From Haloferax mucosum ATCC BAA-1512 (GTDB taxonomy: Archaea > Halobacteriota > Halobacteria > Halobacteriales > Haloferacaceae): DNA of 64,000 bases. Location of the stretch: contig NZ_AOLN01000013.1 of the NCBI RefSeq assembly GCF_000337815.1, positions 1-64,000 on the forward strand, given 5' to 3'. A program made the position numbers and the translations under genes. How positions within the stretch are numbered: the first letter of the stretch is position 1; every line of letters starts with the position of its first letter. Below are positions 1 through 64,000 of the stretch, piece after piece. The notes beneath the pieces are model-generated. The model made no database searches. It saw nothing but the letters and a program-made list of their open reading frames with translations, and had not been told where the DNA came from.

Positions 1-2
1 AC

Positions 3-278
3 ATTGACGAAGAGTATCGTGACCTGAACCCAGAGAACCGAATTCTCATTTACTTTATTGCTCAACGATATGCCTTCGAAGGGGAACTTGCAGAAGACGA
101 CACGATTGATACACAGTTCTTCTACGACCGAATTAACAGAAGTGACCGTAGCGTTCGAGACTACCTACAAAACCTCCGGGAAGACGGGCTGTTGAAACGC
201 TCCAGCAAAGGGACCCATCACTTGGTAGCCGAGAATCTGCCGAGTGCGTTTGAACGAATTGAGGACGACGCTGAATGA
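3..278 (+). CDS. Partial CDS, C-terminal winged-helix region
   Basis: The frame is open from the left window edge and stops at TGA 276-278, leaving 91 C-terminal residues. The visible part has an acidic helical stretch, then a pattern typical of a winged helix (a recognition-helix-like segment around NRSDRSVRDYLQNLRED, then a KRSSKGTHHLV wing). The last bases overlap the ATG of the next gene by 4 bp (ATGA), so the two are probably translationally coupled. The N-terminus lies outside the window and I do not recognise the family; a DNA-binding or regulatory role is inferred only from the wHTH-like pattern. Third positions are less GC-rich than in the core genes to the right, as in the rest of this block. 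Confidence 0.6.
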   Translation: MDEEYRDLNPENRILIYFIAQRYAFEGELAEDDTIDTQFFYDRINRSDRSVRDYLQNLREDGLLKRSSKGTHHLVAENLPSAFERIEDDAE

Positions 279-1048
279 GCCACGAGCGAGTTAAATCGGA
301 CCTGCTCGCCGCTGGGCTCCACGAAGCTTCTGTTGAGCGACTCGTCAATGACTACGACCAAATGCGGAAGAAACTGAGTATCGGTGAATACACAGAAGCA
401 GGAGCCTATGTTGGCAACTTCTGTGAAAATTTGGTCAACATTCTTCGCGACGTCGTAGGCGAAGAAGTAGAGCAAGACGTTTCAGTCCACTCTTTCGTCA
501 AAAAGTCCATTAGCAACGGTTACCACGCGGATGTCAGTAATTGGGTGCGAGTGACTTTACCAAGGATGGTCCAAGCGACGTACGAACTCCGCAGCAAAAG
601 AGATACCGTTCACACGAATTTGGACATCCCTGTGAACCACGCTGATACTCAAACAGCGGTCCGTCAATGTACGTGGATGTTGTGCGAACTTCTCCGTGAG
701 TTTGGACAGGAAGACGATATCGACGAAATCGCAGGAATCATTGACGATTTGTCATCGCCAATTGTTCCGCACATCGACTCGCACAACGGAACACGGCTCA
801 TCACAAAAGCGGACCTTGAGACGAAACAAGAGATCCTTGTCCACCTCTATTATCATGGATCTGAACTGAGCGCAGATCGTCTCACAAAATGGATACCAGG
901 GAAGTCAAAAGTACAAATCACTGGTATCATCGGTTCGATGAAACAAGCTCGTGAGGTGTTCTACGAGGACGGAAAAGCTAAACTCACAACAAAAGGTGAG
1001 ATGCTGGCCTTGGAAATCATCGACGAACATTTTGAAGCTGACGAGTAG
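275..1048 (+). CDS. HEPN-like / winged-helix protein, possible defence component
   Basis: 257 residues, unrecognised as a named family. The first ~150 residues are helical and contain R106-x6-H113, which fits the R-X4-6-H active-site motif of HEPN ribonucleases; the sequence around it (TVHTNLDIP) resembles abortive-infection C-terminal domains I recall. Residues ~178-250 look like a winged helix ending in a TTKGEMLALEI tail. The start overlaps the previous stop (ATGA), so it belongs to that operon. It converges on the HerA-type gene that ends 12 bp further on. Codon use is more AT-rich than in core genes, suggesting transfer. HEPN nuclease activity is inference; it could equally be a regulator with a helical effector domain. 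Confidence 0.6.
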   Translation: MSHERVKSDLLAAGLHEASVERLVNDYDQMRKKLSIGEYTEAGAYVGNFCENLVNILRDVVGEEVEQDVSVHSFVKKSISNGYHADVSNWVRVTLPRMVQATYELRSKRDTVHTNLDIPVNHADTQTAVRQCTWMLCELLREFGQEDDIDEIAGIIDDLSSPIVPHIDSHNGTRLITKADLETKQEILVHLYYHGSELSADRLTKWIPGKSKVQITGIIGSMKQAREVFYEDGKAKLTTKGEMLALEIIDEHFEADE

Positions 1049-1060
1049 GTCACAAGCTCT

Positions 1061-2782
1061 CTAAAAGTCAGTCAACAGCTCACTTGCCTGAGTTCGACGC
1101 TTCGCAGTCTCACGAATATCATTGATTGCTTCTACTTTGAGGTCGACAGTTGTCTTTCCACCTCGTTTGGACTTCTTTACGACATCGCGCTTAGCCAGTG
1201 CGTTGACTGCAGTTGCAACGTGGCTGTTTGTGTTGATACCCAGGTGGTCAGCGATTTCGTCGTAGGTGACTGGGGAACCAGATTCAATGATGCACGAGAT
1301 CACTCCTTTGACGTACCGTGGTGATGTCGCGTCGTCTTTTGCTCTCTCGACCTGTTCTTTCACAGCCCCATCTTGGACGAAGTCTTTGTATTCTAAATCG
1401 ACACCTCGGAGTGTCCCCTCGGACTTGAGACGTTCTACTTTCCCTTGGAGGGCCTGTACTCGTTTCTTCAATCGCGATGTTTGCTCTTCATCAGGGTGGA
1501 GATTAAGTGCGTCTCCGAGTCGGGCATAGGCCTCTGCGGCCTCCTCAAGATTCTGTTCGAACGTTTCAAACTGCTCAACTGCTTCGACCCGCTGTTCAAG
1601 GTCAGCAAGCCTCTCGCGTAGTTTCTTGTTATCTTCTTTTAGTGACTGATTTTCATCTTCGAGCTGACGGATTTCTTCATTTTTCTCCTCTCGAATCTCT
1701 TTGACGGTTGCTTGGATTTGCCCAGAGTCACCAGCTTCCGCTTTGCTCAGTACGTTCGTAAACTGTTCAGCTAATTTACTGACATCCTCTGCCCGCTCAA
1801 GTTCGTCACGAAGCTCATCGAGTTTCTGATTCTTTTGCTGGATTGTGGACTCTAATTCGTCGATTCTACTCCGTTCCCTTCGTTTCGTCTTTGAAATCTC
1901 CTTGAGTTCGTCTAATATGTCCCCGTTGACCGATTTCAAATCAGGTCGTTCGAACTCGTCGAGTCCTGGTGTCGCCCCGGCGTCGAAGGTCTTCTTACGT
2001 TTGAACTGGAGTTGATGTATCTCGTCGTTCCAATCGGTCATCAGGAACGCTTCGCCGTCGTCGAGGTCCTGAATCTGGTCGGCGTAGGTCGAACCGAGGA
2101 TGCGGCGCACGACCGCAGTGTCGTTCTCCCAGGTCAGTCGATGCCAAACGATCCAGTCACATTGCGTAATGAAGTCCTTTTTGACGTCAGCAGGGCGCTG
2201 AGAGATACCGCAGAGTCCAAGTCCATGTTTTCGCCCTCGCTTTGCGACTTTAACGAGTATTTGGCCGCATTCATCAAGTCCACCTCCCTCTGGGATGTAC
2301 TCATGAACCTCTTCCAGAAGCATCAAGAACGGCTTTTTGAGCTTCTTCTCTTTGATGAAGAGACTCCGTGCGACTTCCTTAATTAGATCCGATGCCTCAT
2401 TCTCATCCAAATACCCGGATACGTCGAGGATGATGGGAATGTTCTGGTCGAGCGCCAACTGAGCTATTTTCTCGGCATGCTCAACGCCGACTTGTATATC
2501 GCACTCTTCGTCGGCCCCGAGGTGGAGAATCTCATACTCTTCTTTTAGTCCCCAGTATTCACCGTCAGTGTCGACCAACAAGACGGGGAAGCCACCATCG
2601 AGGAGTTCCTCTACAATGACACCTGCGCTGTTAGACTTGCCACTTCCGGACTTTCCGGTAATGAAACCACGCCCGGTGAGAACTTCGACAACGGGGAGTT
2701 GTGTTCCATCATCTGAGATGACAATGGTTTCTGGATTCTCCATCCTTTGTTTCTCATTCTGTTTTTGGGACTCAACGGACAT
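1061..2782 (-). CDS. HerA-type (DUF87) ATPase with coiled coil and C-terminal wHTH
   Basis: 573 residues. A FtsK/HerA-type ATPase domain occupies roughly residues 15-270: Walker A GKSGSGKS (43-50), DTDGEYW (71-77), Walker B FLMLLEE (152-158), an arginine-finger-like KRGRKHG (181-187) and the SQRPADV sensor segment (194-200). A long charged coiled coil follows (~285-460), then a winged helix (~490-560, TYDEIADHLGI). HerA ATPases are hexameric DNA translocases that usually work with NurA nuclease, or in defence systems with DUF4297 or SIR2 partners; no such nuclease is adjacent. The two upstream genes on the same strand (109 bp and 2 bp gaps) are the likely partners. An AT-rich stretch before the start could carry its own promoter. 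Confidence 0.85.
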   Translation of the reverse strand: MSVESQKQNEKQRMENPETIVISDDGTQLPVVEVLTGRGFITGKSGSGKSNSAGVIVEELLDGGFPVLLVDTDGEYWGLKEEYEILHLGADEECDIQVGVEHAEKIAQLALDQNIPIILDVSGYLDENEASDLIKEVARSLFIKEKKLKKPFLMLLEEVHEYIPEGGGLDECGQILVKVAKRGRKHGLGLCGISQRPADVKKDFITQCDWIVWHRLTWENDTAVVRRILGSTYADQIQDLDDGEAFLMTDWNDEIHQLQFKRKKTFDAGATPGLDEFERPDLKSVNGDILDELKEISKTKRRERSRIDELESTIQQKNQKLDELRDELERAEDVSKLAEQFTNVLSKAEAGDSGQIQATVKEIREEKNEEIRQLEDENQSLKEDNKKLRERLADLEQRVEAVEQFETFEQNLEEAAEAYARLGDALNLHPDEEQTSRLKKRVQALQGKVERLKSEGTLRGVDLEYKDFVQDGAVKEQVERAKDDATSPRYVKGVISCIIESGSPVTYDEIADHLGINTNSHVATAVNALAKRDVVKKSKRGGKTTVDLKVEAINDIRETAKRRTQASELLTDF

Positions 2783-2891
2783 AGACCTGGCTCATAAGAG
2801 AGTACGTATTCAAGCACCTTAAAAAATATCTTGTATTTGATATTTTTAGACCATAATCAAAATTGATTCATAATGAAAACAAAGAGGCACG

Positions 2892-3854
2892 TCAGATAAA
2901 GTCGTTTAAGACGCCGTCTTGCTCCTCTTTTTCCTCCGCAGGGACACTGCCAATTTCCTCTACTTCAGGCGATTCCTCAGAGTCATTAAGGCTGTTTGTC
3001 GGCTCCTGGGCTGGTTCTTCAGGCGTTTCGGTGGAATCAGATTCCCTACTATCATTCTCCACCTCTGCTCCGCCTTGTAATTCCTCCCGAATTGCTCTCA
3101 TAAGCATTCGGACGTTCTCCGGATCATCTGACCCACCAATCTCAAACTTAATGTCAAGATTAACGTTGTTTGCCTGATTAGTTTCGATGGGTCCGAGTTC
3201 TGCCGGCGTTACAGAGAGCTTCTCAGGAGCTGTACGTGGGGGGGGTGTTTGTGGTTCAGAACTGTCGTCGTCTTCTGAAGGGGTTTCAGAATTTGTGCCT
3301 TCTTCAGAGCTCAGTTTTTTCAGAGCTGAACGAAGGTCGTCACTGAACTCTAATCTCGTAGGTTTGCTACTGGAACCCTGAATCCGGTCTCCGAGTCCAG
3401 CCCAGTCTAGTGTTCGTAGATATTGATCTGCAACTTTCTCACGGGTGTATTCACTAATCTCTAATTCAAATCTGATTTGAATCTCTTTTTCAACATCATC
3501 TCTTGAAAGATAGCTATCGGTAACGAGGTCATCGTGTCGCCGGTATATCACTTCGGATAGATCACGGTAAAAATCATAGCTCGGAATTGCCTCGCAGAAT
3601 ATTCCGCTTGCGTTCTCTTTAGTAGCAAAAGAGAGTTCTATTCCAGACTCAGTTGCTTTGAACTCATTGTCACTCTCGTCAACAAACCCCAAGCGGTTCG
3701 CGTACGTGATTGTATTGTTTATCTTGGAAATATCTGTATCGTTTTTTATAGACTCCCTTGGCTTAGCGCTACTTTGAACCGAAGCACAGACCTCGATGAC
3801 ATAGCCCAACTTTGCCACATTGTAGGGAGGTGTCTCATATTCCTTCTCAGGCAC
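2892..3854 (-). CDS. DUF5343-like protein, HerA neighbour
   Basis: 320 residues. The N-terminal ~80 residues look like a winged helix (KINNTITYANRLGFVDES, then KATESGIELSF). A helical middle (~85-165) follows, then a disordered acidic Ser/Pro/Glu linker. A short strand-helix element VNLDIKFEIGGSDDPENVRM precedes a disordered acidic tail. This order - wHTH, helical domain, linker, 'hydrophobic strand plus helix' near the end - resembles DUF5343 proteins as I recall them, which often sit beside defence genes; this is a pattern judgement, not a search result. It starts 2 bp after the next gene upstream stops, and lies before the HerA-type gene, so the three probably form one operon. Confidence 0.5.
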   Translation of the reverse strand: MPEKEYETPPYNVAKLGYVIEVCASVQSSAKPRESIKNDTDISKINNTITYANRLGFVDESDNEFKATESGIELSFATKENASGIFCEAIPSYDFYRDLSEVIYRRHDDLVTDSYLSRDDVEKEIQIRFELEISEYTREKVADQYLRTLDWAGLGDRIQGSSSKPTRLEFSDDLRSALKKLSSEEGTNSETPSEDDDSSEPQTPPPRTAPEKLSVTPAELGPIETNQANNVNLDIKFEIGGSDDPENVRMLMRAIREELQGGAEVENDSRESDSTETPEEPAQEPTNSLNDSEESPEVEEIGSVPAEEKEEQDGVLNDFI

Positions 3855-3856
3855 GA

Positions 3857-4285
3857 CTACTCATCTCCATTCTCAGCTCGAATGAAATCGATGGCCTGTT
3901 CAATCGCATATGCTGGGATGAAGTATCCCCCTTGCTCGCTATCGTTCTGTATGAAACCGATAGAGCCATAGTTTTTAACCGTACTCTCGCTAATTGGTAG
4001 AACATTCTCGGCTTCAGCGCTTGTAATTCCCAACCCCTCAGGAGAGAGCAAGTCAAGTGCCACAGACGCACGTCGTGCAAGCAACTGAGCGACGAATTGT
4101 TGCTTGTTATTCATTTCATGATATTCAGGAAGTGGTGCAGGCTCTCCAGTTTCTTTGTCGACGCCGATAATTCCATTAATACCATCTGCGAGTTGTTGTC
4201 GGTCGATTTTGTTCTTGTCGACTAGCACTTTTTTCAGAGGATCTTCATCGTCAGACATGGCTGTGTTATCAAATGATATCTTCAA
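3857..4285 (-). CDS. Small wHTH/MerR-like protein, first gene of the HerA operon
   Basis: 142 residues, but the first in-frame ATG (4285) is followed by another at residue 10 (MSDDEDPLKK), which may be the real start. Residues ~18-75 are helical (NNKQQFVAQLLARRAS). Residues ~85-135 form a helix-turn-helix-like unit (GITSAEAENVLPISESTVKN) followed by a GGYFIPAYAI segment. It is the promoter-proximal member of a three-gene minus-strand run ending with the HerA-type ATPase. The same C-terminal unit is repeated in the truncated ORF immediately upstream (4322-4537). Role unknown; DNA binding, for example as an autoregulator or adaptor, is a reasonable inference. Confidence 0.6.
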   Translation of the reverse strand: MKISFDNTAMSDDEDPLKKVLVDKNKIDRQQLADGINGIIGVDKETGEPAPLPEYHEMNNKQQFVAQLLARRASVALDLLSPEGLGITSAEAENVLPISESTVKNYGSIGFIQNDSEQGGYFIPAYAIEQAIDFIRAENGDE

Positions 4286-4321
4286 AAAACTAGCGTATCC
4301 AATGGGTCGAGAGAATATCTA

Positions 4322-4537
4322 TTACTTTGATCCTCCAGTCGACTCAACAAATTCGACGGCTTTAGAAATCGCGTACCCGGGTACGAAGTAACCTCCCCTT
4401 CCGTTATCGCTCTCAACGAGATCCATCTCGCGGAAGTAGTTTCGTATCGTTGAATCTCCCGCTCCAAGAACCCCAGCAAGTTCTCCGGAGCTGATGCCAA
4501 CATCGTCGTCGACACCGACGCGGACCTCCCGGACCAC
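4322..4537 (-). pseudogene. Truncated paralogue of the 3857-4285 wHTH gene
   Basis: About 60 codons match the C-terminal unit of the neighbouring gene: GISSGELAGVL against GITSAEAENVL, DSTIRNYF against ESTVKNYG, GGYFVPGYAISKAVEFV against GGYFIPAYAIEQAIDFI. Homology stops abruptly near 4505, and the N-terminal helical part of the neighbour is absent in every frame upstream. Beyond that point the DNA belongs to the GC-rich integrase block. It therefore looks like a gene cut at an old recombination junction. A short protein from ATG 4537 is possible but I think unlikely to be functional. Base composition is more GC-rich than its intact relative, so the two copies probably came from different sources rather than a recent tandem duplication. 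Confidence 0.6.
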
Positions 4538-4545
4538 CTGTCCCC

Positions 4546-4712
4546 GTCACGAACCCGAACCACACCTCCTACTACACAGTCTGCGGGTTCTGGATTACCG
4601 TCGGCCCGGGCTGCACGGAGTACGGTCACGGCCGGGCGACCAATCGCGGGCCAGACCCGGACGGGGTGCGTCGCGACTGTCCGCACCGACCAACCGGAGG
4701 GTCGACCCATGA
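4546..4712 (+). pseudogene. Frameshifted small Cys/His-rich protein
   Basis: One frame reads a protein-like string with NPNHTSYYTVCG and GPGCTEYGHGR from 4546 to about 4640. The natural end, CPHRPT...VDP followed by TGA at 4710-4712, lies one frame away, so a single indel between about 4640 and 4700 splits the gene. The stop overlaps the ATG of the next small ORF (ATGA at 4709-4712), the usual spacing of coupled haloarchaeal genes, which supports the reading. Two Cys and several His suggest a small metal-binding protein. No intact start codon is visible at the 5' end, where the old junction lies. The long uninterrupted frame running on from here into the integrase remnant is a composition artefact. 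Confidence 0.4.
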
Positions 4713-4864
4713 GCCTCGACCAACGTCGCCACCCGAAGAGCGCCGTCGAGGTCATCGAAGAGAACCTCGACTTGTTCGGGCGCCTCGCAGACACAGACCT
4801 ACCGGTCGCCGTCGACGCGCAGGCCGCGCTCGACTACTACGAGAACCACCGCGAGGACGAGTGA
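4709..4864 (+). CDS. 51-residue acidic protein of the integrase module
   Basis: A short ORF from ATG 4709 to TGA 4862-4864 with strong G/C third positions and an acidic, helical product (SAVEVIEENLDLFGRLADTD, ending in ENHREDE). It starts inside the stop of the preceding broken gene and ends 12 bp before the end of the converging integrase remnant. No domain is recognised. Small acidic ORFs beside XerC/D-type integrases are common on haloarchaeal elements, so it may be a leftover accessory gene. Being intact, it could still be expressed, but no promoter of its own is apparent. Confidence 0.45.
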   Translation: MSLDQRRHPKSAVEVIEENLDLFGRLADTDLPVAVDAQAALDYYENHREDE

Positions 4865-4876
4865 CCGATGTGCGTC

Positions 4877-5919
4877 TCAGTTGTCGCCGAGGAAGACGCG
4901 CCGCAAGACCGGATTCGATTCCGAGGTCACGCAACTCGGCGACGTCTTCGAGGTCGAACTCCTCGGCCTCTGCCGAGGAGCGGAAGAGTCGTTCTTCCTG
5001 CTCTTTGACGCCTTCGAGTCCTTGCTGGGTGAGCGCCTGTCCGCCCAGACACAGAGTTCCTTCTCGCGCGGGTCTCGCGAGTACAGCGCGGACACTGCAA
5101 CGGGGCGATGGGTTCCGGTTTGTCCGGTTCCACGTCGATGCCGCGGGCGGCCGCAATCTCGCGGTCGGTCGCGTCGCCGAAGACGGCGATGTACCGCCCG
5201 GCGATGCTCGACCCGCGCTTCTACCCGTGGTGCTGTTCGAGGTGCGCCTGCGAGACACCCTGACTGGCGAGGTACGACGCCGACGACTTCCTGAAGTTCG
5301 TGGGGGTAACCGGACGGGAGACGCCGGCACGTCGTGCTGCGTCCTTCAGAATGTCTCGCAGTCGATTCGCGGTGATGTCGTCCGCGCTGGAGAGCTTCGA
5401 CCAGAGTGGTGCGTTCCTCTCGTTTGCACCCGGATGGACCTCAGCCACTGGCGGACGTGCGGGACGCTCGGGATGAGCATCACCGTCCGACGGCCGGTCT
5501 TGCCGTTGAACGTCGCCTGCAGGCCGTACTCGTGGTCGGTGATGTCGCCAATAGAGAGGTCTTGCAACTCACCACTGCGGGGCCCGCGTCCCACGCGAGG
5601 GAGATGCCGGGCTCCGGTGCTGGGTGGTAGTTCTTCGGGTAGCCACCCGGAATCCACGAGATGCTGTCTGGCTTTCCGTCGCCGTCGGTGGCCAACCCGC
5701 CGACTTCTTCGGCGAGTTTGACACAGCGCATGAGCAGGAACTCGTGGGATGGCCGCTGTACTCGGCCAGGTCGAGGATTCGAATCCGATTGCTCATCTTC
5801 CGAAGCACTGCGGCGTCGTCGTCACTGATGCCCTCGCTCGTGTCGAGGCGTTCTCGAAGGCGCTCGATGGCGCGTGCGGGGTTCGCAGTCATCTGACTGT
5901 GAGGTTCATCAGTGGGCAT
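4877..5919 (-). pseudogene. Decayed XerC/D-type tyrosine recombinase (integrase)
   Basis: Pieces of one integrase can be followed in order across three frames. The N-terminal core-binding part (ARAIERLRERLDTSEGISDD) runs to about 5750, where the frame shifts to HEFLLMRCVKLAEEVGGLA. After a join near 5590 comes RSGELQDLSIGDIT with the first catalytic Arg. A shift near 5448 leads to APLWSKLS and TPTNFRKSSASYLAS with the second Arg. At 5221-5223 a TAG replaces the Trp codon expected after QHHG; the frame then continues through the Tyr segment AGRYIAVFGDATDREI to a zinc-knuckle CPRC. Further shifts near 5080, 5045 and 4910 reach the terminal VFLGDN. Compared with intact haloarchaeal integrases as I remember them, stretches near 5690 and 5610 are also deleted. 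The gene is dead. Confidence 0.85.
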
Positions 5920-6136
5920 GTAAAGGGCATGTTGGGAACCCACCCCGGGCATACTTGGTTTCTACAGGATATCACCCGACGAGCGAACGCTGTTTATTTG
6001 TCTCGTAATTCTCTTTTTCTGTATGAAAACATACACACATGGGTCGCATTCAAAATGTTACCAGTGGACCGTTGGTGAGGCTCGGTGCATTATCTCTCGG
6101 CCGACGTGAGTCATGGTTCGACTCCGACAACGCCGT
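5920..6136. other. Gene-free right flank of the integrase remnant
   Basis: No coding frame with haloarchaeal character is visible. The stretch lies between the start of the dead integrase and the end of the FMN-binding protein gene. It includes a short AT-rich part around 5990-6060. I looked for a partial tRNA or a direct repeat of the kind left by integrase-mediated insertion and did not find one here, so the attachment site cannot be placed. Confidence 0.4.
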
Positions 6137-6580
6137 TCATGCCCTCGTCGTCGATTCTTTCCGGCCGGTTAGTTCCGCAGGCGCGAGGCGATAGAATCCA
6201 AACGAAATCTCTCGTGACGGAACACCGAATATATCGACGAGTGGAATGTGGACCCTTTCGAGTCCCTGAAGCGTTTCGGTGGCGATGGCGTCTTCGGTGA
6301 CTTCTTCGAGTTGCCCGGTGGCGACGACGCTCCGCCACGTGTCGTCTTCCTGCCCGTAGACCACGAACGAGACGGGATGGTCGATAACGTCGCTCTTGTC
6401 GCCACCGAGGTTGAGTCGAAGGTAGAACGTCTCCTCGACCGCATCGTACCCGTAGGAGACGGGAATCGAGTGGGGAGCGTCGCCGTCCGGCGTCGAAAAC
6501 GAGATGACGCCCGTACTACCGGCTCCGAGAAATTCGTCTCGCTCCTCGTCGCCCATCTCGACCGCAGTAGTGTCTGTCAT
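6137..6580 (-). CDS. Pyridoxamine 5'-phosphate oxidase family FMN-binding protein
   Basis: 147 residues, the usual length for the single-domain split-barrel flavin-binding family. The sequence begins with a short acidic segment, then the typical strand run GVISFSTPDGDAPHSIPVSYGYD, FYLRLNLGGDKSDVI and VSFVVYG, with a conserved W-RSVVATGQLEEV segment near residue 85. Haloarchaeal members probably bind FMN and act on an unknown substrate in the cytoplasm; the name does not imply vitamin B6 synthesis. A TATA-like TTTACTC lies ~27 bp upstream of the ATG, suiting a leaderless transcript. Its composition is core-like, so it separates the integrase remnant from the AT-rich island. Confidence 0.8.
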   Translation of the reverse strand: MTDTTAVEMGDEERDEFLGAGSTGVISFSTPDGDAPHSIPVSYGYDAVEETFYLRLNLGGDKSDVIDHPVSFVVYGQEDDTWRSVVATGQLEEVTEDAIATETLQGLERVHIPLVDIFGVPSREISFGFYRLAPAELTGRKESTTRA

Positions 6581-7039
6581 TACCTATCGTTCGAGACGAA
6601 TCGAGTAAAGAATTTGGCCTCAACCCCACCGTATTTGGAACTGACCGTCGTTCAGTACTCCACGCAATCGGCAACTCGTTGGCTTGGCCTTTTATCCCAA
6701 TGAATAATGTAGAACACACTTCGTGTATACATTCGGTGGGAATGTACTATCTGCGACTCTGTTTAAACCCTCAGAATCGGACATAACCGGTGTAATACAG
6801 ACAGAGGGTGTATTCAGCAGGTGGCCGCTGTTCGTTTCACGTCCTTGGTTATGAAACAGCCGTTCGGTAGGTGTGCAGACAGAGCGTCAGAAGTTGGAAC
6901 AACGATGAGGGTCTCTCTATAATATCCAAGTGTCAAAAAGTCCTGTTTTGGCACCCTACCAACCAACATTGCTCTATTTGTCTGAATATTTAAAATATAT
7001 TCTATAATATTTAAATTTATTTTTAGTATTAGACATTTA
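6581..7039. other. Gene-free stretch entering the AT-rich island
   Basis: No convincing gene. The first 30 bp carry the promoter of the minus-strand FMN-binding gene. From about 6700 the composition drifts towards AT, and 6985-7035 is almost pure A/T, ending in the promoter region of the membrane-protein gene. The 11-bp sequence TGTATTCAGCA at 6809-6819 recurs at 8744-8754. An antisense frame across 6814-7089 has no protein-like character. Confidence 0.5.
6809..6819 (+). repeat. 11-bp direct repeat, left copy
   Basis: TGTATTCAGCA occurs here and at 8744-8754 in the same orientation. The copies bracket the AT-rich island that carries the membrane protein and the Panacea-like gene. This could be a target-site duplication, the ends of insertion-sequence fragments, or coincidence. 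Confidence 0.4.
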
Positions 7040-8080
7040 ATGGTGTTCTGTATGAGCCTCATGCAACGTACGTTACGAAGGACAAGCAAATGGGAGAAAT
7101 CTGATATACGTGGGGAACTAAAATACTATATTGGTATGCCGACAAGATTGCTCTCTTTCTTCGGTTCCTACGACTTTCTAGCTAAAACTTTGCCAGGTAT
7201 TGCCTTCGTCATGGGATTTTTCCCCCTGTTGAAACATGACTCCGTTCCAATACCTAACTTATCAGAAAATATCTTGATCTTCATTTCAACATTGGCAATT
7301 ATTGGATTGTTTGGAACATTACTGGGAGAGGTGATTCACAGTATAGCAAACTTCTTAGAGGACGTATCAGAGGTTTTGAGGCGGTTAGCTCAAGATATAA
7401 AAACTTGGGTTGCGCATGGAACAGGGTTCCGTTTACCTCTCCCTTCTGAGGAATCTCTAAATCAACGGCGTCAGGAACAGGATGACGACACTAAGCGAAC
7501 CCTCCGAGATGAATTCCGAGACTTCGCGATGAAGTTCTATTCTAGACAGTTCAATTGGTGGATGAACAGGCTAAACGAAGTGTCGTATGTAGCTCGGGGA
7601 CACCGGACCCAATTCACTAGGAAACTCAGCTCACCGGCTTCTTCTTTTGCACATGAACATATAATTGATTTTGTACGTAAAGACCTCGATGACTCACCAC
7701 CCCATAACTATGATGACATCTACATGGTAGTGACTAGTTTATTAACTAATACTGGATGTGAGCGGGCATTTCGGTTCCAATCTCGTTATGCATTCTGTCG
7801 CAGTATGGCTTTTGTTACACTCTCGATCGGCGTCACCTACATCACTGTTATTGAATGTCCTACTTTTCTGCCTATACCTTCTGCACTAAATTATGAGCCA
7901 TACCTTTTATCATATTTTTCTGAAGGCTCAAATCATGGGAGTATAATTGGCTTTATCAGCATTCTCTCTATCATCATTTCGATTATATTTGCACGGGCAG
8001 CAGGCGCTTACAAGCGGTATTTTGTAGAGTACCTCGTCGCCGAGTTATATGTTGCAAGAGAATTCTTGGAAGATTCTTGA
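7040..8080 (+). CDS. Four-helix membrane protein of unknown function, AT-rich gene
   Basis: 346 residues from the first ATG; ATG 7052 or 7136 are alternatives. Hydrophobic segments lie at about 48-65 and 78-101. A charged soluble domain of ~150 residues follows, then two more segments at ~257-280 and ~302-325, before a positively charged KRYFVEY tail. The 2 TM - soluble domain - 2 TM layout with a YDFLAKTLPG entry motif recurs in archaeal proteins of unknown function. Codon use is AT-rich and quite unlike the core genes, a clear sign of transfer. The region upstream is extremely AT-rich and can supply a promoter. The next gene, 122 bp downstream, encodes a Panacea-like protein, so a toxin-like role at the membrane is possible but unproven. 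Confidence 0.65.
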   Translation: MVFCMSLMQRTLRRTSKWEKSDIRGELKYYIGMPTRLLSFFGSYDFLAKTLPGIAFVMGFFPLLKHDSVPIPNLSENILIFISTLAIIGLFGTLLGEVIHSIANFLEDVSEVLRRLAQDIKTWVAHGTGFRLPLPSEESLNQRRQEQDDDTKRTLRDEFRDFAMKFYSRQFNWWMNRLNEVSYVARGHRTQFTRKLSSPASSFAHEHIIDFVRKDLDDSPPHNYDDIYMVVTSLLTNTGCERAFRFQSRYAFCRSMAFVTLSIGVTYITVIECPTFLPIPSALNYEPYLLSYFSEGSNHGSIIGFISILSIIISIIFARAAGAYKRYFVEYLVAELYVAREFLEDS

Positions 8081-8202
8081 CATCATCTGTTCAGCCCAAC
8101 TGAAGATGTGAATAGAGCGAAAGGTCGTTATAACGGGCGGAGAACCACCCTCATTCTCATCACTCCTGAAATTTTAATAGCCCACTCCGACAAATATACA
8201 TC

Positions 8203-8670
8203 ATGGCTACAGGGACGTCGGATGCCGGGGAAGGCAAAAGGCATAATGCTGATAGTGACATCCGGTCCCTTTTGGAGTGTATACTTTCTGATTTTTCAAA
8301 TATTTCGGTGAAGAGAGTTCATAACCTCTCATACCTATCGGAGTATAAGTACTGGAGTGATTGTAAGAACCGTCTCACTACCGCTGAGTATCAGCCGTAT
8401 TTAGAAGGCGTCCATTCGGAAGACATTGCAGAAGCCCTTGACAATTTTAACGGAATTGAGACGCGAAGAGTCCAAGTTGGCAAGGACCGGGTTCTTACGC
8501 TAAAAGTGAAGGAAAAATATGATTGCAATCTTGATAAAAACGGGCGTGAAGTAGTTGAGCGGGTCGTGGACGATTTCGGGGAAGTCCCGCCAGCAACAAT
8601 TCAGCGTGTAATTGCTGATACGAAGGGCTTCGAGGAAGCAAATTCTGGAACTGCAATACAGTTCCAATAA
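8203..8670 (+). CDS. Panacea (DUF4065/SocA-like) domain protein, possible antitoxin
   Basis: 155 residues. After an N-terminal tail, the sequence follows the Panacea pattern as I recall it: a helix with VKRVHNLSYLSEYKYW, then LTTAEYQPYLEGVHSEDIAEAL with the typical aromatic-Gly-x-x-S-x-x-I/V signature, then a C-terminal helix EVVERVVDDFGEVPP. Panacea proteins (SocA family) are antitoxins paired with many unrelated toxins, including membrane-acting ones, or proteolytic adaptors. A TATA-like TTTTAATA ~30 bp before the ATG suggests separate leaderless expression. The natural partner candidate is the membrane protein just upstream. Composition is AT-rich, as for its neighbour. Family assignment is from pattern, not a search. 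Confidence 0.6.
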   Translation: MATGTSDAGEGKRHNADSDIRSLLECILSDFSNISVKRVHNLSYLSEYKYWSDCKNRLTTAEYQPYLEGVHSEDIAEALDNFNGIETRRVQVGKDRVLTLKVKEKYDCNLDKNGREVVERVVDDFGEVPPATIQRVIADTKGFEEANSGTAIQFQ

Positions 8671-9062
8671 TAGACTGAAGTGAATGGTAGGCCAACAGTA
8701 CGTAACGCTGAAGCCGAGCGAGTTTTGTGACCGACACGCGCGCTGTATTCAGCACGGTCTCAACAAACTATCAGCGACTGTGGGTTTCAACAGAGTCCTA
8801 TCTGTCGCCGTTGAGGTGTTAACGGCACTGTCTAGATAACCTAGAGTGAGGAACGCACCGTCTTTAGGTTAGTTGGTTAGAATGTTTGTTCAGCGAGCGA
8901 TTTGTGGCGAGTTATGAAGGAATCTGGGAACGTGGCCGGACGGAGAACACCGACCGGTGTAGCCACCCAACTTACCGCGACCGCTTATTCACTTAGAGAG
9001 CAAATCAGATTCTCTCGCAATACCGCATAAGTAGTCATATGAATAACATTTAATGTGAGCCG
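8671..9062. other. Gene-free stretch with probable mobile-element debris
   Basis: No gene is seen. Composition returns to core-like values around 8720, just before the right copy of the 11-bp repeat (8744-8754). A small perfect hairpin TCTAG/CTAGA sits at 8831-8845, with an imperfect inverted match to AACCTAGAG around 8872-8880. Such short inverted pieces resemble worn insertion-sequence or MITE ends, but I cannot name an element. The last ~30 bp hold a TATA-like TCATATGA for the next gene. Confidence 0.45.
8744..8754 (+). repeat. 11-bp direct repeat, right copy
   Basis: Second copy of TGTATTCAGCA, identical to 6809-6819. It marks the point where GC content rises again after the AT-rich island. 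Confidence 0.4.
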
Positions 9063-9518
9063 ATGAGAAATAATTCTATGCAAATCCGAGACGATATCAG
9101 ACATATTCTCCATGAACCCACATGGAGATATCCCATCGCCACGGGACTGATTTCAATTCCACTATCGCTTCTAATCCAGTGGTCACTCATCGACGAACCC
9201 GGCCTGGTGCCTCCCTTAGTGGGTGGTATCGTCGTGAGCGTCATATTTCGTCATCACTCTGTGCCGAGTCGGCGTCTTGGCTGGCGAGCGGGACTTGTTG
9301 CCAGTGTCGGAGTGGTCATCGGGACGCTTAGTTTCCTTCTCGAACTTGCAGGGGGAACCCACACCCTGTTCAGTGGAGGCGTCGCTGTTTTCTTTTTAGC
9401 TTTCGTAACGGGTCTATTCATCCTACTATACGGTGTAATCGGTGCAATAGGCGGTATCATCGGTGAGTGGGTTGGTCGAAAGATTGGTCGGCGAAACGTA
9501 GAATCATCACCGGCCTGA
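9063..9518 (+). CDS. DUF5518-like four-helix membrane protein
   Basis: 151 residues with four hydrophobic segments (about 22-40, 48-62, 76-97, 104-133) separated by short charged loops, and a Gly-rich last pair (GVIGAIGGIIGEWVG). The layout and length fit the haloarchaeal DUF5518 proteins, small membrane proteins without a known role. The ATG at 9063 has a TATA-like TCATATGA ~26 bp upstream. ATG 9078 (MQIRDD) is an alternative. It is intact and of near-core composition. No partner gene is next to it. Confidence 0.6.
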   Translation: MRNNSMQIRDDIRHILHEPTWRYPIATGLISIPLSLLIQWSLIDEPGLVPPLVGGIVVSVIFRHHSVPSRRLGWRAGLVASVGVVIGTLSFLLELAGGTHTLFSGGVAVFFLAFVTGLFILLYGVIGAIGGIIGEWVGRKIGRRNVESSPA

Positions 9519-10066
9519 ATCCATTCGCACGCTTACGTCCACGAGCAGAGGCGAGACCAGTACCCTGCACTCAGAACGCGGAAATAGTCGTCAAGTTGGA
9601 TAGTGTTCGCCCCCCACCCAAGACCAAACTGACAGTCTGGTCACGACTCCCGGTACAGTTTTGGTATGTGGTATCAAGTTGGTACATGCCGTTGTCAGGG
9701 TTCTTCCCGTTCGTGTCGGCAACTGTTCACCCGGCATCTCTCCCCACCCACCATCACATCAGAGCGGTTTAACGTGCTCCGACAACGGCGCGGTTACGAC
9801 GGACGCGCGTGGCTACACCGGTCGCGTGGCCGCGTGGGTTCGGGACATCGTTTCACTGAACGACCCTCAGTCGTTCCATTTTTAGCATCTCGGGTTCCAG
9901 CTCAACGCTGAGACGCCGGGCCGCTCTCGAAACCGAACCTGTGTCTTCCTTGTGTCTGGTATCTGTCTGGTATGGCTCTCAATCGCCGGACGGACGGCGC
10001 TAAACCGGCAGGTGACTCCGCAAATAGCAGTAAGCAATATGTCGGTCGCGTCCTACGAAACACCGT
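9519..10066. other. Gene-poor 548-bp stretch
   Basis: Several overlapping frames are open, but none has the acidic product and third-position G/C expected of a haloarchaeal gene. The stretch contains a terminator-like hairpin (9858-9885) and ends with the TATA-like CAATATG (about 10035-10041) of the zinc-finger gene. A non-coding RNA ending at the hairpin is possible, but nothing in the sequence identifies one. Confidence 0.4.
9858..9885 (+). terminator. Terminator-like hairpin with T-run
   Basis: GAACGAC - CCTCA - GTCGTTC gives a perfect 7-bp stem with a 5-nt loop (9858-9876), followed within three bases by TTTTT. On the plus strand it could end a transcript from the DUF5518-like gene 340 bp upstream or an unrecognised RNA. 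Confidence 0.45.
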
Positions 10067-10219
10067 ATGGACGACACCACCGGTTCGGATGCGTGCGTTG
10101 TCGAGTCGCCGAAGGGCAGACCGTGTCCCATCTGCGAGACGTCGATGCACCACCGACACTGCAAGTACGTCTGTCCCGAACACGGTGTCGTCTACGACTG
10201 TAGCGATACGTTCTGGTAA
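10067..10219 (+). CDS. 50-residue zinc-finger micro-protein
   Basis: A 51-codon ORF with ATG at 10067 and TAA at 10217-10219. The product has four clustered Cys with His between them (CPICETSMHHRHCKYVCPEH), giving two knuckles that could hold one zinc, and a conserved-looking VVYDCSDTFW end. Small zinc-finger proteins of this type are widespread in haloarchaea and several affect biofilm formation or swarming in Haloferax; which one this is cannot be said from sequence alone. The CAATATG box is ~28 bp upstream, so leaderless expression fits. Phytoene synthase follows 183 bp downstream on the same strand. Its acidic start and third-position G/C support a real gene. Confidence 0.75.
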   Translation: MDDTTGSDACVVESPKGRPCPICETSMHHRHCKYVCPEHGVVYDCSDTFW

Positions 10220-10402
10220 CGACACCTGACACGAATCAGCACAACAACCATCGCCGTGCAGTCTGTGGATTCATCGGTGGACCTCACGACTGCACGAAAT
10301 ATTATGTCGTCAGCGCCCAACTAAGAAGGTGAGACCACTTACGTCCCGTTCGGTCACCTTCCTCAGTCCCGAGAGAGGGACGGTCACGCGGTACACGAAA
10401 CG

Positions 10403-11422
10403 ATGCTCAACGAATCACAGGTCGAAGCCGGAAAAGAGATACAACAACGGACGGGAAAGACGTTTTACTTCGCAACGCGACTCCTCCCGGAGCGCGTGAG
10501 ACACGCGACGTACGTCCTCTACGCGTTCTTCCGCGTCGCCGACGAGGTCGTCGATGCCGAAGAGACCGCCCCACCGGAACAACAACGTGAGCGACTCGAA
10601 CAACTCCGAGCGGAGGCGCTCGGAGAAATCGAGACCGACGACCCGGTGTTGTCGGCGTTCGCCGACCTGCGGGAGCGATACGACATCGACTCCGACGACG
10701 TGAACGTCTTCATCGACGCGATGGAGTCCGACATCCACAAAGACCGGTACGCGACGTACGAGGAGTTGGCGGCGTACATGGACGGGTCGGCGTCGGCCGT
10801 CGGGCGCATGATGACGGCCGTGATGCGCCCCGACGACCCCGAACGGGCGCTCCCGCACGCGACGGCACTCGGACAGGCGTTCCAGCTGTCGAACTTCCTG
10901 CGCGATGTCGGCGAGGATGTCGTCGAACGCGACCGCGTCTACCTCCCGGAGACGACGCTGGAGCGCCACGGCGTCGGTGCCGAACAGATTCTCGACCTCG
11001 AATTCGACAGTCGCGTCGCCGGAGTGATGCGCGACGAACTCCGCAGGACGGAGTCGCTGTACCGAGACGGCGTCGCGGGTATCGAGTATCTCCCCGCAGA
11101 CTGCCAGTTCCCGGTGCTCCTGTCTGCGGTGCTGTACGCCGACCACCATCGGTCCATTCGGAATTTCGGCTACGACACGCTCTCTACGACGCCCGAACTG
11201 AGCTTCAGCCGGAAGCTCTTCTTGCTCGGGAAGACGGCGGCCTACTGGGCCGTCTGGCGCGACCCAGTGGCCGTGTTCAAAGCCGTGAGCGTCGTCCCGT
11301 ACCCGGAAGACGACGATTTCGAAGCCGACGTCGGCCCCGGCACGTCGCCGGTCGGCAAATCGCGGAACCGGAGTCGCGTCACCGGCTGGATTCGCTCGCT
11401 GAGCCGCTGGGGGTCGGACTAG
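10403..11422 (+). CDS. crtB: Phytoene synthase
   Basis: 339 residues of the squalene/phytoene synthase family, condensing two geranylgeranyl diphosphates to phytoene, the first committed step to bacterioruberin. The two Asp-rich metal/diphosphate motifs are present: DEVVD (47-51) and DVGED (169-173) within NFLRDVGEDVVERDRVYLP. The N-terminal RTGKTFYFATRLLPE is typical. The last ~40 residues are a variable, likely disordered tail. No TATA box sits at the leaderless distance; the nearest, AATATTAT around 10298, implies a leader of ~80 nt. The later pathway genes lie immediately downstream but convergent, so crtB is controlled apart from them. Confidence 0.93.
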   Translation: MLNESQVEAGKEIQQRTGKTFYFATRLLPERVRHATYVLYAFFRVADEVVDAEETAPPEQQRERLEQLRAEALGEIETDDPVLSAFADLRERYDIDSDDVNVFIDAMESDIHKDRYATYEELAAYMDGSASAVGRMMTAVMRPDDPERALPHATALGQAFQLSNFLRDVGEDVVERDRVYLPETTLERHGVGAEQILDLEFDSRVAGVMRDELRRTESLYRDGVAGIEYLPADCQFPVLLSAVLYADHHRSIRNFGYDTLSTTPELSFSRKLFLLGKTAAYWAVWRDPVAVFKAVSVVPYPEDDDFEADVGPGTSPVGKSRNRSRVTGWIRSLSRWGSD

Positions 11423-11511
11423 CGGGGACGGAGTCGGTCCCGAGCGGTTACATTACAGTCAAACAATTTCGACACCGCGTGGTGGGGGGGGTTACGAGTC
11501 GAAAACAGTAC

Positions 11512-12396
11512 CTATGACCGCCACGGAAGGCGTCGAGGGAGACGGAACAACTGCGAGTCGAATCGCTCGGTCCGGAGGAGACCGACACCGAAGAGACCGG
11601 CGACGGCGACGGGTATCCAGTTACCGAACCACGCGTTGATACCGCCCCAGAGGATGACGAAACTCACCAAATCGTCGAGCATGAACTCGGTCGCATCGAG
11701 TCGGTCGAGGAGCGCCTCGCGGTCGAACGCCCAGTCGAGCGTGACGACGGCGATGGTGGCGCTGACGACCCAGCCGGCGTAGTTCGACAGCGGAACGTCG
11801 TAGAAGAGTATCGCGTCGTCGGCCAGTCGGTAGTACTCCCAAAAACCGAGTGCGACTGCGCCGGGGTCGAGCACAACGTCCATTGCGAGTACGGCGGCGA
11901 TGACGACCGCGAGCCTGACGAGCGTGTTTCTCGCGCGGTCGCCGAGCAAGAGCAGACACAGGAGATAGGCGTTCATCACGAGCGGGATGAAAAAGACGGG
12001 GAGTCCGATGGGGACGCCCGCGACTGTCGGCCCGAGATCGACGCCGTAGTAGAACCAGCCGTAGGGCTGTCCGGTCGTGATGCCGGTGTATTCGATGGCG
12101 TAGGCGTACCCGGTGAGTGCGGCGATACCGAATGCGGCCCGCCGCGTGACAAGCGGCAAGACGCCCACGATAAGCGGCGACCGCATGACGAGCGTCCCGA
12201 AGAGGATGAGAGACGCGTGGAACGCTACCGGTTCGGGGAGCCACCCCATGGCACTGGCGACGAGGAGCACCGCGCCGTTCAGCGGGAAGAACACCGAGAT
12301 GGTGAACCGATTGTCGCGGACGAGTTGGTCGAGCGCGAGTTCGGTCTCTCGGCGCGTCTGCGGTAGTTCCGGGAGTCGCATCCGCAAATCAGCCAT
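11512..12396 (-). CDS. cruF: Bisanhydrobacterioruberin hydratase (CruF-type)
   Basis: 294 residues with about seven hydrophobic helices, matching the haloarchaeal CruF carotenoid hydratase, which adds water to the terminal double bonds of bisanhydrobacterioruberin to finish bacterioruberin. Recognisable features are the GYAYAIEYTGITTGQPYGWF segment and the DPGAVALGFWEY segment. The ATG at 12396 overlaps the stop of lyeJ by 8 bp; a GTG three codons earlier is an alternative. Last gene of the crtD-lyeJ-cruF operon; the protein acts in the membrane. The function is firm from family and context, as this trio defines the C50 carotenoid branch in haloarchaea. Confidence 0.88.
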   Translation of the reverse strand: MADLRMRLPELPQTRRETELALDQLVRDNRFTISVFFPLNGAVLLVASAMGWLPEPVAFHASLILFGTLVMRSPLIVGVLPLVTRRAAFGIAALTGYAYAIEYTGITTGQPYGWFYYGVDLGPTVAGVPIGLPVFFIPLVMNAYLLCLLLLGDRARNTLVRLAVVIAAVLAMDVVLDPGAVALGFWEYYRLADDAILFYDVPLSNYAGWVVSATIAVVTLDWAFDREALLDRLDATEFMLDDLVSFVILWGGINAWFGNWIPVAVAGLFGVGLLRTERFDSQLFRLPRRLPWRS

Positions 12397-13255
12397 ACAC
12401 GACACTCCAAAGTGCCCCGACGGTGATTAGCATGCCGACTACGGTGTTCAAAACCGGATACCACCAGTAGGCCTGCTCGACATCGACACCGGAAAACGCG
12501 ATGCCGAGGACGACGACCGGATAGGCCGCGAGCACCCCACCGAGTCGAACATCCACGGCGGCGAAGGCCGCGGCGGCGAGACCCCACGCCACAGCGCAGT
12601 AGGCGTAGGTTCGACGCTCACCGAGCGCCGTCGCAGTCGTTCGAATCCCGGCTTCGCGGTCGGGGTCGATGTCCGGAATCGCCGAGAACGTGTGCATGCC
12701 CATCGTCCAGAACCACGCACCCGCGACGGCGAGTGGTGGCGGAGACACACCCGCGACTGTCGCGTACGCGGCCACGCCCGGCAGGATATACAGGCCGTTC
12801 GAGACGGAATCGAGGAGCGGCGTGGTCTTGAATCGGAACGGGGGTGCGCTGTATTCGACGGCGAGAAACCCGTACGCGACGAGCCACGGCCACGCGACCT
12901 GCGGTGTGAAAGCGAACAGACCGACGCCGAGGACGCCGCTTCCGACGACGACCCCGAGGTTCAGTGGGTCGCCGCGCCAGCGCGCCTCCCGGTCGTCTTT
13001 CTTCGGATTGGATTCGTCGATGTCGGCGTCGAACACGTCGTTGACGCCGTAGAGAAACACGTTCGCGGGAACGAGGAAGTACGCGAACAGCAGACTCGAC
13101 TCGATTGTGAACAGGTCCGCAAGCGTGTTGGCGGCGGCGGTCACGCCGACGATAACCGGCCCGGCGAGATAGAGCCAAAACCGCGGCCGCGAGAGGACAA
13201 ACAGGTAGTTGAGTCGGTCTCGAACGCCGCGTGCGCCGTCTGTATTCGTCGCCAT
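12389..13255 (-). CDS. lyeJ: Lycopene elongase (UbiA-family prenyltransferase)
   Basis: 288 residues from ATG 13255 (MATNTDGARG), chosen because it lies 9 bp after the crtD stop; the longer frame from 13318 would overlap crtD by 55 bp with a non-acidic, Arg-rich extension. UbiA-type membrane protein with the first Asp-rich motif NDVFDADIDESNPKKDD and the second DIDPDREAG. It transfers dimethylallyl units to both ends of lycopene and hydrates them (C40 to C50). Around eight hydrophobic helices. Flanked by crtD and cruF in one operon with overlapping ends, indicating coupled translation. Confidence 0.9.
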   Translation of the reverse strand: MATNTDGARGVRDRLNYLFVLSRPRFWLYLAGPVIVGVTAAANTLADLFTIESSLLFAYFLVPANVFLYGVNDVFDADIDESNPKKDDREARWRGDPLNLGVVVGSGVLGVGLFAFTPQVAWPWLVAYGFLAVEYSAPPFRFKTTPLLDSVSNGLYILPGVAAYATVAGVSPPPLAVAGAWFWTMGMHTFSAIPDIDPDREAGIRTTATALGERRTYAYCAVAWGLAAAAFAAVDVRLGGVLAAYPVVVLGIAFSGVDVEQAYWWYPVLNTVVGMLITVGALWSVVYG

Positions 13256-13263
13256 CGTCGCGG

Positions 13264-14766
13264 TTACCTCGCGTCTTCGGCCATCTCTTCTGCGGTGAGT
13301 TGCCCGCTGATGAGACACATCGGCACGCCGATTCCTGGCGTGGTGAACGACCCAGTGAAGTAGAGACCGTCAACCGCCTTCGACCCGTGGGGCGGCCGGA
13401 GAAGCGCCGTCTGAAAGAGCGTGTGTGCGAGACCGAGCGCGGTCCCCTCGGTGCTGTTGTACCGCGACTCGAAGTCGCTCACGCAGAACGACTCCTCGAC
13501 GACGATGCGGTCTCGAAGGTCAACACCGGTGTTCTCGGCGATATCGTCGAGCACGAGGTCGCGGTAGGACTCGCGGAGTTCGGGTGTGTCCTCCAACCCG
13601 GCGGCGATTGGCACGAGTGCGAAGAGGTTGCTGTGGCCCTCGGGTGCGACCGCGTCGTCTGTCTTCGAAGGGACACAGAGGTAGTACGCTGGGTCGTCGG
13701 GCCACGATGGGTCTTCGAAAATCGTCTCGAAGTGGTCGTCCCACTCGGTCGGGAGAACGAGCGTGTGGTGGGCGAGTTCGTCTACGTCGCCTTCGACGCC
13801 GAGATAGAGGAGGAACGCCGAGGGCGCGTAAGTTCGAGACTCCCAGTAGTCGGCGTCGTACTGGCGTTTACGTCCGGGAAGTAGTTCCTGTTCCGTGTGG
13901 GCGTAGTCGGCGTCGCTCACCACTTGGTCACAGAGGAACTCGTCGCCGTCTTCGGTTCTGACTGCGAATCCGCCGCGACGACCGGCGATTTCGGCGACGG
14001 GCGCGTTCGTGTGGAACTCGACGCCGAGTTCTTCGCCGAGCGAGACCATCGCATCGACGACGCCCGCGAGACCGCCGTCGGGGTAGTACACACCCATGTT
14101 GAAATCGACGTGGCTCATGAGGTTGTACAGCGCCGGCGTGTTGTTCGGCGCGCCGCCGAGGAACACCAGCGTGTACTGCATGATTTGCTGGAGCTTGGGG
14201 TGGTCGAAATACTTCTCGACGTGGTCCTGCATCGACCCGACGAGCGACAGCCCCCACGCATTTTTGAACACGTCGGCGTCGATGTAATCCGTCAGATTCG
14301 GACGGTCGGTGTAGACGAAATGCTCCATCCCGATGCGGTAGTTTCGCTCCGACTTCCGGAGATAGTCGTCGAGTTTGTCGCCCGCGCCGGGTTCGTAGGA
14401 CTCGAACACCGCTTTGTTCGTTTCGAGGTCCGGAACCATGTCCACCTTGTCGCCGTCTTTGAAGAAGATGCGATAGTGGGGGTCGAGGCGGGTGAGTTCG
14501 TAGTAGTCGGAGGGGTGCTTGCCGAAGTACTCGAAGAACCGCTCGAACACGTCGGGCATCAGATACCACGACGGACCCATGTCGAATCTGAATCCGTCGC
14601 GTTCGAGCGTGCTCGCTCGGCCGCCGAGTTGTTCGTTTTTCTCTAACAGCGTCACGTCAGCGCCGGCATCGGCGAGATAGCAGGCTGTCGAGAGACCGCC
14701 GAACCCGCCACCGACGACGACAACCGATTCGCCAGCGAGTGAATCGAGGGCCGAGACAGAATCCAT
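13264..14766 (-). CDS. crtD: Carotenoid 3,4-desaturase (CrtD, CrtI family)
   Basis: 500 residues of the phytoene desaturase-like flavoprotein family. The Rossmann motif VVVGGGFGGLSTACYLADAG is near the N-terminus, followed by LLEKNEQLGGRAST; the C-terminal FAD motif GLYFTGSFTTPGIGVPMCL is intact. In the bacterioruberin pathway this gene, placed first in front of lyeJ and cruF, is the 3,4-desaturase; a phytoene-desaturating role cannot be excluded from sequence alone. The start MDSVSALD (14766) is preferred over the upstream ATG at 14793, because that ATG forms part of a TATA-like TTTATG ~28 bp upstream. Divergent from an SDR gene. Confidence 0.88.
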   Translation of the reverse strand: MDSVSALDSLAGESVVVVGGGFGGLSTACYLADAGADVTLLEKNEQLGGRASTLERDGFRFDMGPSWYLMPDVFERFFEYFGKHPSDYYELTRLDPHYRIFFKDGDKVDMVPDLETNKAVFESYEPGAGDKLDDYLRKSERNYRIGMEHFVYTDRPNLTDYIDADVFKNAWGLSLVGSMQDHVEKYFDHPKLQQIMQYTLVFLGGAPNNTPALYNLMSHVDFNMGVYYPDGGLAGVVDAMVSLGEELGVEFHTNAPVAEIAGRRGGFAVRTEDGDEFLCDQVVSDADYAHTEQELLPGRKRQYDADYWESRTYAPSAFLLYLGVEGDVDELAHHTLVLPTEWDDHFETIFEDPSWPDDPAYYLCVPSKTDDAVAPEGHSNLFALVPIAAGLEDTPELRESYRDLVLDDIAENTGVDLRDRIVVEESFCVSDFESRYNSTEGTALGLAHTLFQTALLRPPHGSKAVDGLYFTGSFTTPGIGVPMCLISGQLTAEEMAEDAR

Positions 14767-14860
14767 GGGGCTTTGTAAGGAGGTTGAGAACATAAATCGA
14801 CTGACCGAGGCGGTGTCACACGGCAGGTATCTTTAGGGCCGCCGCTTCCGTACGGCCTCC
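14767..14860. promoter_or_regulatory. Divergent promoters crtD / SDR
   Basis: A 94-bp divergent region. TTTATG (minus strand, 14791-14796) lies ~28 bp before the crtD ATG; CTTTAG (plus strand, 14831-14836) lies ~28 bp before the SDR ATG. Both suit leaderless transcripts. The two elements are ~40 bp apart, so one regulator could affect both. Confidence 0.6.
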
Positions 14861-15553
14861 ATGAACGAGACCACCGTGGTAGTCACCGGCGCGAGTTCGG
14901 GTATCGGTGCCGCCGTCGCCCGCGCTTTCGGTCGAACCGGTGCGACAGTCGTCGCCTGCGCCCGCGACAAAGACGAACTCTGGTCCGTCCTCGACGACGT
15001 GGAGGACCTTGGCGGGACAACAGAGGGGATTCGGGCCGACGTTCGAGACGAACTCGATATGGAACGGCTGATGGAGACCGCCGCCCGACGCGGTGGCCAT
15101 ATCGACGTGCTCGTCGCCAACGCGGGTATCAACCACGGAGCGCCCGGCGAGATGCCGATGTCCGGCGAATCGTACGCCGCGTTCGACGACACGTTCCGGA
15201 CCAACGTCCGCGGCGTCTTCGCGGCGGTCAAAGAAGCGCTTCCACACATGAACGCAGACGCCCGCGTACTCGTGCCGTCTGGGTCTATCGCCCGTGACGC
15301 GAAACCCGGAATGGGCGCGTATGCGGTCTCAAAGGCCGCCGCGGAAGGACTCGTTCGACAGTTCGCCGCCGACTGCGACCAGTCGGTCGGCGTTATCGAC
15401 CCGGGTCTCGTTGCGACCGACGTCACCGGCGGACAGGGACGTGACCCCGACGACGTCTCCGAGATGTTCGTCTGGGCGGCGACCGAAGCGGAGCCAACCG
15501 ACTTCGACGGTGGCGTTGTCGACCTCGCGGCGTGGAAGAAAGCGACTCGGTGA
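14861..15553 (+). CDS. Short-chain dehydrogenase/reductase
   Basis: 230 residues, a classical SDR length. N-terminal NAD(P)-binding motif TGASSGIG, the NAG motif LVANAGINHG, and catalytic Ser/Tyr/Lys in VPSGSIARDAKPGMGAYAVSK (YxxxK). The substrate is unknown. It is divergent from crtD, and has a TATA-like box at leaderless distance. The ZIP transporter gene starts 63 bp downstream on the same strand and has room for its own promoter. The neighbour relation to carotenoid genes is not by itself evidence for a role in that pathway. Confidence 0.85.
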   Translation: MNETTVVVTGASSGIGAAVARAFGRTGATVVACARDKDELWSVLDDVEDLGGTTEGIRADVRDELDMERLMETAARRGGHIDVLVANAGINHGAPGEMPMSGESYAAFDDTFRTNVRGVFAAVKEALPHMNADARVLVPSGSIARDAKPGMGAYAVSKAAAEGLVRQFAADCDQSVGVIDPGLVATDVTGGQGRDPDDVSEMFVWAATEAEPTDFDGGVVDLAAWKKATR

Positions 15554-15616
15554 GCGCTCACACCGCCGAGTGTTCGAACCGCTCCGCTTATTAACCGTAG
15601 CCGATTCGTTCACAAC

Positions 15617-16438
15617 ATGAATCGTTCGACAGCCATTGGCGCGGGGAGCGTCGTGGCACTCGTCGCACTCTCCGGCTATGCGATTTCCGCAGGCGCACGA
15701 AACCTGTTTATCGTCTCGTGGGCCGCCTTCGCGGCGATGGCGCTCGCCGCGCCCTTCGGCGCGCGCGCTCGAACCGAACACGCCGAAGGGCTCGTTTGGG
15801 GCTACGGGCTTGCGAGCGGTGCGATGGTAACGAGCGCGGCCGTCTTTCTCGTCCCGCAAGCAATCGGCCACCACCCCCAGTTCGGCGGGTTCGGTATCGC
15901 GTTTGGCATCCTCGCCGGATTCGGCGCACACACGGTCGGCCACCGCTTTGCGCACATGGACTTTCCGATGGACCGAACCGTCACCGAACTCTCCGCACAC
16001 GCCATCTCGGCGGGGGCAATCATCGGCATCGTCTACGGAAATATCGACATCGGTCCCGGCCTTGGATTAGCTATCGTCTCACACAAGGGACCCGCTGGCT
16101 ACGCCGCCGCTCGGCGGCTTTCGAGCCGAGGAGAATCCATCTACCCACTCTTGCTTCCCGCCGCAGGGCTGGGTATCGCCGCCGTCATCTCCAGTGTCGT
16201 CCCGCTTCCCGAGACCGGCCCCTTCCGCGGTATCGTCTTCGGGTTCGCGTCCGGGGTGTTCCTCCACGTCGCCATGGACTTCCTGCCGCGGTGTGAAATC
16301 GGAAGCGAAATTCACGACCTGTTGTCTGTCGAAGACGAACACGCTCACGCGGTTCTCGACCGACTTCGAGTTCACGCCACGCTGAGCACGGTTCTCGGCG
16401 GAGCGGCCGTGTTCGGCGCGTGGCTGGTGCTCGGCTAA
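15617..16438 (+). CDS. ZIP-family metal transporter
   Basis: 273 residues with about eight hydrophobic helices, the usual ZIP size. The conserved helix IV/V metal sites are recognisable as AHAISAGAIIGIVYGN and GLGLAIVSHKGPAGYAAA. The His-rich loop before them (HRFAHMDF) and VFLHVAMDFLPRCE near the C-terminus fit ZupT/GufA-like members. ZIP proteins take up zinc, iron or related divalent cations across the cytoplasmic membrane; the metal here is unknown. The first ~25 residues form a hydrophobic segment. It is followed on the same strand by a small membrane protein with its own TATA box. Confidence 0.8.
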   Translation: MNRSTAIGAGSVVALVALSGYAISAGARNLFIVSWAAFAAMALAAPFGARARTEHAEGLVWGYGLASGAMVTSAAVFLVPQAIGHHPQFGGFGIAFGILAGFGAHTVGHRFAHMDFPMDRTVTELSAHAISAGAIIGIVYGNIDIGPGLGLAIVSHKGPAGYAAARRLSSRGESIYPLLLPAAGLGIAAVISSVVPLPETGPFRGIVFGFASGVFLHVAMDFLPRCEIGSEIHDLLSVEDEHAHAVLDRLRVHATLSTVLGGAAVFGAWLVLG

Positions 16439-16519
16439 TTCTCAGCGCCCGGTGGTTTGCAGACGCTTTCGAGTTATTTCGGCCGAAGAACAATTATGCC
16501 CGCGACCGCATCGCCGATT

Positions 16520-16753
16520 ATGGACGTTCAAACGGTGTTCTTCGGGGTGCTTTCGGTCTTCGGCGGCGTCGTCATCTACCGGCATGCCTACGGATTCACG
16601 AAATTCAGCGAACAGATAGATGCAATCGGAAGCAAAACTCCCGCTGACGAGGTCGAACCCGCCGAGTGGAACGTCATGCTGACGAAGTTGGCGGGCTTGT
16701 TCTTCGTCGGGTTGGGGCTTTTCTTCGGCGGTTCAGCGCTCCTCGGCGGGTGA
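16520..16753 (+). CDS. 77-residue two-helix membrane protein
   Basis: Start at ATG 16520 (MDVQTVFF), chosen over the upstream ATG at 16457, because a TATA-like CAATTATG sits ~25 bp before it. The product has one hydrophobic helix at each end (FFGVLSVFGGVVIY and KLAGLFFVGLGLFFGGSALL), joined by an acidic loop containing DEVEPAEWNVM. Small proteins of this shape are frequent in haloarchaea; function unknown. The gene ends 16 bp before the converging gene on the other strand. Confidence 0.6.
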   Translation: MDVQTVFFGVLSVFGGVVIYRHAYGFTKFSEQIDAIGSKTPADEVEPAEWNVMLTKLAGLFFVGLGLFFGGSALLGG

Positions 16754-16769
16754 GCCGGGTCGCGTTCGC

Positions 16770-17105
16770 TTAGTCTCTCGACAATCGCACGAGTTGGTAG
16801 GAAATGCCGAGTCCGGCCCCGAACAACAAGACGAGGTTGAACGCGGCGTGGAAGAACGGCCGGTACTCCGGATTCACCCACGTCGAAATTACCTGACTGG
16901 CGTTGAGATAGAACTGCAACGCCGCGATGAGCGCGAGCAACAGCAGTCCGGCGAGGACGGCGTAGTCGATGTACCGGCGCAGGCGTTCTGCGAACGCTCG
17001 GTTGTCCTGTTCTTCGATGTCTTCGGCCGGCTCGGTTGGCTCGGTTCGTTCCATCGCAGGCTGTCTCTCTTCTGTGCCCGACTGCGTCGGTGCCTCGTCG
17101 CTCAT
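16770..17105 (-). CDS. Two-helix membrane protein with acidic N-terminus
   Basis: 111 residues. The first ~45 are acidic and disordered (Glu/Pro/Thr-rich), followed by hydrophobic helices around 55-72 and 87-104, and a short basic end. ATG 17105 is preferred because it forms an ATGA overlap with the stop of the preceding surface-protein gene; ATG 17114 is also in frame. The overlap indicates one transcript with that DUF7490-like protein, so the pair may act together in the envelope. No family assigned. Confidence 0.6.
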   Translation of the reverse strand: MSDEAPTQSGTEERQPAMERTEPTEPAEDIEEQDNRAFAERLRRYIDYAVLAGLLLLALIAALQFYLNASQVISTWVNPEYRPFFHAAFNLVLLFGAGLGISYQLVRLSRD

Positions 17106-18112
17106 TGGCTCCACCTCCGAGCGACGAGCCCAGTTGCGACGAGTGCGACGAGTGCGACGACGGCTCCGAAGCCGGGTGCCGACGACTCGGTTTGTGTCGG
17201 TTCCTCACCCGAATCGTACGTCGGGCTATCGCCTCCGCCGTTCTCGAAGTCTTCGACGCGCAGTTCTACGTCTTCTGTGGTCTGGTTCACGCTAATCGTC
17301 CTCGTTGGGTTCAGGTTCGCCGCGCCGCGGGCGGTGTCGATGACGACTCCGTCCCGGAGCAACACGGCGTCGATGTAGTAGTTGTAGTCGTTCGGTACGC
17401 TGGCTGTTGTGCTGACCGTCTCGGTTCGTCCGGCCCGGACCGTGCCCGCATCGGCCGTGGTCCGAGCGGCGACGATGTTCGATTCGGCCTGCCGGAGGAC
17501 GAACGTGACAGAGAGGTCGTCGGCCGGTTCGTCGCCGGTGTTCATGAGTGTCCCCGAGAGGTCGAGCGTCGTCTGGTCCTCATCCGTGCCAGCGATTGAA
17601 AACGAGACCGGCGGGAGAGCCTCGCTTTCCGTGAATGACGTGGTCGATTGCAGGTGTGGTGGTTTGATGGCCGAGACGCCGCGGACGCTTTTTCGGGTCT
17701 CATCGACCCGCTCTGCGTCGCGGTAGAGGACGACTTCGACGTCGTAGCCGCCTTCCCGGGGGACCGTCAGGTTCGTCGTCGTCACGGTCTCTCCGTCACG
17801 CGTGATGGTCCCCACGTCGATCTGCTTCGTCGTCGTCAACAGCCCCGACTCGGCGTCGATGGCGCGGACGAGAACGCTCACGTTCTGTGTGGGGTTTCCT
17901 CCGTGGTCGATTCGCGTTGCGATCTCCAGTGTGGCCGTCTCTCCTGTCGCCGGTCCTGCGGCGATAGAGACGTCGGCTACATCAACCGGCCCGGGACGGA
18001 CCGGTCCCTCGTCGGTCGGGTCCGCGAGGACGCCGGGAACGACGACGGCGGCGACGACGGCGATAACCACGACGCCGACCGCCCCGCCGGCAAGGAGGGC
18101 GTTTCTATCCAT
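17102..18112 (-). CDS. DUF7490-like surface protein with PGF-CTERM-like anchor
   Basis: 336 residues from ATG 18112. An N-terminal signal-anchor (LLAGGAVGVVVIAVVAAVVV) is followed by two repeats of an Ig-like/CARDB-like beta domain (~35-165 and ~175-285), each with the shape 'tag-DVSI-ATLEIATRIDHGG' or 'TTLDLSGTLMNTGDE'. A Ser/Glu/Thr linker follows, then a C-terminal PGFGAVVALVALVATG plus Arg tail, which looks like a PGF-CTERM archaeosortase signal. It is likely exported, glycosylated and lipid-anchored. The start has a TATA-like TTTACC ~27 bp upstream. It shares a transcript with the overlapping membrane protein gene. The DUF number is from memory. Confidence 0.7.
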   Translation of the reverse strand: MDRNALLAGGAVGVVVIAVVAAVVVPGVLADPTDEGPVRPGPVDVADVSIAAGPATGETATLEIATRIDHGGNPTQNVSVLVRAIDAESGLLTTTKQIDVGTITRDGETVTTTNLTVPREGGYDVEVVLYRDAERVDETRKSVRGVSAIKPPHLQSTTSFTESEALPPVSFSIAGTDEDQTTLDLSGTLMNTGDEPADDLSVTFVLRQAESNIVAARTTADAGTVRAGRTETVSTTASVPNDYNYYIDAVLLRDGVVIDTARGAANLNPTRTISVNQTTEDVELRVEDFENGGGDSPTYDSGEEPTQTESSAPGFGAVVALVALVATGLVARRWSQ

Positions 18113-18259
18113 ATGAGACTGACATTTTGCGGGCGGTAAATGTCTTGTCCTCGGCTCGTTCGCGCCAACCGGTCGCTCTCGGCTGAATCTGCGTCGTACG
18201 AGACTGTCTCGCCGAGCGTAGGTGGTAGCTTTGCCGTTCGACAGCGTACTATTCGTGTA

Positions 18260-18418
18260 ATGTCGAAAGCGATGCAACAGGCGACGTGCTCGTGTGGATT
18301 CAGTGTGACGTCCGGTGACGAAGACGAAGTCGTGGCCGTCATCCAGACACACGCGCACGACGAACACAAAAAGGAAATGACACGAAACGACGTTCGAGCG
18401 ATGATGAAAGACGTGTAG
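18260..18418 (+). CDS. DUF1059-like small protein
   Basis: 52 residues. The order C-S-C-G-F-x-V (CSCGFSV), then DEDEVVAVIQTHAHDEH and M at the end of the helix, is the DUF1059 pattern: a small alpha/beta protein with Cys and His residues that may bind metal. Function unknown; members are abundant in haloarchaea. The ATG at 18260 sits behind an AT-rich box (TACTATTC) that is a weak TATA candidate. The universal stress protein gene follows after 51 bp with its own clear promoter. The gene is divergent from the surface-protein gene. Confidence 0.7.
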   Translation: MSKAMQQATCSCGFSVTSGDEDEVVAVIQTHAHDEHKKEMTRNDVRAMMKDV

Positions 18419-18469
18419 CCGTCCGTAGTGGGGCATGGATTTTTATACGACGGCGTAGGGATATGTGGC

Positions 18470-18874
18470 ATGGCAACGTATGTTATGGGGACGAACTCGG
18501 TTCACTCGAGTGCCGAGCTTTGCGATTACCTCGCACGACGAATCGAGGCGGGCGATGTCGTTCACGTCGTCAACTCACACCAAGGCGGTGACCAGACCGA
18601 CAGCGACGACGCCCGCGACGGCGAAGACGCGATGAACGTCGTTACCTCTCGTCTCGGCGACCTCGTGAGCATCGAGACACACCAGTACATCCGCGGCAAC
18701 GACCCCGCAGAGGACATTCTTCGATGCGCACGAGAACAGAACGCAGACGAAATCGTCATCGGGGTCCGAAAGCGGAATCCGACGTCGAAAATCGTCTTCG
18801 GGAGCACCGCACAGGACGTCCTGTTGAACTCGAATATTCCGATGGCCGTCATTCCGCTGGAGAAAGTCTACTGA
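18470..18874 (+). CDS. Universal stress protein (UspA family)
   Basis: 134 residues from ATG 18470, chosen since TTTTTATA at 18440-18447 lies exactly at the leaderless distance. Usp fold with the C-terminal segment DEIVIGVRKRNPTSKIVFGSTAQDVLLNSNIPMAVIPL; the G-x-R-x-x-x-x-x-K-x-x-x-G-S/T nucleotide-binding signature is recognisable. The N-terminal strand (ATYVMGTN) departs from the usual 'ILVPVDGS' start, as does the middle helix, so it is a divergent member. Probable cytoplasmic dimer; the exact role is unknown. Confidence 0.8.
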   Translation: MATYVMGTNSVHSSAELCDYLARRIEAGDVVHVVNSHQGGDQTDSDDARDGEDAMNVVTSRLGDLVSIETHQYIRGNDPAEDILRCAREQNADEIVIGVRKRNPTSKIVFGSTAQDVLLNSNIPMAVIPLEKVY

Positions 18875-18928
18875 ACTGACCGCCGGGTTCGGCGATTCCG
18901 TGCGCCCGTGAGAGAAGCGACGGCCGAG

Positions 18929-20167
18929 CTAGTCGTCGGTCTCGTCGAGTACTTTCTCGGCGAGCGTTGGCACGAACGTTCCGATATCGGTCACCATCCC
19001 AATGGCTTGCGAGGAACCGCGGTCGAGCAGTTGGGTGACGGTCGCGGGGTTGATATCTACACAGACGGTCTTCGCCGTAGACGGGAGACAGTTACCGACG
19101 GCGACTGAGTGGAGAAGCGTCGAGAGCATGAGCACCATGTCGGCTCGGTGTGCCTGCTCGCGGATAGCGTTTTGCGCCTCGATGGCGTCGGTGATGGTGT
19201 CCGGGAGCGGTCCGTCGTCGCGGATAGACCCGGCGAGAACGTATGACACGTCGTTTTTGACGCACTCGTACATCACGCCCTCTTCGATGAGCCCTTCCTC
19301 GACGGCGTTTTCGATGCCGCCGGCGCGGATGACCTCGCTGATGGTGTAGATGTGGTGTTTGTGTCCTTTTCGGGGGTGTTCCATCGTCTCCATGTCCATC
19401 CCGAGCGAGGTGCCGTACAGTCCGCGCTCGATATCGTGGGTCGCAAAGCCGTTGCCAGCCGAAATCATGTCGATGTAGCCTTCACGGATGAGTCGCGCGA
19501 GGGCGTCGCCGCCACCGGAGTGGATGAGCGCGGGTCCGGCGACGACAAGCACGTTTCCGCCCTCTTTTTTCGTCTGCCGGAGCGCGTCCGCGATCTCACC
19601 GATGAGCGATTCGGACGGGCGTTCCGAGGAGATGCCGCCCTGCATGAAGCCGAACGGACCGGAGGAGTCGCGCGGGCGTTCCGGGGGCTTGACGCGGATT
19701 CCGGCCTCGTCGGTGACGACGAGGTCGCCTTCCTCGACGCTGTTGAGTACTTTCGTGTAGGCGCGCACGCCGTCTTCGGTCTCCTCGACGATGATGGCAC
19801 AGTCCATCTCGATGTCCTCGACCGGAATCCACTCACCGTCGTATCGCACGTCGGTCGGATGGTTGGTTGTCGAGTAGAAGCCGACCGGAACGACTTGATC
19901 TGCGGGCGACGCTTCGACCTGCGCGTCAACCGGGTCCGTGAGGGTCGCACCGATTTGGTGGAGTTCGTGGAGAATCTCTTGGAGGTCTGCCTCGTCGTCC
20001 GCCGAGACCATCATCCGGCAGTACGAGGTATCTTCTTTCTTCCGGCCCACGTCGAACGTCTCGATGTCGAAATCGCCGCCGAGGTCCATCACGATGCCCA
20101 TCGCCTGCTGCATCGACCCGGAGTCGATAATGTGGCCATCGAGTTCGACCGTGCGCGTGTGCGTCAT
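18929..20167 (-). CDS. LOR/SDH-family (TIGR00300) enzyme, possible ornithine cyclodeaminase
   Basis: 412 residues from ATG 20167 (MTHTRTVEL); the longer frame to 20221 adds a non-conserved extension. The first ~110 residues are the LOR/SDH conserved domain (GHIIDSG, DFDIETFDVG). The C-terminal ~250 residues form a nucleotide-binding domain with VVAGPALIHSGGGDALARLI, MISAGNGFATHD and CVDINPATVTQLLDRG. Related enzymes include the AgrE/ArgZ group and an archaeal ornithine cyclodeaminase described in methanogens; by that analogy it would form proline from ornithine. The substrate in haloarchaea is inference. It is a single gene with no arginine or proline genes beside it in this window. Confidence 0.75.
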   Translation of the reverse strand: MTHTRTVELDGHIIDSGSMQQAMGIVMDLGGDFDIETFDVGRKKEDTSYCRMMVSADDEADLQEILHELHQIGATLTDPVDAQVEASPADQVVPVGFYSTTNHPTDVRYDGEWIPVEDIEMDCAIIVEETEDGVRAYTKVLNSVEEGDLVVTDEAGIRVKPPERPRDSSGPFGFMQGGISSERPSESLIGEIADALRQTKKEGGNVLVVAGPALIHSGGGDALARLIREGYIDMISAGNGFATHDIERGLYGTSLGMDMETMEHPRKGHKHHIYTISEVIRAGGIENAVEEGLIEEGVMYECVKNDVSYVLAGSIRDDGPLPDTITDAIEAQNAIREQAHRADMVLMLSTLLHSVAVGNCLPSTAKTVCVDINPATVTQLLDRGSSQAIGMVTDIGTFVPTLAEKVLDETDD

Positions 20168-20304
20168 TGCTGAAGAATCAACGGAGAGGGCAAAGTGGGT
20201 TACGGACGCAGGACACCGCATTCTGCAATATCGCTGTTACGGGTCGCGCCGAATAGTGTCGCAGAGGGCGGGTTAAAAACGGCCCACAGACAGCTCAGAC
20301 GCCT

Positions 20305-20790
20305 TCAGAGGACGAATCCCTTGACGAAGTTTGCGACGGTCCACACCGCTTGGTCAACCGGGTGGCCCTTCTCGCCGGTGACGCGGATGCGGTCGTCCCG
20401 GAGCGCCTGTTTGACCGCAGAAACCGGGTCCGACGACTCGGCTATCGTTTCGAGCGTTGCGCGGTCTGTCGTGACGCGCGTCGAGGCGCTCTCGTTCGGT
20501 CCCACTGCGACATCGGCGATTCGCATATCGTCCTCGACGACGGCCGAGAATACGTGCGTCTCGTCGCCGTCTTCGACGTAGACGTTCACCGTTTTCCCGG
20601 CGATGAGTTCGCGGGCGAACGAGACGTCGAGTTGGTCAACATTCTGGTTGTACAGGGCGACGCCCTCTTCGAGGAGTTCTTGCATCTCTTCGTCGCTTCG
20701 CGTCTCCGATTCCTGCCCGAGGACAGTCCCCGAGGACGCCACGAGGACCACGACCAAAAAGAGGGAGACGAGGCGGTTCGCTGTGGACAT
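20305..20790 (-). CDS. Exported protein of unknown function (SCP2-like pattern)
   Basis: 161 residues with a clear Sec-type signal peptide (LVSLFLVVVLVASSGTVLG, cleavage near residue 25). The mature part is acidic. Its middle (STRVTTDRATLETIAESSD, then VSAVKQALRDDRIRVTGEKG) resembles the core of SCP2-like lipid-binding domains: a 'threshold' helix followed by a short strand with GEK. The similarity is weak and I do not assign it. A TATA-like TTATCT lies ~26 bp before ATG 20790. It is a monocistronic unit between an enzyme gene and a hydrolase gene. Confidence 0.6.
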   Translation of the reverse strand: MSTANRLVSLFLVVVLVASSGTVLGQESETRSDEEMQELLEEGVALYNQNVDQLDVSFARELIAGKTVNVYVEDGDETHVFSAVVEDDMRIADVAVGPNESASTRVTTDRATLETIAESSDPVSAVKQALRDDRIRVTGEKGHPVDQAVWTVANFVKGFVL

Positions 20791-20861
20791 GACTGTCCAA
20801 CGTAGGTCGCCCGAGGAGATAACCGTTCCCGAGAGCGTTCAAACGATTGACAAATTGTCAC

Positions 20862-21803
20862 CTACCGAACCGTCCGGAGGAACGACAGCAGATGTCCGAA
20901 CGTCTGTTCGAACGCCCGGTCGTAGTGTTCGAAGTGACCCAACGGCAGTTCGACAAGCGTCGCCTCCGGAAGTTCGTCTGCGAGGTCGGAAACCGCGTCG
21001 GCGGGTGCAATCTCGTCTCGCGTTCCGGAAACGAGTAACACCGGACAGGTGAGCCGTTCGGGGTCCGATAGCGCCTGATAGCGGAACAACGAGAGAAACA
21101 GACGCGCCGGCGTCTCGTCGCGCCACGCGCTCCCCGGCGTGACGAGTTCCCGGTACGCCGACCGCGCGCCGGGGGCTTCGAGCACGGCCATCGACGACCC
21201 GTCGCCGAGAACCGGCACTCGGTGCGGACCGAGCACCCGCGACTGGAGTTTGTCGCGGACGCCGGACGCGAGCGCGCCGAGAGTTCCCGTGAGACCCCGA
21301 CTGCCGGTCACAGCCGTTCCGTCGAGCATGGGGTTCTGTGCGACGACACCAGCGAGGCGGCCGTCTTCTGCGGCCGCTCTGAGCGCGTAGCCCCCGGAGA
21401 GGCCTGCTCCCCAGAGGATAATCGAGTTCGAATCTATCTCGTCGCGTTCGCGTAGCCCCTCGACGGCGGCATGCCAGTCTGCCACCTGCGAGTCGGGGTC
21501 AACGAGGTTTCTCGGCTTTCCGTCGGAATCTCCCGTGTACCGATAATCGAAGAGGAAGGCGGCGTAACCCGCTTCGGCCAGCCGTTCCGCATACGTCCTG
21601 AGACCGAACCGGCGCTCTGCGGCGAGTTCTCCGGCCATCACGACGACCGGCGGTGAATCGACGCCATCGGGCCGGTAGAGCCATCCCACACAGTCCGTTC
21701 CTTCGCTCTCGAACATCAACGTGACCCGTGAGTAGTCGAAGTGCGACGGCCGCCGCGGCCCGCGCTTGGCGGTCTGTTTTCCGCGGTGTCGCCACGAACT
21801 CAT
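20862..21803 (-). CDS. Alpha/beta hydrolase
   Basis: 313 residues. After an Arg-rich N-terminus the hydrolase core starts with VVVMAGELAAERRFGLRTYAE in place of the usual HG oxyanion strand. The nucleophile elbow is GAGLSGGYAL (Ser in GxSGG). An Asp in LLVSGTRDEIAP and a His in LPLGHFEHY complete the triad. An inserted lid region lies between ~165 and 230. It resembles dienelactone/peptidase S15-like hydrolases; the substrate is unknown. The start overlaps the stop of the preceding gene by 4 bp (ATGA), so both are co-transcribed. Confidence 0.8.
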   Translation of the reverse strand: MSSWRHRGKQTAKRGPRRPSHFDYSRVTLMFESEGTDCVGWLYRPDGVDSPPVVVMAGELAAERRFGLRTYAERLAEAGYAAFLFDYRYTGDSDGKPRNLVDPDSQVADWHAAVEGLRERDEIDSNSIILWGAGLSGGYALRAAAEDGRLAGVVAQNPMLDGTAVTGSRGLTGTLGALASGVRDKLQSRVLGPHRVPVLGDGSSMAVLEAPGARSAYRELVTPGSAWRDETPARLFLSLFRYQALSDPERLTCPVLLVSGTRDEIAPADAVSDLADELPEATLVELPLGHFEHYDRAFEQTFGHLLSFLRTVR

Positions 21804-22153
21804 TCGCCACCCTCCTCGTAGAGGCTATCGAGGACGCGCTGCGACAGTTCCTCGTCGTTCAGCGCGCCGTCGTTGTACGCTCGAATCCAGTCGGCTTCGA
21901 GTCGCCACGTCGCCTGCACGTCGCTCTCGCTTCGGAGAACCGTCGCCTCGACGGTTATCGGCTCCCAGTCACCGCCCGTGAGTTCGAGCAAAGCCGTGAC
22001 TGCGCGCCCGACTTCCCCGTGGTCCGGTTCGACGTCCGGGAACGCCGTGAGATACGTCAACGACACGGACTCTTCGAGGGAGAGTGACTCCACGCTGATA
22101 CCGTTGCCGCGAAGCGCTTCCTCGACGGCGGCCGCCGGTTCGAGGTCGTTCAT
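21800..22153 (-). CDS. Conserved-looking haloarchaeal protein, unknown
   Basis: 117 residues, acidic, with an N-terminal helix (AAAVEEALRGNGISVE), a strand containing SVSLTYLTAFPDVEPDHGEV, a helix GRAVTALLELTGG and a beta hairpin around ITVEATVLRSESDVQATW. No Cys, no signal peptide, no membrane segment, so probably a small cytoplasmic alpha/beta protein. The TATA-like TTTAGC ~26 bp before ATG 22153 marks it as the first gene of a two-gene unit with the overlapping alpha/beta hydrolase. I do not recognise the family. Confidence 0.65.
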   Translation of the reverse strand: MNDLEPAAAVEEALRGNGISVESLSLEESVSLTYLTAFPDVEPDHGEVGRAVTALLELTGGDWEPITVEATVLRSESDVQATWRLEADWIRAYNDGALNDEELSQRVLDSLYEEGGE

Positions 22154-22238
22154 GGCGTGTGATACGACACCCGGCGGCTAAACGTTTGCCGCGAGACAGA
22201 AAGAACGCGGTATCTGTTCTCGGTGGTCGGTGTCCGGC

Positions 22239-22952
22239 TTAGGCGTGTGCGTCTGCCTGCCGAAGGGCGTCGTAGAGCGAAAAGAGTGGCTCGATGTCGC
22301 CAGCGGCGTACTCGACGAGTAGTCGGGTGAGTTCAGCGTGTGTGTGCGTGTGGTCGATGCCGGCGACGACACCATCGACGTACGCTTCTCCGAGTGCCTC
22401 GCCGACGTGTGCACCCTTGACGTGTTTGTCTTCGATACCGAGGCGGTCGAGGTAGCCCGACGGAAAATCGTACTCTTCGTACCAGACCGTCGGTTGGTCG
22501 ATGCCTGCTTCTTTGCACGCCTTCCACAGCGCCGGAATCTCGCGGTTCTCTCGGACTGCGTGGGGGTACGCGTCGGCGGCAAGCGACCCGAGGTCGATGT
22601 GGTCAGAGAAAAGCGAGTCCACGCGCTCCGGCGCGTCGGTCCAGACGCCCTCTCGCGCCACCTGCTCGGCCCACGCTCGAAGGTGGTGTTCGTCGAAGTA
22701 CTCGCCGTTGTAGGTGACGACCGGGCCACTGCGGGTCTCGCACCACTTCACCACGGTCCGGAGGAGGTCAGCCGTGTGCTCGACGCCCCAATCACCCTCG
22801 CGGAGCACGACTTCGACTTCCGGGTCGCCGTCGCCGACGACGAATCCGAGACCGACCGCGACCAACTCGAAGTCTTCGGTGTTCCGGAAATCCGTCGGCG
22901 CTCCGTTCGGACTGGCCGTCTCGATGTCGAGTGCGAGTCGCCCGTCGTGCAT
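22239..22952 (-). CDS. DEDD-type 3'-5' exonuclease-like (RNase H fold) protein
   Basis: 237 residues. The DnaQ/DEDD motifs can be followed: Exo I ALDIET (first D and E), Exo II in VVTYNGEYFDEHHL (D/E replacing the usual D), a helical middle with DLGSLAADAYP, and the last motif YAAGDIEPLFSLYDAL carrying the final Asp. This matches YprB-like/RNase H-fold exonucleases that act on DNA or RNA 3' ends. A separate His/Thr-rich HTHTHAEL lies just before the last motif. The gene is monocistronic, with a T-rich box upstream of ATG 22952. Whether it is active is not shown by the sequence. Confidence 0.7.
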   Translation of the reverse strand: MHDGRLALDIETASPNGAPTDFRNTEDFELVAVGLGFVVGDGDPEVEVVLREGDWGVEHTADLLRTVVKWCETRSGPVVTYNGEYFDEHHLRAWAEQVAREGVWTDAPERVDSLFSDHIDLGSLAADAYPHAVRENREIPALWKACKEAGIDQPTVWYEEYDFPSGYLDRLGIEDKHVKGAHVGEALGEAYVDGVVAGIDHTHTHAELTRLLVEYAAGDIEPLFSLYDALRQADAHA

Positions 22953-23073
22953 CCCGTCTTCCTCCTCGATGGAGTGTGAAAAATGGCCGGATTGTCGTCT
23001 CCCTCGTCTATGGACGAGAGCGTGAACGTACCACAGAACCAGCCAGGTGCACCCCTCACGGTTTGAATTCGAT

Positions 23074-23123
23074 AAAAATGAGTCGCCGTCGAGTCAGCGA
23101 ATCGAGACCTGAGGTCTCAGGTC
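23074..23123 (-). terminator. Terminator of the r-protein/SecY operon
   Basis: GACCTGAG-GT-CTCAGGTC (23106-23123) is a perfect 8-bp stem starting 3 bp after the secY stop. On the minus strand it is followed ~27 nt later by TTTTT (23074-23078). The hairpin plus the U-run probably end the long operon transcript. Confidence 0.6.
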
Positions 23124-23125
23124 TG

Positions 23126-24595
23126 TTATTCGCTTCCGAACATCTGGCGCATCATCGGGTGCATCTCCATGAGCTGTTCCTCTGCGATCTCCTCGTACAG
23201 TTTGTACGTGATGGAGACCGTAAGCAACAGCCCCGTCCCGGAGACAGCACCGATGGTTCCCAGCATGTTCGCCATGACGGCGAGCAGGCCGACGAGTGCG
23301 CCACCGATAACGGTCACCTGTGGGATGTACCGTTCCATGACCTTCTCGATGACCTGCGGGTTGCGTCGGAACCCAGGAATCTGCATCCCGGAGTTCTGAA
23401 TCTGTTGTGCAGTTGACTCGGGGCCCATACCCGTCGTCTCGACCCAGAACACTGCGAACACCGCGCCACCGACGATCATGAATCCGAGGTCGATGAGCAC
23501 GCGAATCGCAATGTCGAGTGGGTCGGCCGACGTGAGACCGAGGAACCACATCCAGTCAGACCGCGACTGGATGGGTGCAACGTAGTAGAACAGGCCACCT
23601 GTGACCTGTCCACTCGCGTACTGGCCGAGCCATGCGGGCATTCCCGCCCACTGGTTGTTGAGGATGCGCCCGAGGAACTGGATGTTCGCTTGCAGGGCGC
23701 GGACGAGGATCATCGGCAGGACACTCGCGTAGATGAGTTTGACCGGGAAGCGACCGCGAGCCCCCTTCACACGAGCGTGCGAGAGGGGAATCTCGACGCG
23801 GACGCTTTCGGCGTACACGACGATACCGAAGATGAGTAGCGTCGTGACGAGCGCGAGCAGTTGTCCCTGGCCGAGGAAGAGGGTCGAAAGCAGGTCGTCC
23901 GGCGCGGACGGCAGGCTCACGGCACCAGTTGCGATGCCGATCCACGTCGGGAAGAGGCCCGACGCACCGCCGAGTCCCTGCCAGCTGAACAGCCCACCGA
24001 CGAGCTGCTGGCTGACACCGGCGATGATGAACAGTCCAACACCGGAGCCGACGCCCCACTTGCTGACGATCTCGTCCATGAACAGGATGAGGACACCACC
24101 GACGGCGATTTGCGCGAAGATGAGACTCTTCACGCCGACCGTACCGATGCCGAGCGAAGACGCTACGGCTTGGTCGGCCGGCAGGAAACCGCCAGCGAAC
24201 ACCATCGGCAGGCCCGTCAGGACAATCATGACCCCGACGAGCAACTTCTGTAGGCCCTGATAGAGGACCTGATCGCGCGGGTTGTTGTCCGTGTCGAGCC
24301 CGAGCAGGTCAGCACCGCCAAGCAGTTGTAGGACGATGCTCGCCGTGACGATTGGGCCGATACCCAGTTGGAGCACCGAGCCCTGCTGTCCGGCCAAGAT
24401 GGACCGGAACTGACCGAAGAGGTCGTTCGCGGTCCCCGTTTCGAGACCGAACAGCGTCACGTTCGTCAGGAAGAAGTACAGAACGAGGATGCCACCCGTC
24501 CACCCGAGCTTCCGGCGGAACGGTACGTGTCCCTCCGGACGGGCGACTGCGGGCATCCGCGCCAGCACTGGTTCGGCGGCGTCCTTCCATCCCAT
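23126..24595 (-). CDS. secY: Preprotein translocase subunit SecY
   Basis: 489 residues with ten hydrophobic helices, the pore subunit of the Sec61/SecYEG translocon in the cytoplasmic membrane. The N-terminal amphipathic part with VPFRRKLGWTGGILVLYFFLTN, the plug region after TM1, and the cytoplasmic loop with IPLSHARVKGARGRFPVKLIYASVLPM are typical of archaeal SecY. It is the last gene of the r-protein operon, 3 bp after the rpl15 stop, as in most archaea. A strong hairpin follows its stop. Nothing is missing. Confidence 0.97.
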   Translation of the reverse strand: MGWKDAAEPVLARMPAVARPEGHVPFRRKLGWTGGILVLYFFLTNVTLFGLETGTANDLFGQFRSILAGQQGSVLQLGIGPIVTASIVLQLLGGADLLGLDTDNNPRDQVLYQGLQKLLVGVMIVLTGLPMVFAGGFLPADQAVASSLGIGTVGVKSLIFAQIAVGGVLILFMDEIVSKWGVGSGVGLFIIAGVSQQLVGGLFSWQGLGGASGLFPTWIGIATGAVSLPSAPDDLLSTLFLGQGQLLALVTTLLIFGIVVYAESVRVEIPLSHARVKGARGRFPVKLIYASVLPMILVRALQANIQFLGRILNNQWAGMPAWLGQYASGQVTGGLFYYVAPIQSRSDWMWFLGLTSADPLDIAIRVLIDLGFMIVGGAVFAVFWVETTGMGPESTAQQIQNSGMQIPGFRRNPQVIEKVMERYIPQVTVIGGALVGLLAVMANMLGTIGAVSGTGLLLTVSITYKLYEEIAEEQLMEMHPMMRQMFGSE

Positions 24596-24598
24596 GAT

Positions 24599-25102
24599 TT
24601 ATTCCTCGTCGTCCTCGTCAGCGTCGGCTTCGGCTTCCGCCTCTGCCTCGGCCGCTTCTTCTGCGCGTTCGGAGAGGTCGGCACTGCCGCCTGCCTCTTC
24701 GATGAGTTCGACGGCACCGGCGGTGAACGCGTCGGCGACGACGTTCAGTTCGTTGCGAACCTGTCCGCCACCAAGTACCTTCACGACGTCCGCTTCCCAG
24801 CCGTCTTCGGCGACGTCACGGGCGTCGATCGTGTACGCGTCACCGTCTTTCTCGGCGACTCCGTCAGCCGCGAGGAGCGCCGCGTCCTCGTCGAGCTTCT
24901 GAATCTTGACTTCGGCGACGGTGTCCTGCAGGGTGTCCGGTCGCTTGAAGCCGTGTTTGCCGAGTGGCTCGTAGTTGTGGAACTCGTGTTTGTCGCGTCC
25001 AGCACGGCCGCGACCGCCACGGTGACCGGCGCCACGCCGGTTCTTGTGGGTACCGCCACTGTGCGTTCGGGAGCCGCGTTGGCGTCGCTTCTTAGACGTC
25101 AT
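24599..25102 (-). CDS. rpl15: Ribosomal protein uL15
   Basis: 167 residues. The basic Gly/Arg-rich N-terminus (RGSRTHSGGTHKNRRGAGHR) is that of archaeal L15, a large-subunit protein contacting 23S rRNA. The C-terminal ~25 residues are an acidic Glu/Ala/Asp tail, a haloarchaeal salt adaptation. It overlaps the rpl30 stop by 4 bp and lies 3 bp before secY. Confidence 0.95.
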   Translation of the reverse strand: MTSKKRRQRGSRTHSGGTHKNRRGAGHRGGRGRAGRDKHEFHNYEPLGKHGFKRPDTLQDTVAEVKIQKLDEDAALLAADGVAEKDGDAYTIDARDVAEDGWEADVVKVLGGGQVRNELNVVADAFTAGAVELIEEAGGSADLSERAEEAAEAEAEAEADADEDDEE

Positions 25103-25563
25103 CGCATTGCCTCCAGGAGTTCGTCGATCTGTTCGGTCTCGTGTTTACCGAGCTGGCCACCCTCCTTGGTGACGTGCTTCTGTCCGCGGTGACCGCCACG
25201 CGGCGGGTGCAGACGGAGCACGGGAGAGACGCCTTGGTCGCGGAGCGTCGTCTCCTCATCGACGAGCGCCTGCGCGAGCGCAGTAACGTCGTCGTAGTCG
25301 GTGTTCTCGGAGACCCACTCGTCGGTGATGTCTCCGGAGCCGGATTCAGGCTCGGCGCGCGTGCGGATGAGAGTCTCGACGACATCGACACTCGGCGTGC
25401 CGTGTGCGACGAAGTCGTTGACCTTCGTGATCATTCCGCGGTAGGCGTCGGTTTCCGGCACGAACGTCGCGTGGTTCACGCGGTGGATGTTGAGCATCGT
25501 CAGCGTGTCCTGGATGTCCTGTGAGATGTTTACCTCACCGCGAATCTGTACGATAGCCTGCAT
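25099..25563 (-). CDS. rpl30: Ribosomal protein uL30
   Basis: 154 residues, the archaeal/eukaryotic L30 (L7) length rather than the ~60 of bacteria. It begins [21 protein letters not shown] and has the conserved LNIHRVNHATFVP. Starts on the last base of the rps5 stop region and overlaps rpl15 by 4 bp, indicating tight coupling in the spc-type part of the operon. Confidence 0.95.
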   Translation of the reverse strand: MQAIVQIRGEVNISQDIQDTLTMLNIHRVNHATFVPETDAYRGMITKVNDFVAHGTPSVDVVETLIRTRAEPESGSGDITDEWVSENTDYDDVTALAQALVDEETTLRDQGVSPVLRLHPPRGGHRGQKHVTKEGGQLGKHETEQIDELLEAMR

Positions 25564-26207
25564 TATTCGCGCACCTCCTGTCGAATCTCACGAGCGCGTC
25601 GCGGCGTCCGGGACTGCGACGCGTTCTTGAGCGCGTTGTAGGTCGCTTTTGCGAGGTTGACCGTCGTTCGCGTGTTCCCGTCACTCTTGGTCCAGGCGTC
25701 CTGGACACCGGCGAGTTCGAGGATGTTGCGAACGGTCTCTGCGGCCGCGAGGCCGAGACCCTGCGGGGCGGGGATGATACGGACCGTCACGGAGCCGGCC
25801 TTCCCCTCTGCTTTGCGCGAGAGGGAGTTGAGGCCGCCTGCGCGGTCTTCCCACGAACCCGAGCCGCGGTCTACCTTGATAATGTTCAGTTTCGCCACCT
25901 CGATGGCTTTCTGGATGGCACCGCCGACCTGATCGTCGCGGGCCTCAGCGTAGCCGAGGTAGCCGTCACGGTTCCCGACTGCGACGACACACCGGAACTT
26001 CACCCGGCGGCCGGAGTCGGTCATGCGCTGAACCATGTTGATGTCGAGCACTTCGTCGTCCATCCCCGGAAGGAGTTGGTCGACGATTTGGGGCTCCTTG
26101 AGCGGAAGCCCGGTCTCGAGCGCGTGGTCCATCGACGTGACGTCGCCGTTCTGCACCATGCGGCCGAGCCGCGTTCGCGGCTCCCAGCCGTTGTTATCTC
26201 TGCTCAT
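25563..26207 (-). CDS. rps5: Ribosomal protein uS5
   Basis: 214 residues. The double-stranded-RNA-binding S5 domain ([20 protein letters not shown]) and the C-terminal domain ([20 protein letters not shown]) are both complete. Part of the small-subunit decoding region. It overlaps rpl18 by 4 bp. Confidence 0.96.
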
Positions 26208-26758
26208 TCGTCCTCCTGAAGGTTCCCGAGCACTTCATCGAAGTGGTCGGGGAGGTTCGTGGCATCGAAGTCTCCACTGTAGAGCGGCTCGTCGAGCTGC
26301 TCTGCGTACTCGGCGATGTGGACACCGCGGTTGCGGTCCCAGTCAGCGAGTACTGCGTCGTTGTGGGGGATTTCGAGGCCAGCGTCGATAGCACCCTCCT
26401 GCACCGCGAAGACCTTGTTTCCGGGCGTGGCCGTGTTGAGGCCGATGTCGAGGACCGCTTCCTCGACGCCGGCGGCCAGCGCGCGGATACCTGCCAGATA
26501 CCCCGTTAGGTACGCGCTCGGGAGGTTGCCCGTTGGGGCTTCCCAGCCGTACTCGGCGAGGTCGGCAGAGGTCGCTGCAGCGTGGGTCTCGTCGCCCTGC
26601 GGGCCCGGAGTGACCAGCTGCGCCCTGACGTGCTTGTTGCTCACGCGAGCAACAAGGCGGGGCTTGCCCGATTTCAGCAGGCGCAACCTTTGATGGTAGT
26701 CCGTCCGGACTTCGCGGCGACGCCGCATCGGAACCTTGTATCGTGGTCCGGTCGCCAT
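26204..26758 (-). CDS. rpl18: Ribosomal protein uL18
   Basis: 184 residues; binds 5S rRNA together with L5. The N-terminal [20 protein letters not shown] is the archaeal L18 signature. The C-terminal acidic extension is characteristic of archaea. The start abuts the rpl19e stop by one base. Confidence 0.95.
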
Positions 26759-27213
26759 TATTGAATCTCCACCTGGTAGTTGTTCTGGATGTATGCTTCA
26801 AGCCGGTCCACGCTGTCGAATTCGCCACCGGACGCCTTGTTGTAGATCGCTCGGTACTGGGTACGGTCGAGCGTACCTTCGTCCCGAAGCTCCTTCAGGC
26901 GACGGCGCTGGGCGCGGATTCGGCTGACCCATGCGTCTTTCTTGTTCTGTCGAGCGCCGGAACGACCCTTGCGGGAGCCGGCACCCTTGCGGTGACCGTA
27001 GGAACGCTTGGCGGCGCGCTCGCGTGCGCGACCTTTGGAGTTGCCCTTTGCGTCCTTGGCGCGAATCGTGCCCTCGTCAACGAGTTCACGGATGTCTTCG
27101 CGCGTGATGGCCTCCGCGATGTCGGACTGTGCGTCGGGGTCGAACCAAACGCGGCTCTTGCCAACGTCGAGGACGTCGGCGGCCATTCGCTTCTGTGCTT
27201 TCAGGTCCGTCAT
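26758..27213 (-). CDS. rpl19e: Ribosomal protein eL19
   Basis: 151 residues, an archaeal/eukaryotic-specific large-subunit protein. Recognised by DLKAQKRMAADVLDVGKSRV at the start, the strongly basic middle (RAKRSYGHRKGAGSRKGRSG) and the long C-terminal helix with ELRDEGTLDRTQYRAIYNKA. It starts one base inside the rpl32e end. Confidence 0.96.
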   Translation of the reverse strand: MTDLKAQKRMAADVLDVGKSRVWFDPDAQSDIAEAITREDIRELVDEGTIRAKDAKGNSKGRARERAAKRSYGHRKGAGSRKGRSGARQNKKDAWVSRIRAQRRRLKELRDEGTLDRTQYRAIYNKASGGEFDSVDRLEAYIQNNYQVEIQ

Positions 27214-27917
27214 CAGTTATCCACCTCGACTTCGACGTAGGTGGGGTTGAGAACGCGAATCTCGCGGTCCTCGCACACTTCCTCGATGCGCTCGCGCTTG
27301 CGCGCGCCGACCGAGGAGCCGATACGAACTGCCTGCGTGTCACCGTCGATGCCTTCGAGGTCGTCCGTGTTGAACACGCGGATTTCCTCGAAGCCGGACG
27401 GGTGCAGGTCTCGGGCGGCCTTCGGCGTGCGGTAACCCGCTTCGACCTTCGGGCCCTTGCCCTTGATACCGCGACGTTGCTTGGACAGGCCACCACGAGG
27501 GCGACGCCACGACGTGGGCGTGCGCTTTTTCTTGTGGTAGTCCTGTCGGTTGAATTGCGGCTTGCCTTCGCGGCGCTTCTGCGCCAGGGCTTCCGCAGTT
27601 TCGTCGTCGAGCTGGGGCTTCTTGTCCGCGTGACCGCGGGGTCGAAGCTCCGTTTCGACGTCTTCTTCTGGCTCTTCTTCTGGGGCTTCAGACTCGTCTT
27701 CGACTTCGGCCTCAGCCTCTTCGGAGACTTCGAGACCACCGACGTCGGCTTTGATACGCGCGGCGAGCGCGTTGCCGATGCCGTCAACCTCGGCCAGTTC
27801 GGACTGGCTCGCGGCCTGCACGTCGTCGACGCTCTCGAAGCCTGCGTCACGGAGCGCGTCGGCCTTCGATGGGCCGACACCGCTGATGTCTTCGAGTTCG
27901 CTGATTTCTTCCGACAT
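27213..27917 (-). CDS. rpl32e: Ribosomal protein eL32 with N-terminal helix-hairpin-helix extension
   Basis: 234 residues, nearly twice the length of eL32 in other lineages. Residues ~1-60 form two helix-hairpin-helix units ([37 protein letters not shown]), followed by an acidic linker of ~40 residues. The eL32 domain starts around residue 100 ([20 protein letters not shown]) and is complete. The HhH extension is known from haloarchaeal eL32; its role is unclear, probably extra rRNA contact. Overlaps both neighbours by one base. Confidence 0.94.
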
Positions 27918-28453
27918 TAGGCATCACCGGTTTCCGGTTTCTGGGTGATGTACACGCCGTCTGTGAACACGCGAGTGTCCTTGTCCTTGACGCGAGTGAG
28001 TTGTTCGATGTCGGCGGCGGTCTGCCCGACGTCTTCTTTGTCGGGACCCGTGAGGGTGACCGATTCGCCGTCTACCTGTACGTCTGTGTCGCCGCGAATT
28101 TCCGTTCGTCGCGGAGACTTCTCGCCGAGGAAGTTCTTGATGACGACATCGTCGCCTTCGACGTTCACTTGCATCGGGAAGTGAGCGTAGTGAACTTCCA
28201 TCTGGTACTCCCATCCGTTAGTGACACCGTGAAGCATGTTGTTCACGTGGCTCTCGAAGGTACCGATCGTCGCGTTGGTCTTCGCGTTTTCGACATCGCT
28301 TTCGATGACGATAGCGCTGTCTTCGACGGAGACCGAGACGTTCGGGTACCAGAGGCGCTTGGTGACACTTCCGCTGGAGCCCTCGATGGTAAGTTCGAGA
28401 TTTTTGACCTCGGCGGATACCTCGTCCGGGATTTCGATTTCTATTCGGCTCAT
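27917..28453 (-). CDS. rpl6: Ribosomal protein uL6
   Basis: 178 residues from ATG 28453 ([12 protein letters not shown]), chosen because it lies 4 bp after the rps8 stop; an upstream in-frame ATG would run into rps8. Two L6 repeats are visible, the second ending [15 protein letters not shown]. Binds 23S rRNA near the sarcin-ricin loop. Confidence 0.95.
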
Positions 28454-28457
28454 TGTT

Positions 28458-28850
28458 CTAGTAGACGTAGGCGATGATCTGGCCACCGATGCCCTCTTCG
28501 CGGGCCTCGTAGTGGCTCATGACGCCGTGGCTCGTTGTGACGATGAGCGCACCGTAGTCACGGGCGGGAAGGAAACGCTTCTCCCATTTCTCGAAGTCGT
28601 CAGCGCCGGCGGAATACCGCGGCTTGACGGCGCCACAATCGTTGATTGCGCCTTTCAGTTCAACCTCGAACAGACCGGCTTTACCGTCATCGACGAACTC
28701 GAAGCCGTCGATGTACCCGCGGTCGTAGAAGACCTCGAGGACGGAGCCGATGATGTTGGAGGCGGGCTGGATCTCGTGGGACAGGTGTCCGACGCTCTCG
28801 GCGTTATCCACACCGGAAAGCGCGCTACTGAGTGGGTCGTTGTCAGCCAT
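28458..28850 (-). CDS. rps8: Ribosomal protein uS8
   Basis: 130 residues from ATG 28850 (MADNDPLSS), the standard archaeal S8 length; the longer frame overlaps rps14. The C-terminal [18 protein letters not shown], with the S8 STSxG-type motif, is conserved. Primary 16S rRNA binder. It starts 2 bp after the rps14 stop. Confidence 0.96.
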
Positions 28851-28852
28851 TC

Positions 28853-29029
28853 TTATCGGTACTTCTTGAATCCCATCTCGCGGGCGATCTCTCGGAAGCA
28901 CTGGCGGCACAGGTTGATGTCGTACTTGCCGACAAGTCCCTGTTTCCGACCGCAGCGTCGGCACTCGTTCTCCTGGCCGGTGCGGCGGGATGCGTGCTCG
29001 CCCGTCTGTTCTGTTTCGCTATCGCTCAT
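28853..29029 (-). CDS. rps14: Ribosomal protein uS14 (zinc-binding type)
   Basis: 58 residues, ATG 29029 to TAA 28853-28855, too short to show as a long frame. The zinc-binding pattern CRRCGRK - x - CRQCFREIA and the terminal MGFKKYR identify archaeal S14. The N-terminal ~20 residues are an acidic extension. It overlaps the rpl5 stop by 4 bp and fills exactly the gap between rpl5 and rps8. Confidence 0.95.
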
Positions 29030-29544
29030 TCTTCAACCTCCACGTCGAACGTGGATTCGATGAACGCGACGGCGTCCTCGACCGTCATCCGGTGGGACGA
29101 CGGAATCTGTCGGGAACGCTTGTCGCGCTTTTTCACACGGTAGCCGGGGCGGACGAGGTTGACCGTCACGTCCAGTCCGTAGATACCGATCTGCGGGTCG
29201 TACTCCTGGCTCGGGAACTCGGTGTGTTCTTCGACGCCGAAGCCGAAGTTACCAGTCTCGTCGAACGACGAGGGCGAGAGGTCCGCGATTGGGAGTGCGG
29301 TTTCGAGGAACTCGACGGCATTGTCACCGCGGAGGGTGACCTTCGCGCCGACGGGTTCGCCGCGACGGACGCCGAAGTCCTGCGAAGCACGGCCGGAGAT
29401 CGTACGAACGCTCTCCTGGCCGGTGATCTCTTCGAGGATGTCTTCGGCTTTTGCGAGTTCTCGACCACCTTCGCCGACGCCCATGTGGACGACGACCTTC
29501 TCGATGCGCGGGTCGCGCATCTCGTGGAATTCAGCCTCGCTCAT
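29026..29544 (-). CDS. rpl5: Ribosomal protein uL5
   Basis: 172 residues. The start [20 protein letters not shown] and the core [23 protein letters not shown] (shown only in part) are typical of archaeal L5, which binds 5S rRNA and the P-site tRNA. Overlaps rps4e and rps14 by 4 bp on each side. Confidence 0.96.
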
Positions 29545-30242
29545 TCGTCATCACCCGTGAAGTTCTCGTCGCTGACGACGACGTACTGTTCGACGGTCTC
29601 GAACTCGCCGTCCTCGGTTTCGACGACGACGGAGTTGTTTCCGCTTCCAGGCGTGACGATAATTTCGGAGATTTCTCCGATTTCGCCTGCGTGACTGCCG
29701 TCAACGGCGGTCACGAGTGCGCCTTCCTCGTAGGGGAAGTGAGCGACGATTTCCTTCGTCTCGTTGTCAACGACGATGGAGTCCTTGCCGCTGTACTCCG
29801 ATGCGTCTTCGACGACGAGCGTGGAACCGTCGTGCAGTGTCAGCTGGAAGTTTCCGCCGGAGACCTGCGTCTTGTTGACGATCTTGCCGAGACGGCTCGA
29901 TGCCGAGTCGGTGTCGATGGGGGTGAGCGCCAGACGGCCACCCTCGTCGGGGAAGACGCGGTAGTACTCCTCACGCTGGACGAACGCCAGGATGTCGAAC
30001 ATCCCGATGGGACGGCGAACGTCGGAAGCCGCGTCGCCGTTGACCAGAATGCTCTGGTGGTTCAGGGCGTACTTGGCTTCCTTCTTCGAGTCCACGTAGC
30101 CGAGCACGTCGCGCAGGACGATGAGCAGGGGGACCCCCGCTTCGCCGTGCGGACCCGCTCCGGCTTTGACCGTGAACGTGCCTGTCTTGCGCTCGACCGG
30201 CCAGGACTTCGGTACGGACAGTCGCTTCTGGTGTCGAGTCAT
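29541..30242 (-). CDS. rps4e: Ribosomal protein eS4
   Basis: 233 residues with the three domains of eS4: an S4-like RNA-binding part ([19 protein letters not shown]), the central domain ([14 protein letters not shown]) and a C-terminal KOW domain (GDEAxxxGEIGEI-like [16 protein letters not shown]). A small-subunit protein shared with eukaryotes. Overlaps rpl24 and rpl5 by 4 bp. Confidence 0.96.
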
Positions 30243-30595
30243 TCGTTATCCTCCTTGAGTCGGGCCTCGCGCACGTCGTCTTCGAGGTCCAGTTCCGTCA
30301 CGCGGACGTTACTGGCCTGAAGCGGGCGTGCGACCTCCTCACCGTCTGCTTTCGCCACGGTGACGTCCTCAACGAAGATGACGGCATCTGTGAGGTCAAC
30401 CTCGGTGACTTCGCCTTCTTCACCAGCGAAGTCGCCGCGGAGAACCTCGACCGTGTCGCCTGCGTTGACGCGGACGTTACGGGTGCCGTACTCCTCGCGG
30501 AGATCGGCCGACAGCGGTGCGCGGACCTGCTTTTGCCGCTCGTGGAGCGGCGCGTCGCGAATCTGAGTTCGCTGTTTGCGCGGTTGTCGAGTCAT
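30239..30595 (-). CDS. rpl24: Ribosomal protein uL24
   Basis: 118 residues from ATG 30595 ([11 protein letters not shown]); the in-frame ATG at 30604 would run into rpl14. The KOW motif [19 protein letters not shown] is plain. An initiator of large-subunit assembly. A single base separates its start from the rpl14 stop. Confidence 0.95.
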
Positions 30596-30596
30596 A

Positions 30597-30995
30597 CTAT
30601 ACAATCATCGTAGCCGTCGATGCGATACTCCCGAAGCGCTCGGCCACTTCGCGTGCGACGGGACCCTTGATTTCGGTCCCGCGAGGCTCTTCCATCTCGT
30701 CGATGATGACGGCGGCGTTGTCCTCGAACTTCACACGCGTCCCGTCCGGCCGGCGGATGGATTTCCGCTGGCGGACGATGACGGCTTCGAGCACCTGGCG
30801 GCGCATCTCGGGGGTACCTTTGGTGACGGAAACGGTCACCTTGTCCCCGATGCCTGCCTTGGGGTGGCGGTTCTTCGTGCCGGAGTAACCCGCGACGCTG
30901 ATGATCTTGAGTTCACGAGCACCGGTGTTGTCGGCGCACGTGACCAGCGAGCCGCGAGCGACGCCCTTGGTGATGTCTGCTTTGAGCGCTTCCAT
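30597..30995 (-). CDS. rpl14: Ribosomal protein uL14
   Basis: 132 residues from ATG 30995. Characteristic [20 protein letters not shown] and the C-terminal [24 protein letters not shown] one codon upstream is in frame but not needed; the ATG shares a base with the rps17 stop (TGATG), the coupling seen elsewhere in this operon. Confidence 0.96.
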
Positions 30996-31339
30996 CACTC
31001 GTCACCTCCGATAATCTCAACAACGACGTGAGATTTCGTCTTCGAGAGGGGGCGGGTCTCTGCAATCGTTACTTCGTCACCGACAGCGACGTCGTCGAGC
31101 ACGCCCGGCACGTGTGCCGGGATGCGGGAACGTCGCTTCATGTAGCGGTCGTACTTCGGAACGAATACGTCGTACTCCCGCTCGACGATGACGGTCTTTG
31201 CCATGTCCGTCGAGACGACTGTCCCTTCCAGGGTCTGACCCCGGACAGAGAGCGAGCCGTAGAACGGACACTTCTCATAGTCGTATGCCTCCGGGTCGTC
31301 GGGTTCCGGGGGCTGTGGAACGTCAAGTCCTATCGCCAT
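30995..31339 (-). CDS. rps17: Ribosomal protein uS17
   Basis: 114 residues. The archaeal N-terminal extension ([20 protein letters not shown]) precedes the OB fold with [18 protein letters not shown]. The single Cys in DYEKCPFYG is conserved in archaeal members as I recall them. The start overlaps the end of the RNase P component gene by 10 bp. Confidence 0.96.
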
Positions 31340-31761
31340 TTCGAGTCACCTATTGTTTCGGTGCGCAGGGCGGGTCGTGAGAGCAGTTGTGCGCCATCCA
31401 CCGTAACGTAGGCCACGCCCTCGCAATTCCCAGAATGGGAAGCTGCCGATGATGAGTCGGCGTGCCGACCAGACTGACTGGCATCAAATCCGCCAGTAGT
31501 ATCTGACCGAAGTTTGGACGTGGTCCCCGACGCCTTCGTGGCATCGGCGGCTTCATCTGTACGCGGAATCTCAAATTCGAAGGTCGCCCCTCGCTTTGGC
31601 ACCTGCCGCACCCGAGAACCGTCGTCAACCATGAGCGTGTGCATCGTCTCGACGACGATGCGACCGGCTATGCCGACCAAGTCGGCGTTCGCCGCGTCTA
31701 CGACCTCCACGTGGAGGCCGTTGAGCTCGTGTCGCGTGAGGGTCTCGGGTGTGAGTGGCAT
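31330..31761 (-). CDS. rnp1: Ribonuclease P protein component 1 (Rpp29/Pop4)
   Basis: 143 residues, against ~90-100 in most archaea. Rpp29 helps RNase P RNA to trim tRNA 5' ends. The Sm-like core is present: [34 protein letters not shown], then [13 protein letters not shown]. The final strands ([19 protein letters not shown]) come after a ~45-residue insertion rich in Ser, Thr, Ala and Asp (residues ~75-118), which must loop out of the barrel. Its place between rpl29 and rps17 is conserved in archaea. Overlaps rps17 by 10 bp. Confidence 0.92.
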
Positions 31762-31762
31762 T

Positions 31763-31975
31763 TTATTCTTCGTCGAGGTCGCCTTCTTCGCCCTGAATCG
31801 TCTTGATTCGGGCGATGGTCTTTTTCAGTTCAGAGACGCGGCCGGGGTTTTCCGGCGCGCCACCCGCGGCCTGAACGGCCTTCGCGTTGAGCAGTTCGGT
31901 CTCAAGCTCTTCGAGCTCGGCAACCCGCTCTGCGGGCGTCATGTCGCGAATCTCTTCCGTGTAGAGGATCGCCAT
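31763..31975 (-). CDS. rpl29: Ribosomal protein uL29
   Basis: 70 residues forming two long helices ([20 protein letters not shown] and [17 protein letters not shown]), the L29 hairpin near the peptide exit tunnel. Located between rps3 and rnp1 with gaps of zero and one base. Confidence 0.95.
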
Positions 31976-32875
31976 TTATTCTTCCTCCGTTTCTTCGTCG
32001 TCTTCCATCTCGGCGACGAGGTCGGCCGCCTCTTCGGCGACGTCTTCGTCGAGTTCGTCGTCTTCGACGACTTCTTCCTCGACGACTTCCTCGTCTCCGT
32101 CTTCGTCAACGACTTCCTCTTCGACTGCTTCGACGGCCGCTTCCTCGACGACTTCCTCGTCGAGTGCGTCCGTCTCATCGACTGCGTCTTCGGAGACATC
32201 CGGAATCTCTTCCGGTTCCTCTTCGAGGAGGTCTTCGACGCTTTCGGTCTCTTCTATCTGTTCGACCGCTTCGGGGTCCGCGTCTTCCTCGACTTCGAAG
32301 TCGTCGGGGAGCTTGGCACCCGGCGGGATGATCTTGACCGTGACACCGATGGTGCCGAGCTTCATGACGGCGACGCCCTGGCCTTCGTCAACGATCTCCT
32401 GGGCTGGCTCACCGTTGTGCTTGATGTAGCCGCGGTTGAACTTCTCCACGCGGGAGCGGGCACCAGTGACCTTACCGGAGAGGACGATTTCGGCACCGAG
32501 GGCACCGGCGTCCATGATACGGTCGATGGTCGTGTGACCCGCCTTACGGAAGTACCAGCCGCGTTCGAGCGCGTTGGCGAGGCGGTCGGCGACGATCCGG
32601 GCGTTGAGGTCCGGCTCATCGACTTCCTGCACGTCGATCTGCGGGTCGTCGAGGTTGAACCGCTCTTCGAGTTCGCGGGTCACCTTGCGGATGTTCTTTC
32701 CGCCCTTACCGATGACCATTCCGGGCTTTTCGGCCTTGAGCACGATTTGGGTGCCCATCGGCGTCTTGGCGACGTCCATGCCGCCGTATCCGGCGCGACC
32801 GAGTTCCTCTGCGAAGAACTCGTCGATCTGGGACCGCTGCAGTCCGTTTTCGATGAATTGGTGTTCGTCAGCCAT
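31976..32875 (-). CDS. rps3: Ribosomal protein uS3 with long acidic tail
   Basis: 299 residues. The KH domain ([20 protein letters not shown]) and the C-terminal S3 domain ([20 protein letters not shown]) end at about residue 190. The final ~105 residues are almost pure Glu/Asp/Val/Ala, much longer than in non-halophiles; this probably aids solubility in high salt. Helps form the mRNA entry channel. Starts one base inside the rpl22 end. Confidence 0.95.
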
Positions 32876-33336
32876 TATTCCTCGACCTCTTCGATGATGA
32901 GTTCGACGTCACAGATTGGGGTGTTCCACGGGTCTGCCCGGCCGAAGGCGCGGGGCTTGCGACCCGGACGTTCGCCGACCTTGTGGGCGGCGACGTGCTT
33001 GATTTCCATAGCTGGGCCGTCGAATCCCTGTTCGGTCGCGTTGTTGCGGACGTTCTCGAGGAGTTCGAGGAACGCCTTGGACGCTTTCTCAGGGTATCGT
33101 CCTGCGTCCCAGCCCTCGATGTCGCTTCGGTGACCGACACCGGAGTTGTGTTGCTTGAACGGAACCGACCGCTCGCCGTCGATGACGGCTTCGAGGTACT
33201 CCTCGGCGTCGGCGACGGGCATCCCCTTGATGGCGCGGGAGATGGCCTTGCTGTGCTTGAGGCTGATGGGCCGGTCCCGGAGCATACCCTTGGCCGTTGT
33301 GTCCGGGTCGGCCTCGACGCTGTAGTTGATTCCCAT
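32875..33336 (-). CDS. rpl22: Ribosomal protein uL22
   Basis: 153 residues, archaeal type. [20 protein letters not shown] and the tunnel-lining hairpin [20 protein letters not shown] are present. It has the usual archaeal N-terminal extension. Three bases separate it from rps19. Confidence 0.95.
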
Positions 33337-33339
33337 GGT

Positions 33340-33762
33340 TTACTTGAGCGGCACGAACTTCGAAGACCGGGTCGCGCCGATGCCGGCCTGGCCGTGCTCG
33401 ACCGACGTTCGGGTCAGCTGGAACTCGCCGAGGTAGTGTCCGATCATCTCGGGTTCAACCTCAACGCGCTCGAACTCCTGACCGTTGTAAACGGCGAAGG
33501 TGAGACCGACGAACTCGGGGAGAATCGGCATGTCACGCAGGTGCGTGCGGATTGGCGCGTTTGCCGTCTCCTCTTCCGTCTTGTCCTCTGCCTTCGCGAG
33601 CAACTTCTCGTGTTCGGTCGACAGGCCACGGGTGATAGTTCGCCGCTGACGAGCGGGGAGCAGTTCCGCGACTTCGTCGAGCTCCATATCCTGCAGCTCT
33701 TCGAGCGTGTAGCCACGGTAGGTGAACTCACCTTCGCGGCCAGTACGGTATTGCGTGCTCAT
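33340..33762 (-). CDS. rps19: Ribosomal protein uS19
   Basis: 140 residues. Archaeal N-terminal extension ([20 protein letters not shown]) before the conserved core with [16 protein letters not shown] and [19 protein letters not shown]. Lies between rpl2 and rpl22 with 2-3 bp gaps. Confidence 0.96.
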
Positions 33763-33764
33763 GA

Positions 33765-34490
33765 TTAGTTACCTCCCTTCCCACCGCGACCGGTGCGCTT
33801 GGAGGCGATGTCACCGACCTTCCGTCCCGGCGGGGCGTCCCGCGAGACGGACTTCGGCTGACCGGGGTGTTGCCGGCCACCGCCACCGAACGGGTGGTCA
33901 ACGGCGTTCATAGCAACACCACGCACGCGCGGCCACTTGATACCGCGCGCTTTCATCTTGTGGTGCTTCTTCCCTGCCTTGACGAACGGTTTTTCCGTGC
34001 GGCCGCCACCGGCGACGACGCCGATGGTGGCTCGGCAGTTGGGGTTGAGGCGCTTGACCTGCCCCGACGGGAGCTTCACAATTGCGACCTCGCGGTCGTG
34101 CGAGAGCAACTGTGCGCTGACGCCGGAGGCGCGGGCAAACTTCCCGCCGTCGCCGGGCTGACGCTCGACGTTACAGACGGGGACACCTTCAGGAATCTCG
34201 GCGAGCGGCAGCGTGTTGCCGGGCTTGATTTCGGCTGAAACGCCGATCTGAAGCTCTTCGCCGACAGAAATTCCTTCGGGCGCGAGAATCATGCGCTGTT
34301 CGTCCTCGAATTCGACGAGGGCGATGGGCGCACTGCGTGCGGGGTCGTGCTCGATGCCGACGACCGTGCCCGTGATGGTGTCTTTCTCTTCGGACTTCTT
34401 GTGCGACAGTTCGGCCTTGTAGCGGTGCGACGGCGCCCGGAAGGTGGACGAACCGCGACCACGACGCTGGCCCTGAATTCGGCGTCCCAT
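33765..34490 (-). CDS. rpl2: Ribosomal protein uL2
   Basis: 241 residues. The C-terminal [20 protein letters not shown] carries the conserved His of the peptidyl-transferase region, and [11 protein letters not shown] is archetypal. The N-terminus [20 protein letters not shown] is archaeal. 2-bp gaps on both sides. Confidence 0.97.
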
Positions 34491-34492
34491 CG

Positions 34493-34744
34493 TTAGAACA
34501 CCCCGATACGCGACGCGACTTCCTGCGCGTCGTCGTCTTCAGAGAGACGAACTGTTGCTTTCTTTTTGCCTTTCATCGTGACCTGCGTGTTGACTTTCTC
34601 GACGGTCACGTCGTAGCGCGACTCGACTTCGTCCTTCACGTCGGACTTCGTCGAGTCAACGTGGACGATGAACTGGAGCTTGTTCTGGAAGTCCATCTGG
34701 TTCATCGCTTTCTCGGTGACCAGCGGGTGCTCGATGATGCTCAT
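34493..34744 (-). CDS. rpl23: Ribosomal protein uL23
   Basis: 83 residues, archaeal length. Begins with IEHPLVTEKAMNQMDFQNKL, the L23 signature, and contains KSDVKDEVESRYDVTVEKVN. It sits at the tunnel exit, where SRP and the translocon dock. Overlaps rpl4 by 4 bp. Confidence 0.96.
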   Translation of the reverse strand: MSIIEHPLVTEKAMNQMDFQNKLQFIVHVDSTKSDVKDEVESRYDVTVEKVNTQVTMKGKKKATVRLSEDDDAQEVASRIGVF

Positions 34745-35487
34745 CGTTCTGCGACCTCCTCGATAGCACTCTCGGTGAAGAGGGTGAGGCGACCGGCGTG
34801 CGTACCGGGCGCGAGGTCCTCGGCGGAGACGTTCGCCGCGGTGGCGACATCGACGCCGGCGAGGTTACGAGCGGCCTTCGAAGGCCCTTCGGACGTCACG
34901 AAGAGAATCGACTTCGGACGAGTGTACTTGCGGCCCCGGAGCTTTCCTTGGCCACCCTTCACCTTCTTGTTGTCCTCGGAGCGCTCGATGTCGTCGTAGA
35001 CGCCGAGCGTCTGCAGGAGGTCAACGACCTCCTTGGTCTTGACGAGGTCCTCGAAGTCGTCGGAGACGACAAGCGGCAGTTCGAGGTCGTCGTCGAAGCG
35101 GTGTCCGCGCTCTGCGACGAGTTCGGGCTCCGTCGTCGCGGCGAGCGCCGAGCGGACGGCGAGTTTGCGCTCCTTCGTGTTGATCTCCTTCCCCTGGTCC
35201 TTCTCGGCCTTCGGCGGGTGAGCGCGACGGCCGGAGACGGCGTGCGGGACGCGTCGGGCGACGCCATTCTGGCGTGGGTCGTGGGACATACCACGGCCAC
35301 TGCCCATGGACTCTGCCGGGGTTCGAAGTCCGGCGTAGGGGTCGGCACCGTACGGCTGTTTTCGGTTTGCCTGTGCGGCGATGACAGCACGCTTGATGAG
35401 GTCCGGACGGTATGCCGTCTCGAAGACCTCGGGCAGGTCGATACTGCCCGCGTCGTCGCCGTTCAGGTCTCGGATAGTTGCCTGCAT
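34741..35487 (-). CDS. rpl4: Ribosomal protein uL4
   Basis: 248 residues of the archaeal/eukaryotic L4 type. Starts MQATIRDLNGDDAGSIDLP; the extended loop with PYGADPYAGLRTPAESMGSG reaches into the exit tunnel. 3 bp after rpl3. Confidence 0.96.
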   Translation of the reverse strand: MQATIRDLNGDDAGSIDLPEVFETAYRPDLIKRAVIAAQANRKQPYGADPYAGLRTPAESMGSGRGMSHDPRQNGVARRVPHAVSGRRAHPPKAEKDQGKEINTKERKLAVRSALAATTEPELVAERGHRFDDDLELPLVVSDDFEDLVKTKEVVDLLQTLGVYDDIERSEDNKKVKGGQGKLRGRKYTRPKSILFVTSEGPSKAARNLAGVDVATAANVSAEDLAPGTHAGRLTLFTESAIEEVAER

Positions 35488-35490
35488 GGT

Positions 35491-36507
35491 TTAACCCTGG
35501 TTCGATGCGGTAGAGACGAAGCGCACCTCGGGGTCGAGGCGCGGTTGGTCGTTCGGCCGGATGGCCGGGCGGAACCGCAGAAGGCGCTTGTTGGGGCCCG
35601 GAAGCGAGCCCTTGACGAGCGCGTAAGAGCCGTCAACCTCACCGTAGTTGACGAAACCACCTTCGACAGAGGCCTCGTCTCCCTCACCGAGGTCGATGAG
35701 ACGCTTGTTGAGTTCGGTGCGCTGGTGGTAGCCAGTCTGACCGAGCTGCGGAACCGTGGAACGGACACGGGACGGGTTCCAGGGGCCGAGGTTGCCAATA
35801 CGGCGTCTCCAGCCCTGGCGGGCGTGCTTGCCCTTACGCTTCTGGACGCCCCATCGCTTGACGGGACCCTGCGTACCCTTACCCTTCGTGACACCGGCGG
35901 CGTCGAGATACTCGCCAGCACGGAACACGTCGGACATCTCGTGTTCGCCGCCCTCGGCAACGAGGTCGAGGGCGAAGTCGGCGCGCTCCACCATGGAGCC
36001 GCCGCCGACGCGAGTCTCCATCACGTCGGGCTTCTTCTTGGGGACGTTCTTGAGTTCGGACGGGACCGTGTGCGTGATGACGCGAAGGTCATCGACTTCG
36101 CCGGCCTCGACGGCCTCTCGAAGTGCGTCGGCGTCCGATTCGAACGTGTCTTCCGCCGGAAGATCGAGGACGCGGTCGAGTTCGTCGTGGAACTCGCTCG
36201 CCCAGACCTCGGTCTTCGGCTTCATACCGTACGGCGTCTGCTCGTAGGCGCGAAGGGCGACGGCGCGCATTGGCGGCGTCTCGACGACGGTCACGGGCAC
36301 GGACTCCTCCATTCCCTCGCGGGGGGAGTCGGCCTCGTCGTTGACCATCATGACGTGGGTCATACCGGCTTTGTAGCCAGCGAAGCCCTGCAGCGCAGGG
36401 GAGCCATCGTCGGACGGCCACGACTTGATGCGTGGGACCTCCTTGACCGCTCGCTTGCGCGGGCTAAAGCCCATCGAGCCTTTTCGTGGTCTGCTTGGTT
36501 GTGGCAT
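35491..36507 (-). CDS. rpl3: Ribosomal protein uL3
   Basis: 338 residues, archaeal type, beginning MPQPSRPRKGSMGFSPRKRA. The conserved TKGKGTQGPVKRWGVQKRKG and HARQGWRRRIGNLGPWNPSR are present. First r-protein of the operon, 4 bp after the SPOUT methyltransferase gene. Confidence 0.97.
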   Translation of the reverse strand: MPQPSRPRKGSMGFSPRKRAVKEVPRIKSWPSDDGSPALQGFAGYKAGMTHVMMVNDEADSPREGMEESVPVTVVETPPMRAVALRAYEQTPYGMKPKTEVWASEFHDELDRVLDLPAEDTFESDADALREAVEAGEVDDLRVITHTVPSELKNVPKKKPDVMETRVGGGSMVERADFALDLVAEGGEHEMSDVFRAGEYLDAAGVTKGKGTQGPVKRWGVQKRKGKHARQGWRRRIGNLGPWNPSRVRSTVPQLGQTGYHQRTELNKRLIDLGEGDEASVEGGFVNYGEVDGSYALVKGSLPGPNKRLLRFRPAIRPNDQPRLDPEVRFVSTASNQG

Positions 36508-36511
36508 GGAT

Positions 36512-37354
36512 TCACTCCGTGAGTGTCAGGGAGGCGAGTGACGCGAACATCGCTTCTTCAGTTCGCACCACGTCGCTTCCCTGTCGCGGAATCGTATTGA
36601 GCCAGAGGTCGAACCCCGGACCAACGGAAGGTTCGACGTCTGCAACATCCTCGGGAGACATCCCGAGCATGTCCGGAAGCCCACGGCCGGGAGAACCGAA
36701 GACGACGGTCATACCGCCGGCATCGGTGATGCGGGCCGTCAGGTCGCCCAGTCGGGGGACCGACAGCGACTCGCCATAGCGAGACGTGGCGATTCGCACG
36801 CCCGCATCTGGCCTGCCGAGTGCTTCCGTGAGGTCCATGCGGGATACGTCGAACCCCGGAAGGGGTTCATCGACGATCCTCGCACGGACCGGTTCTCGCG
36901 AAGAGATCCTGACAGCGACGCGCTCCCCCTTTGAAACGTTCATCCCCGGAGGGGTGAACAGGGAGACCGGGTGTTGCATTCCGCAATTGACCCGAACGCG
37001 GTCGTCAGGTCCGACCTCGGTCACGATTCCTTCTCGCAACGCGGGCGTCTCGTCAGAGTCGCCCGCGGTCGTAGACGATACCAGGACCGGTGGCAGAATT
37101 CCAGCGTACCGAAGTTCGTCACGCTTGCCCCACGCCTCCTTTCGGAGGTAAGGGGGCGTTGCGGCGTACCGAAGTACGGTTTCGACGAACTCACCGCCCC
37201 ACTTGTTTTCGCCGTCTTCGTCGGGGAAGACGACGAGTTCATCCGCCCGGAAGACCGCCGCCGCGCGGGCGACGTAGCCGAGTTTGCGAGTTGCCTCGCG
37301 TTGATCTTCGGCTTCCCGGACGAGTGAGGTCGGCACGAGTACGCTGAGTTTCAT
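36512..37354 (-). CDS. SPOUT-type RNA methyltransferase (COG2106 family)
   Basis: 280 residues. The N-terminal ~85 residues and the C-terminal ~80 form a SPOUT fold interrupted by an OB-like insert (~95-170: GIVTEVGPDDRVRVNCGMQH). The SAM-binding knot shows as MTVVFGSPGRGLPDMLGMSP and DLWLNTIPRQGSDVVRTEEA, as in the human SPOUT1 (C9orf114) family, proposed to methylate rRNA. Its place as the first gene of the r-protein operon, 4 bp before rpl3, supports an rRNA target. The exact base is not known from sequence. Confidence 0.85.
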   Translation of the reverse strand: MKLSVLVPTSLVREAEDQREATRKLGYVARAAAVFRADELVVFPDEDGENKWGGEFVETVLRYAATPPYLRKEAWGKRDELRYAGILPPVLVSSTTAGDSDETPALREGIVTEVGPDDRVRVNCGMQHPVSLFTPPGMNVSKGERVAVRISSREPVRARIVDEPLPGFDVSRMDLTEALGRPDAGVRIATSRYGESLSVPRLGDLTARITDAGGMTVVFGSPGRGLPDMLGMSPEDVADVEPSVGPGFDLWLNTIPRQGSDVVRTEEAMFASLASLTLTE

Positions 37355-37644
37355 GCCGGATTCATCCTCGTCTCGTCTAGACTGTGGCGTTTGTACCGGG
37401 GGCCTACCTAAAAGAGTAGCGAATCAAATCTGGGGTGATAGAAGGTCCCACGCACCAGTTTGTGGGCGTATTGGCGAAAAACGCATGACAGTGAATTACA
37501 CGATTCGGGACAGGTCCCAAAACCGGAATCTTACATGGTAGCAGGTGCCGCGCTGTCGTCCGATTTCTCCCCCGTTTCGCAAGTCTTATTTATCAACCCG
37601 ACACTATCGAGTAACGCAGTAGTACGCCACAGAACACGCGGAAT
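37355..37644. promoter_or_regulatory. Divergent promoter region: r-protein operon / tRNA-Gly pair
   Basis: No gene in these 290 bp. On the minus strand, CTTTTAGG around 37407-37414 is a TATA-like element that would give the r-protein operon a leader of about 25-30 nt. On the plus strand, CTTATTTATC around 37585-37594 can serve the first tRNA-Gly, with initiation ~25-30 bp upstream of the mature 5' end. The middle is unremarkable. Confidence 0.5.
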
Positions 37645-37715
37645 GCGCTGGTAGTGTAGTGGTATCACGTGACCTTGCCATGGTCACAACCTGGGTTCAA
37701 ATCCCAGCCAGCGCA
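37645..37715 (+). tRNA. tRNA-Gly (GCC), copy 1
   Basis: A 71-nt cloverleaf: acceptor stem GCGCTGG / CCAGCGC, discriminator A, D arm with GTAGTGTAGTGGTATCAC, anticodon stem GACCT/... with loop TTGCCAT reading GCC, T arm CTGGG-TTCAAAT-CCCAG. No intron and no encoded CCA. A TATA-like box lies ~55 bp upstream. Confidence 0.95.
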
Positions 37716-37727
37716 CTTCCACCACAT

Positions 37728-37798
37728 GCGTCGGTAGTGTAGTGGTATCACGTGACCTTGCCATGGTCACAACCTGGGTTCAAATCCCAGCCGACGCA
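37728..37798 (+). tRNA. tRNA-Gly (GCC), copy 2
   Basis: Second 71-nt glycine tRNA, 12 bp after the first and identical to it from the D arm to the T arm. Only the acceptor stem differs: GCGTCGG pairs with CCGACGC here, so both strands of the stem changed together. Anticodon GCC, discriminator A, no intron. The short spacer indicates one dimeric precursor. Confidence 0.95.
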
Positions 37799-37920
37799 CT
37801 TTCTGAACGGAACCAAACGAGGAGTCGTTAGACTCCGAGTTTCTGTAGAGACCATACGTCACTGTTCGGCGCTCAATACTAATTGGTTGACATCATCGCT
37901 ACGCACGCGTGGGCGGAGAA

Positions 37921-38148
37921 TCAGTAACCGAGTGTATCGACAGTCTCGATTCGCTCGATACCATCGAATTCACAGAGTGCGGAGACGTTCGTCTCGTCGA
38001 GCGCGACGACGACGCCGCCGAACTGCAGTTCTCGTTCGACCGACCCGCCGAGTGAGCAGACGTAGTCGGACAGTCTCGCTCGCGCGTCGTCGTCAACGGG
38101 TTCGACCCGGAGTTCCGCGGTTTCGGCTTCGAGTGGGTCGTCGCGCAT
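37921..38148 (-). CDS. 75-residue acidic alpha/beta protein, unknown
   Basis: Start at ATG 38148 (MRDDPLEAETAELRV), chosen since a TATA-like GGTATGTA lies ~26 bp upstream; ATG 38175 and a longer frame to 38289 are possible but give a less acidic N-terminus. The product looks like a ferredoxin-like beta-alpha-beta unit: ELRVEPVDDDARARLSDYV, then VERELQFGGVVVALDE, then FDGIERIETVDTLGY. No Cys cluster or membrane segment. Family not recognised. It follows the zinc-ribbon gene on the same strand. Confidence 0.55.
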   Translation of the reverse strand: MRDDPLEAETAELRVEPVDDDARARLSDYVCSLGGSVERELQFGGVVVALDETNVSALCEFDGIERIETVDTLGY

Positions 38149-38245
38149 GCGACGAACCGGATGAGAGAGGTACATACCCGCCGGTTGATGGCCGGAAAGA
38201 AAACGGTCGCGGTCGATACCGAGGTGGTGCCGCGTCGCACCGAAC

Positions 38246-38521
38246 TCAATCTTCGGTACAGTAGAACAGCGCTTCGCGTCCGGCGTCACACCCCGGACAC
38301 GCGGTCGGGAATGCGGTCAGAGAGCCGAGTTCGCCACACTCGTCGCATCGCCAGACCAACCGGGCCTCTCCGAAGTCTTTCTGGCTCAACTGCCGGTGTT
38401 CGACGACGGTGGGCGGGGAAACCGCCCGAGACGCCGTTGTCGGACTGGTTTCGACGGCTTCCCACAGCGGACGGTCCGGTTCGAGCGGTCGTGTCGGCTG
38501 TGCAGGTGTCTTGATAGCCAT
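38246..38521 (-). CDS. Rubredoxin-like zinc-ribbon protein
   Basis: 91 residues from ATG 38521 (MAIKTPAQP), with TATTATG ~27 bp upstream. The C-terminal half carries C-D-E-C-G-E-L-G...C-P-G-C, a zinc ribbon of the rubredoxin/rubrerythrin-tail kind (WRCDECGELGSLTAFPTACP). The N-terminal half (SPPTVVEHRQLSQKDFGEAR) is presumably a small helix. Such 90-residue zinc-ribbon proteins are common in haloarchaea; the role is unknown. The stop is followed by the 75-residue gene 97 bp on. Confidence 0.7.
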   Translation of the reverse strand: MAIKTPAQPTRPLEPDRPLWEAVETSPTTASRAVSPPTVVEHRQLSQKDFGEARLVWRCDECGELGSLTAFPTACPGCDAGREALFYCTED

Positions 38522-38559
38522 ACACAAACATATGCTCTCCCACGGCATAATAGTCGCCG

Positions 38560-39618
38560 TCAGTCGTCTTGACTGTCCGGCCACGACGACCATCGAAACT
38601 CCAATCGGACCGGTCCCTCCGGGAGGAACCTGTTGGTATCGGTATCGACGACGAGTTTCTCGGGACGCGGGACGACGACTGTCTCGTCGCCGACGCGGAC
38701 TTCGACGTCTTCGGTCGGGTTGTCGGCGACGAGGTGGTCGAGACGCTGGATGGCCGTGACGACGTTTCGACGCGTGGTGTTACCGTCGTTCGAGTCGAGA
38801 GGCACGCCGCCGAAGAGCGGGCGGACGTTCACGTCCCGAGACCGGTTCGAGAGGACGGCGTTCACGGCCGCGCCGAGGAGGATAACGAGACCGCTGAAGT
38901 AGAGCCACGTCAGAAGCACGAGAATCCCGGCGACGACGCTCGATTCCGGTGAGCGACTGCTAAACTGGACGTAGAGCCGAAATAGCGACTCGAAGGTCGT
39001 CAGCCCGACGGCGGCAACGAGCGTCCCGGGGACGACTTCGGTGTATGTCACGTCCTCGTCGGGGAAGATGTAGTACATCGGATAGAACGTCACGAAGAGA
39101 ACGGCGACGAGGAGTCCACGGTAGACGACCCAACCGAGCGCGCCGTCGAGCGCCGGCAGGGTCGATTCGATGAACGCGCCAGCGACGACGGCGAGTGCGA
39201 CGGTGACGAACACGAGGAGTCCGTCGGTGACTTGGTCGGCGAACGTGTTCGCGGCCTCGGATTCGTAGATGTCGGAGAAGGCGGTGTCGAGCCCGCGGAA
39301 GATTCGGAGCGTCCCCCACACGAGAACCAACACCCCGACGACCGAGAGACTCGCAAGTTGCGTCGAGGATTCGAGTTCGGCAACGATAATCGAGCCGGCA
39401 CCCGGCGTCAACACGGACTGAATAACGGCTATGACGCTCTGTCTGAGCGACCCGTTACCGGTGGCGGAGACGGCCGCGAGGACGAGCAGGAAAAGCGGGA
39501 GAAGCGAGACGAAAGCACCATAGGCGATACTTCCCGCCATGAACGTCAGTCGCTCGGCGCGCACCTCGTAGGCGATTGCTCGGCCGAGCGTGAGCGCTCG
39601 GGTTGCGCGTGGATTCAT
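38560..39618 (-). CDS. YihY/BrkB-family membrane protein
   Basis: 352 residues with six hydrophobic helices in the first ~250 residues: LTFMAGSIAYGAFVSLLPLFLLVL opens TM1 and carries the family's 'A-x-S-x-A-Y-x-x-x-x-S-L-x-P' motif. Later come GALGWVVYRGLLVAVLF and SSVVAGILVLLTWLYFSGLV. The last ~90 residues are an acidic cytoplasmic tail. The old label 'ribonuclease BN' does not apply; the family's transport or envelope role is unknown. Confidence 0.85.
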   Translation of the reverse strand: MNPRATRALTLGRAIAYEVRAERLTFMAGSIAYGAFVSLLPLFLLVLAAVSATGNGSLRQSVIAVIQSVLTPGAGSIIVAELESSTQLASLSVVGVLVLVWGTLRIFRGLDTAFSDIYESEAANTFADQVTDGLLVFVTVALAVVAGAFIESTLPALDGALGWVVYRGLLVAVLFVTFYPMYYIFPDEDVTYTEVVPGTLVAAVGLTTFESLFRLYVQFSSRSPESSVVAGILVLLTWLYFSGLVILLGAAVNAVLSNRSRDVNVRPLFGGVPLDSNDGNTTRRNVVTAIQRLDHLVADNPTEDVEVRVGDETVVVPRPEKLVVDTDTNRFLPEGPVRLEFRWSSWPDSQDD

Positions 39619-39690
39619 GGACTCGAATACGTCGGCGACGGAGAAAAAGAACGCCGGAGCGCCCGCACCCCAGCTTTTTGCTCGTGTGAG

Positions 39691-39876
39691 TTATCGCTGG
39701 GCGGCGAAGACAGCGACTGCGATACCCAAGATGGCCCCGGTAATCATCCACTCGACAGTGTAGCCGACCCGTCCCCCGACGACCGACCCAAGTGTGACGC
39801 CACCGACGACGTTCGCCGCGAAGACGAACGCCAGTCGAATGAGTCCGCTTTGGAACATACCGGTATCCGATGCCAT
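39691..39876 (-). CDS. 61-residue two-helix membrane protein
   Basis: Two hydrophobic helices (LIRLAFVFAANVVGGVTLGSVVG and VEWMITGAILGIAVAVFAAQ, partly shown) joined by GGRVGYT; a Gly-rich hairpin. Short acidic N-terminus. It lies between the BrkB-family gene on the same strand and a divergent thiamine-binding protein gene. Function unknown; the coding character is supported by third-position G/C and the clean membrane pattern. Confidence 0.5.
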   Translation of the reverse strand: MASDTGMFQSGLIRLAFVFAANVVGGVTLGSVVGGRVGYTVEWMITGAILGIAVAVFAAQR

Positions 39877-39963
39877 TCGCGGTCATAGACTCGCCGGTTC
39901 CGACACGATGTGCGTGAATGACTCACACCTCGTTTTACCTACTAGTACGACGAGCAACCGACC

Positions 39964-40278
39964 ATGACGGTTATCGCCATGTTGAGCGTCGCACCGGTTA
40001 TCGAAGATAGCATGTCCGGCGAAGTTGCGAAGGCGGTCGCCGCGCTCGACGACTTCGACGTCTCCTACGAGACGAATCCGATGGGGACGGTCATCGAGGC
40101 GGCAGATATCGACGAACTACTCGCGGCCGTCGGCGCGGCCCACAAAGCCGTCGATGGCGACCGCGTGAGCACGTTTCTGAAGGTAGACGACAAACGAACG
40201 ACCGATCAGCGCGCCGCCGACAAGGTCGCCGCAGTCGAAGCACACCTCGGGAGAACTGCGAAACGAGAACGCGAATAA
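39964..40278 (+). CDS. MTH1187-family thiamine-binding protein
   Basis: 104 residues with the DUF77 ferredoxin-like fold. Begins TVIAMLSVAPVIEDSMSGEVAKAV and contains DVSYETNPMGTVIEA, the family signature around the ligand pocket. Members bind thiamine or related pyrimidines and form tetramers; they may act as sensors or buffers of the vitamin. TTTTACC at 39933-39939 lies ~28 bp before the ATG, so the transcript is leaderless. mch follows 109 bp downstream with its own TATA box. Confidence 0.85.
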   Translation: MTVIAMLSVAPVIEDSMSGEVAKAVAALDDFDVSYETNPMGTVIEAADIDELLAAVGAAHKAVDGDRVSTFLKVDDKRTTDQRAADKVAAVEAHLGRTAKRERE

Positions 40279-40387
40279 CGCGGTCCGGACGGTCGCCGAC
40301 GGAACCGGATGCTCCGAGACACGTCCACGCGCATCGGGGGGTATCCGACTGACAAACCCTTTACCTGAAGACGAGCAATCGACCCGC

Positions 40388-41320
40388 ATGGACAGCATCA
40401 ATCGGATGGCCATCGAACTGGTCGATGAGGCGCTCGACTTTGCCGGTGAACTCGGCATCGAGGGCTACGAACTCGACTCGGGTGCGACGGTCATCGACTT
40501 CGGCGTCGATGCCGACGGCGGTGTCGAAGCGGGGATGCTCCTCGCGGAGATTCAAACTGCGGGTCTCGCAACCGTACAGACCCGAATGGGTGATGTCGCC
40601 GGGACGCCCCGCCCCTACGTCGAACTCTCCACTGACCGCCCCGCGCTCGCCCTTCTCTGCTCGCAGAAAGCGGGATGGGAACTCGTCTTCGACGACTTCG
40701 ACGGACTCGGCTCCGGTCCCGCCCGCGCGCTCGTCGGCGAAGAAGAAGAATATCACAACCTCGGCTACTACGACGAGTTCGACCTGACGGTCCTCGCCGT
40801 CGAGAGCATCGAACTGCCGACCGACGAGGTGGCCGAGCACGTCGCCGACATGACCGGTCTCGAACCGAGCGCCGTCTTCCTGCCGACGTACGCCACCGGG
40901 TCGCTCGTCGGGAGCGTCACGGGCGCGGCTCGCGCCGCCGAGCTGGCGATGTTCAACCTCTTCGAGGCGGGCTATGAGCCGACGAACGTCGTCTCTATCA
41001 GCGGGTCTGCACCGCTCGCGCCCGTCAGCTACGACGAGAGCGTTGCGATGGGCCGAACGAACGACGCCGTCGCCTACGGCGGGCGCGTTCACGTGACCGT
41101 CACTGAGGATTTCGACGACTTCGAACACGTGATTTCGACCGCCGGCCCGAACCACGGCGTCCCGTTCGAGCAACTCTTCGAGGACGCCGACTGGGACTTC
41201 GGCGAGGTCGACCCCGACGTATTCGGTCCCGCACAGGTCACTATCGACGTCATCGACGGGCCGACGTACACGCTCGGCGAGACGGACGAGGACATCCTCG
41301 CAGAATCCTTCGAGCTGTGA
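40388..41320 (+). CDS. mch: Methenyltetrahydromethanopterin cyclohydrolase-type enzyme (Mch)
   Basis: 310 residues. Mch interconverts methenyl- and formyl-H4MPT; in haloarchaea, which use folate-type C1 carriers, it is thought to serve one-carbon metabolism. Typical pieces: IEGYELDSGATVIDFGVDAD, TAGLATVQTRMGDVAG, ALLCSQKAGWEL and ASCAxP-like FLPTYATGSLVGSVTGAAR. CTTTACC at 40359-40365 sits ~26 bp upstream (leaderless). Its stop overlaps the next gene by 4 bp. Confidence 0.93.
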   Translation: MDSINRMAIELVDEALDFAGELGIEGYELDSGATVIDFGVDADGGVEAGMLLAEIQTAGLATVQTRMGDVAGTPRPYVELSTDRPALALLCSQKAGWELVFDDFDGLGSGPARALVGEEEEYHNLGYYDEFDLTVLAVESIELPTDEVAEHVADMTGLEPSAVFLPTYATGSLVGSVTGAARAAELAMFNLFEAGYEPTNVVSISGSAPLAPVSYDESVAMGRTNDAVAYGGRVHVTVTEDFDDFEHVISTAGPNHGVPFEQLFEDADWDFGEVDPDVFGPAQVTIDVIDGPTYTLGETDEDILAESFEL

Positions 41321-41814
41321 GGCGAAAGCCGGTCCCGCCAGCGCCGGACTCCCTCGACAGACTGTGGAACGCCCACGCCGCGGTACCGCTGATTCCGGGG
41401 TCCGAAGACGATTGTTGCGGCCGCGTCGCCGAGCGACTCGACGTGACACCCGACGAGGGCCGCGACTGGCTTGTCTTCTGTCAATCGCTCGGACTCGCCC
41501 GCGAAGTGAGTCGCGGCTTCGAGCGCGTCCGCGACGACTGGCAACAAGAGGAACTCAAAGACGCCTTCGTCGAACGCGTCTTCGGCGCGCGGGAGGTTCT
41601 CGACGCCCTCGGCGACGAGCCGCGTTCGACGGGTGACGTGTTCGAGGCGTTCGAGCCGACGGTCCCGCGGTGGGAACGCCACCGCGACCCCGACGGGTGG
41701 GAGTCGCGCTGGCAGACTCGCGTCGAGCGGTTGCTCGACTGGGCGGTGCTGTTCGGGGTGGCAGAGCGGAACGACGACGGGTACGTCGCGGTCGAACCAA
41801 ACGAATCAGAATAA
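41317..41814 (+). CDS. Unknown protein translationally coupled to mch
   Basis: 165 residues starting in an ATGA overlap with the mch stop, hence on the same transcript. The sequence is acidic and Trp-rich (DSLDRLWNAHAAVPL, GRDWLVFCQSLGLA, WESRWQTRVERLLDWAVLFG). It looks like a helical protein with a possible winged-helix end (LGDEPRSTGDVFEAFEPTVP). There is a Cys pair DDCC near residue 33. Not recognised as a family. The overlap with mch suggests a linked role, such as a regulatory partner, but nothing in the sequence proves it. Confidence 0.65.
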   Translation: MRRKPVPPAPDSLDRLWNAHAAVPLIPGSEDDCCGRVAERLDVTPDEGRDWLVFCQSLGLAREVSRGFERVRDDWQQEELKDAFVERVFGAREVLDALGDEPRSTGDVFEAFEPTVPRWERHRDPDGWESRWQTRVERLLDWAVLFGVAERNDDGYVAVEPNESE

Positions 41815-41843
41815 CAATCTCATTTGAGGCGTAACGTCCGGCA

Positions 41844-42524
41844 ATGGTGACGCCTCTTTCGGACGGTCTCTGGCACATCGACTGCAAGACCTTCGACATG
41901 CCGAACGTCTTTCTCGTCGACGACGGGACACTCACGCTCGTCGATTCAGGGTGGCCCAGTGACGAAGAGACTGTCCGAAACGGAGTCGTCGACGCTGGGT
42001 TCGAACTCGCCGACATCGACCGCATCCTCCTGACTCATTACGACGCTGACCACGTCGGCACCCTCGGGAGATTGTCGCCCGACCTCGACGCATCGGTCTA
42101 TATCCACGAGTTCGAAGCCCCCTACGTCACAGGGGAGCGCTTGCCGCCGTGGACCGCCCGGAATGGACTCGAAGCCATGCACCGACTCTACTACCGTCGA
42201 ATAGAACTCCCGGACCTGCCGATTCGTCCCATCGGTGACGGCGACACGATAGGTGAGTTCCGAGTGTATCACACACCCGGCCACACTCCCGGTCACGTGA
42301 CGTACGTCCACGAAGGCCGCTCCGCCGCGTTTCTCGGTGACCTCGCCTACGGACTCGGAGACACACTCCGCCCGACGGGTCGCCTGAGTTCATACGACGC
42401 CCAGCAGGTCAAAACAAGCATCCAGTCGCTTCTCCGCCGGGGAGACCGGTTCACCCATGCCTGTCCGGGGCACGGACCACCGCTGGAAAACGGATATGAG
42501 CGTCTTTCGAAAACTGTGGAATGA
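41844..42524 (+). CDS. Metallo-beta-lactamase-fold hydrolase
   Basis: 226 residues with all metal-binding motifs: H65-Y-D-A-D69-H70 (HxxxDH as THYDADHVG), the His of HTPGHTPGHV, Asp of FLGDLAYG and the final His in ACPGHGPPLE. This is the glyoxalase II-like branch of the superfamily, with two metals. Substrate unknown; thioester or lactone hydrolysis would be typical. It begins 29 bp after the mch-linked gene and may share that transcript; a clear TATA box is not seen. Confidence 0.85.
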   Translation: MVTPLSDGLWHIDCKTFDMPNVFLVDDGTLTLVDSGWPSDEETVRNGVVDAGFELADIDRILLTHYDADHVGTLGRLSPDLDASVYIHEFEAPYVTGERLPPWTARNGLEAMHRLYYRRIELPDLPIRPIGDGDTIGEFRVYHTPGHTPGHVTYVHEGRSAAFLGDLAYGLGDTLRPTGRLSSYDAQQVKTSIQSLLRRGDRFTHACPGHGPPLENGYERLSKTVE

Positions 42525-42543
42525 GTCACTCCAGTTCGTGAGG

Positions 42544-44148
42544 TCACTCGACTTTCGTCACGGTCCCGACGCCCTTCGACCGGCCTTCGCGGAAGACGAA
42601 TCGCTGGCCCTCTTCGACGAAGTAGGGTCGGAACTTGAACTCGACGCGAGTTTCTCCGGTGTCGCCCGGAAGGAGTTGTCCACCCTCAGGGTGGAAGATA
42701 GCGGCTTCTGAGACGGTCTCGATGTGGATGACTGGCTCGTAGCCCTCCCGGATTCTCGTCGGGTGATTGAGCACCATCACTTCGGCTTCGAACTCGCGGA
42801 CTGCGGTCGGGTCGGCGTCTGCCGGGAGTAACACCATCCCGCGTTCGATTTCCGATTCGCTGACTCCCTTGAGCGCGATGCCGACGATTCGGCCGGCGTT
42901 CGCTCGGTCAACGCGATGGTAGTGCATCTCGATGGAACGGACTTCGACCTCGCGGAAGTCGCCGTCCGACATGGGTCCGAGAAGAAGCGTGTCGCCCGCC
43001 TCGACCGCGCCGGAGTTGACCGTCCCGGAGGCGACCGCTCCGACGCCGGTGACCGAGTACGTTCGGTCGATGTACATCTTGAAGTCGCCTTCGGCGGCGA
43101 CTCGCTTCGGAAGCGACTCGAAGAGGTGGTCGAGCACGTCCAGCCCGTCCATCGTCACGGCGCTTGTCAACACGAGCGGGACGACGGATTCGCTAATCTC
43201 ATCGACTGCGGCATCGACGCCGTGGCGTTCGACGCTGAGCGGGGTTCGGCCCACGTCGCGGAGCAGTCGCTCGACCTCGCGTTCGACCTCGCCGACGCGG
43301 TCGTCGGTGACGGCATCGACTTTCGTGATGGCGACCACCGTCGGCAGTTCCATCGCCAAGAGGATGCCGAGATGTTCGCGGGTCGTCCGTGTCGGGCCGT
43401 CGTCGGCGGCGACGACGAGCAGTCCGTAGTCGAGTCGCTGACCGACCAGCCCGCGAATCGTCGTTCTGAGCCACGGTTCGTGGCCGACGGTATCGACGAA
43501 CGAGACCAGCCGGTCCGCCTCTTGGACGATCTGGGCGCGGTCGGATTTCCGGTGTGGGTTCCGCATGTGAATCGGTCCATCCTCGCCGAAGCCGTAGACG
43601 GCGTACGAGAGGTCAGCGGAGAGACCGCGTTCGACCTCGTGCGGTTGCACGTCGAGGAACGCGCGTGTCTCGCCGTTCCCGTTGTCGGCTTGTCCGGTGA
43701 CGAGCGACCCCACGAGCGTCGATTTGCCGTGGTCAACGTGGCCCGCGGTGCCGACGACGATATGGTCGTCGTCCACGTCCAGCATCGCGCCCTCGCGGAT
43801 GGTCGCAACCCCGACGAGACCACGTTCGGCGGCGTCGCCGACGCCCCACGTTTCGACGTCTTCGATGTGGGCACCCGCCTCCTCTGCGAGAAGCGAGAGG
43901 ACGTCCATCGTCTCGGAGAAGTCGTCCGGTGGGATGCCGGCGATACCGCCGTCGTCGGTGACGCCGACCACGTAGGTTGCGACGCCGTCGCCGGAGAGCA
44001 CTCGGTGTCGGAGTTGGGCCGCGAGCGACTCCATCCGACCATCGGACAGGTGAACGGCGCGGGTGAGGCGTTCTTTGAACTCGACGTTCCCACCTTCTTC
44101 CTCACCGCGTTCGAGGGCCTCTTCGAGGAGAGACCGGTCCACGCTCAT
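42544..44148 (-). CDS. GTPBP1-like translational GTPase
   Basis: 534 residues from ATG 44148 (MSVDRSLLEEAL); the longer frame adds a non-acidic extension. An N-terminal domain of ~115 residues is followed by an EF-Tu-type GTPase: G1 GTAGHVDHGKST, G3 DTVGHEPW, G4 ITKVDAV, then the domain II part FKMYIDRTYSVTGVGAVASG and domain III up to the C-terminus (ILKVE-like GVGTVTKVE). The layout matches the archaeal/eukaryotic GTPBP1/GTPBP2 group, implicated in ribosome rescue or mRNA quality control. Three phased 9-bp repeats lie ~140-170 bp upstream of the start. Confidence 0.88.
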   Translation of the reverse strand: MSVDRSLLEEALERGEEEGGNVEFKERLTRAVHLSDGRMESLAAQLRHRVLSGDGVATYVVGVTDDGGIAGIPPDDFSETMDVLSLLAEEAGAHIEDVETWGVGDAAERGLVGVATIREGAMLDVDDDHIVVGTAGHVDHGKSTLVGSLVTGQADNGNGETRAFLDVQPHEVERGLSADLSYAVYGFGEDGPIHMRNPHRKSDRAQIVQEADRLVSFVDTVGHEPWLRTTIRGLVGQRLDYGLLVVAADDGPTRTTREHLGILLAMELPTVVAITKVDAVTDDRVGEVEREVERLLRDVGRTPLSVERHGVDAAVDEISESVVPLVLTSAVTMDGLDVLDHLFESLPKRVAAEGDFKMYIDRTYSVTGVGAVASGTVNSGAVEAGDTLLLGPMSDGDFREVEVRSIEMHYHRVDRANAGRIVGIALKGVSESEIERGMVLLPADADPTAVREFEAEVMVLNHPTRIREGYEPVIHIETVSEAAIFHPEGGQLLPGDTGETRVEFKFRPYFVEEGQRFVFREGRSKGVGTVTKVE

Positions 44149-44288
44149 GGAAAGCCGTAGGAAACCGACCGTGAAAACGCTTTCCGCGGTAGCATTTGCC
44201 GTGTCACAATACCACAACAGAGTATTCGTCGTACCAATCGTTTGCCAGTCTTCCCGATACAATGTGCAGAAACTCAACGGAACGATAG

Positions 44289-44319
44289 TTCGAGTACCGT
44301 TTGAGTACGATTCGAGTAC
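44289..44319 (+). repeat. Three phased 9-bp direct repeats upstream of the GTPBP1-like gene
   Basis: TTCGAGTAC (44289-44297), TTTGAGTAC (44300-44308) and TTCGAGTAC (44311-44319) recur at exact 11-bp intervals, about one helical turn. This is what stacked binding sites for a regulator look like. They sit between the end of the J-domain gene and the GTPase gene. Confidence 0.5.
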
Positions 44320-44374
44320 AGTTCAGGCCTGCTCCGAACCGACTAGGCGTAAAGCCGTGTGTCGGCCAGTGGCG

Positions 44375-44935
44375 TCAGTTAGAGAGTCGTTCGTAGGCAC
44401 GGTTGACGCGCTTGAACGTCTCTTCGTCGCCCGACTTGGCGTCTGGGTGCGTTTCTTTCACGCGTGCCCGGTACGCCTCTTTTACCTCTTCGGCCGACGC
44501 GTCGTCGTCGAGTCCGAGCGTTCTGAGGGCTTTCTGCCGGCTCATCCCTCGGCGGGGCGGGCGAACGCGAGTTCGGTTGGTTCGACCACCGGTCCGCCGC
44601 CCACCCCGCCCGTCGCGTCCGAACCGCCCGGCACCGGGTCCCTCTCGGGGGCCACCGCGCGGTCCCGCGCCGAAGCCGCCGGTTTCGTCCTGTCGAGCAC
44701 CGCGACGTGCCGATTGAAAACCGAAGCCCCCCGAATTAGCCCGAACGCCGCGCCGCCGAAAGCGCGCTTCGAACCGACCACTCACGTCAGAGTACATGAA
44801 GTACGTCGTCGCTCCAAACGGTACGGCGACGAACAACAACAGCAGTTGCTGGGAGGCGAACGCCAACACGACGAGGAGCATGGTGATTCCCGCAAACACC
44901 GCCGCGAGGCCCATGACGAGTCGGTCTCGGTCCAC
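44375..44935 (-). CDS. Membrane-anchored J-domain (DnaJ-like) protein
   Basis: 186 residues. Two hydrophobic helices at the N-terminus (VMGLAAVFAGITMLLVVLAFA, partly shown, and LLLLFVAVPFGATTYFMY), a Gly/Arg-rich disordered middle (~55-130), then a C-terminal J domain: ALRTLGLDDDASAEEVKEAY, with the HPD tripeptide in VKETHPDAKSG. It should recruit DnaK to the membrane face. Topology places the J domain in the cytoplasm. TTTAGG lies ~27 bp upstream of the ATG. Monocistronic. Confidence 0.85.
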   Translation of the reverse strand: MDRDRLVMGLAAVFAGITMLLVVLAFASQQLLLLFVAVPFGATTYFMYSDVSGRFEARFRRRGVRANSGGFGFQSARRGARQDETGGFGAGPRGGPREGPGAGRFGRDGRGGRRTGGRTNRTRVRPPRRGMSRQKALRTLGLDDDASAEEVKEAYRARVKETHPDAKSGDEETFKRVNRAYERLSN

Positions 44936-45014
44936 GGGCGTAATTGGTGGCGCACGGTCCTAAACGTCTCGCCGAGAGACCGACAGTCGCCACCAACCCG
45001 CGGTGTCCGGAGCG

Positions 45015-45812
45015 TTATCGGTACTGGTTCAGACGATTCTTGAGACGCTTTGCCGCCTGCCCAGCCGCCTTGTCGAAGTCCTCGCCGTGGTCTTCGCCGG
45101 CGAAGATGATGCCGCGCGAGGAGTTCACGAGACCGACGCCGTCGGCGAGTCCGTACTCGACCGCCGCCTCCGCGTCGCCGCCCTGTGCGCCGACGCCGGG
45201 GACGAGAAACGGGAGGTCGGGGACCTGCTCGCGGAGGTTTTCCAACTCTTGGGGGCCGGTCGCCCCGACGACGAGACCGACGTTTCCGTTTTCGTTCCAG
45301 AGGTCACAGAGCGCGGCAACGCGCTCGTAGAGTGGTTCGCCGGATTCGAGTTCGAGCGATTGGAGGTCCGCGCCGCCGGGATTCGACGTGCGGCAGAGGA
45401 CGAACACGCCCTTGTCCTCGCGGGCGAGGAACGGCTGAATCGAGTCGCGGCCCATGTAGGGGTTGACGGTGATGGCGTCGGCGTCGTCAAGCAGGTTCGC
45501 GTACTGCCGCGTCGTGTTGCCGATATCGGCGCGTTTCGCGTCGAGGAGGACCGGAACGTCTTTTCCGTGCGCGTAGGCGATGGTTTCGCGGAGCGAACGC
45601 CATCCGTCTTCGTCCTCGTAGAACGCCGCGTTCGGCTTGTAGGCCGCGGCGTGTTCGTGTGTCGCGTCGATGATGCGGCGATTGAACGCCCATCGTGGGA
45701 GGCCTCTGTCGAGAAGGTGCTCTGGAATACGGTCGATGTCGGCGTCGAGACCGACTGAGACGACGCTGTCTACCTTCTCGATGCGGTCCGAGAGGTCGTC
45801 GAAGAAACCCAT
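45015..45812 (-). CDS. pyrF: Orotidine 5'-phosphate decarboxylase
   Basis: 265 residues from ATG 45812 (MGFFDDLSDR). Last step of UMP synthesis. The catalytic Lys/Asp set lies in VLLDAKRADIGNTTRQYANL; substrate pockets are at VGLDAD, AITVNPYMG and the phosphate site LVNSSRGIIFAG. It belongs to the longer (type 2, ~265-residue) PyrF group. An ATG-proximal TTACAT lies ~25 bp upstream. A 9-bp tandem repeat sits ~105 bp before the start. Confidence 0.93.
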   Translation of the reverse strand: MGFFDDLSDRIEKVDSVVSVGLDADIDRIPEHLLDRGLPRWAFNRRIIDATHEHAAAYKPNAAFYEDEDGWRSLRETIAYAHGKDVPVLLDAKRADIGNTTRQYANLLDDADAITVNPYMGRDSIQPFLAREDKGVFVLCRTSNPGGADLQSLELESGEPLYERVAALCDLWNENGNVGLVVGATGPQELENLREQVPDLPFLVPGVGAQGGDAEAAVEYGLADGVGLVNSSRGIIFAGEDHGEDFDKAAGQAAKRLKNRLNQYR

Positions 45813-46122
45813 TGCCCGCGAGTGCGACGACCGAATGTAAGGGGTTTTCCCTTCGCCGACGGGTCGGCACCCGGCCGCGACGCACGTCGGCGGTGGGGAG
45901 CGCACGAAGATACCGGAAACGACAGAAACGATAGAAACGACGGACACACCGGACACACCGGAAAAGACGAAGACGGCGACTCAGACGGGTCGTTCTATTT
46001 CACGCCCGGGGACCGAAGGAAGTTGCTGACGAAACGGACGTCAACCGTTGTCCCACCCACACGAAACGAGCGTATGAACGTGTGGTCTCGCCGTGCGTCA
46101 ACCGGTCCTGACGGCGGACGAG
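45813..46122. other. Gene-free gap between pyrF and nadC
   Basis: 310 bp without a credible gene. It holds the pyrF promoter at its left end and the 9-bp tandem repeat at 45917-45961. The plus-strand right half is open in a few frames that lack haloarchaeal character. nadC ends at the right border. Confidence 0.5.
45917..45961 (+). repeat. Five-unit 9-bp tandem repeat
   Basis: Units AAACGACAG, AAACGATAG, AAACGACGG, ACACACCGG, ACACACCGG run head to tail, followed by a decayed AAAAGACGA. Such short arrays arise by slippage. It lies upstream of pyrF and could alter spacing to a regulatory site, but no function is shown. Confidence 0.6.
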
Positions 46123-46974
46123 TCAGTGCGGCGCGTTCGTCTCGCTCGTCCCGTTCGCTTCTCTCGTCTCGCCGGTTCGGAACGAAACGTCCGCACTCGG
46201 CGCACTGTGTGTGAGCCAGCCCATCGAGACGACGTCGACGCCGGTCGCCGCGTACGACTGGAGCGTCTCCAGTGTGATACCGCCGCTCGCCTCCGAGAGA
46301 ACGCCGTCGGGGAGCCGTTCGACACCCTCGCGGACGCGTTCGGGCGAGAGATTGTCGAAGAGCACGATGTCGGCACCGGCGGCCGCGGCGCGCTCGCCCA
46401 TCTCCGGCGACTCGACTTCGACTTCGAGCTTCGTGGCGAACGATTTTCGCGCTTCGAACCGGTGAACAGCCGCCTCTAAGCCGAGTTCTTCGATGTGGTT
46501 GTCCTTTACCATCACCATCCCCGAGAGGGTGAGCCGATGGGTGTCGCCGCCGCCGGCGACGACCGCCCGTTTCTCGACGCCGCGCAGTCCGGGCGTCGTC
46601 TTTCGGGTCGCGGCGACGCGGACCGAGTCGGACGCGTCGCGGGCGAGTTCGACCGCCTCTCTGGTCGTGGTTGCGATGCCCGAGGCGTGACCGACGACGT
46701 TGGCGGCGACGCGCTCTCCGCGGAGGACGTTCCGCGCATCGCCGGCGACCTGCAGGACCACGTCACCGGCCTCGACCGACTCGCCGTTTTCGGCCGCGCG
46801 CTCGGTTTCGACGCCGAGGTAATCGAAGATGGCGACCGCGGCGTCCAAGCCGGCGACGACCACGCTTTCCTTTGCGACGAGTCGGCCGGTCGTCTCGCCG
46901 GGAACGTGATTCGTCACGTCCCGGTGTCCGACGTCTTCGGCCAGCCAGCGTTCGACCGTCTCAGTCGTCAGCAC
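46123..46974 (-). CDS. nadC: Nicotinate-nucleotide pyrophosphorylase (quinolinate PRTase)
   Basis: 283 residues. Turns quinolinate and PRPP into nicotinate mononucleotide. Conserved stretches: VAATRKTTPGLRGVEKRAVV, GDTHRLTLSGMVMVKDNHIE and EASGGITLETLQSYAATGVD. The last ~20 residues are a Ser/Thr/Asn-rich tail. The start lies inside the nadB end (14-bp overlap), and it closes the nadA-nadB-nadC operon. Confidence 0.94.
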   Translation of the reverse strand: MLTTETVERWLAEDVGHRDVTNHVPGETTGRLVAKESVVVAGLDAAVAIFDYLGVETERAAENGESVEAGDVVLQVAGDARNVLRGERVAANVVGHASGIATTTREAVELARDASDSVRVAATRKTTPGLRGVEKRAVVAGGGDTHRLTLSGMVMVKDNHIEELGLEAAVHRFEARKSFATKLEVEVESPEMGERAAAAGADIVLFDNLSPERVREGVERLPDGVLSEASGGITLETLQSYAATGVDVVSMGWLTHSAPSADVSFRTGETREANGTSETNAPH

Positions 46975-48478
46975 TGGCGATCACCTCCGACTCGGACAGC
47001 GAGTGACAACCAGCTGGCGGGGCGGATTCGGCCGCTCGCGCGACGAGAAGCGACGAGATACAGGCGTTTCGAAGTTCGTAGAGCGACCGTGACACGCGGG
47101 TTCGAGCGTAGGCATCGACTTCACCCTTCAGGCGGCGCAGTCGCGCCCGAGCGGTTTCGAGACCGTCCGGCGTTCGTTCGACGCCGGCGAACTCGTCCAT
47201 GGTCTCGCCGAGACGGTCGAACTTCGCGTCGGCGAACGCGTCTGGAAGCGCCGGGTCCGAATCCCGCGGCGGAACGTGCTCGACGGCGGTCGCGTCGCCG
47301 CGGCCTCGCGCCGCCGCGGTCTCGCCCGCCCGGGTACCCCAGACCAGCCCTTCGAGCAGACTCGTCGAAGCGAGGCGGTTCGCGCCGTGGACGCCGGTTC
47401 GGGCGCACTCGCCCGCGGCGAACAGTCTGTCGAGCGAGGAGCGACCGCGTTCATCGACGGCGATGCCGCCACAGAGGAAGTGCTCGCTCGGTGCGACCGG
47501 GATACCCGCGTCGAGTTCGACGCCGCGGTCGTCACACAGGTCGGCGAGGTCGGGGAACTCCGCGCGGAAGTCGATGTCCGAGACGTCGAGTACGACCCGT
47601 CCGGTTCGGTCGCGGGCGCGAGCGACGGCGCGGGCGACGACGTCACGAGGGGCGAGTTCGGCGTCTTCGTGCACGTCGGGCATGAATCGCCGACCGTCGC
47701 CGTCGCGCAGGACAGCACCCTCACCGCGGACGGCCTCGCTCACGAGGAACGAGTGGGCCGCGTCGTCGGCCGACGGGTCGGTCTCGGGGTCGTACGCGGT
47801 CGGGTGGAACTGGACGTACTGCATGTCCGAGATGGTCGCACCCGCGAGCGCGGCCATCGCCACGCCGTCGCCGGTCGCGCCCGGTGGGTTGGTTGACCGG
47901 CCGTAGCACGCGCCGATGCCGCCGGTTGCGAGGACGGTCGCGCCCGCGAAGACGGGTTCGACGCCGTCGCCGGTGAGAACTGTCGCGCCCCGGACGGTGC
48001 CTTCGTCAGTCACGAGGTCGAGCACCGTCGCGTCGTCGATGATGCGAACGCCGTCGCGTTCCGAGAGGTGTTCGAGGAACGGCCGGAGCACGTACTTCCC
48101 GGTGCTGGCATCGACGTGGAGGATTCGGCGGTTCGAGTGGCCCGCCTCGCGGGCGAGGTCGAAGTCGTCTCCGGCGGTATCGAACTCGACGCCGAGGGTG
48201 TCTAAAAGCACGTCTTCGACTGCCTCACGGGCGTTCGAGACGAGCACATCCACGGCCGCCGGGTCGGCGGTGTCGTCGCTCGCGCGGCGGATGTCGTCTG
48301 CGAACGCGTCCGGTGCTGACTGGGTGACGGCGATGCCGCCTTGCGCCCAGTCGGTGTTCGCGTCTTCGGGTTCGGTCGCTTTCGTGACGACGAGCACGTC
48401 CGCGCCCTCGCGGGCGGCGGCGAGTGCCGCGGCGCATCCGGCGATGCCCGACCCGACGACGAGTACATCGGTCTTCAT
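46961..48478 (-). CDS. nadB: L-aspartate oxidase
   Basis: 505 residues from ATG 48478 (MKTDVLVVG), which overlaps the nadA stop by 4 bp. FAD enzyme oxidising L-aspartate to iminoaspartate. Dinucleotide motif GSGIAGCAAALAAAREG, the ANTDWAQGGIAV segment, active-site region YVQFHPTAY, and the ECARTGVHGANRLASTSLLE C-terminal FAD contact are all intact. The long Arg-rich frame upstream of this start is an antisense artefact. Confidence 0.94.
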   Translation of the reverse strand: MKTDVLVVGSGIAGCAAALAAAREGADVLVVTKATEPEDANTDWAQGGIAVTQSAPDAFADDIRRASDDTADPAAVDVLVSNAREAVEDVLLDTLGVEFDTAGDDFDLAREAGHSNRRILHVDASTGKYVLRPFLEHLSERDGVRIIDDATVLDLVTDEGTVRGATVLTGDGVEPVFAGATVLATGGIGACYGRSTNPPGATGDGVAMAALAGATISDMQYVQFHPTAYDPETDPSADDAAHSFLVSEAVRGEGAVLRDGDGRRFMPDVHEDAELAPRDVVARAVARARDRTGRVVLDVSDIDFRAEFPDLADLCDDRGVELDAGIPVAPSEHFLCGGIAVDERGRSSLDRLFAAGECARTGVHGANRLASTSLLEGLVWGTRAGETAAARGRGDATAVEHVPPRDSDPALPDAFADAKFDRLGETMDEFAGVERTPDGLETARARLRRLKGEVDAYARTRVSRSLYELRNACISSLLVARAAESAPPAGCHSLSESEVIASADD

Positions 48479-49656
48479 AGTTCGAGCATGCGGTCGAGTG
48501 CGACCGCGGCGAGTTCTTTCTCCTCGGGTGCGACCTCGACGACGTTCGGTTCGCGGCCGTCGGCCAGTTCTTCGAGCACCCACGTCAGGTAGTTGGGGTC
48601 AACCTGCCGCATGGCGTTGCAGTCCATGCAGGCGTCGCCGCAGAGCGGACGCACATCGACTTCGGGGTGCCAGCGAGCGAGGTGTCGCGCGAGGTGGACT
48701 TCGGTGCCGATAGCCCACGTCTCGCCGGGGTCAGCGTCGGCGATAACGTCGCAGATGTGGCTCGTCGAGCCGACTTCGTCCGCGGCCGCGACGACGCTCG
48801 GGCGGCACTCGGGGTGGACGACGACGTTCGCGCCCGCGGCGCGGGCGTCTTCGACGTGTTCGACGCGGAAGCGTTCGTGAACTTGACAGTAGCCGTCCCA
48901 GAGGATGACTTCGGCGGCTTCGAGGTCGGCATCGTCGAGACCAGGGAGGTCGCCATGTTCGTCGGCCAGGGCGTCCGCGTTGCCGTCGGCACCTGCGACG
49001 CCGCCCGCCCACGGGTCCCACTCGACGACGTTCTCGATGCCGAGGTCGTTGGCCGTGTTGCGGCCGAGGTGTTTGTCGGGCAGAAAGAGCACGGCGTCGC
49101 CGCGCTCGAAGGCCCACTCGAAGGCGTCGGCGGCGTTGGAAGACGTACAGATGAGGCCGCCGTGGGAGGCGCAAAACGCCTTCAGGTCGGCGTAGGAGTT
49201 CATGTACGTAACCGGGAGGATGTCCTTGCCGCCGGTTCCCTCGATGAGTTCTTCCCACGCGGAATCGACCTGCACGGCCTCGGCCATCCCCGCCATCGGA
49301 CACGACGCCTCCATCGACGGGAGAATCACCGTCTGGTCGTCGTCGGTGATGATGTCCGCGCTCTCGGCCATGAACGTCACGCCGCCGAAGACGACGTAGT
49401 CGGCGTCTGACTCGGCGGCGCGCTTCGAGAGTTCGTATGAGTCGCCGATGAAGTCCGCGTGCTCGACGATTTCTCGGCGCTGGTAGTTGTGTCCGAGGAC
49501 GATAACGCGGTCGCCGAGTTCCTCGCGGGCGGCGGCGATACGCTCGGCGCGTTCGGCCTCGTCGAGGTCTCGGTGGCTCTCCGGTAGCTGTTCGAACGTA
49601 TCGTATTTGAACAGACTGAGGTCCGACTCGAATCCGACCGACTGTAATTCAACCAC
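48475..49656 (-). CDS. nadA: Quinolinate synthase
   Basis: 393 residues with a GTG start at 49656; no in-frame ATG fits the N-terminus. Condenses iminoaspartate with DHAP using a [4Fe-4S] cluster. The three cluster Cys are recognisable in ASCPMAG, CTSSNAA and DACMDCNAM. VIVLGHNYQRREIVEHADFI is typical. First gene of nadABC. Its promoter overlaps a 41-bp imperfect palindrome at 49686-49726, a strong candidate for NAD-dependent control. Confidence 0.94.
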   Translation of the reverse strand: MVELQSVGFESDLSLFKYDTFEQLPESHRDLDEAERAERIAAAREELGDRVIVLGHNYQRREIVEHADFIGDSYELSKRAAESDADYVVFGGVTFMAESADIITDDDQTVILPSMEASCPMAGMAEAVQVDSAWEELIEGTGGKDILPVTYMNSYADLKAFCASHGGLICTSSNAADAFEWAFERGDAVLFLPDKHLGRNTANDLGIENVVEWDPWAGGVAGADGNADALADEHGDLPGLDDADLEAAEVILWDGYCQVHERFRVEHVEDARAAGANVVVHPECRPSVVAAADEVGSTSHICDVIADADPGETWAIGTEVHLARHLARWHPEVDVRPLCGDACMDCNAMRQVDPNYLTWVLEELADGREPNVVEVAPEEKELAAVALDRMLEL

Positions 49657-49685
49657 GAATTTTCACCACGATTATCCCACCATCA

Positions 49686-49726
49686 GTAGGCCATATTGAA
49701 AAATATTTTTCTTCAATGTAGCCTAC
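49686..49726 (-). promoter_or_regulatory. Palindromic operator over the nadABC promoter
   Basis: GTAGGC at 49686-49691 pairs with GCCTAC at 49721-49726; inside, ATTGAA (49695-49700) pairs with TTCAAT (49712-49717). In total 16 of 21 positions of the half-sites match. On the minus strand the AT-rich centre and AATATGG form the only TATA-like element, ~30-40 bp before the GTG start. A repressor bound here would block transcription factor binding. It is the strongest operator-like palindrome I noticed in the window. Confidence 0.65.
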
Positions 49727-49903
49727 ATGCCCTTACTTTTTCTCTTGAATAGATATTGGTCCGTAGTATGGGTCACGAATCAGCGATACACCGCACAAAA
49801 GCCCGCGTACTCGTTGAAGAATGATTTTATTCAAAATGAGTCGCCGGTTGGTGCGGGTTGTTCGACGTGAGACCTCCTGCGCACTGTCGTGTGGGGGTGG
49901 CTG

Positions 49904-51436
49904 TCACGCCCGGCCGTCGAAAACGACACGTCCGTCAACGATAGTCATCGTGACGTCGATATCTCGGATAGATGCGGCGTCCCACGGCGATTCGTCGAGG
50001 ACGACGAGGTCCGCGGCGGTGCCGACCGCGACGGTCCCCAGTCGGTCGTCGTCGAACCCGGCGTAGGCCGCCCCTGCGGTGTACGCGCGGAGGGCTTCGG
50101 TGACGGTGAGCGATTGGGCGGGGTTCGGATGGTCGGTTGCGAGGTCGATTCCGAAAAGCGGAGCGAGCGGCATGCAGTCGCTTCCGAACGCGAGTTCGAC
50201 CCCGGCGTCGAGCAGGTCGCGGTATCGGTTCGTTCGGCGTCGTCTGTCCCCGAGTCGGGCATCGTAGAGACCGCCTTCATCAGCCCACTTGAGGAAGTTC
50301 GGCTGGACGGAGGCGACGACTCCCAACTCGGAAAACCGCTCGGTGGCGTCGTCAGACGCGAGTTCGACGTGTTCGACACGGTGACGGCTCCCATCGGGGT
50401 TTTCGGTTTCCGCGTAGGCAGAGAGCACGGCGTCGATAGCCTCGTCGCCGATGGCGTGGGCGGTCAGTTGGTAGCCCGCGTCGTCGGCGTCGGCGACTAT
50501 CGCACGGAGTTCGTCGGGCGCGACGACCCACTGTCCGGTCTCGTCGGGGGCGTCGGCGTACGGTTCCGAGAGTTTCGCCGTCCGGCCGCCGATGCTCCCG
50601 TCGGTGAACGTCTTTATCGCGCCGACTGCCACGAACTCGCTTCCGTGGTTCGTCCGCAGGCCGACTTCGCGGAGCGCGTCGAGGTGGTCTGCCCAGTAGT
50701 TGATGCGAACTCGCAGGTCCAGTTCGCCCGCGGCGGCGAGGTCGCGGTAGACCTCGGGAGCGCGAGAGCCACGAACCATGTCGTGGACGCCGGTGACGCC
50801 GCGGGCAGTCGCGTACTCCTGTGCGGCGCGAACGAGCTTCGTCATCTCCTCGCGGTCCGGTTCGGTCGCCTTCCAGAGCACATCGACTGCCGCTTCGACG
50901 ACCACACCCGTTGGCTCGCCAGCGTCCGTTTGGACACCGTCTGCGGGCATCTCGTCGGCGTAGCTGTCGAGTACGACCGAGTTGACGCCGGCGGTGTGAA
51001 GGTCCTCGCGGAAGGCGACGACCGGAGCCGTCTCCGAGACCGTATCGAGGTCGTCGCGGGTGAGATAGCGCGATTCGTCCCACGTGCTCTCGTCGTAGCC
51101 GAAGCCGAGAACCCAGTCGTCGTCGGTCTCTTCGGCCCGGTCACGGAGGAGTGAAACGGCGTCGGCGACCGAGTCCGCCGCCGAGAGGTCAGCGTGGACG
51201 AGCGACCGGCCGACCATCGGGAGGTGTGTGTGGGCGTCGATGAAACCGGGGAGGACGACCCGACCCTCGCAGTCGATGACGCGGGTTTCGACGCCGACGA
51301 GGTGTTCGACGTCAGCGGCGCGACCAACGCGGACGAGTTCACCGTCGCGGATGGCGACCGCTTCGTAGGTCGCGTCCGGCGATTCGAGTGTGTGTACGTC
51401 CGCGTTGGTCACCACGAGGTCCGCCGCCGCAGTCAT
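49904..51436 (-). CDS. Amidohydrolase family protein (YtcJ-like)
   Basis: 510 residues from ATG 51436 (MTAAADLVVTN). Metal-dependent TIM-barrel hydrolase: the first metal motif is in LPGFIDAHTHLPMVGR, later ones in GVTGVHDMVRGSR, LTAHAIGDEAIDAVL and HRVEHVELASDD, and the C-terminal beta-sandwich ends in DLVVLDESPWD. It resembles the YtcJ/exoenzyme regulatory group, whose substrates are mostly unknown. GC-rich core composition; apparently monocistronic. Confidence 0.85.
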   Translation of the reverse strand: MTAAADLVVTNADVHTLESPDATYEAVAIRDGELVRVGRAADVEHLVGVETRVIDCEGRVVLPGFIDAHTHLPMVGRSLVHADLSAADSVADAVSLLRDRAEETDDDWVLGFGYDESTWDESRYLTRDDLDTVSETAPVVAFREDLHTAGVNSVVLDSYADEMPADGVQTDAGEPTGVVVEAAVDVLWKATEPDREEMTKLVRAAQEYATARGVTGVHDMVRGSRAPEVYRDLAAAGELDLRVRINYWADHLDALREVGLRTNHGSEFVAVGAIKTFTDGSIGGRTAKLSEPYADAPDETGQWVVAPDELRAIVADADDAGYQLTAHAIGDEAIDAVLSAYAETENPDGSRHRVEHVELASDDATERFSELGVVASVQPNFLKWADEGGLYDARLGDRRRRTNRYRDLLDAGVELAFGSDCMPLAPLFGIDLATDHPNPAQSLTVTEALRAYTAGAAYAGFDDDRLGTVAVGTAADLVVLDESPWDAASIRDIDVTMTIVDGRVVFDGRA

Positions 51437-51565
51437 ACCTTCAACCCCGACGCGGGAGGGCAAAGTCGTTCGGGCTGACGCGTGGGGTGTCGCTTTTGTC
51501 CCGCAGTCGGCCCGCCCGTCGGCGGAACCGGAACCTGTTTGCCCCGGCGCAAGAAACGTCGGCCC

Positions 51566-52777
51566 ATGACAGACGCCGCGTCTCTCGCCGACCGCGTTCG
51601 GGCGGGCGAACTCCGCCTTCACGAACTCGAATCACACGCCGACGCCGACACCGCCGCCGAGGCTCGCCGCCGCCTCGTCGAAGAGTATTCGGGCGCGTCG
51701 CTCGATTCGGTCGGAAACTACGGCTTCCCCGCCGAAGCCGCCGAGTCGGCCATCGAGAACATGGTCGGCGCGATTCAGGTCCCGATGGGCGTCGCCGGTC
51801 CCGTCACTATCGACGGCGGCGCGGTCTCTGACGAGACGTATCTCCCGCTCGCAACGACCGAAGGCGCGCTCCTCGCGTCCGTCAACCGCGGCTGTTCGGT
51901 CATCAACAGCGCCGGTGGGGCGACCGCCCGCGTCCTCAAGTCCGGCATGACCCGCGCGCCGGTCTTCCGCGTCGCCGACGTCGCCGAGGCCGAAGCGCTC
52001 GTCTCGTGGACCCGCGACAACTTCGCGGCGCTGAAAGCGGCCGCCGAGGAGACCACGAGTCACGGCGAACTGCTGGACGTGACCCCCTACGTCGTCGGCA
52101 ACTCGGTCTATCTGCGCTTCCGCTACGACACGAAAGACGCGATGGGGATGAACATGGTTACCATCGCAACCGAAGCGGTCTGCGGCGTCGTCGAAGACGA
52201 GACGACGGCCTCCCTCGTCGCCCTCTCGGGGAACCTCTGTACCGACAAAAAACCGGCCGCCATCAACGCTGTCGAAGGCCGGGGACGGAGCGTCACCGCC
52301 GACGTGTGCATCCCGCGCAAGGTCGTCGAAGAACGCCTACACACCACGCCCGAGGCCGTCGCGGAACTCAACACGCGAAAGAACCTCGTCGGCTCCGCGA
52401 AGGCCGCGAGCCTCGGGTTCAACGCCCACGTCGCAAACGTCGTCGCCGCGATGTTCCTCGCAACGGGACAGGACGAAGCGCAGGTCGTAGAGGGCGCAAA
52501 CGCCATCACGACCGCCGAAGTGCAGGATGGCGACCTCTACGTCTCCGTCTCGCTCGCGTCCCTCGAAGTCGGCACCGTCGGCGGCGGAACGAAACTCCCG
52601 ACCCAAGCCGAAGGTCTCGACATCCTCGGCGTCCGCGGCGGCGGCGACCCCGCAGGCTCGAACGCCGACGCCCTCGCCGAAGCAATCGCCGTCGGCTCGC
52701 TCGCGGGCGAACTCTCGCTCCTGTCGGCGCTCGCCTCTCGGAATCTCTCCAGCGCACACGCCGAGCTTGGTCGGTAA
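51566..52777 (+). CDS. hmgA: 3-hydroxy-3-methylglutaryl-CoA reductase
   Basis: 403 residues from ATG 51566 (MTDAASLADR), the length I recall for the Haloferax enzyme. Class I HMG-CoA reductase, making mevalonate for isoprenoid lipids, carotenoids and quinones. Catalytic residues: Glu in NMVGAIQVPMGVAGP region (ENMVGA), Lys in DKKPAAINAVEGRGRS, Asp in TGQDEAQVVEGANAI and the last His in SSAHAELGR. GTVGGGTKLPTQAEGL is the second cofactor region. This gene is the basis of statin resistance markers in haloarchaea. Confidence 0.96.
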   Translation: MTDAASLADRVRAGELRLHELESHADADTAAEARRRLVEEYSGASLDSVGNYGFPAEAAESAIENMVGAIQVPMGVAGPVTIDGGAVSDETYLPLATTEGALLASVNRGCSVINSAGGATARVLKSGMTRAPVFRVADVAEAEALVSWTRDNFAALKAAAEETTSHGELLDVTPYVVGNSVYLRFRYDTKDAMGMNMVTIATEAVCGVVEDETTASLVALSGNLCTDKKPAAINAVEGRGRSVTADVCIPRKVVEERLHTTPEAVAELNTRKNLVGSAKAASLGFNAHVANVVAAMFLATGQDEAQVVEGANAITTAEVQDGDLYVSVSLASLEVGTVGGGTKLPTQAEGLDILGVRGGGDPAGSNADALAEAIAVGSLAGELSLLSALASRNLSSAHAELGR

Positions 52778-52927
52778 GGCGACACAACCGGCTCGTTCGC
52801 CGATTTAGACACAGTTCGGCGAATCAAAAACTCTCGTCCTTCCGAACTCGCCGCTGAGCCAGCTGATTTTCTCATCCCACAAGTTGGCAAGAAAACAGTA
52901 ATGGCAGGGCGGAACCCAACGGTTCCC

Positions 52928-53116
52928 ATGGGATTTACCTACGTTGACACTGCGCGGTGTCCCGAGTGCGACAGTCGGATAACGAGCGACGACGACATGG
53001 GCTTCCTGCAGATGACCGAAAGTAGCACCGGCTCGTCCGAGTTGGTGGTCTGTCCACACTGCGAGCGCGTCCTCGGCGCGGTTGCGACAGCCGCCTACGA
53101 CAGCATCTGGTTCTGA
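52928..53116 (+). CDS. 62-residue zinc-ribbon protein
   Basis: ATG 52928 to TGA 53114-53116. Two Cys pairs (CPECDSR and CPHCERV) ~30 residues apart form a classical zinc ribbon; between them is an acidic strand-turn part (ITSDDDMGFLQMTESSTG). Likely nucleic-acid or protein binding; no family name. A longer frame starts at 52901. It lies 150 bp after hmgA on the same strand. Confidence 0.65.
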   Translation: MGFTYVDTARCPECDSRITSDDDMGFLQMTESSTGSSELVVCPHCERVLGAVATAAYDSIWF

Positions 53117-53289
53117 GCCGTCGGCCGACACCCGAAGTCGTCTTTACTTTCACTCACTGAATTATTCGGAGTCACGTCCGAGAACACCTCTCGGGTGTAC
53201 ATCCAGCCGAATTGGATGGATTTCGACTACTTTCACTTTCACTCCGCATCCGTGGCTCGGTTTTACTCCCGTCCCGACAGAACCGAGCA

Positions 53290-53323
53290 GATGCGTCCGT
53301 CGGGGAGTCCCCGCGGGCGCATC
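53290..53323 (+). promoter_or_regulatory. 34-bp GC-rich hairpin before a micro-protein gene
   Basis: GATGCG at 53290-53295 pairs with CGCATC at 53318-53323, and the inner CGGGG/CCCCG pairs again with one or two offsets. TTTTACTCC around 53264 is a TATA candidate that would start the RNA just before the hairpin. It lies 20 bp before the ATG of the 49-residue ORF, so it could affect translation, or end the zinc-ribbon transcript. Confidence 0.45.
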
Positions 53324-53342
53324 CACAATCCCACCCCCTCTC

Positions 53343-53492
53343 ATGTCTGTCCCTCGCCTCAGCACCGGCACAGAATCGTCCGACGAACACGACGAGGTGC
53401 GGCGACTCGCCCTCGCGCTCAAGTTGGTGAAGCTGACGTTGGGAATCATCGCGTCCGGTCTGACAGTCGCAAAGCTCCTCGGCGTACTCTGA
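53343..53492 (+). CDS. 49-residue single-helix membrane micro-protein
   Basis: ATG 53343 to TGA 53490-53492. The acidic head (GTESSDEHDEVRRL) is followed by one hydrophobic helix (LVKLTLGIIASGLTVAKLLG, 20 residues). Third positions are G/C-rich and the acidic head is typical of a real haloarchaeal protein; the alternative frame here is Arg-rich and rejected. Function unknown. A strong hairpin precedes it. Confidence 0.5.
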   Translation: MSVPRLSTGTESSDEHDEVRRLALALKLVKLTLGIIASGLTVAKLLGVL

Positions 53493-53530
53493 GTCCACTT
53501 GCCGAACTCCCAATCACACCGTCCCGCTGG

Positions 53531-54070
53531 TCAGAGCAACCGGTGTCGGCCCCGCGATTCCGACACCTCACCGCGCCGCCGGAGTTTGTCGAGTAGGTCG
53601 CGGGCGCGTTCCTCGGGGACACCGCGTTCGCCCGCGGCCGCGACGATTTCGTCTTCCGTCGGTCGGTCGCTGTCCCGGATGACCTCCCGGACGATGGTCA
53701 GTCGGTCGGTCGAACCGGACGCCGAGTTTTGTCCGTGTTTCGCCTTCGCGCCCGCTTCGAACACCTCGTCGGCGTCGAGACCCGCCCCTTCGAGATATTC
53801 GCGGTCGTCGATGCCGGCGTCTTCGACCTGCTGGCCGAGTTCCGAGACGTGCGCGACGTCCGCGAACGCCTCGCTGTCGCCGTGTTTCTTCGCCAAGAGC
53901 GCCGAGCGCGCCTGTCTGGCGGCGTCTCGGTCCTCGGACTCGAAAAAGCGTCTGAGTTTCTTCGTCTGGTTTCGCCTGCCACAGCGCGGACACGTCGCCG
54001 TCTTCGACTCACCGGGATTCGAGAGCAACCACATGTTCGCACAGTCCGTACACCCGACGACCGCGTACAT
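53531..54070 (-). CDS. DUF5817-like zinc-finger / winged-helix protein
   Basis: 179 residues. An N-terminal zinc ribbon (VGCTDC - x - CPRCGRRN) is followed by a basic helix (KKLRRFFESEDRDAARQARS). A disordered middle comes next, then a C-terminal winged-helix unit, DRPTEDEIVAAAGERGVPEE and ARDLLDKLRRRGEVSESRGR. This is the DUF5817 haloarchaeal arrangement as I remember it. Probable DNA-associated protein. Divergent from the DUF2238-like pair 141 bp away. Confidence 0.75.
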   Translation of the reverse strand: MYAVVGCTDCANMWLLSNPGESKTATCPRCGRRNQTKKLRRFFESEDRDAARQARSALLAKKHGDSEAFADVAHVSELGQQVEDAGIDDREYLEGAGLDADEVFEAGAKAKHGQNSASGSTDRLTIVREVIRDSDRPTEDEIVAAAGERGVPEERARDLLDKLRRRGEVSESRGRHRLL

Positions 54071-54211
54071 GGCCGTAGATTTCGCCGCGTCGGATTTGAA
54101 CGTTCGGGACCGGCCGATTCAAACCTCTTAGGAGAAAGCATTTATCAGTCGAGTATCACTACACAGGTGACAGTCGTCCTCAATTATGCCCTCTCCCCGC
54201 ATATACCCTCC

Positions 54212-54787
54212 ATGGACAGCGTCCAGTACGCCGAACACGCAAGCCCCGCACACGAGACTCGTGCGAGTATGAATCGCCTCGACCTCTCGCGGAAGCCTTG
54301 GCTTTGGTTGTTCGTCGGCGTCTGGGCGGTCGTCGTCAGCGCGCTCCACTTCGGCGGGCTCGCGTACAACGTCTACACGAGTATCTGGTGGTGGGACCTA
54401 CTCACCCACACGCTCTCGGGGTTCGGTGTCGCCGGCGTCCTCTTTCTCGTCTTCCCGCGGACGTTCGAGGGCGCTCGCGCGCCGCTCGTCATCGGTGGCA
54501 TCGTCCTCGCCATCGGTGCCGGATTCGAAGTGTACGAATATCTGTTCAAAGACTTCTGGTACGGCTGGTCGATGGCCTACTACGCCGAAGACACGCTCAT
54601 CGACCTCGTGGTTGACGTACTCGGCGCGCTCGGCTTCGTCGCCTTCGTGAACGGTCTCACCAAACGCCCCGCAGAGAACGTCGATTCGTGCTCGGATGGA
54701 ACCTCGGCAGACTACCCGGATGGCCTGCGTTCGGACGGTGGCGAAGACTCGACGGACGGCACAGATTCGGACGGCAATTCGGACTGA
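54212..54787 (+). CDS. DUF2238/YjdF-like membrane protein, paralogue 1
   Basis: 191 residues from ATG 54212, with TCAATTATG ~26 bp upstream. Four hydrophobic helices: LFVGVWAVVVSALHFGGL, the ...SIWWWDLLTHTLSGFGVAGV signature, LVIGGIVLAIGAGFEVYEYL and IDLVVDVLGALGFVAFVNGL. The conserved D-x-x-x-H and E-x-x-E residues around the second and third helices are typical of the YjdF family. An acidic Asp/Ser/Gly tail of ~40 residues ends it. The gene 205 bp downstream encodes a clear paralogue, so this is a tandem duplication. Function unknown. Confidence 0.7.
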   Translation: MDSVQYAEHASPAHETRASMNRLDLSRKPWLWLFVGVWAVVVSALHFGGLAYNVYTSIWWWDLLTHTLSGFGVAGVLFLVFPRTFEGARAPLVIGGIVLAIGAGFEVYEYLFKDFWYGWSMAYYAEDTLIDLVVDVLGALGFVAFVNGLTKRPAENVDSCSDGTSADYPDGLRSDGGEDSTDGTDSDGNSD

Positions 54788-54992
54788 CCCGACGCGGCCG
54801 GATTCGACGCCCGCTTCGAAGTGAGTCGGACTCGGTCGGCGATGCCGTTAATTCAACCCGGACATGTCGTTCTGCGGAAATAACGTACATATCATAGATT
54901 CCCTAGTACTCGCCCATGCGAGTCGTTGTCGATTGGGAACGGGAACAGGGGCGACACAGTTCAGTCGGCGTCAACCGCCGCGTTCGGTGCGC

Positions 54993-55448
54993 ATGCTGAG
55001 GCGCGCGTGGGACGAGATGGTGCTTCCGCGGTGGGAAGAGCGCCCGCGGGAGATGGCCGTCGTCGCCGCGTGGGGTGCGGTGGTGACTGCGACGCACTTC
55101 ACGAGCATGGTGTTGTTTCTCTACAGTCGCATCTGGTGGTGGGACATCTTCGTCCACGCCGCTTCCGGGTTCGGCGTCGCGGCCGTGTTGTACCTTTTCG
55201 AGCCACGAGTGCTCCGGTCGCGGTTCGCACTACTCGTTGTCTTGCCGATGGCCGTCGCCGCCATCGGAACGTGGTTCGAGGTGTACGAGCGCCTGTTCAC
55301 CGACTTTTGGGTTAACTGGTCGCTCGCGTTTTACCTCGAAGACACCGGCATCGACATCGTCGCCGATACCGCCGGGGCCGTCATCTTCGGTCTCGTTCGC
55401 CCGCTGTGGGACCGCTTGGCGGCGCTTCGGCGTCCACACGGACTGTAA
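54993..55448 (+). CDS. DUF2238/YjdF-like membrane protein, paralogue 2
   Basis: 151 residues from ATG 54993 (MLRRAWDEMVL). Same layout as the upstream paralogue: RIWWWDIFVHAASGFGVAAV, MAVAAIGTWFEVYERLFTDF and a matching last helix, but without the acidic tail. The start is uncertain: an in-frame ATG at 54864 gives 194 residues with a poor N-terminus. A TATA-like ATATCATA (54890-54897) instead favours initiation near 54916, in front of a 27-codon ORF that overlaps this ATG. Function unknown; probably works with or replaces its neighbour. Confidence 0.65.
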   Translation: MLRRAWDEMVLPRWEERPREMAVVAAWGAVVTATHFTSMVLFLYSRIWWWDIFVHAASGFGVAAVLYLFEPRVLRSRFALLVVLPMAVAAIGTWFEVYERLFTDFWVNWSLAFYLEDTGIDIVADTAGAVIFGLVRPLWDRLAALRRPHGL

Positions 55449-55450
55449 CG

Positions 55451-55478
55451 CTCGAAAAAATCGAGACCGAAAACGGTC
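55451..55478 (+). terminator. Tandem short hairpins after paralogue 2
   Basis: CTCGA-AAAAA-TCGAG (55451-55465) and GACCG-AAAA-CGGTC (55465-55478) follow the stop of paralogue 2 by a few bases. Two stems in series may end or stabilise the transcript; there is no T-run directly after them. Confidence 0.35.
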
Positions 55479-55570
55479 TTCGTCGTCTCATTGTACCCGA
55501 ACGCTTCGATAGTCTCAGAAATCGTCGAGTTCCAAGTCGGCGAAACGCTCTACGAGAGTTTCTCGGTGAT

Positions 55571-55587
55571 GCCGAGCAAAGCTCGGC
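55571..55587 (-). terminator. Hairpin downstream of icd
   Basis: GCCGAGC-AAA-GCTCGGC is a perfect 7-bp stem 17 bp past the icd stop (minus strand). A second stem, CACGAACT/AGTTCGTG (55593-55600 and 55611-55618), includes the end of icd. No strong T-run follows on the minus strand, so it may stabilise the 3' end rather than terminate. Confidence 0.45.
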
Positions 55588-55603
55588 AGACCCACGAACT
55601 AGC

Positions 55604-56863
55604 TTACGCGAGTTCGTGAATATTTTCGACGACCTTGTCGGCGTACTCGCTCGTTGCGAGTTTGTTGCCGCCTTCGATCTGGCGTTCGAGGTCGTAGGTC
55701 ACGTCGCCCTCGGAGATGGTCTTTTCGACGGCGTCGCGGATGAGCTTGCCGGCGTCCTTCCAGCCCATGTACTCGAACATGAGACGGCCGGAGAGAATCA
55801 TCGCGGTCGGGTTGACCTTGTCTTCGCCCGCGTACTTGGGCGCGGAGCCGTGGACAGGCTCTGCGAGACAGAGACCCTCACCGAAGTTCGCACCGGGTGC
55901 GATGCCGAGACCGCCGATCTGTGCGCCAGCGGCGTCGGACATATAGTCGCCGTTGAGGTTCATCGTGGCGATGACGTCGTAGTCGGCGGTGCGGGTGAGG
56001 AGTTGCTGGAGCATGTTGTCGGCGATGCGGTCCTTGACGACAATCTTGTCCTCGGGCTTCTCGCCGTCGTATTCCTCCCAGAGTTCGTCCTCGGTGATGG
56101 TGACGTCGCCGAACTCCTCTGCGGCGAGTTCGTAGCCCCAGTCGCGGAAGGCACCCTCGGTGAACTTCATGATGTTACCCTTGTGGACGAGGGTGACGGA
56201 ATCACGGTCGTTCTCGATGGCGTATTCGATTGCCTCACGGACGAGACGCTTCGTACCGAACTCGGTAATGGGCTTGATTCCGATGCCGACCGGACCGTCG
56301 TGGATGACGTCGTCGTGGCCCATCTCCTCTTCGACGAACTCCTTTACCTTCTGGACTTCGTCGGTGCCTGCTTCCCACTCGATGCCAGCGTACACGTCCT
56401 CGGTGTTCTCACGGAACGTGACCATGTCCATCGCCGCGGGGTTCTTGACGGGCGACGGAACGCCGTCGAGGTGGTAGGTCGGACGGACGTTCGCGTAGAG
56501 GTCGAGTTTTTTACGGAGCGCGACGTTGAGCGAGCGGAATCCTGCGCCGACGGGCGTCGTCAGCGGACCCTTGATGGCGACGCGGTGGTCGCGGATGGCG
56601 TTGACAGTGTCTGCGGGGAGATTCTCGTCGTACTTGTCGCGGGCAGACGAACCGGCGTAGACTCGCATCCAGGAGACAGAGCGTCCAGTCGCCTCTGCGG
56701 CGGCGTCGAGGACCTTCTGTGCGGCGGGACCGACGTCCGTCCCGATTCCGTCACCGTGGATAATCGGGATAATCGGGTTCTCGGGGACAGAAAGCGCACC
56801 TGTCTCCTCATCGACCGTGATTTTCTCGCCGTCTTCAGGAACCTCAATCTGGTCGTAGCTCAT
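55604..56863 (-). CDS. icd: Isocitrate dehydrogenase
   Basis: 419 residues from ATG 56863 (MSYDQIEVP); ATG 56869 adds two residues. TCA cycle oxidation of isocitrate to 2-oxoglutarate. The N-terminal PIIPIIHGDGIGTDVGPAA, substrate loop TTPVGAGFRSLNVALRKKLD, metal/cofactor site DVIATMNLNGDYMSDAAGA and PVHGSAPKYAGEDKVNPTAM are intact and typical of the prokaryotic NADP-dependent form. A TATA-like TTTTACA lies 56889-56895, so the transcript is probably leaderless or nearly so. Divergent from the asparaginase-type gene. Confidence 0.96.
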   Translation of the reverse strand: MSYDQIEVPEDGEKITVDEETGALSVPENPIIPIIHGDGIGTDVGPAAQKVLDAAAEATGRSVSWMRVYAGSSARDKYDENLPADTVNAIRDHRVAIKGPLTTPVGAGFRSLNVALRKKLDLYANVRPTYHLDGVPSPVKNPAAMDMVTFRENTEDVYAGIEWEAGTDEVQKVKEFVEEEMGHDDVIHDGPVGIGIKPITEFGTKRLVREAIEYAIENDRDSVTLVHKGNIMKFTEGAFRDWGYELAAEEFGDVTITEDELWEEYDGEKPEDKIVVKDRIADNMLQQLLTRTADYDVIATMNLNGDYMSDAAGAQIGGLGIAPGANFGEGLCLAEPVHGSAPKYAGEDKVNPTAMILSGRLMFEYMGWKDAGKLIRDAVEKTISEGDVTYDLERQIEGGNKLATSEYADKVVENIHELA

Positions 56864-56985
56864 GAACAATGAGGGATTTTGAGTGCGGTGTAAAAGTCCT
56901 GCCGTTCTCCCGCCCGAGAGGCAAATCTCGCCGCAAGCACGGCTCGGTCGATACGTTTACACAGACCCTCCGATTGCTCCCTCGT
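56864..56985. promoter_or_regulatory. Divergent promoters icd / asparaginase-type hydrolase
   Basis: 122 bp between two divergent starts. TTTTACA (minus, 56889-56895) serves icd; GTTTAC (plus, 56955-56960) lies ~28 bp before the hydrolase ATG. Both suit leaderless RNAs. Confidence 0.6.
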
Positions 56986-57903
56986 ATGCGTATTATCGTT
57001 CACGGCGGCGCGGGCGAGATACCCGACGAACCGGAACCACGACAGGAGATTCTCGACGACGCGGCGAACACTGGTGTCGCCGAGTCCGACCCGCTTTCGG
57101 CGGTCGAGTCCGCGATTCGCGTGCTCGAATCGAACCGCCGGTTCAACGCCGGTGTGGGCGGCGCGGTGCAGTCCGACGGCGTCGTCCGCACCGACGCCGG
57201 TGTCATGCTCAGTGACCGCGAAGTCGGCGCGGCGTCGGGAATGCCGGGCGTCGAACACGCGGTGTCGGTCGCTCGTGCAGTCCTCGAAGAGACCCCGCAC
57301 GTCCTTCTGTCGGGCGACCCGGCGGTCGATTTCGCGGCCGACGTTGGCGTCGAGACCGACGTTGACCTGTTCACAGAGGAGACGCGAGCGCGCTGGGACG
57401 CGGCCGACCCACCGGAGGGGTCGCCGACGAAACACCTCTCGTGGCTCGCCGACCGCTTCGGCGGCAGTACGAGCGACCCGACCGCGAACGCGAGCGACGG
57501 GCATCGCTCCGCCAGCGACGCCGACCTTCCCGGTCACGACACGGTCGGCGCAGTCGCCACGGACGGCGAGACGTTCGCCGCCGCAACCTCGACCGGCGGC
57601 CGCTGGTTCGCGCTCGCCGGCCGCGTCGGCGACGTCCCGCAAATCGGCTCCGGCTTCTATGCGTCCCCCGCTGGCGGCGCGTCCACGACGGGCGCGGGCG
57701 AAGACATCGCCCGCGTGACGCTCGCTCGCAGAGCAGTCCGCCACGTCGAACGCGGCTGTGACGCACAGACCGCGGCCGACCTCGCCATTCAGGAGTTCGG
57801 TGAACTCACCGGTTCCTCGGCGGGCGTTATTCTCCTCGACGACGAGGGCTTCGGCGCGGCGTTCAACGCCGACGAGATGCAAACCAGCACGGCGTCTCGG
57901 TAG
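56986..57903 (+). CDS. Isoaspartyl peptidase / L-asparaginase (Ntn hydrolase, T2)
   Basis: 305 residues from ATG 56986 (MRIIVHGGAG). Plant-type asparaginase precursor: it cleaves itself in front of the Thr in GHDTVGAVATDGETFAAATS, and that Thr becomes the nucleophile. The alpha subunit carries NRRFNAGVGGAVQSDGVVRT and DAGVMLSDREVGAASG; the beta subunit GDVPQIGSGFYASPAGG and the TGAGEDI ligand loop. Hydrolyses isoaspartyl dipeptides and/or asparagine in the cytoplasm. Leaderless promoter. Followed by a degenerate 20-bp repeat. Confidence 0.92.
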   Translation: MRIIVHGGAGEIPDEPEPRQEILDDAANTGVAESDPLSAVESAIRVLESNRRFNAGVGGAVQSDGVVRTDAGVMLSDREVGAASGMPGVEHAVSVARAVLEETPHVLLSGDPAVDFAADVGVETDVDLFTEETRARWDAADPPEGSPTKHLSWLADRFGGSTSDPTANASDGHRSASDADLPGHDTVGAVATDGETFAAATSTGGRWFALAGRVGDVPQIGSGFYASPAGGASTTGAGEDIARVTLARRAVRHVERGCDAQTAADLAIQEFGELTGSSAGVILLDDEGFGAAFNADEMQTSTASR

Positions 57904-57941
57904 GTACCGACACCGGCGCACGGCCGGACTCTGTGCAGTGC

Positions 57942-58021
57942 GTCAGGGTGGTATCTCCCGCACTCAAGTGGTGACGCCCGCACTCAGGTGGTGATGCCCA
58001 CATTCGGGCAGTGTCACCGCG
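57942..58021 (+). repeat. Degenerate 20-bp tandem repeat, four units
   Basis: Units start at 57942, 57962, 57982 and 58002; the central two share ACTCARGTGGTGAYGCCCRC and the outer two are diverged versions. It lies between the asparaginase-type gene and the promoter of the SDR gene. No open frame uses it convincingly. Confidence 0.55.
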
Positions 58022-58094
58022 TTCGTACGCTGATGCCGAACTCGGGGTGGAGACCGCCAGTATCGTTTACTCGCATCGGCCCCTTGCGTCCGTC

Positions 58095-59030
58095 ATGAGC
58101 GACTGGCACGAAGGGGATATCCCCGACCTCTCGGGGAAGACCGTCGTCGTCACCGGCGCGAACAGCGGACTCGGCTTCGAGGCGACCCGGATGTTCGCCG
58201 AAAAGGGCGCACACGTCGTGATGGCCTGTCGAAGTCTCGACCGGGGCGAGACGGCGATGCAACGGATTCGAGCGGCTGTCCCGGCCGCGTCGCTGACGCT
58301 CTCGGAACTAGACCTCGCGGACCTCGATTCGGTTCGGCGATTCGCGGACACGTTCACCGCGGACCACGGCGCACTGCACGCCCTCTGCAACAATGCGGGT
58401 GTGATGGCGATTCCCCGGCGCGAGACCGAACAGGGCTTCGAGATGCAGTTCGGCGTGAACCACCTCGGACACTTCGCGCTGAGCGCCCGACTCTTTTCGC
58501 ACCTTCGAGACACGCCCGGCGAGACGCGCCTCGTCACGGTGTCGAGCGGCCTGCACGAACGCGGACGGATGGACTTCGACGACCTCCAGGGCAAGCAAAC
58601 CTACGACGAGTGGGACGCCTACGCACAGAGCAAGCTCGCCAACTTACTGTTCGTCTACGAGTTGGACCGCCGACTGACCGCCGCGGGCATCGACGACGTG
58701 TTGAGCGTCGGCGCACACCCGGGGTACGCGGACACGAACCTCCAGTTCCGCGGTCCCGAGGCGTCGGGTTCGACTGCCCGGCTTTGGTTCAGTAAACTCG
58801 CTAACGCCGTCTTCGCCCAGTCGGCCGCGAAGGGCGCGCTTCCGCTTGTCTACGCCGCCACCGAGCAGTCTGTCGAAAGCGGGACGTACGCGGGTCCGCA
58901 GGGACTCTTCGGAATGCGTGGCACCCCCGGCCCCGAAGCGCCGAGTACTCGGGCGAAAGACCCCGAGACCGCAAAGCGACTGTGGACCGTCTCACAGGAA
59001 CTCACCGAGACGAAGTTCCGACTGGCCTGA
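58095..59030 (+). CDS. Short-chain dehydrogenase (retinol dehydrogenase-like)
   Basis: 311 residues from ATG 58095 (MSDWHEGDIP), with GTTTAC ~27 bp upstream. TGANSGLG cofactor motif, NNAGVMAIP, VTVSSGLH and YAQSKLANLL (YxxxK) mark a complete SDR of the longer, NADP-preferring RDH/WWOX-like group. The C-terminal part has GHPGYAD-like AHPGYADTNLQFRG. Substrate unknown. Monocistronic. Confidence 0.87.
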   Translation: MSDWHEGDIPDLSGKTVVVTGANSGLGFEATRMFAEKGAHVVMACRSLDRGETAMQRIRAAVPAASLTLSELDLADLDSVRRFADTFTADHGALHALCNNAGVMAIPRRETEQGFEMQFGVNHLGHFALSARLFSHLRDTPGETRLVTVSSGLHERGRMDFDDLQGKQTYDEWDAYAQSKLANLLFVYELDRRLTAAGIDDVLSVGAHPGYADTNLQFRGPEASGSTARLWFSKLANAVFAQSAAKGALPLVYAATEQSVESGTYAGPQGLFGMRGTPGPEAPSTRAKDPETAKRLWTVSQELTETKFRLA

Positions 59031-59117
59031 CGCGCCGGTCGGGCAATATCCCCGCGTCGAGCGCCGAACTACCGCACTCAGCGAGACGACCAAATACTAA
59101 GCACGCTATGTAATACC

Positions 59118-59567
59118 ATGGAAGAACCGGTGCTCGACATCGACGAACAGTTCGCGGACGCCCTCGTCTCGACGTGCCGGACGACGCTCGGCGATTCACT
59201 CCGGAGCGTCATCTACTTCACCCGCGACGATTTCGAGGTGCTCTACGTCAGAACGGACCTCTACGGTGACGAGGGGACGATGCGCGCCGCGAAGTCCGAA
59301 CTCGTCGAGAACGAACGAGTCGGCTTCGGCCCGCAAGAGACCTACAGTCGCGGCAACGCCGAGAGTGACCCCGAAGCCGACGCCAACGCCGGTCCTGACT
59401 TCGGCGAGTACGAGTTTACCCTCCGCGTGTTCTCCGAGGGGTTCGTCGGCCGCGTCGTCGGCGGCGACCGCGGGGTTATCGTCACGACCGACGAACTCGA
59501 ACTCACCGAGTTCGAGGAGATGGAAGTCGCACTCCGCCGAATGCTCGCCGAAGACGATTCCGAGTAG
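59118..59567 (+). CDS. Haloarchaeal conserved-looking protein (DUF7522-like)
   Basis: 149 residues, acidic. Begins with a helix (LDIDEQFADALVSTCRTTLG), then SLRSVIYFTRDDFEVLYVRT, an acidic loop ~75-92, a strand segment FTLRVFSEGFVGRVVGGDRG and a final helix with EEMEVALRRML. Looks like a compact alpha/beta sensor-like fold without Cys or membrane parts. The DUF7522 label is from memory and uncertain. ATG 59118 follows an AT-rich region (AAATACTAAG) ~25 bp upstream. Confidence 0.6.
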   Translation: MEEPVLDIDEQFADALVSTCRTTLGDSLRSVIYFTRDDFEVLYVRTDLYGDEGTMRAAKSELVENERVGFGPQETYSRGNAESDPEADANAGPDFGEYEFTLRVFSEGFVGRVVGGDRGVIVTTDELELTEFEEMEVALRRMLAEDDSE

Positions 59568-59724
59568 CGACGGAGTGCGCGGCCCGGCTCAGTTGCGACC
59601 GAAATCAGCCGTTTCGCATGTTCGTCCCCCCTTTAGAAACAAACGTACCTGCGCTCGCGTGTGCCGCATTCCCCGCACATAGCTAAGCACGCCGCTTTTG
59701 TAATCTCAGCAGTTACGAGTATGT

Positions 59725-60363
59725 ATGAGTGAGACCGAGACTGACCCGGACCACATCACCGTCTACTCGGACTACGTCTGTCCGTTCTGTTATCTTGGCC
59801 GAGAGTCGTTGCGTCGGTATCAGGAGACGCGCGAGGATGACCTCGTCATCGACTGGCATCCGTTCGACCTCCGAAGCCACAAACGACGGCCAGACGGAAG
59901 CATCGACTTCTCCGTCGATGACGGCAAAGACGACGAATACTTCGAACAGGCGAAAGCGGGCGTCAAACGGCTACAGGAGAGATACGACGTGGAGATGACG
60001 CTGGACGTCGCAACCGATATCGACTCGCTTTCCGCGCAGGTCGCGTCGTACTACGTCAAGCAACACTACGACAATCACACGTGGCTGGCGTTCGACGTAT
60101 CAATCTTCGACGCGCTTTGGCAGAACGGCGCGAACATCGACGACGAAGCACTGCTAATCGAACTCGCCGAAGACGCCGGTGTCGAGGGTGGTGAAATCCG
60201 CTCAGCGCTCGACGACGACGCACTCTTCGCGGAAGTCCACGAGCAGTTCGCCGAGGCACAGCGCCACGGCGTGACCGGCGTGCCGACGTTCGCTTACGAC
60301 GGGTATGCCGCTCGTGGAGCGGTCCCACCGGAGCAGATAGAACGGCTCGTCGAGGGATTCTAA
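59725..60363 (+). CDS. DsbA-like (FrnE-type) thiol oxidoreductase
   Basis: 212 residues, thioredoxin fold with helical insert. The active site CPFC is in DYVCPFCYLGRESLRRYQ; the cis-Pro is in GVTGVPTFAYDGYAARGAVP. This is the cytoplasmic FrnE/2-hydroxychromene-isomerase-like branch (no signal peptide). It may oxidise or isomerise disulfides or act on glutathione-like thiols. The start has two near ATGs; 59725 keeps MSETETDPDHITVYSD. Monocistronic. Confidence 0.88.
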   Translation: MSETETDPDHITVYSDYVCPFCYLGRESLRRYQETREDDLVIDWHPFDLRSHKRRPDGSIDFSVDDGKDDEYFEQAKAGVKRLQERYDVEMTLDVATDIDSLSAQVASYYVKQHYDNHTWLAFDVSIFDALWQNGANIDDEALLIELAEDAGVEGGEIRSALDDDALFAEVHEQFAEAQRHGVTGVPTFAYDGYAARGAVPPEQIERLVEGF

Positions 60364-60478
60364 CACCGGTCCCCGGACGCCAACGACGTGTCTCCGGGCT
60401 AGGACCATTCCGATTCGCGTCGAAGTAGCGTATGTCCAAGCGACATCACCGCTGAGTTCTCTCGATAACCCCGCCTCG

Positions 60479-61117
60479 TCACAGGTGCGTTTCGAACCAG
60501 TCGGCCGCGAGGTCGGCCACCGCGTCCAGTTCGCCGGGACCTTCGAACAGGTGCCCGGCACCCGGAATGACCTCCAGCGACTTTTCGCAGTCGAGGCGGG
60601 CGAACGCGTCGCGGTTGCGTTCGAGTACCTGCTCGTCCGCGCCGCCGACGACGAACAGCGTGGGCGCGGACACGTCGTCGAGTCGAGATTCGGCGAGGTC
60701 AACGCGGCCACCGCGTGACACGACCGCGCCGGCCCGTGTTCCGAGGTCGGCCGCCGCGAGGAGCGCCGCCGCCGCACCCGTGCTGGAACCGAAGTAACCG
60801 TATTCGAGGGCGGCGGTCTCGTCGCGGTCTCGGAGCCACTCGGTTGCACCGAGAAGACGCGTCGTCAACAGCGGAATGTCGAATCGAGTCTCGTAAGACT
60901 GGTCTTCTGCCTCGGTGAGGAGGTCGAAAAGGAACGTTCCGAGACCGCGGTCGCGGATGACGTCGGCGACGTGGTTGTTTCGCGGACTCTTTCGGCTACT
61001 TCCGCTTCCGTGAGCGAAGACGACGAGTCCCGACGCGCCGTCGGGCACCCTGAGGTCGCCTTCCAACTCGACGCCGTCAACCGGCATCGAGACGAGGTTT
61101 GGGCCTGTTTCGTGCAT
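60479..61117 (-). CDS. Dienelactone-hydrolase-like alpha/beta hydrolase
   Basis: 212 residues. VVFAHGSGSSRKSPRNNHVA (oxyanion), nucleophile GYFGSSTGAAAALLAAAD, then Asp in LFVVGGADEQVLERN and His in GAGHLFEGPGELDAV: a full triad. This domain is often found fused to a phosphoribosyltransferase domain; here it stands alone. Substrate unknown. Minus strand, convergent with the DsbA-like gene and divergent from the dehydrogenase operon. Confidence 0.83.
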   Translation of the reverse strand: MHETGPNLVSMPVDGVELEGDLRVPDGASGLVVFAHGSGSSRKSPRNNHVADVIRDRGLGTFLFDLLTEAEDQSYETRFDIPLLTTRLLGATEWLRDRDETAALEYGYFGSSTGAAAALLAAADLGTRAGAVVSRGGRVDLAESRLDDVSAPTLFVVGGADEQVLERNRDAFARLDCEKSLEVIPGAGHLFEGPGELDAVADLAADWFETHL

Positions 61118-61256
61118 GTCTCACACTACTCGCGGAATCGGCTTAGAACTGTGTATGCGCTTCATATCGCGCGAATCCGGGCGTCAGGAGTCCTGACGTT
61201 CAGAACTTTCAGAATTAATGTTAATAGATTGTCTGGAGTACGTTCAGACACCAACT

Positions 61257-62288
61257 ATGGTGGGTGTTAACAAACTCAAAACGATGTACGAGCAGATGGT
61301 GACTGCTCGGCACTACGAAGAACGGCTCGTAGACGAGTACCTAGTCGGGAAAGAGCCGGCGTTCGACATCTCGGCCGGGCCGATTCCGGGAGAACTGCAT
61401 CTCGCGGCGGGTCACGAGGCGTCCGGCGCGGGCGTGTGTATCCACCTCCGCAACGACGACACGGTAACCGGACCGCACCGTCCGCACCACATCGCCATCG
61501 CAAAAGGCGTTGACCTCAAGCGAATGACGGCCGAAATATTCGGTCGTGAAACGGGGTTGTGCCGCGGGAAGGGCGGTCACATGCACCTGTTCGACCCGGA
61601 CGTGAACTTTGCGTGTTCGGGCATCATCGCACAGGGATGCCCCCCGGCCGTCGGCGCGGCGCTGGCCGCAAAAAAGCGCAACACGGACGCCGTGGCCGTC
61701 GCCTTCCTCGGCGAGGGCGCAATCGACCAAGGCGGCTTTTTGGAGTCGCTCAACCTCGCGGCCGTCCACGACCTGCCGGTCGTCTTCGTCATCGAGGACA
61801 ACGACTGGGCGATTAGCATGCCAAAAGACCGCGTGACCGACGTGGCCGACGGGTCCAAGCGGGCGTGGGGATTCGACCTGCCCGGCGTTCGCGTCGATTC
61901 CGACGACGCCCTCGCTGTTGCCGAAGTCGCCGGTGAGGCGGTCATGCGCGCCCGCGACGGCAACGGCCCGACGCTCATCGAAGTGCAGGTCCACCGCCGG
62001 ATGGGACACTTCATGGGCGACGCAGAGGCGTATCGCCCCGAAGCGGACATCGAGCGCGCGAAACAACGCGACTCGATTGACCGACTCGCGGACGACCTGC
62101 GCTCGCACGGCGTGACCGACGACGACATTGACGAGATACGCGAGCGCGCGCACGAACGAGTCGAAGACGCGATAACGTGGGCGAAAAAGCAACCCGAACC
62201 GGACCCGGAGGAGGCGTACGAAAACGTGTTCACGAATCCGCCGGCGACGGCGGCGACTGACGGCGGTGAGAACGGAGGTGCAAACTAA
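61257..62288 (+). CDS. 2-oxoacid/acetoin dehydrogenase E1 component, alpha subunit
   Basis: 343 residues from ATG 61257 (MVGVNKLKTM); the upstream ATG 61218 lies in the AT-rich promoter part. Thiamine-diphosphate enzyme. TPP motif GEGAIDQGGFLESLNLAAVH...N-D-W, and the RGKGGHMHLFDPDVNFACSG segment, match acetoin dehydrogenase-type E1 alpha more than pyruvate E1. The stop overlaps the beta subunit ATG (TAATG). Together E1 alpha2-beta2 oxidises acetoin or a branched 2-oxoacid and passes the acyl group to lipoate. Confidence 0.9.
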   Translation: MVGVNKLKTMYEQMVTARHYEERLVDEYLVGKEPAFDISAGPIPGELHLAAGHEASGAGVCIHLRNDDTVTGPHRPHHIAIAKGVDLKRMTAEIFGRETGLCRGKGGHMHLFDPDVNFACSGIIAQGCPPAVGAALAAKKRNTDAVAVAFLGEGAIDQGGFLESLNLAAVHDLPVVFVIEDNDWAISMPKDRVTDVADGSKRAWGFDLPGVRVDSDDALAVAEVAGEAVMRARDGNGPTLIEVQVHRRMGHFMGDAEAYRPEADIERAKQRDSIDRLADDLRSHGVTDDDIDEIRERAHERVEDAITWAKKQPEPDPEEAYENVFTNPPATAATDGGENGGAN

Positions 62289-63328
62289 TGGCAACTGAAT
62301 CACGCGACGTGACGGAAGCGGCGGAGACAGAACGCGAACTGACGATGAGTAGGGCGATGGTCGAAGCCATCGCGTGGGAGATGCGAAACGACGAAGACGT
62401 GTTCATCATGGGCGAAGACATCGCCGACTACGGCGGCATCTTCTCCAGTACGACCGGTCTCTTAGACGAGTTCGGCCGCGACCGCGTAATGGACGTTCCC
62501 ATCAGCGAGACGGCGTATCTCGGCGCGGCCGTCGGCGCGGCACAGGCCGGAATGCGGCCGATTGCCGAACTCATGTTCGTCGATTTCTTCGGCGTCGCCA
62601 TGGACCAAATCTACAACAATATGGCGAAAAACACCTACATGAGCGGCGGGACCATGTCGGTGCCGATGGTGCTGACCACCGCGGTCGGCGGCACCTACAA
62701 CGACGCCGGACAACACTCCCAGACGCTCTACGGGACCTTCGCACACCTGCCGGGGATGAAAGTCGTCGTCCCGAGCACCGCCTACGACGCCAAGGGCCTG
62801 ATGCACAGCGCCATCCGCGACGACGACCCGGTCGTCTACATGTTCCACAAGCGCCTGATGGGTCTCGGGTGGATGCCGTCGCCGTCGGGACCGAAGACGG
62901 CCGTCCCGAAAGACGACTACACGATTCCGTTCGGCGAGGCCGACGTGAAGCGCGTCGGAGACGACGTGACCGTCGTCACGCTCGGCCTGCACGTCCACCG
63001 AGCCATGGAGGCGGCGAGCCAACTCGAAGACGACGGCATCGACGCCGAAGTTATCGACCTGCGGACGCTGGTCCCGCTCGACACCGACACCATCCTCGAT
63101 TCGGTCCGCAAGACCGGCACGCTCCTCGTCGTTGACGAAGACTACCAGTCGTTCGGCGTGACCGGCGAGATTATCGCGCGGGCCGCTGAGGGCGCGCTCG
63201 ACGACCTCTCGGCTGTCGAGCGCCTCGCAATCCCCGACGTGCCGATTCCCTACGCCCGGCCGCTGGAGGACGAAGTCATTCCGGGTACCGACGACATCGC
63301 GGCGGCCGTCCGCGACCTCCACGAATGA
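62288..63328 (+). CDS. 2-oxoacid/acetoin dehydrogenase E1 component, beta subunit
   Basis: 346 residues. N-terminal tail, then MSRAMVEAIAWEMRNDEDVF, GEDIADYGGIFSSTTGLLDE, the TPP-binding ELMFVDFFGVAMDQIYNNMA region and a C-terminal transketolase domain (VIDLRTLVPLDTDTILDSVR). Complete. Coupled to the alpha subunit by an overlapping start. The free lipoyl protein follows 48 bp later on the same strand, so this is at least a three-gene operon. Confidence 0.92.
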   Translation: MATESRDVTEAAETERELTMSRAMVEAIAWEMRNDEDVFIMGEDIADYGGIFSSTTGLLDEFGRDRVMDVPISETAYLGAAVGAAQAGMRPIAELMFVDFFGVAMDQIYNNMAKNTYMSGGTMSVPMVLTTAVGGTYNDAGQHSQTLYGTFAHLPGMKVVVPSTAYDAKGLMHSAIRDDDPVVYMFHKRLMGLGWMPSPSGPKTAVPKDDYTIPFGEADVKRVGDDVTVVTLGLHVHRAMEAASQLEDDGIDAEVIDLRTLVPLDTDTILDSVRKTGTLLVVDEDYQSFGVTGEIIARAAEGALDDLSAVERLAIPDVPIPYARPLEDEVIPGTDDIAAAVRDLHE

Positions 63329-63376
63329 GAAACGCGAGCGTACCGAGCGGAGGACGAACATGAACGGAGCGATGGC

Positions 63377-63637
63377 ATGACCGACGCCGTCGAAATCGAC
63401 TCAGAAGCCGTCTGGCCCGCGGACGCCGACGACGTGGACGAAGCCTATCTCGCAAACTGGTTCGTCCGCGAAGGCGCGGCCGTCGATGCGGGCGAGACGC
63501 TCTGTGAGATACAAGTCGAGAAAGTGAGCATCGACGTTCCCGCACCGGTCGCGGGCACCGTCACCGAGATAGCCGTCGCCGAAGGGTCTGATTTCGACCG
63601 CGGGGCGGTTTTAGGCCAGATTCAGGCGAGCGCGTAA
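63377..63637 (+). CDS. Free-standing lipoyl-domain protein
   Basis: 86 residues: one complete biotinyl/lipoyl domain and nothing else. The lipoylated Lys is in EIQVEKVSIDVPAPVAGTVT, at the tip of the usual beta hairpin; preceding residues (WFVREGAAVDAGETLC) match E2 N-terminal lipoyl domains. There is no peripheral-subunit-binding or acyltransferase domain, unlike normal E2 (~400-500 residues). It may serve as a mobile acyl carrier for the E1 encoded just upstream; a separate E2 core would be needed elsewhere. Confidence 0.85.
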   Translation: MTDAVEIDSEAVWPADADDVDEAYLANWFVREGAAVDAGETLCEIQVEKVSIDVPAPVAGTVTEIAVAEGSDFDRGAVLGQIQASA

Positions 63638-63953
63638 CCTCGGTAGCAGGGTGAGACGTCCTCGCCGCTGACTCGCTGGACGCCCGTCTCATTCAGGCGG
63701 TAGACTCCGTTCGACGAGAGGTCTGCCGGAGCGCCGGAAGACGAATTATTCGACGCTCGGTCACCGGATTCGACGTCTCACCGAGCACCCCAAAAACGAC
63801 CTCCGAAGAGGGCTATCGAACCGGCAAGCCGTATGAACTGTCGTCTGGAACCGGTGGTGGGCATCACCGGACACGTGGCGTCCACTCCGGCATGTATTTT
63901 CTGACTACAATTTCTGACCGGGAGAAACGACCGACCTGACGTCCGGCGGCGTC
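63638..63953. other. Gene-free stretch near the right edge
   Basis: No gene recognised. The region has core-like GC and only short frames (for example a 23-codon ORF from ATG 63834 that I do not believe). No hairpin with a T-run is obvious after the lipoyl gene. Confidence 0.4.
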
Positions 63954-64000
63954 AGACCAACGCGGGTTGCCGCGGTTCGAGAATCTTCGAGTCCTTCCGC
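63954..64000 (-). CDS. Possible C-terminal end of a minus-strand gene
   Basis: The minus strand is open from the window edge to a TGA at 63954-63956, giving RKDSKILEPRQPALV as the last residues. Third positions are mostly G/C in this frame, unlike the alternatives. Only 15 codons are visible, so it may be chance. Confidence 0.3.

Follow-up and report, generated by a model that had tools for sequence, protein, structure and literature searches.

The window analysed here is the whole stretch of 64,000 nucleotides at positions 1 to 64,000 of contig NZ_AOLN01000013.1 of Haloferax mucosum ATCC BAA-1512. On its minus strand it carries the genes for de novo NAD synthesis, in the operon order nadA-nadB-nadC. 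Upstream of nadA lies the palindrome GTAGGCCATATTGAAAAATATTTTTCTTCAATGTAGCCTAC, which corresponds to the letters at 49686 to 49726. The features of this locus are the following:

49814 to 49834, minus strand: distal candidate operator TTGAATAAAATCATTCTTCAA, 118 bp upstream of the proximal copy and overlooked in the preliminary description
49721 to 49726, no strand: outer right arm of the palindrome, GCCTAC, unconserved and probably outside the operator
49695 to 49717, no strand: proximal operator plus its flanking A/T pair (ATTGAA...TTCAAT), 0 mismatches
49696 to 49716, minus strand: proximal candidate operator covering the nadABC BRE/TATA, a 21-bp dyad with the sequence TTGAAGAAAAATATTTTTCAA and the form TTGAA-N11-TTCAA; it agrees with the class pattern at 0 mismatches, and the dyad is present at 79/80 nadA loci
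49699 to 49708, minus strand: predicted TATA region for nadABC, a strongly conserved AT-rich core at positions 9-18 of the operator
49686 to 49691, no strand: outer left arm of the palindrome, GTAGGC, unconserved and probably outside the operator
49683 to 49684, minus strand: predicted transcription start, at a distance of about 25 nt from the centre of the TATA (conserved G33/A34)
48475 to 49656, minus strand: nadA, quinolinate synthase, first gene of the operon (GTG start at 49656; Pfam NadA, E-value 3e-89)
46961 to 48478, minus strand: nadB, L-aspartate oxidase (ATG at 48478)
46123 to 46974, minus strand: nadC, nicotinate-nucleotide diphosphorylase

The preliminary description presented positions 49686 to 49726 as a 41-bp palindrome with half-sites bounded by GTAGGC and GCCTAC. 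The palindrome itself is real. Its symmetric pairs match in 16 of 20 cases, and it is the sole 41-bp stretch in the window with at least 16 such pairs, hence the best dyad there. A first-order Markov model predicts about 0.08 dyads of this quality per 64 kb, and none of 2000 simulated intergenic regions matched a 41-bp dyad with at least 16 pairs. Its edges, however, were placed wrongly. The scan for GTAGGC-N29-GCCTAC that had been proposed returns the original site and nothing else in the whole H. mucosum genome (this and the other genome-wide statements are based on pattern searches), and the outer arms are absent from the other haloarchaeal loci compared, including those of Haloferax. As half-sites these arms are rejected, being found in the H. 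mucosum genome alone. Since they are confined to this genome while the inner element is conserved, it is the inner 21-bp dyad at 49696 to 49716 that constitutes the true element, and symmetry over 41 bp has arisen in H. mucosum by coincidence.

The conservation of the inner dyad reaches well beyond Haloferax. In a sample of 80 named haloarchaeal nadA loci from many genera, whose upstream sequences were compared, the dyad is found just upstream of nadA in 79, at a near-constant distance (most often 37–38 nt from the matched start) and between flanks that diverge; locus L065 has a shifted variant of the dyad only. Footprinting of nadA promoters, suggested as a check in the preliminary description, thus reveals an element of the whole class. 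The consensus of the nadA sites is TATTGAAGRNAAAANTTWTTCAATA, in which G at operator position 3, AA at positions 4-5 and CA at positions 19-20 are near-invariant and the flanking positions are much less conserved. Such conservation of dyad-symmetric half-sites across divergent promoters resembles what is found for the operator of a dimeric regulator. Covariation between the half-sites is mixed, with a Fisher p of 0.005 for positions 1/21 and of 1.0 for positions 2/20, values that are not phylogeny-independent and are given no weight here.

As originally described, the palindrome at 49686 to 49726 does overlap the sole TATA-like stretch in the nadA upstream region. A second AT-rich box was not found between the operator and nadA. 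This single TATA-like core lies within the dyad, and about 25 nt downstream of the core's centre a G/A is conserved, where a start site would be expected; the dyad thus sits on the BRE/TATA. The deviations from the palindrome at nadA sites lie mainly in the 3′ half, with T-rich TATA letters in place of TTC, a pattern which suggests that these sites are a compromise between operator and TATA.

The distal copy is found at 118–119 bp, or about 11.2–11.3 helical turns, in 8 of the 10 Haloferax compared; it is missing from H. elongans and H. larsenii, and the copy in H. massiliensis is degenerate (12/16). In several Haloferax species the distal operator has the form TCGAAGAAAATTATTCTTCAA, which resembles the type of site found before the symporter described below. 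In most Haloferax this second operator may strengthen the proposed repression of nadABC.

The genome scans show that the dyad is specific to two operons. The pattern TYGAANNNAANNNTTNTTCAA has 47 exact matches in 148 genomes of the family, compared to 0 for the reversed control, and a slightly relaxed pattern matches in 118 of 252 genomes of the class, with 1 match for the reversed control. From the 142 distinct sites that were classified, 101 precede nadA (100 assigned by script plus L165, where nadA is divergent), 33 precede a gene for a DUF3311 protein, and 8 precede neither. In about 300 genomes, nearly all sites thus fall before the nadA and DUF3311-SSS operons, the former for NAD biosynthesis and the latter for a candidate precursor transporter with a predicted substrate. 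The 8 remaining sites look mostly like chance matches, except one before an MFS transporter. A self-regulated gene carrying the operator does not occur among the classified sites, and no candidate was found for a conserved regulator gene beside nadABC, DUF3311-SSS or pncB; both results count against the reading proposed below.

In the H. mucosum genome a genome-wide pattern scan yields two sites only, the nadA site and G000:C6:167538-167560. The latter lies 63 nt upstream of the gene for a 71-aa DUF3311 protein, which is followed by a sodium symporter of the SSS family. The dyad stands about 60 nt upstream of this operon in all 15 Haloferax genomes, and in the four that do not have nadA it is found there and nowhere else. 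The symporter sites form a more perfect palindrome, the unconstrained form TTGAAGAA-N5-TTCTTCAA, and positions 3/19 and 5/17 are invariant and symmetric in the 46 distinct sites. A separate conserved TTTA box is located about 35–40 bp downstream of the dyad centre in these promoters. Genera missed by the exact pattern have a degenerate symporter dyad, YCGAAGAA-N5-TTCTTCGR or similar, in which the GAAGAA-N5-TTCTTC core and the 60-nt spacing are kept. In genome G171 (L222 1376-6835), nadABC, the dyad and DUF3311-SSS follow each other in tandem. The gene flanking the symporter is not constant: in Haloferax a TIM-barrel (AP_endonuc_2) gene diverges from it (L134 5170-5910), and in other genera dnaG, an EamA-like gene or another gene is found. 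Because this divergent neighbour varies among genera, the operator goes with the symporter. In many symporter promoters (L333-L347) the dyad is followed, about 10–14 nt further downstream, by a TCGAA element that resembles a half-site and may be a third contact.

The symporter belongs to the SSF family (Pfam PF00474), which it has in common with the PanF pantothenate and MctP monocarboxylate symporters. The nearest model by score is that of PanF (NCBIfam TIGR02119), with 166.7 bits against an equivalog cut-off of 328; the MctP model (NCBIfam NF046076) gives 101.7 bits against 625. The protein thus differs from both in scoring far below their cut-offs, and also in its DUF3311 partner and its NAD-type operator.

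The distribution of NAD routes in the family fits with a role of this symporter in precursor uptake. De novo NAD synthesis is patchy, with nadA in 52 of 148 genomes, and nicotinate salvage is general, nicotinate phosphoribosyltransferase (pncB) being present in 147 of 148. The symporter occurs in 135 of these 148 genomes, including 90 of the 96 without nadA; consequently, import plus salvage is the NAD route to be expected there. Genomes without nadABC should need an importer, and the symporter is the obvious candidate for this role. Two genomes that have kept nadA contain a partial match to the symporter gene (G005:C3:2841385-2842251 and G022:C2:520311-521129), and in the former (L206) the gene is split over two frames, like a decaying gene. 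In H. volcanii, NadB is HVO_2580 (PMC8241124), and HVO_2579-2581 are identified as nadC-B-A, the flanking genes being assigned from the gene order around HVO_2580. Deletion of HVO_2579-2581 impairs growth in synthetic medium, and in low salt these genes are reported to be strongly induced at 68 h compared with 26 h, a contrast of time and not of niacin (PMC12852389). This induction indicates that the operon is transcriptionally regulated, without indicating the controlling signal.

Known regulators provide useful comparisons. One functional parallel is NiaR. In its regulon in Bacillus, Streptococcus and Thermotoga, the de novo gene nadC is controlled together with the niacin uptake genes niaX and pnuC (PMC5343564), a control of both synthesis and uptake like that of the regulon proposed here. 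However, the 3H domain of NiaR (PF02829) is found in 0 of 14 Haloferax genomes, while the B. subtilis and T. maritima controls are positive, and the candidate transporter in haloarchaea belongs to the SSS family and is paired with a DUF3311 protein. The NiaR site presumably differs in sequence from the haloarchaeal dyad as well. It looks as if the regulon works like a NiaR-type niacin regulon, yet the domain by which that family is defined does not occur in Haloferax. NrtR also controls transcription of de novo NAD synthesis, as is proposed here, for example in M. smegmatis (PMC6800001); its winged-helix domain (PF21906) was likewise detected in 0 of 14 Haloferax genomes, with four control genomes positive. 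NiaR and NrtR are both rejected as the regulator because their domains are absent from these 14 Haloferax genomes. The archaeal nitrogen repressor NrpR has GGAA-N6-TTCC as its operator, a GAA/TTC-type dyad as here, but half-site and spacing differ. Its domain NRD1_2 (PF01995) is sporadic: 21 of 252 haloarchaeal genomes encode it, none of them a Haloferax, and NrpR is rejected for these reasons. NadR and NadQ are not known outside bacteria. In open-access papers, no description was found of an archaeal NAD regulator, or of a function for the DUF3311-SSS symporter.

Altogether, we propose, with a probability of roughly three in four, that an undescribed regulator of NAD-precursor supply uses the 21-bp dyad as its operator; this regulator would repress nadABC by masking the TATA and co-control a candidate niacin transporter. 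The preliminary description had suggested a NAD-biosynthesis operator of an undescribed regulator; the class-wide footprint argues strongly for this at the inner half-sites, and the outer arms drop out. In the proposed mechanism, a putative dimeric transcription factor would recognize the symmetric half-sites of TTGAAGAA-N5-TTCTTCAA. By covering the BRE/TATA at the nadABC dyad, it would keep off TBP/TFB and so repress de novo synthesis. The same factor would bind about 60 nt upstream of the DUF3311-SSS start, about 35–40 bp upstream of the TATA of that operon, where its effect could be either repression or activation. If one factor serves both operons, the symporter is likely to import niacin or another, related precursor of NAD, although the score far below the PanF cut-off makes a different substrate possible. 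The factor would probably respond to nicotinate or to NAD itself. The finding is larger than first noted: a class-wide candidate operator and a proposed two-operon regulon conserved throughout Halobacteria. The operator is defined exactly enough to be tested in a group amenable to genetics (Haloferax volcanii), and a substrate can be predicted for an orphan transporter that occurs in almost every genome of the family without de novo NAD synthesis.

At nadA the dyad falls on the sole TATA-like element and has an AT-rich centre, as would be the case if it were simply a conserved core promoter (BRE plus TATA), palindromic by chance and served by no dedicated regulator. This is very improbable, as the symporter promoters have their separate downstream TATA and nevertheless conserve the dyad in a more perfect form, the distal copy in Haloferax is 118 bp away from the proximal promoter, and a general promoter element would not be nearly confined to two operons across about 300 genomes. 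The same symporter promoters also provide a point against the main reading, since a dyad upstream of the TATA box does not fit with simple TATA occlusion. A position 35–40 bp upstream of the TATA is more usual for archaeal activators, so that a variant of the main reading can be considered in which the regulator, bound to niacin or NAD, blocks the TATA of nadABC as a repressor and acts on the symporter from upstream as an activator, giving a switch between making and importing the precursor. We regard this variant as tentative, and rather unlikely on balance: in auxotrophs without nadA, niacin scarcity would then turn uptake off, and the conserved G/A at the same +33/34 in both promoter classes could mean a further symporter start from a TATA inside the dyad. 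A slightly more doubtful extension would have a regulator from a family new to NAD exert class-wide control over synthesis and over DUF3311-SSS as a previously unassigned sodium:niacin symporter, repressing the former and activating the latter.

The sensed signal might also lie outside NAD precursors, for instance in the redox state or another carboxylate, with the symporter importing something else. The SSS family does include monocarboxylate and pantothenate carriers, and the nadABC induction in H. volcanii was seen during low-salt growth (PMC12852389). We nevertheless consider this improbable, because nadABC makes only the NAD ring and the symporter is near-universal where nadABC is missing, in a family where pncB is all but constant.

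Two further observations concern individual genomes. The 598-kb plasmid NZ_CP119792.1 of Haladaptatus sp. QDMS2 (L235) carries nadABC with a one-mismatch operator, near genes for an agmatinase, an NrpR-domain protein and another SSS symporter. The latter is a different protein without the dyad, and the DUF3311-SSS symporter itself had no match on annotated plasmids. In genome G279, the operator-like site precedes a gene for an SV2/SLC22-like MFS transporter (L201 3534-4922), possibly an alternative niacin carrier, which we mention as a lead only; the NiaP niacin transporters presumably belong to a group similar to this protein.
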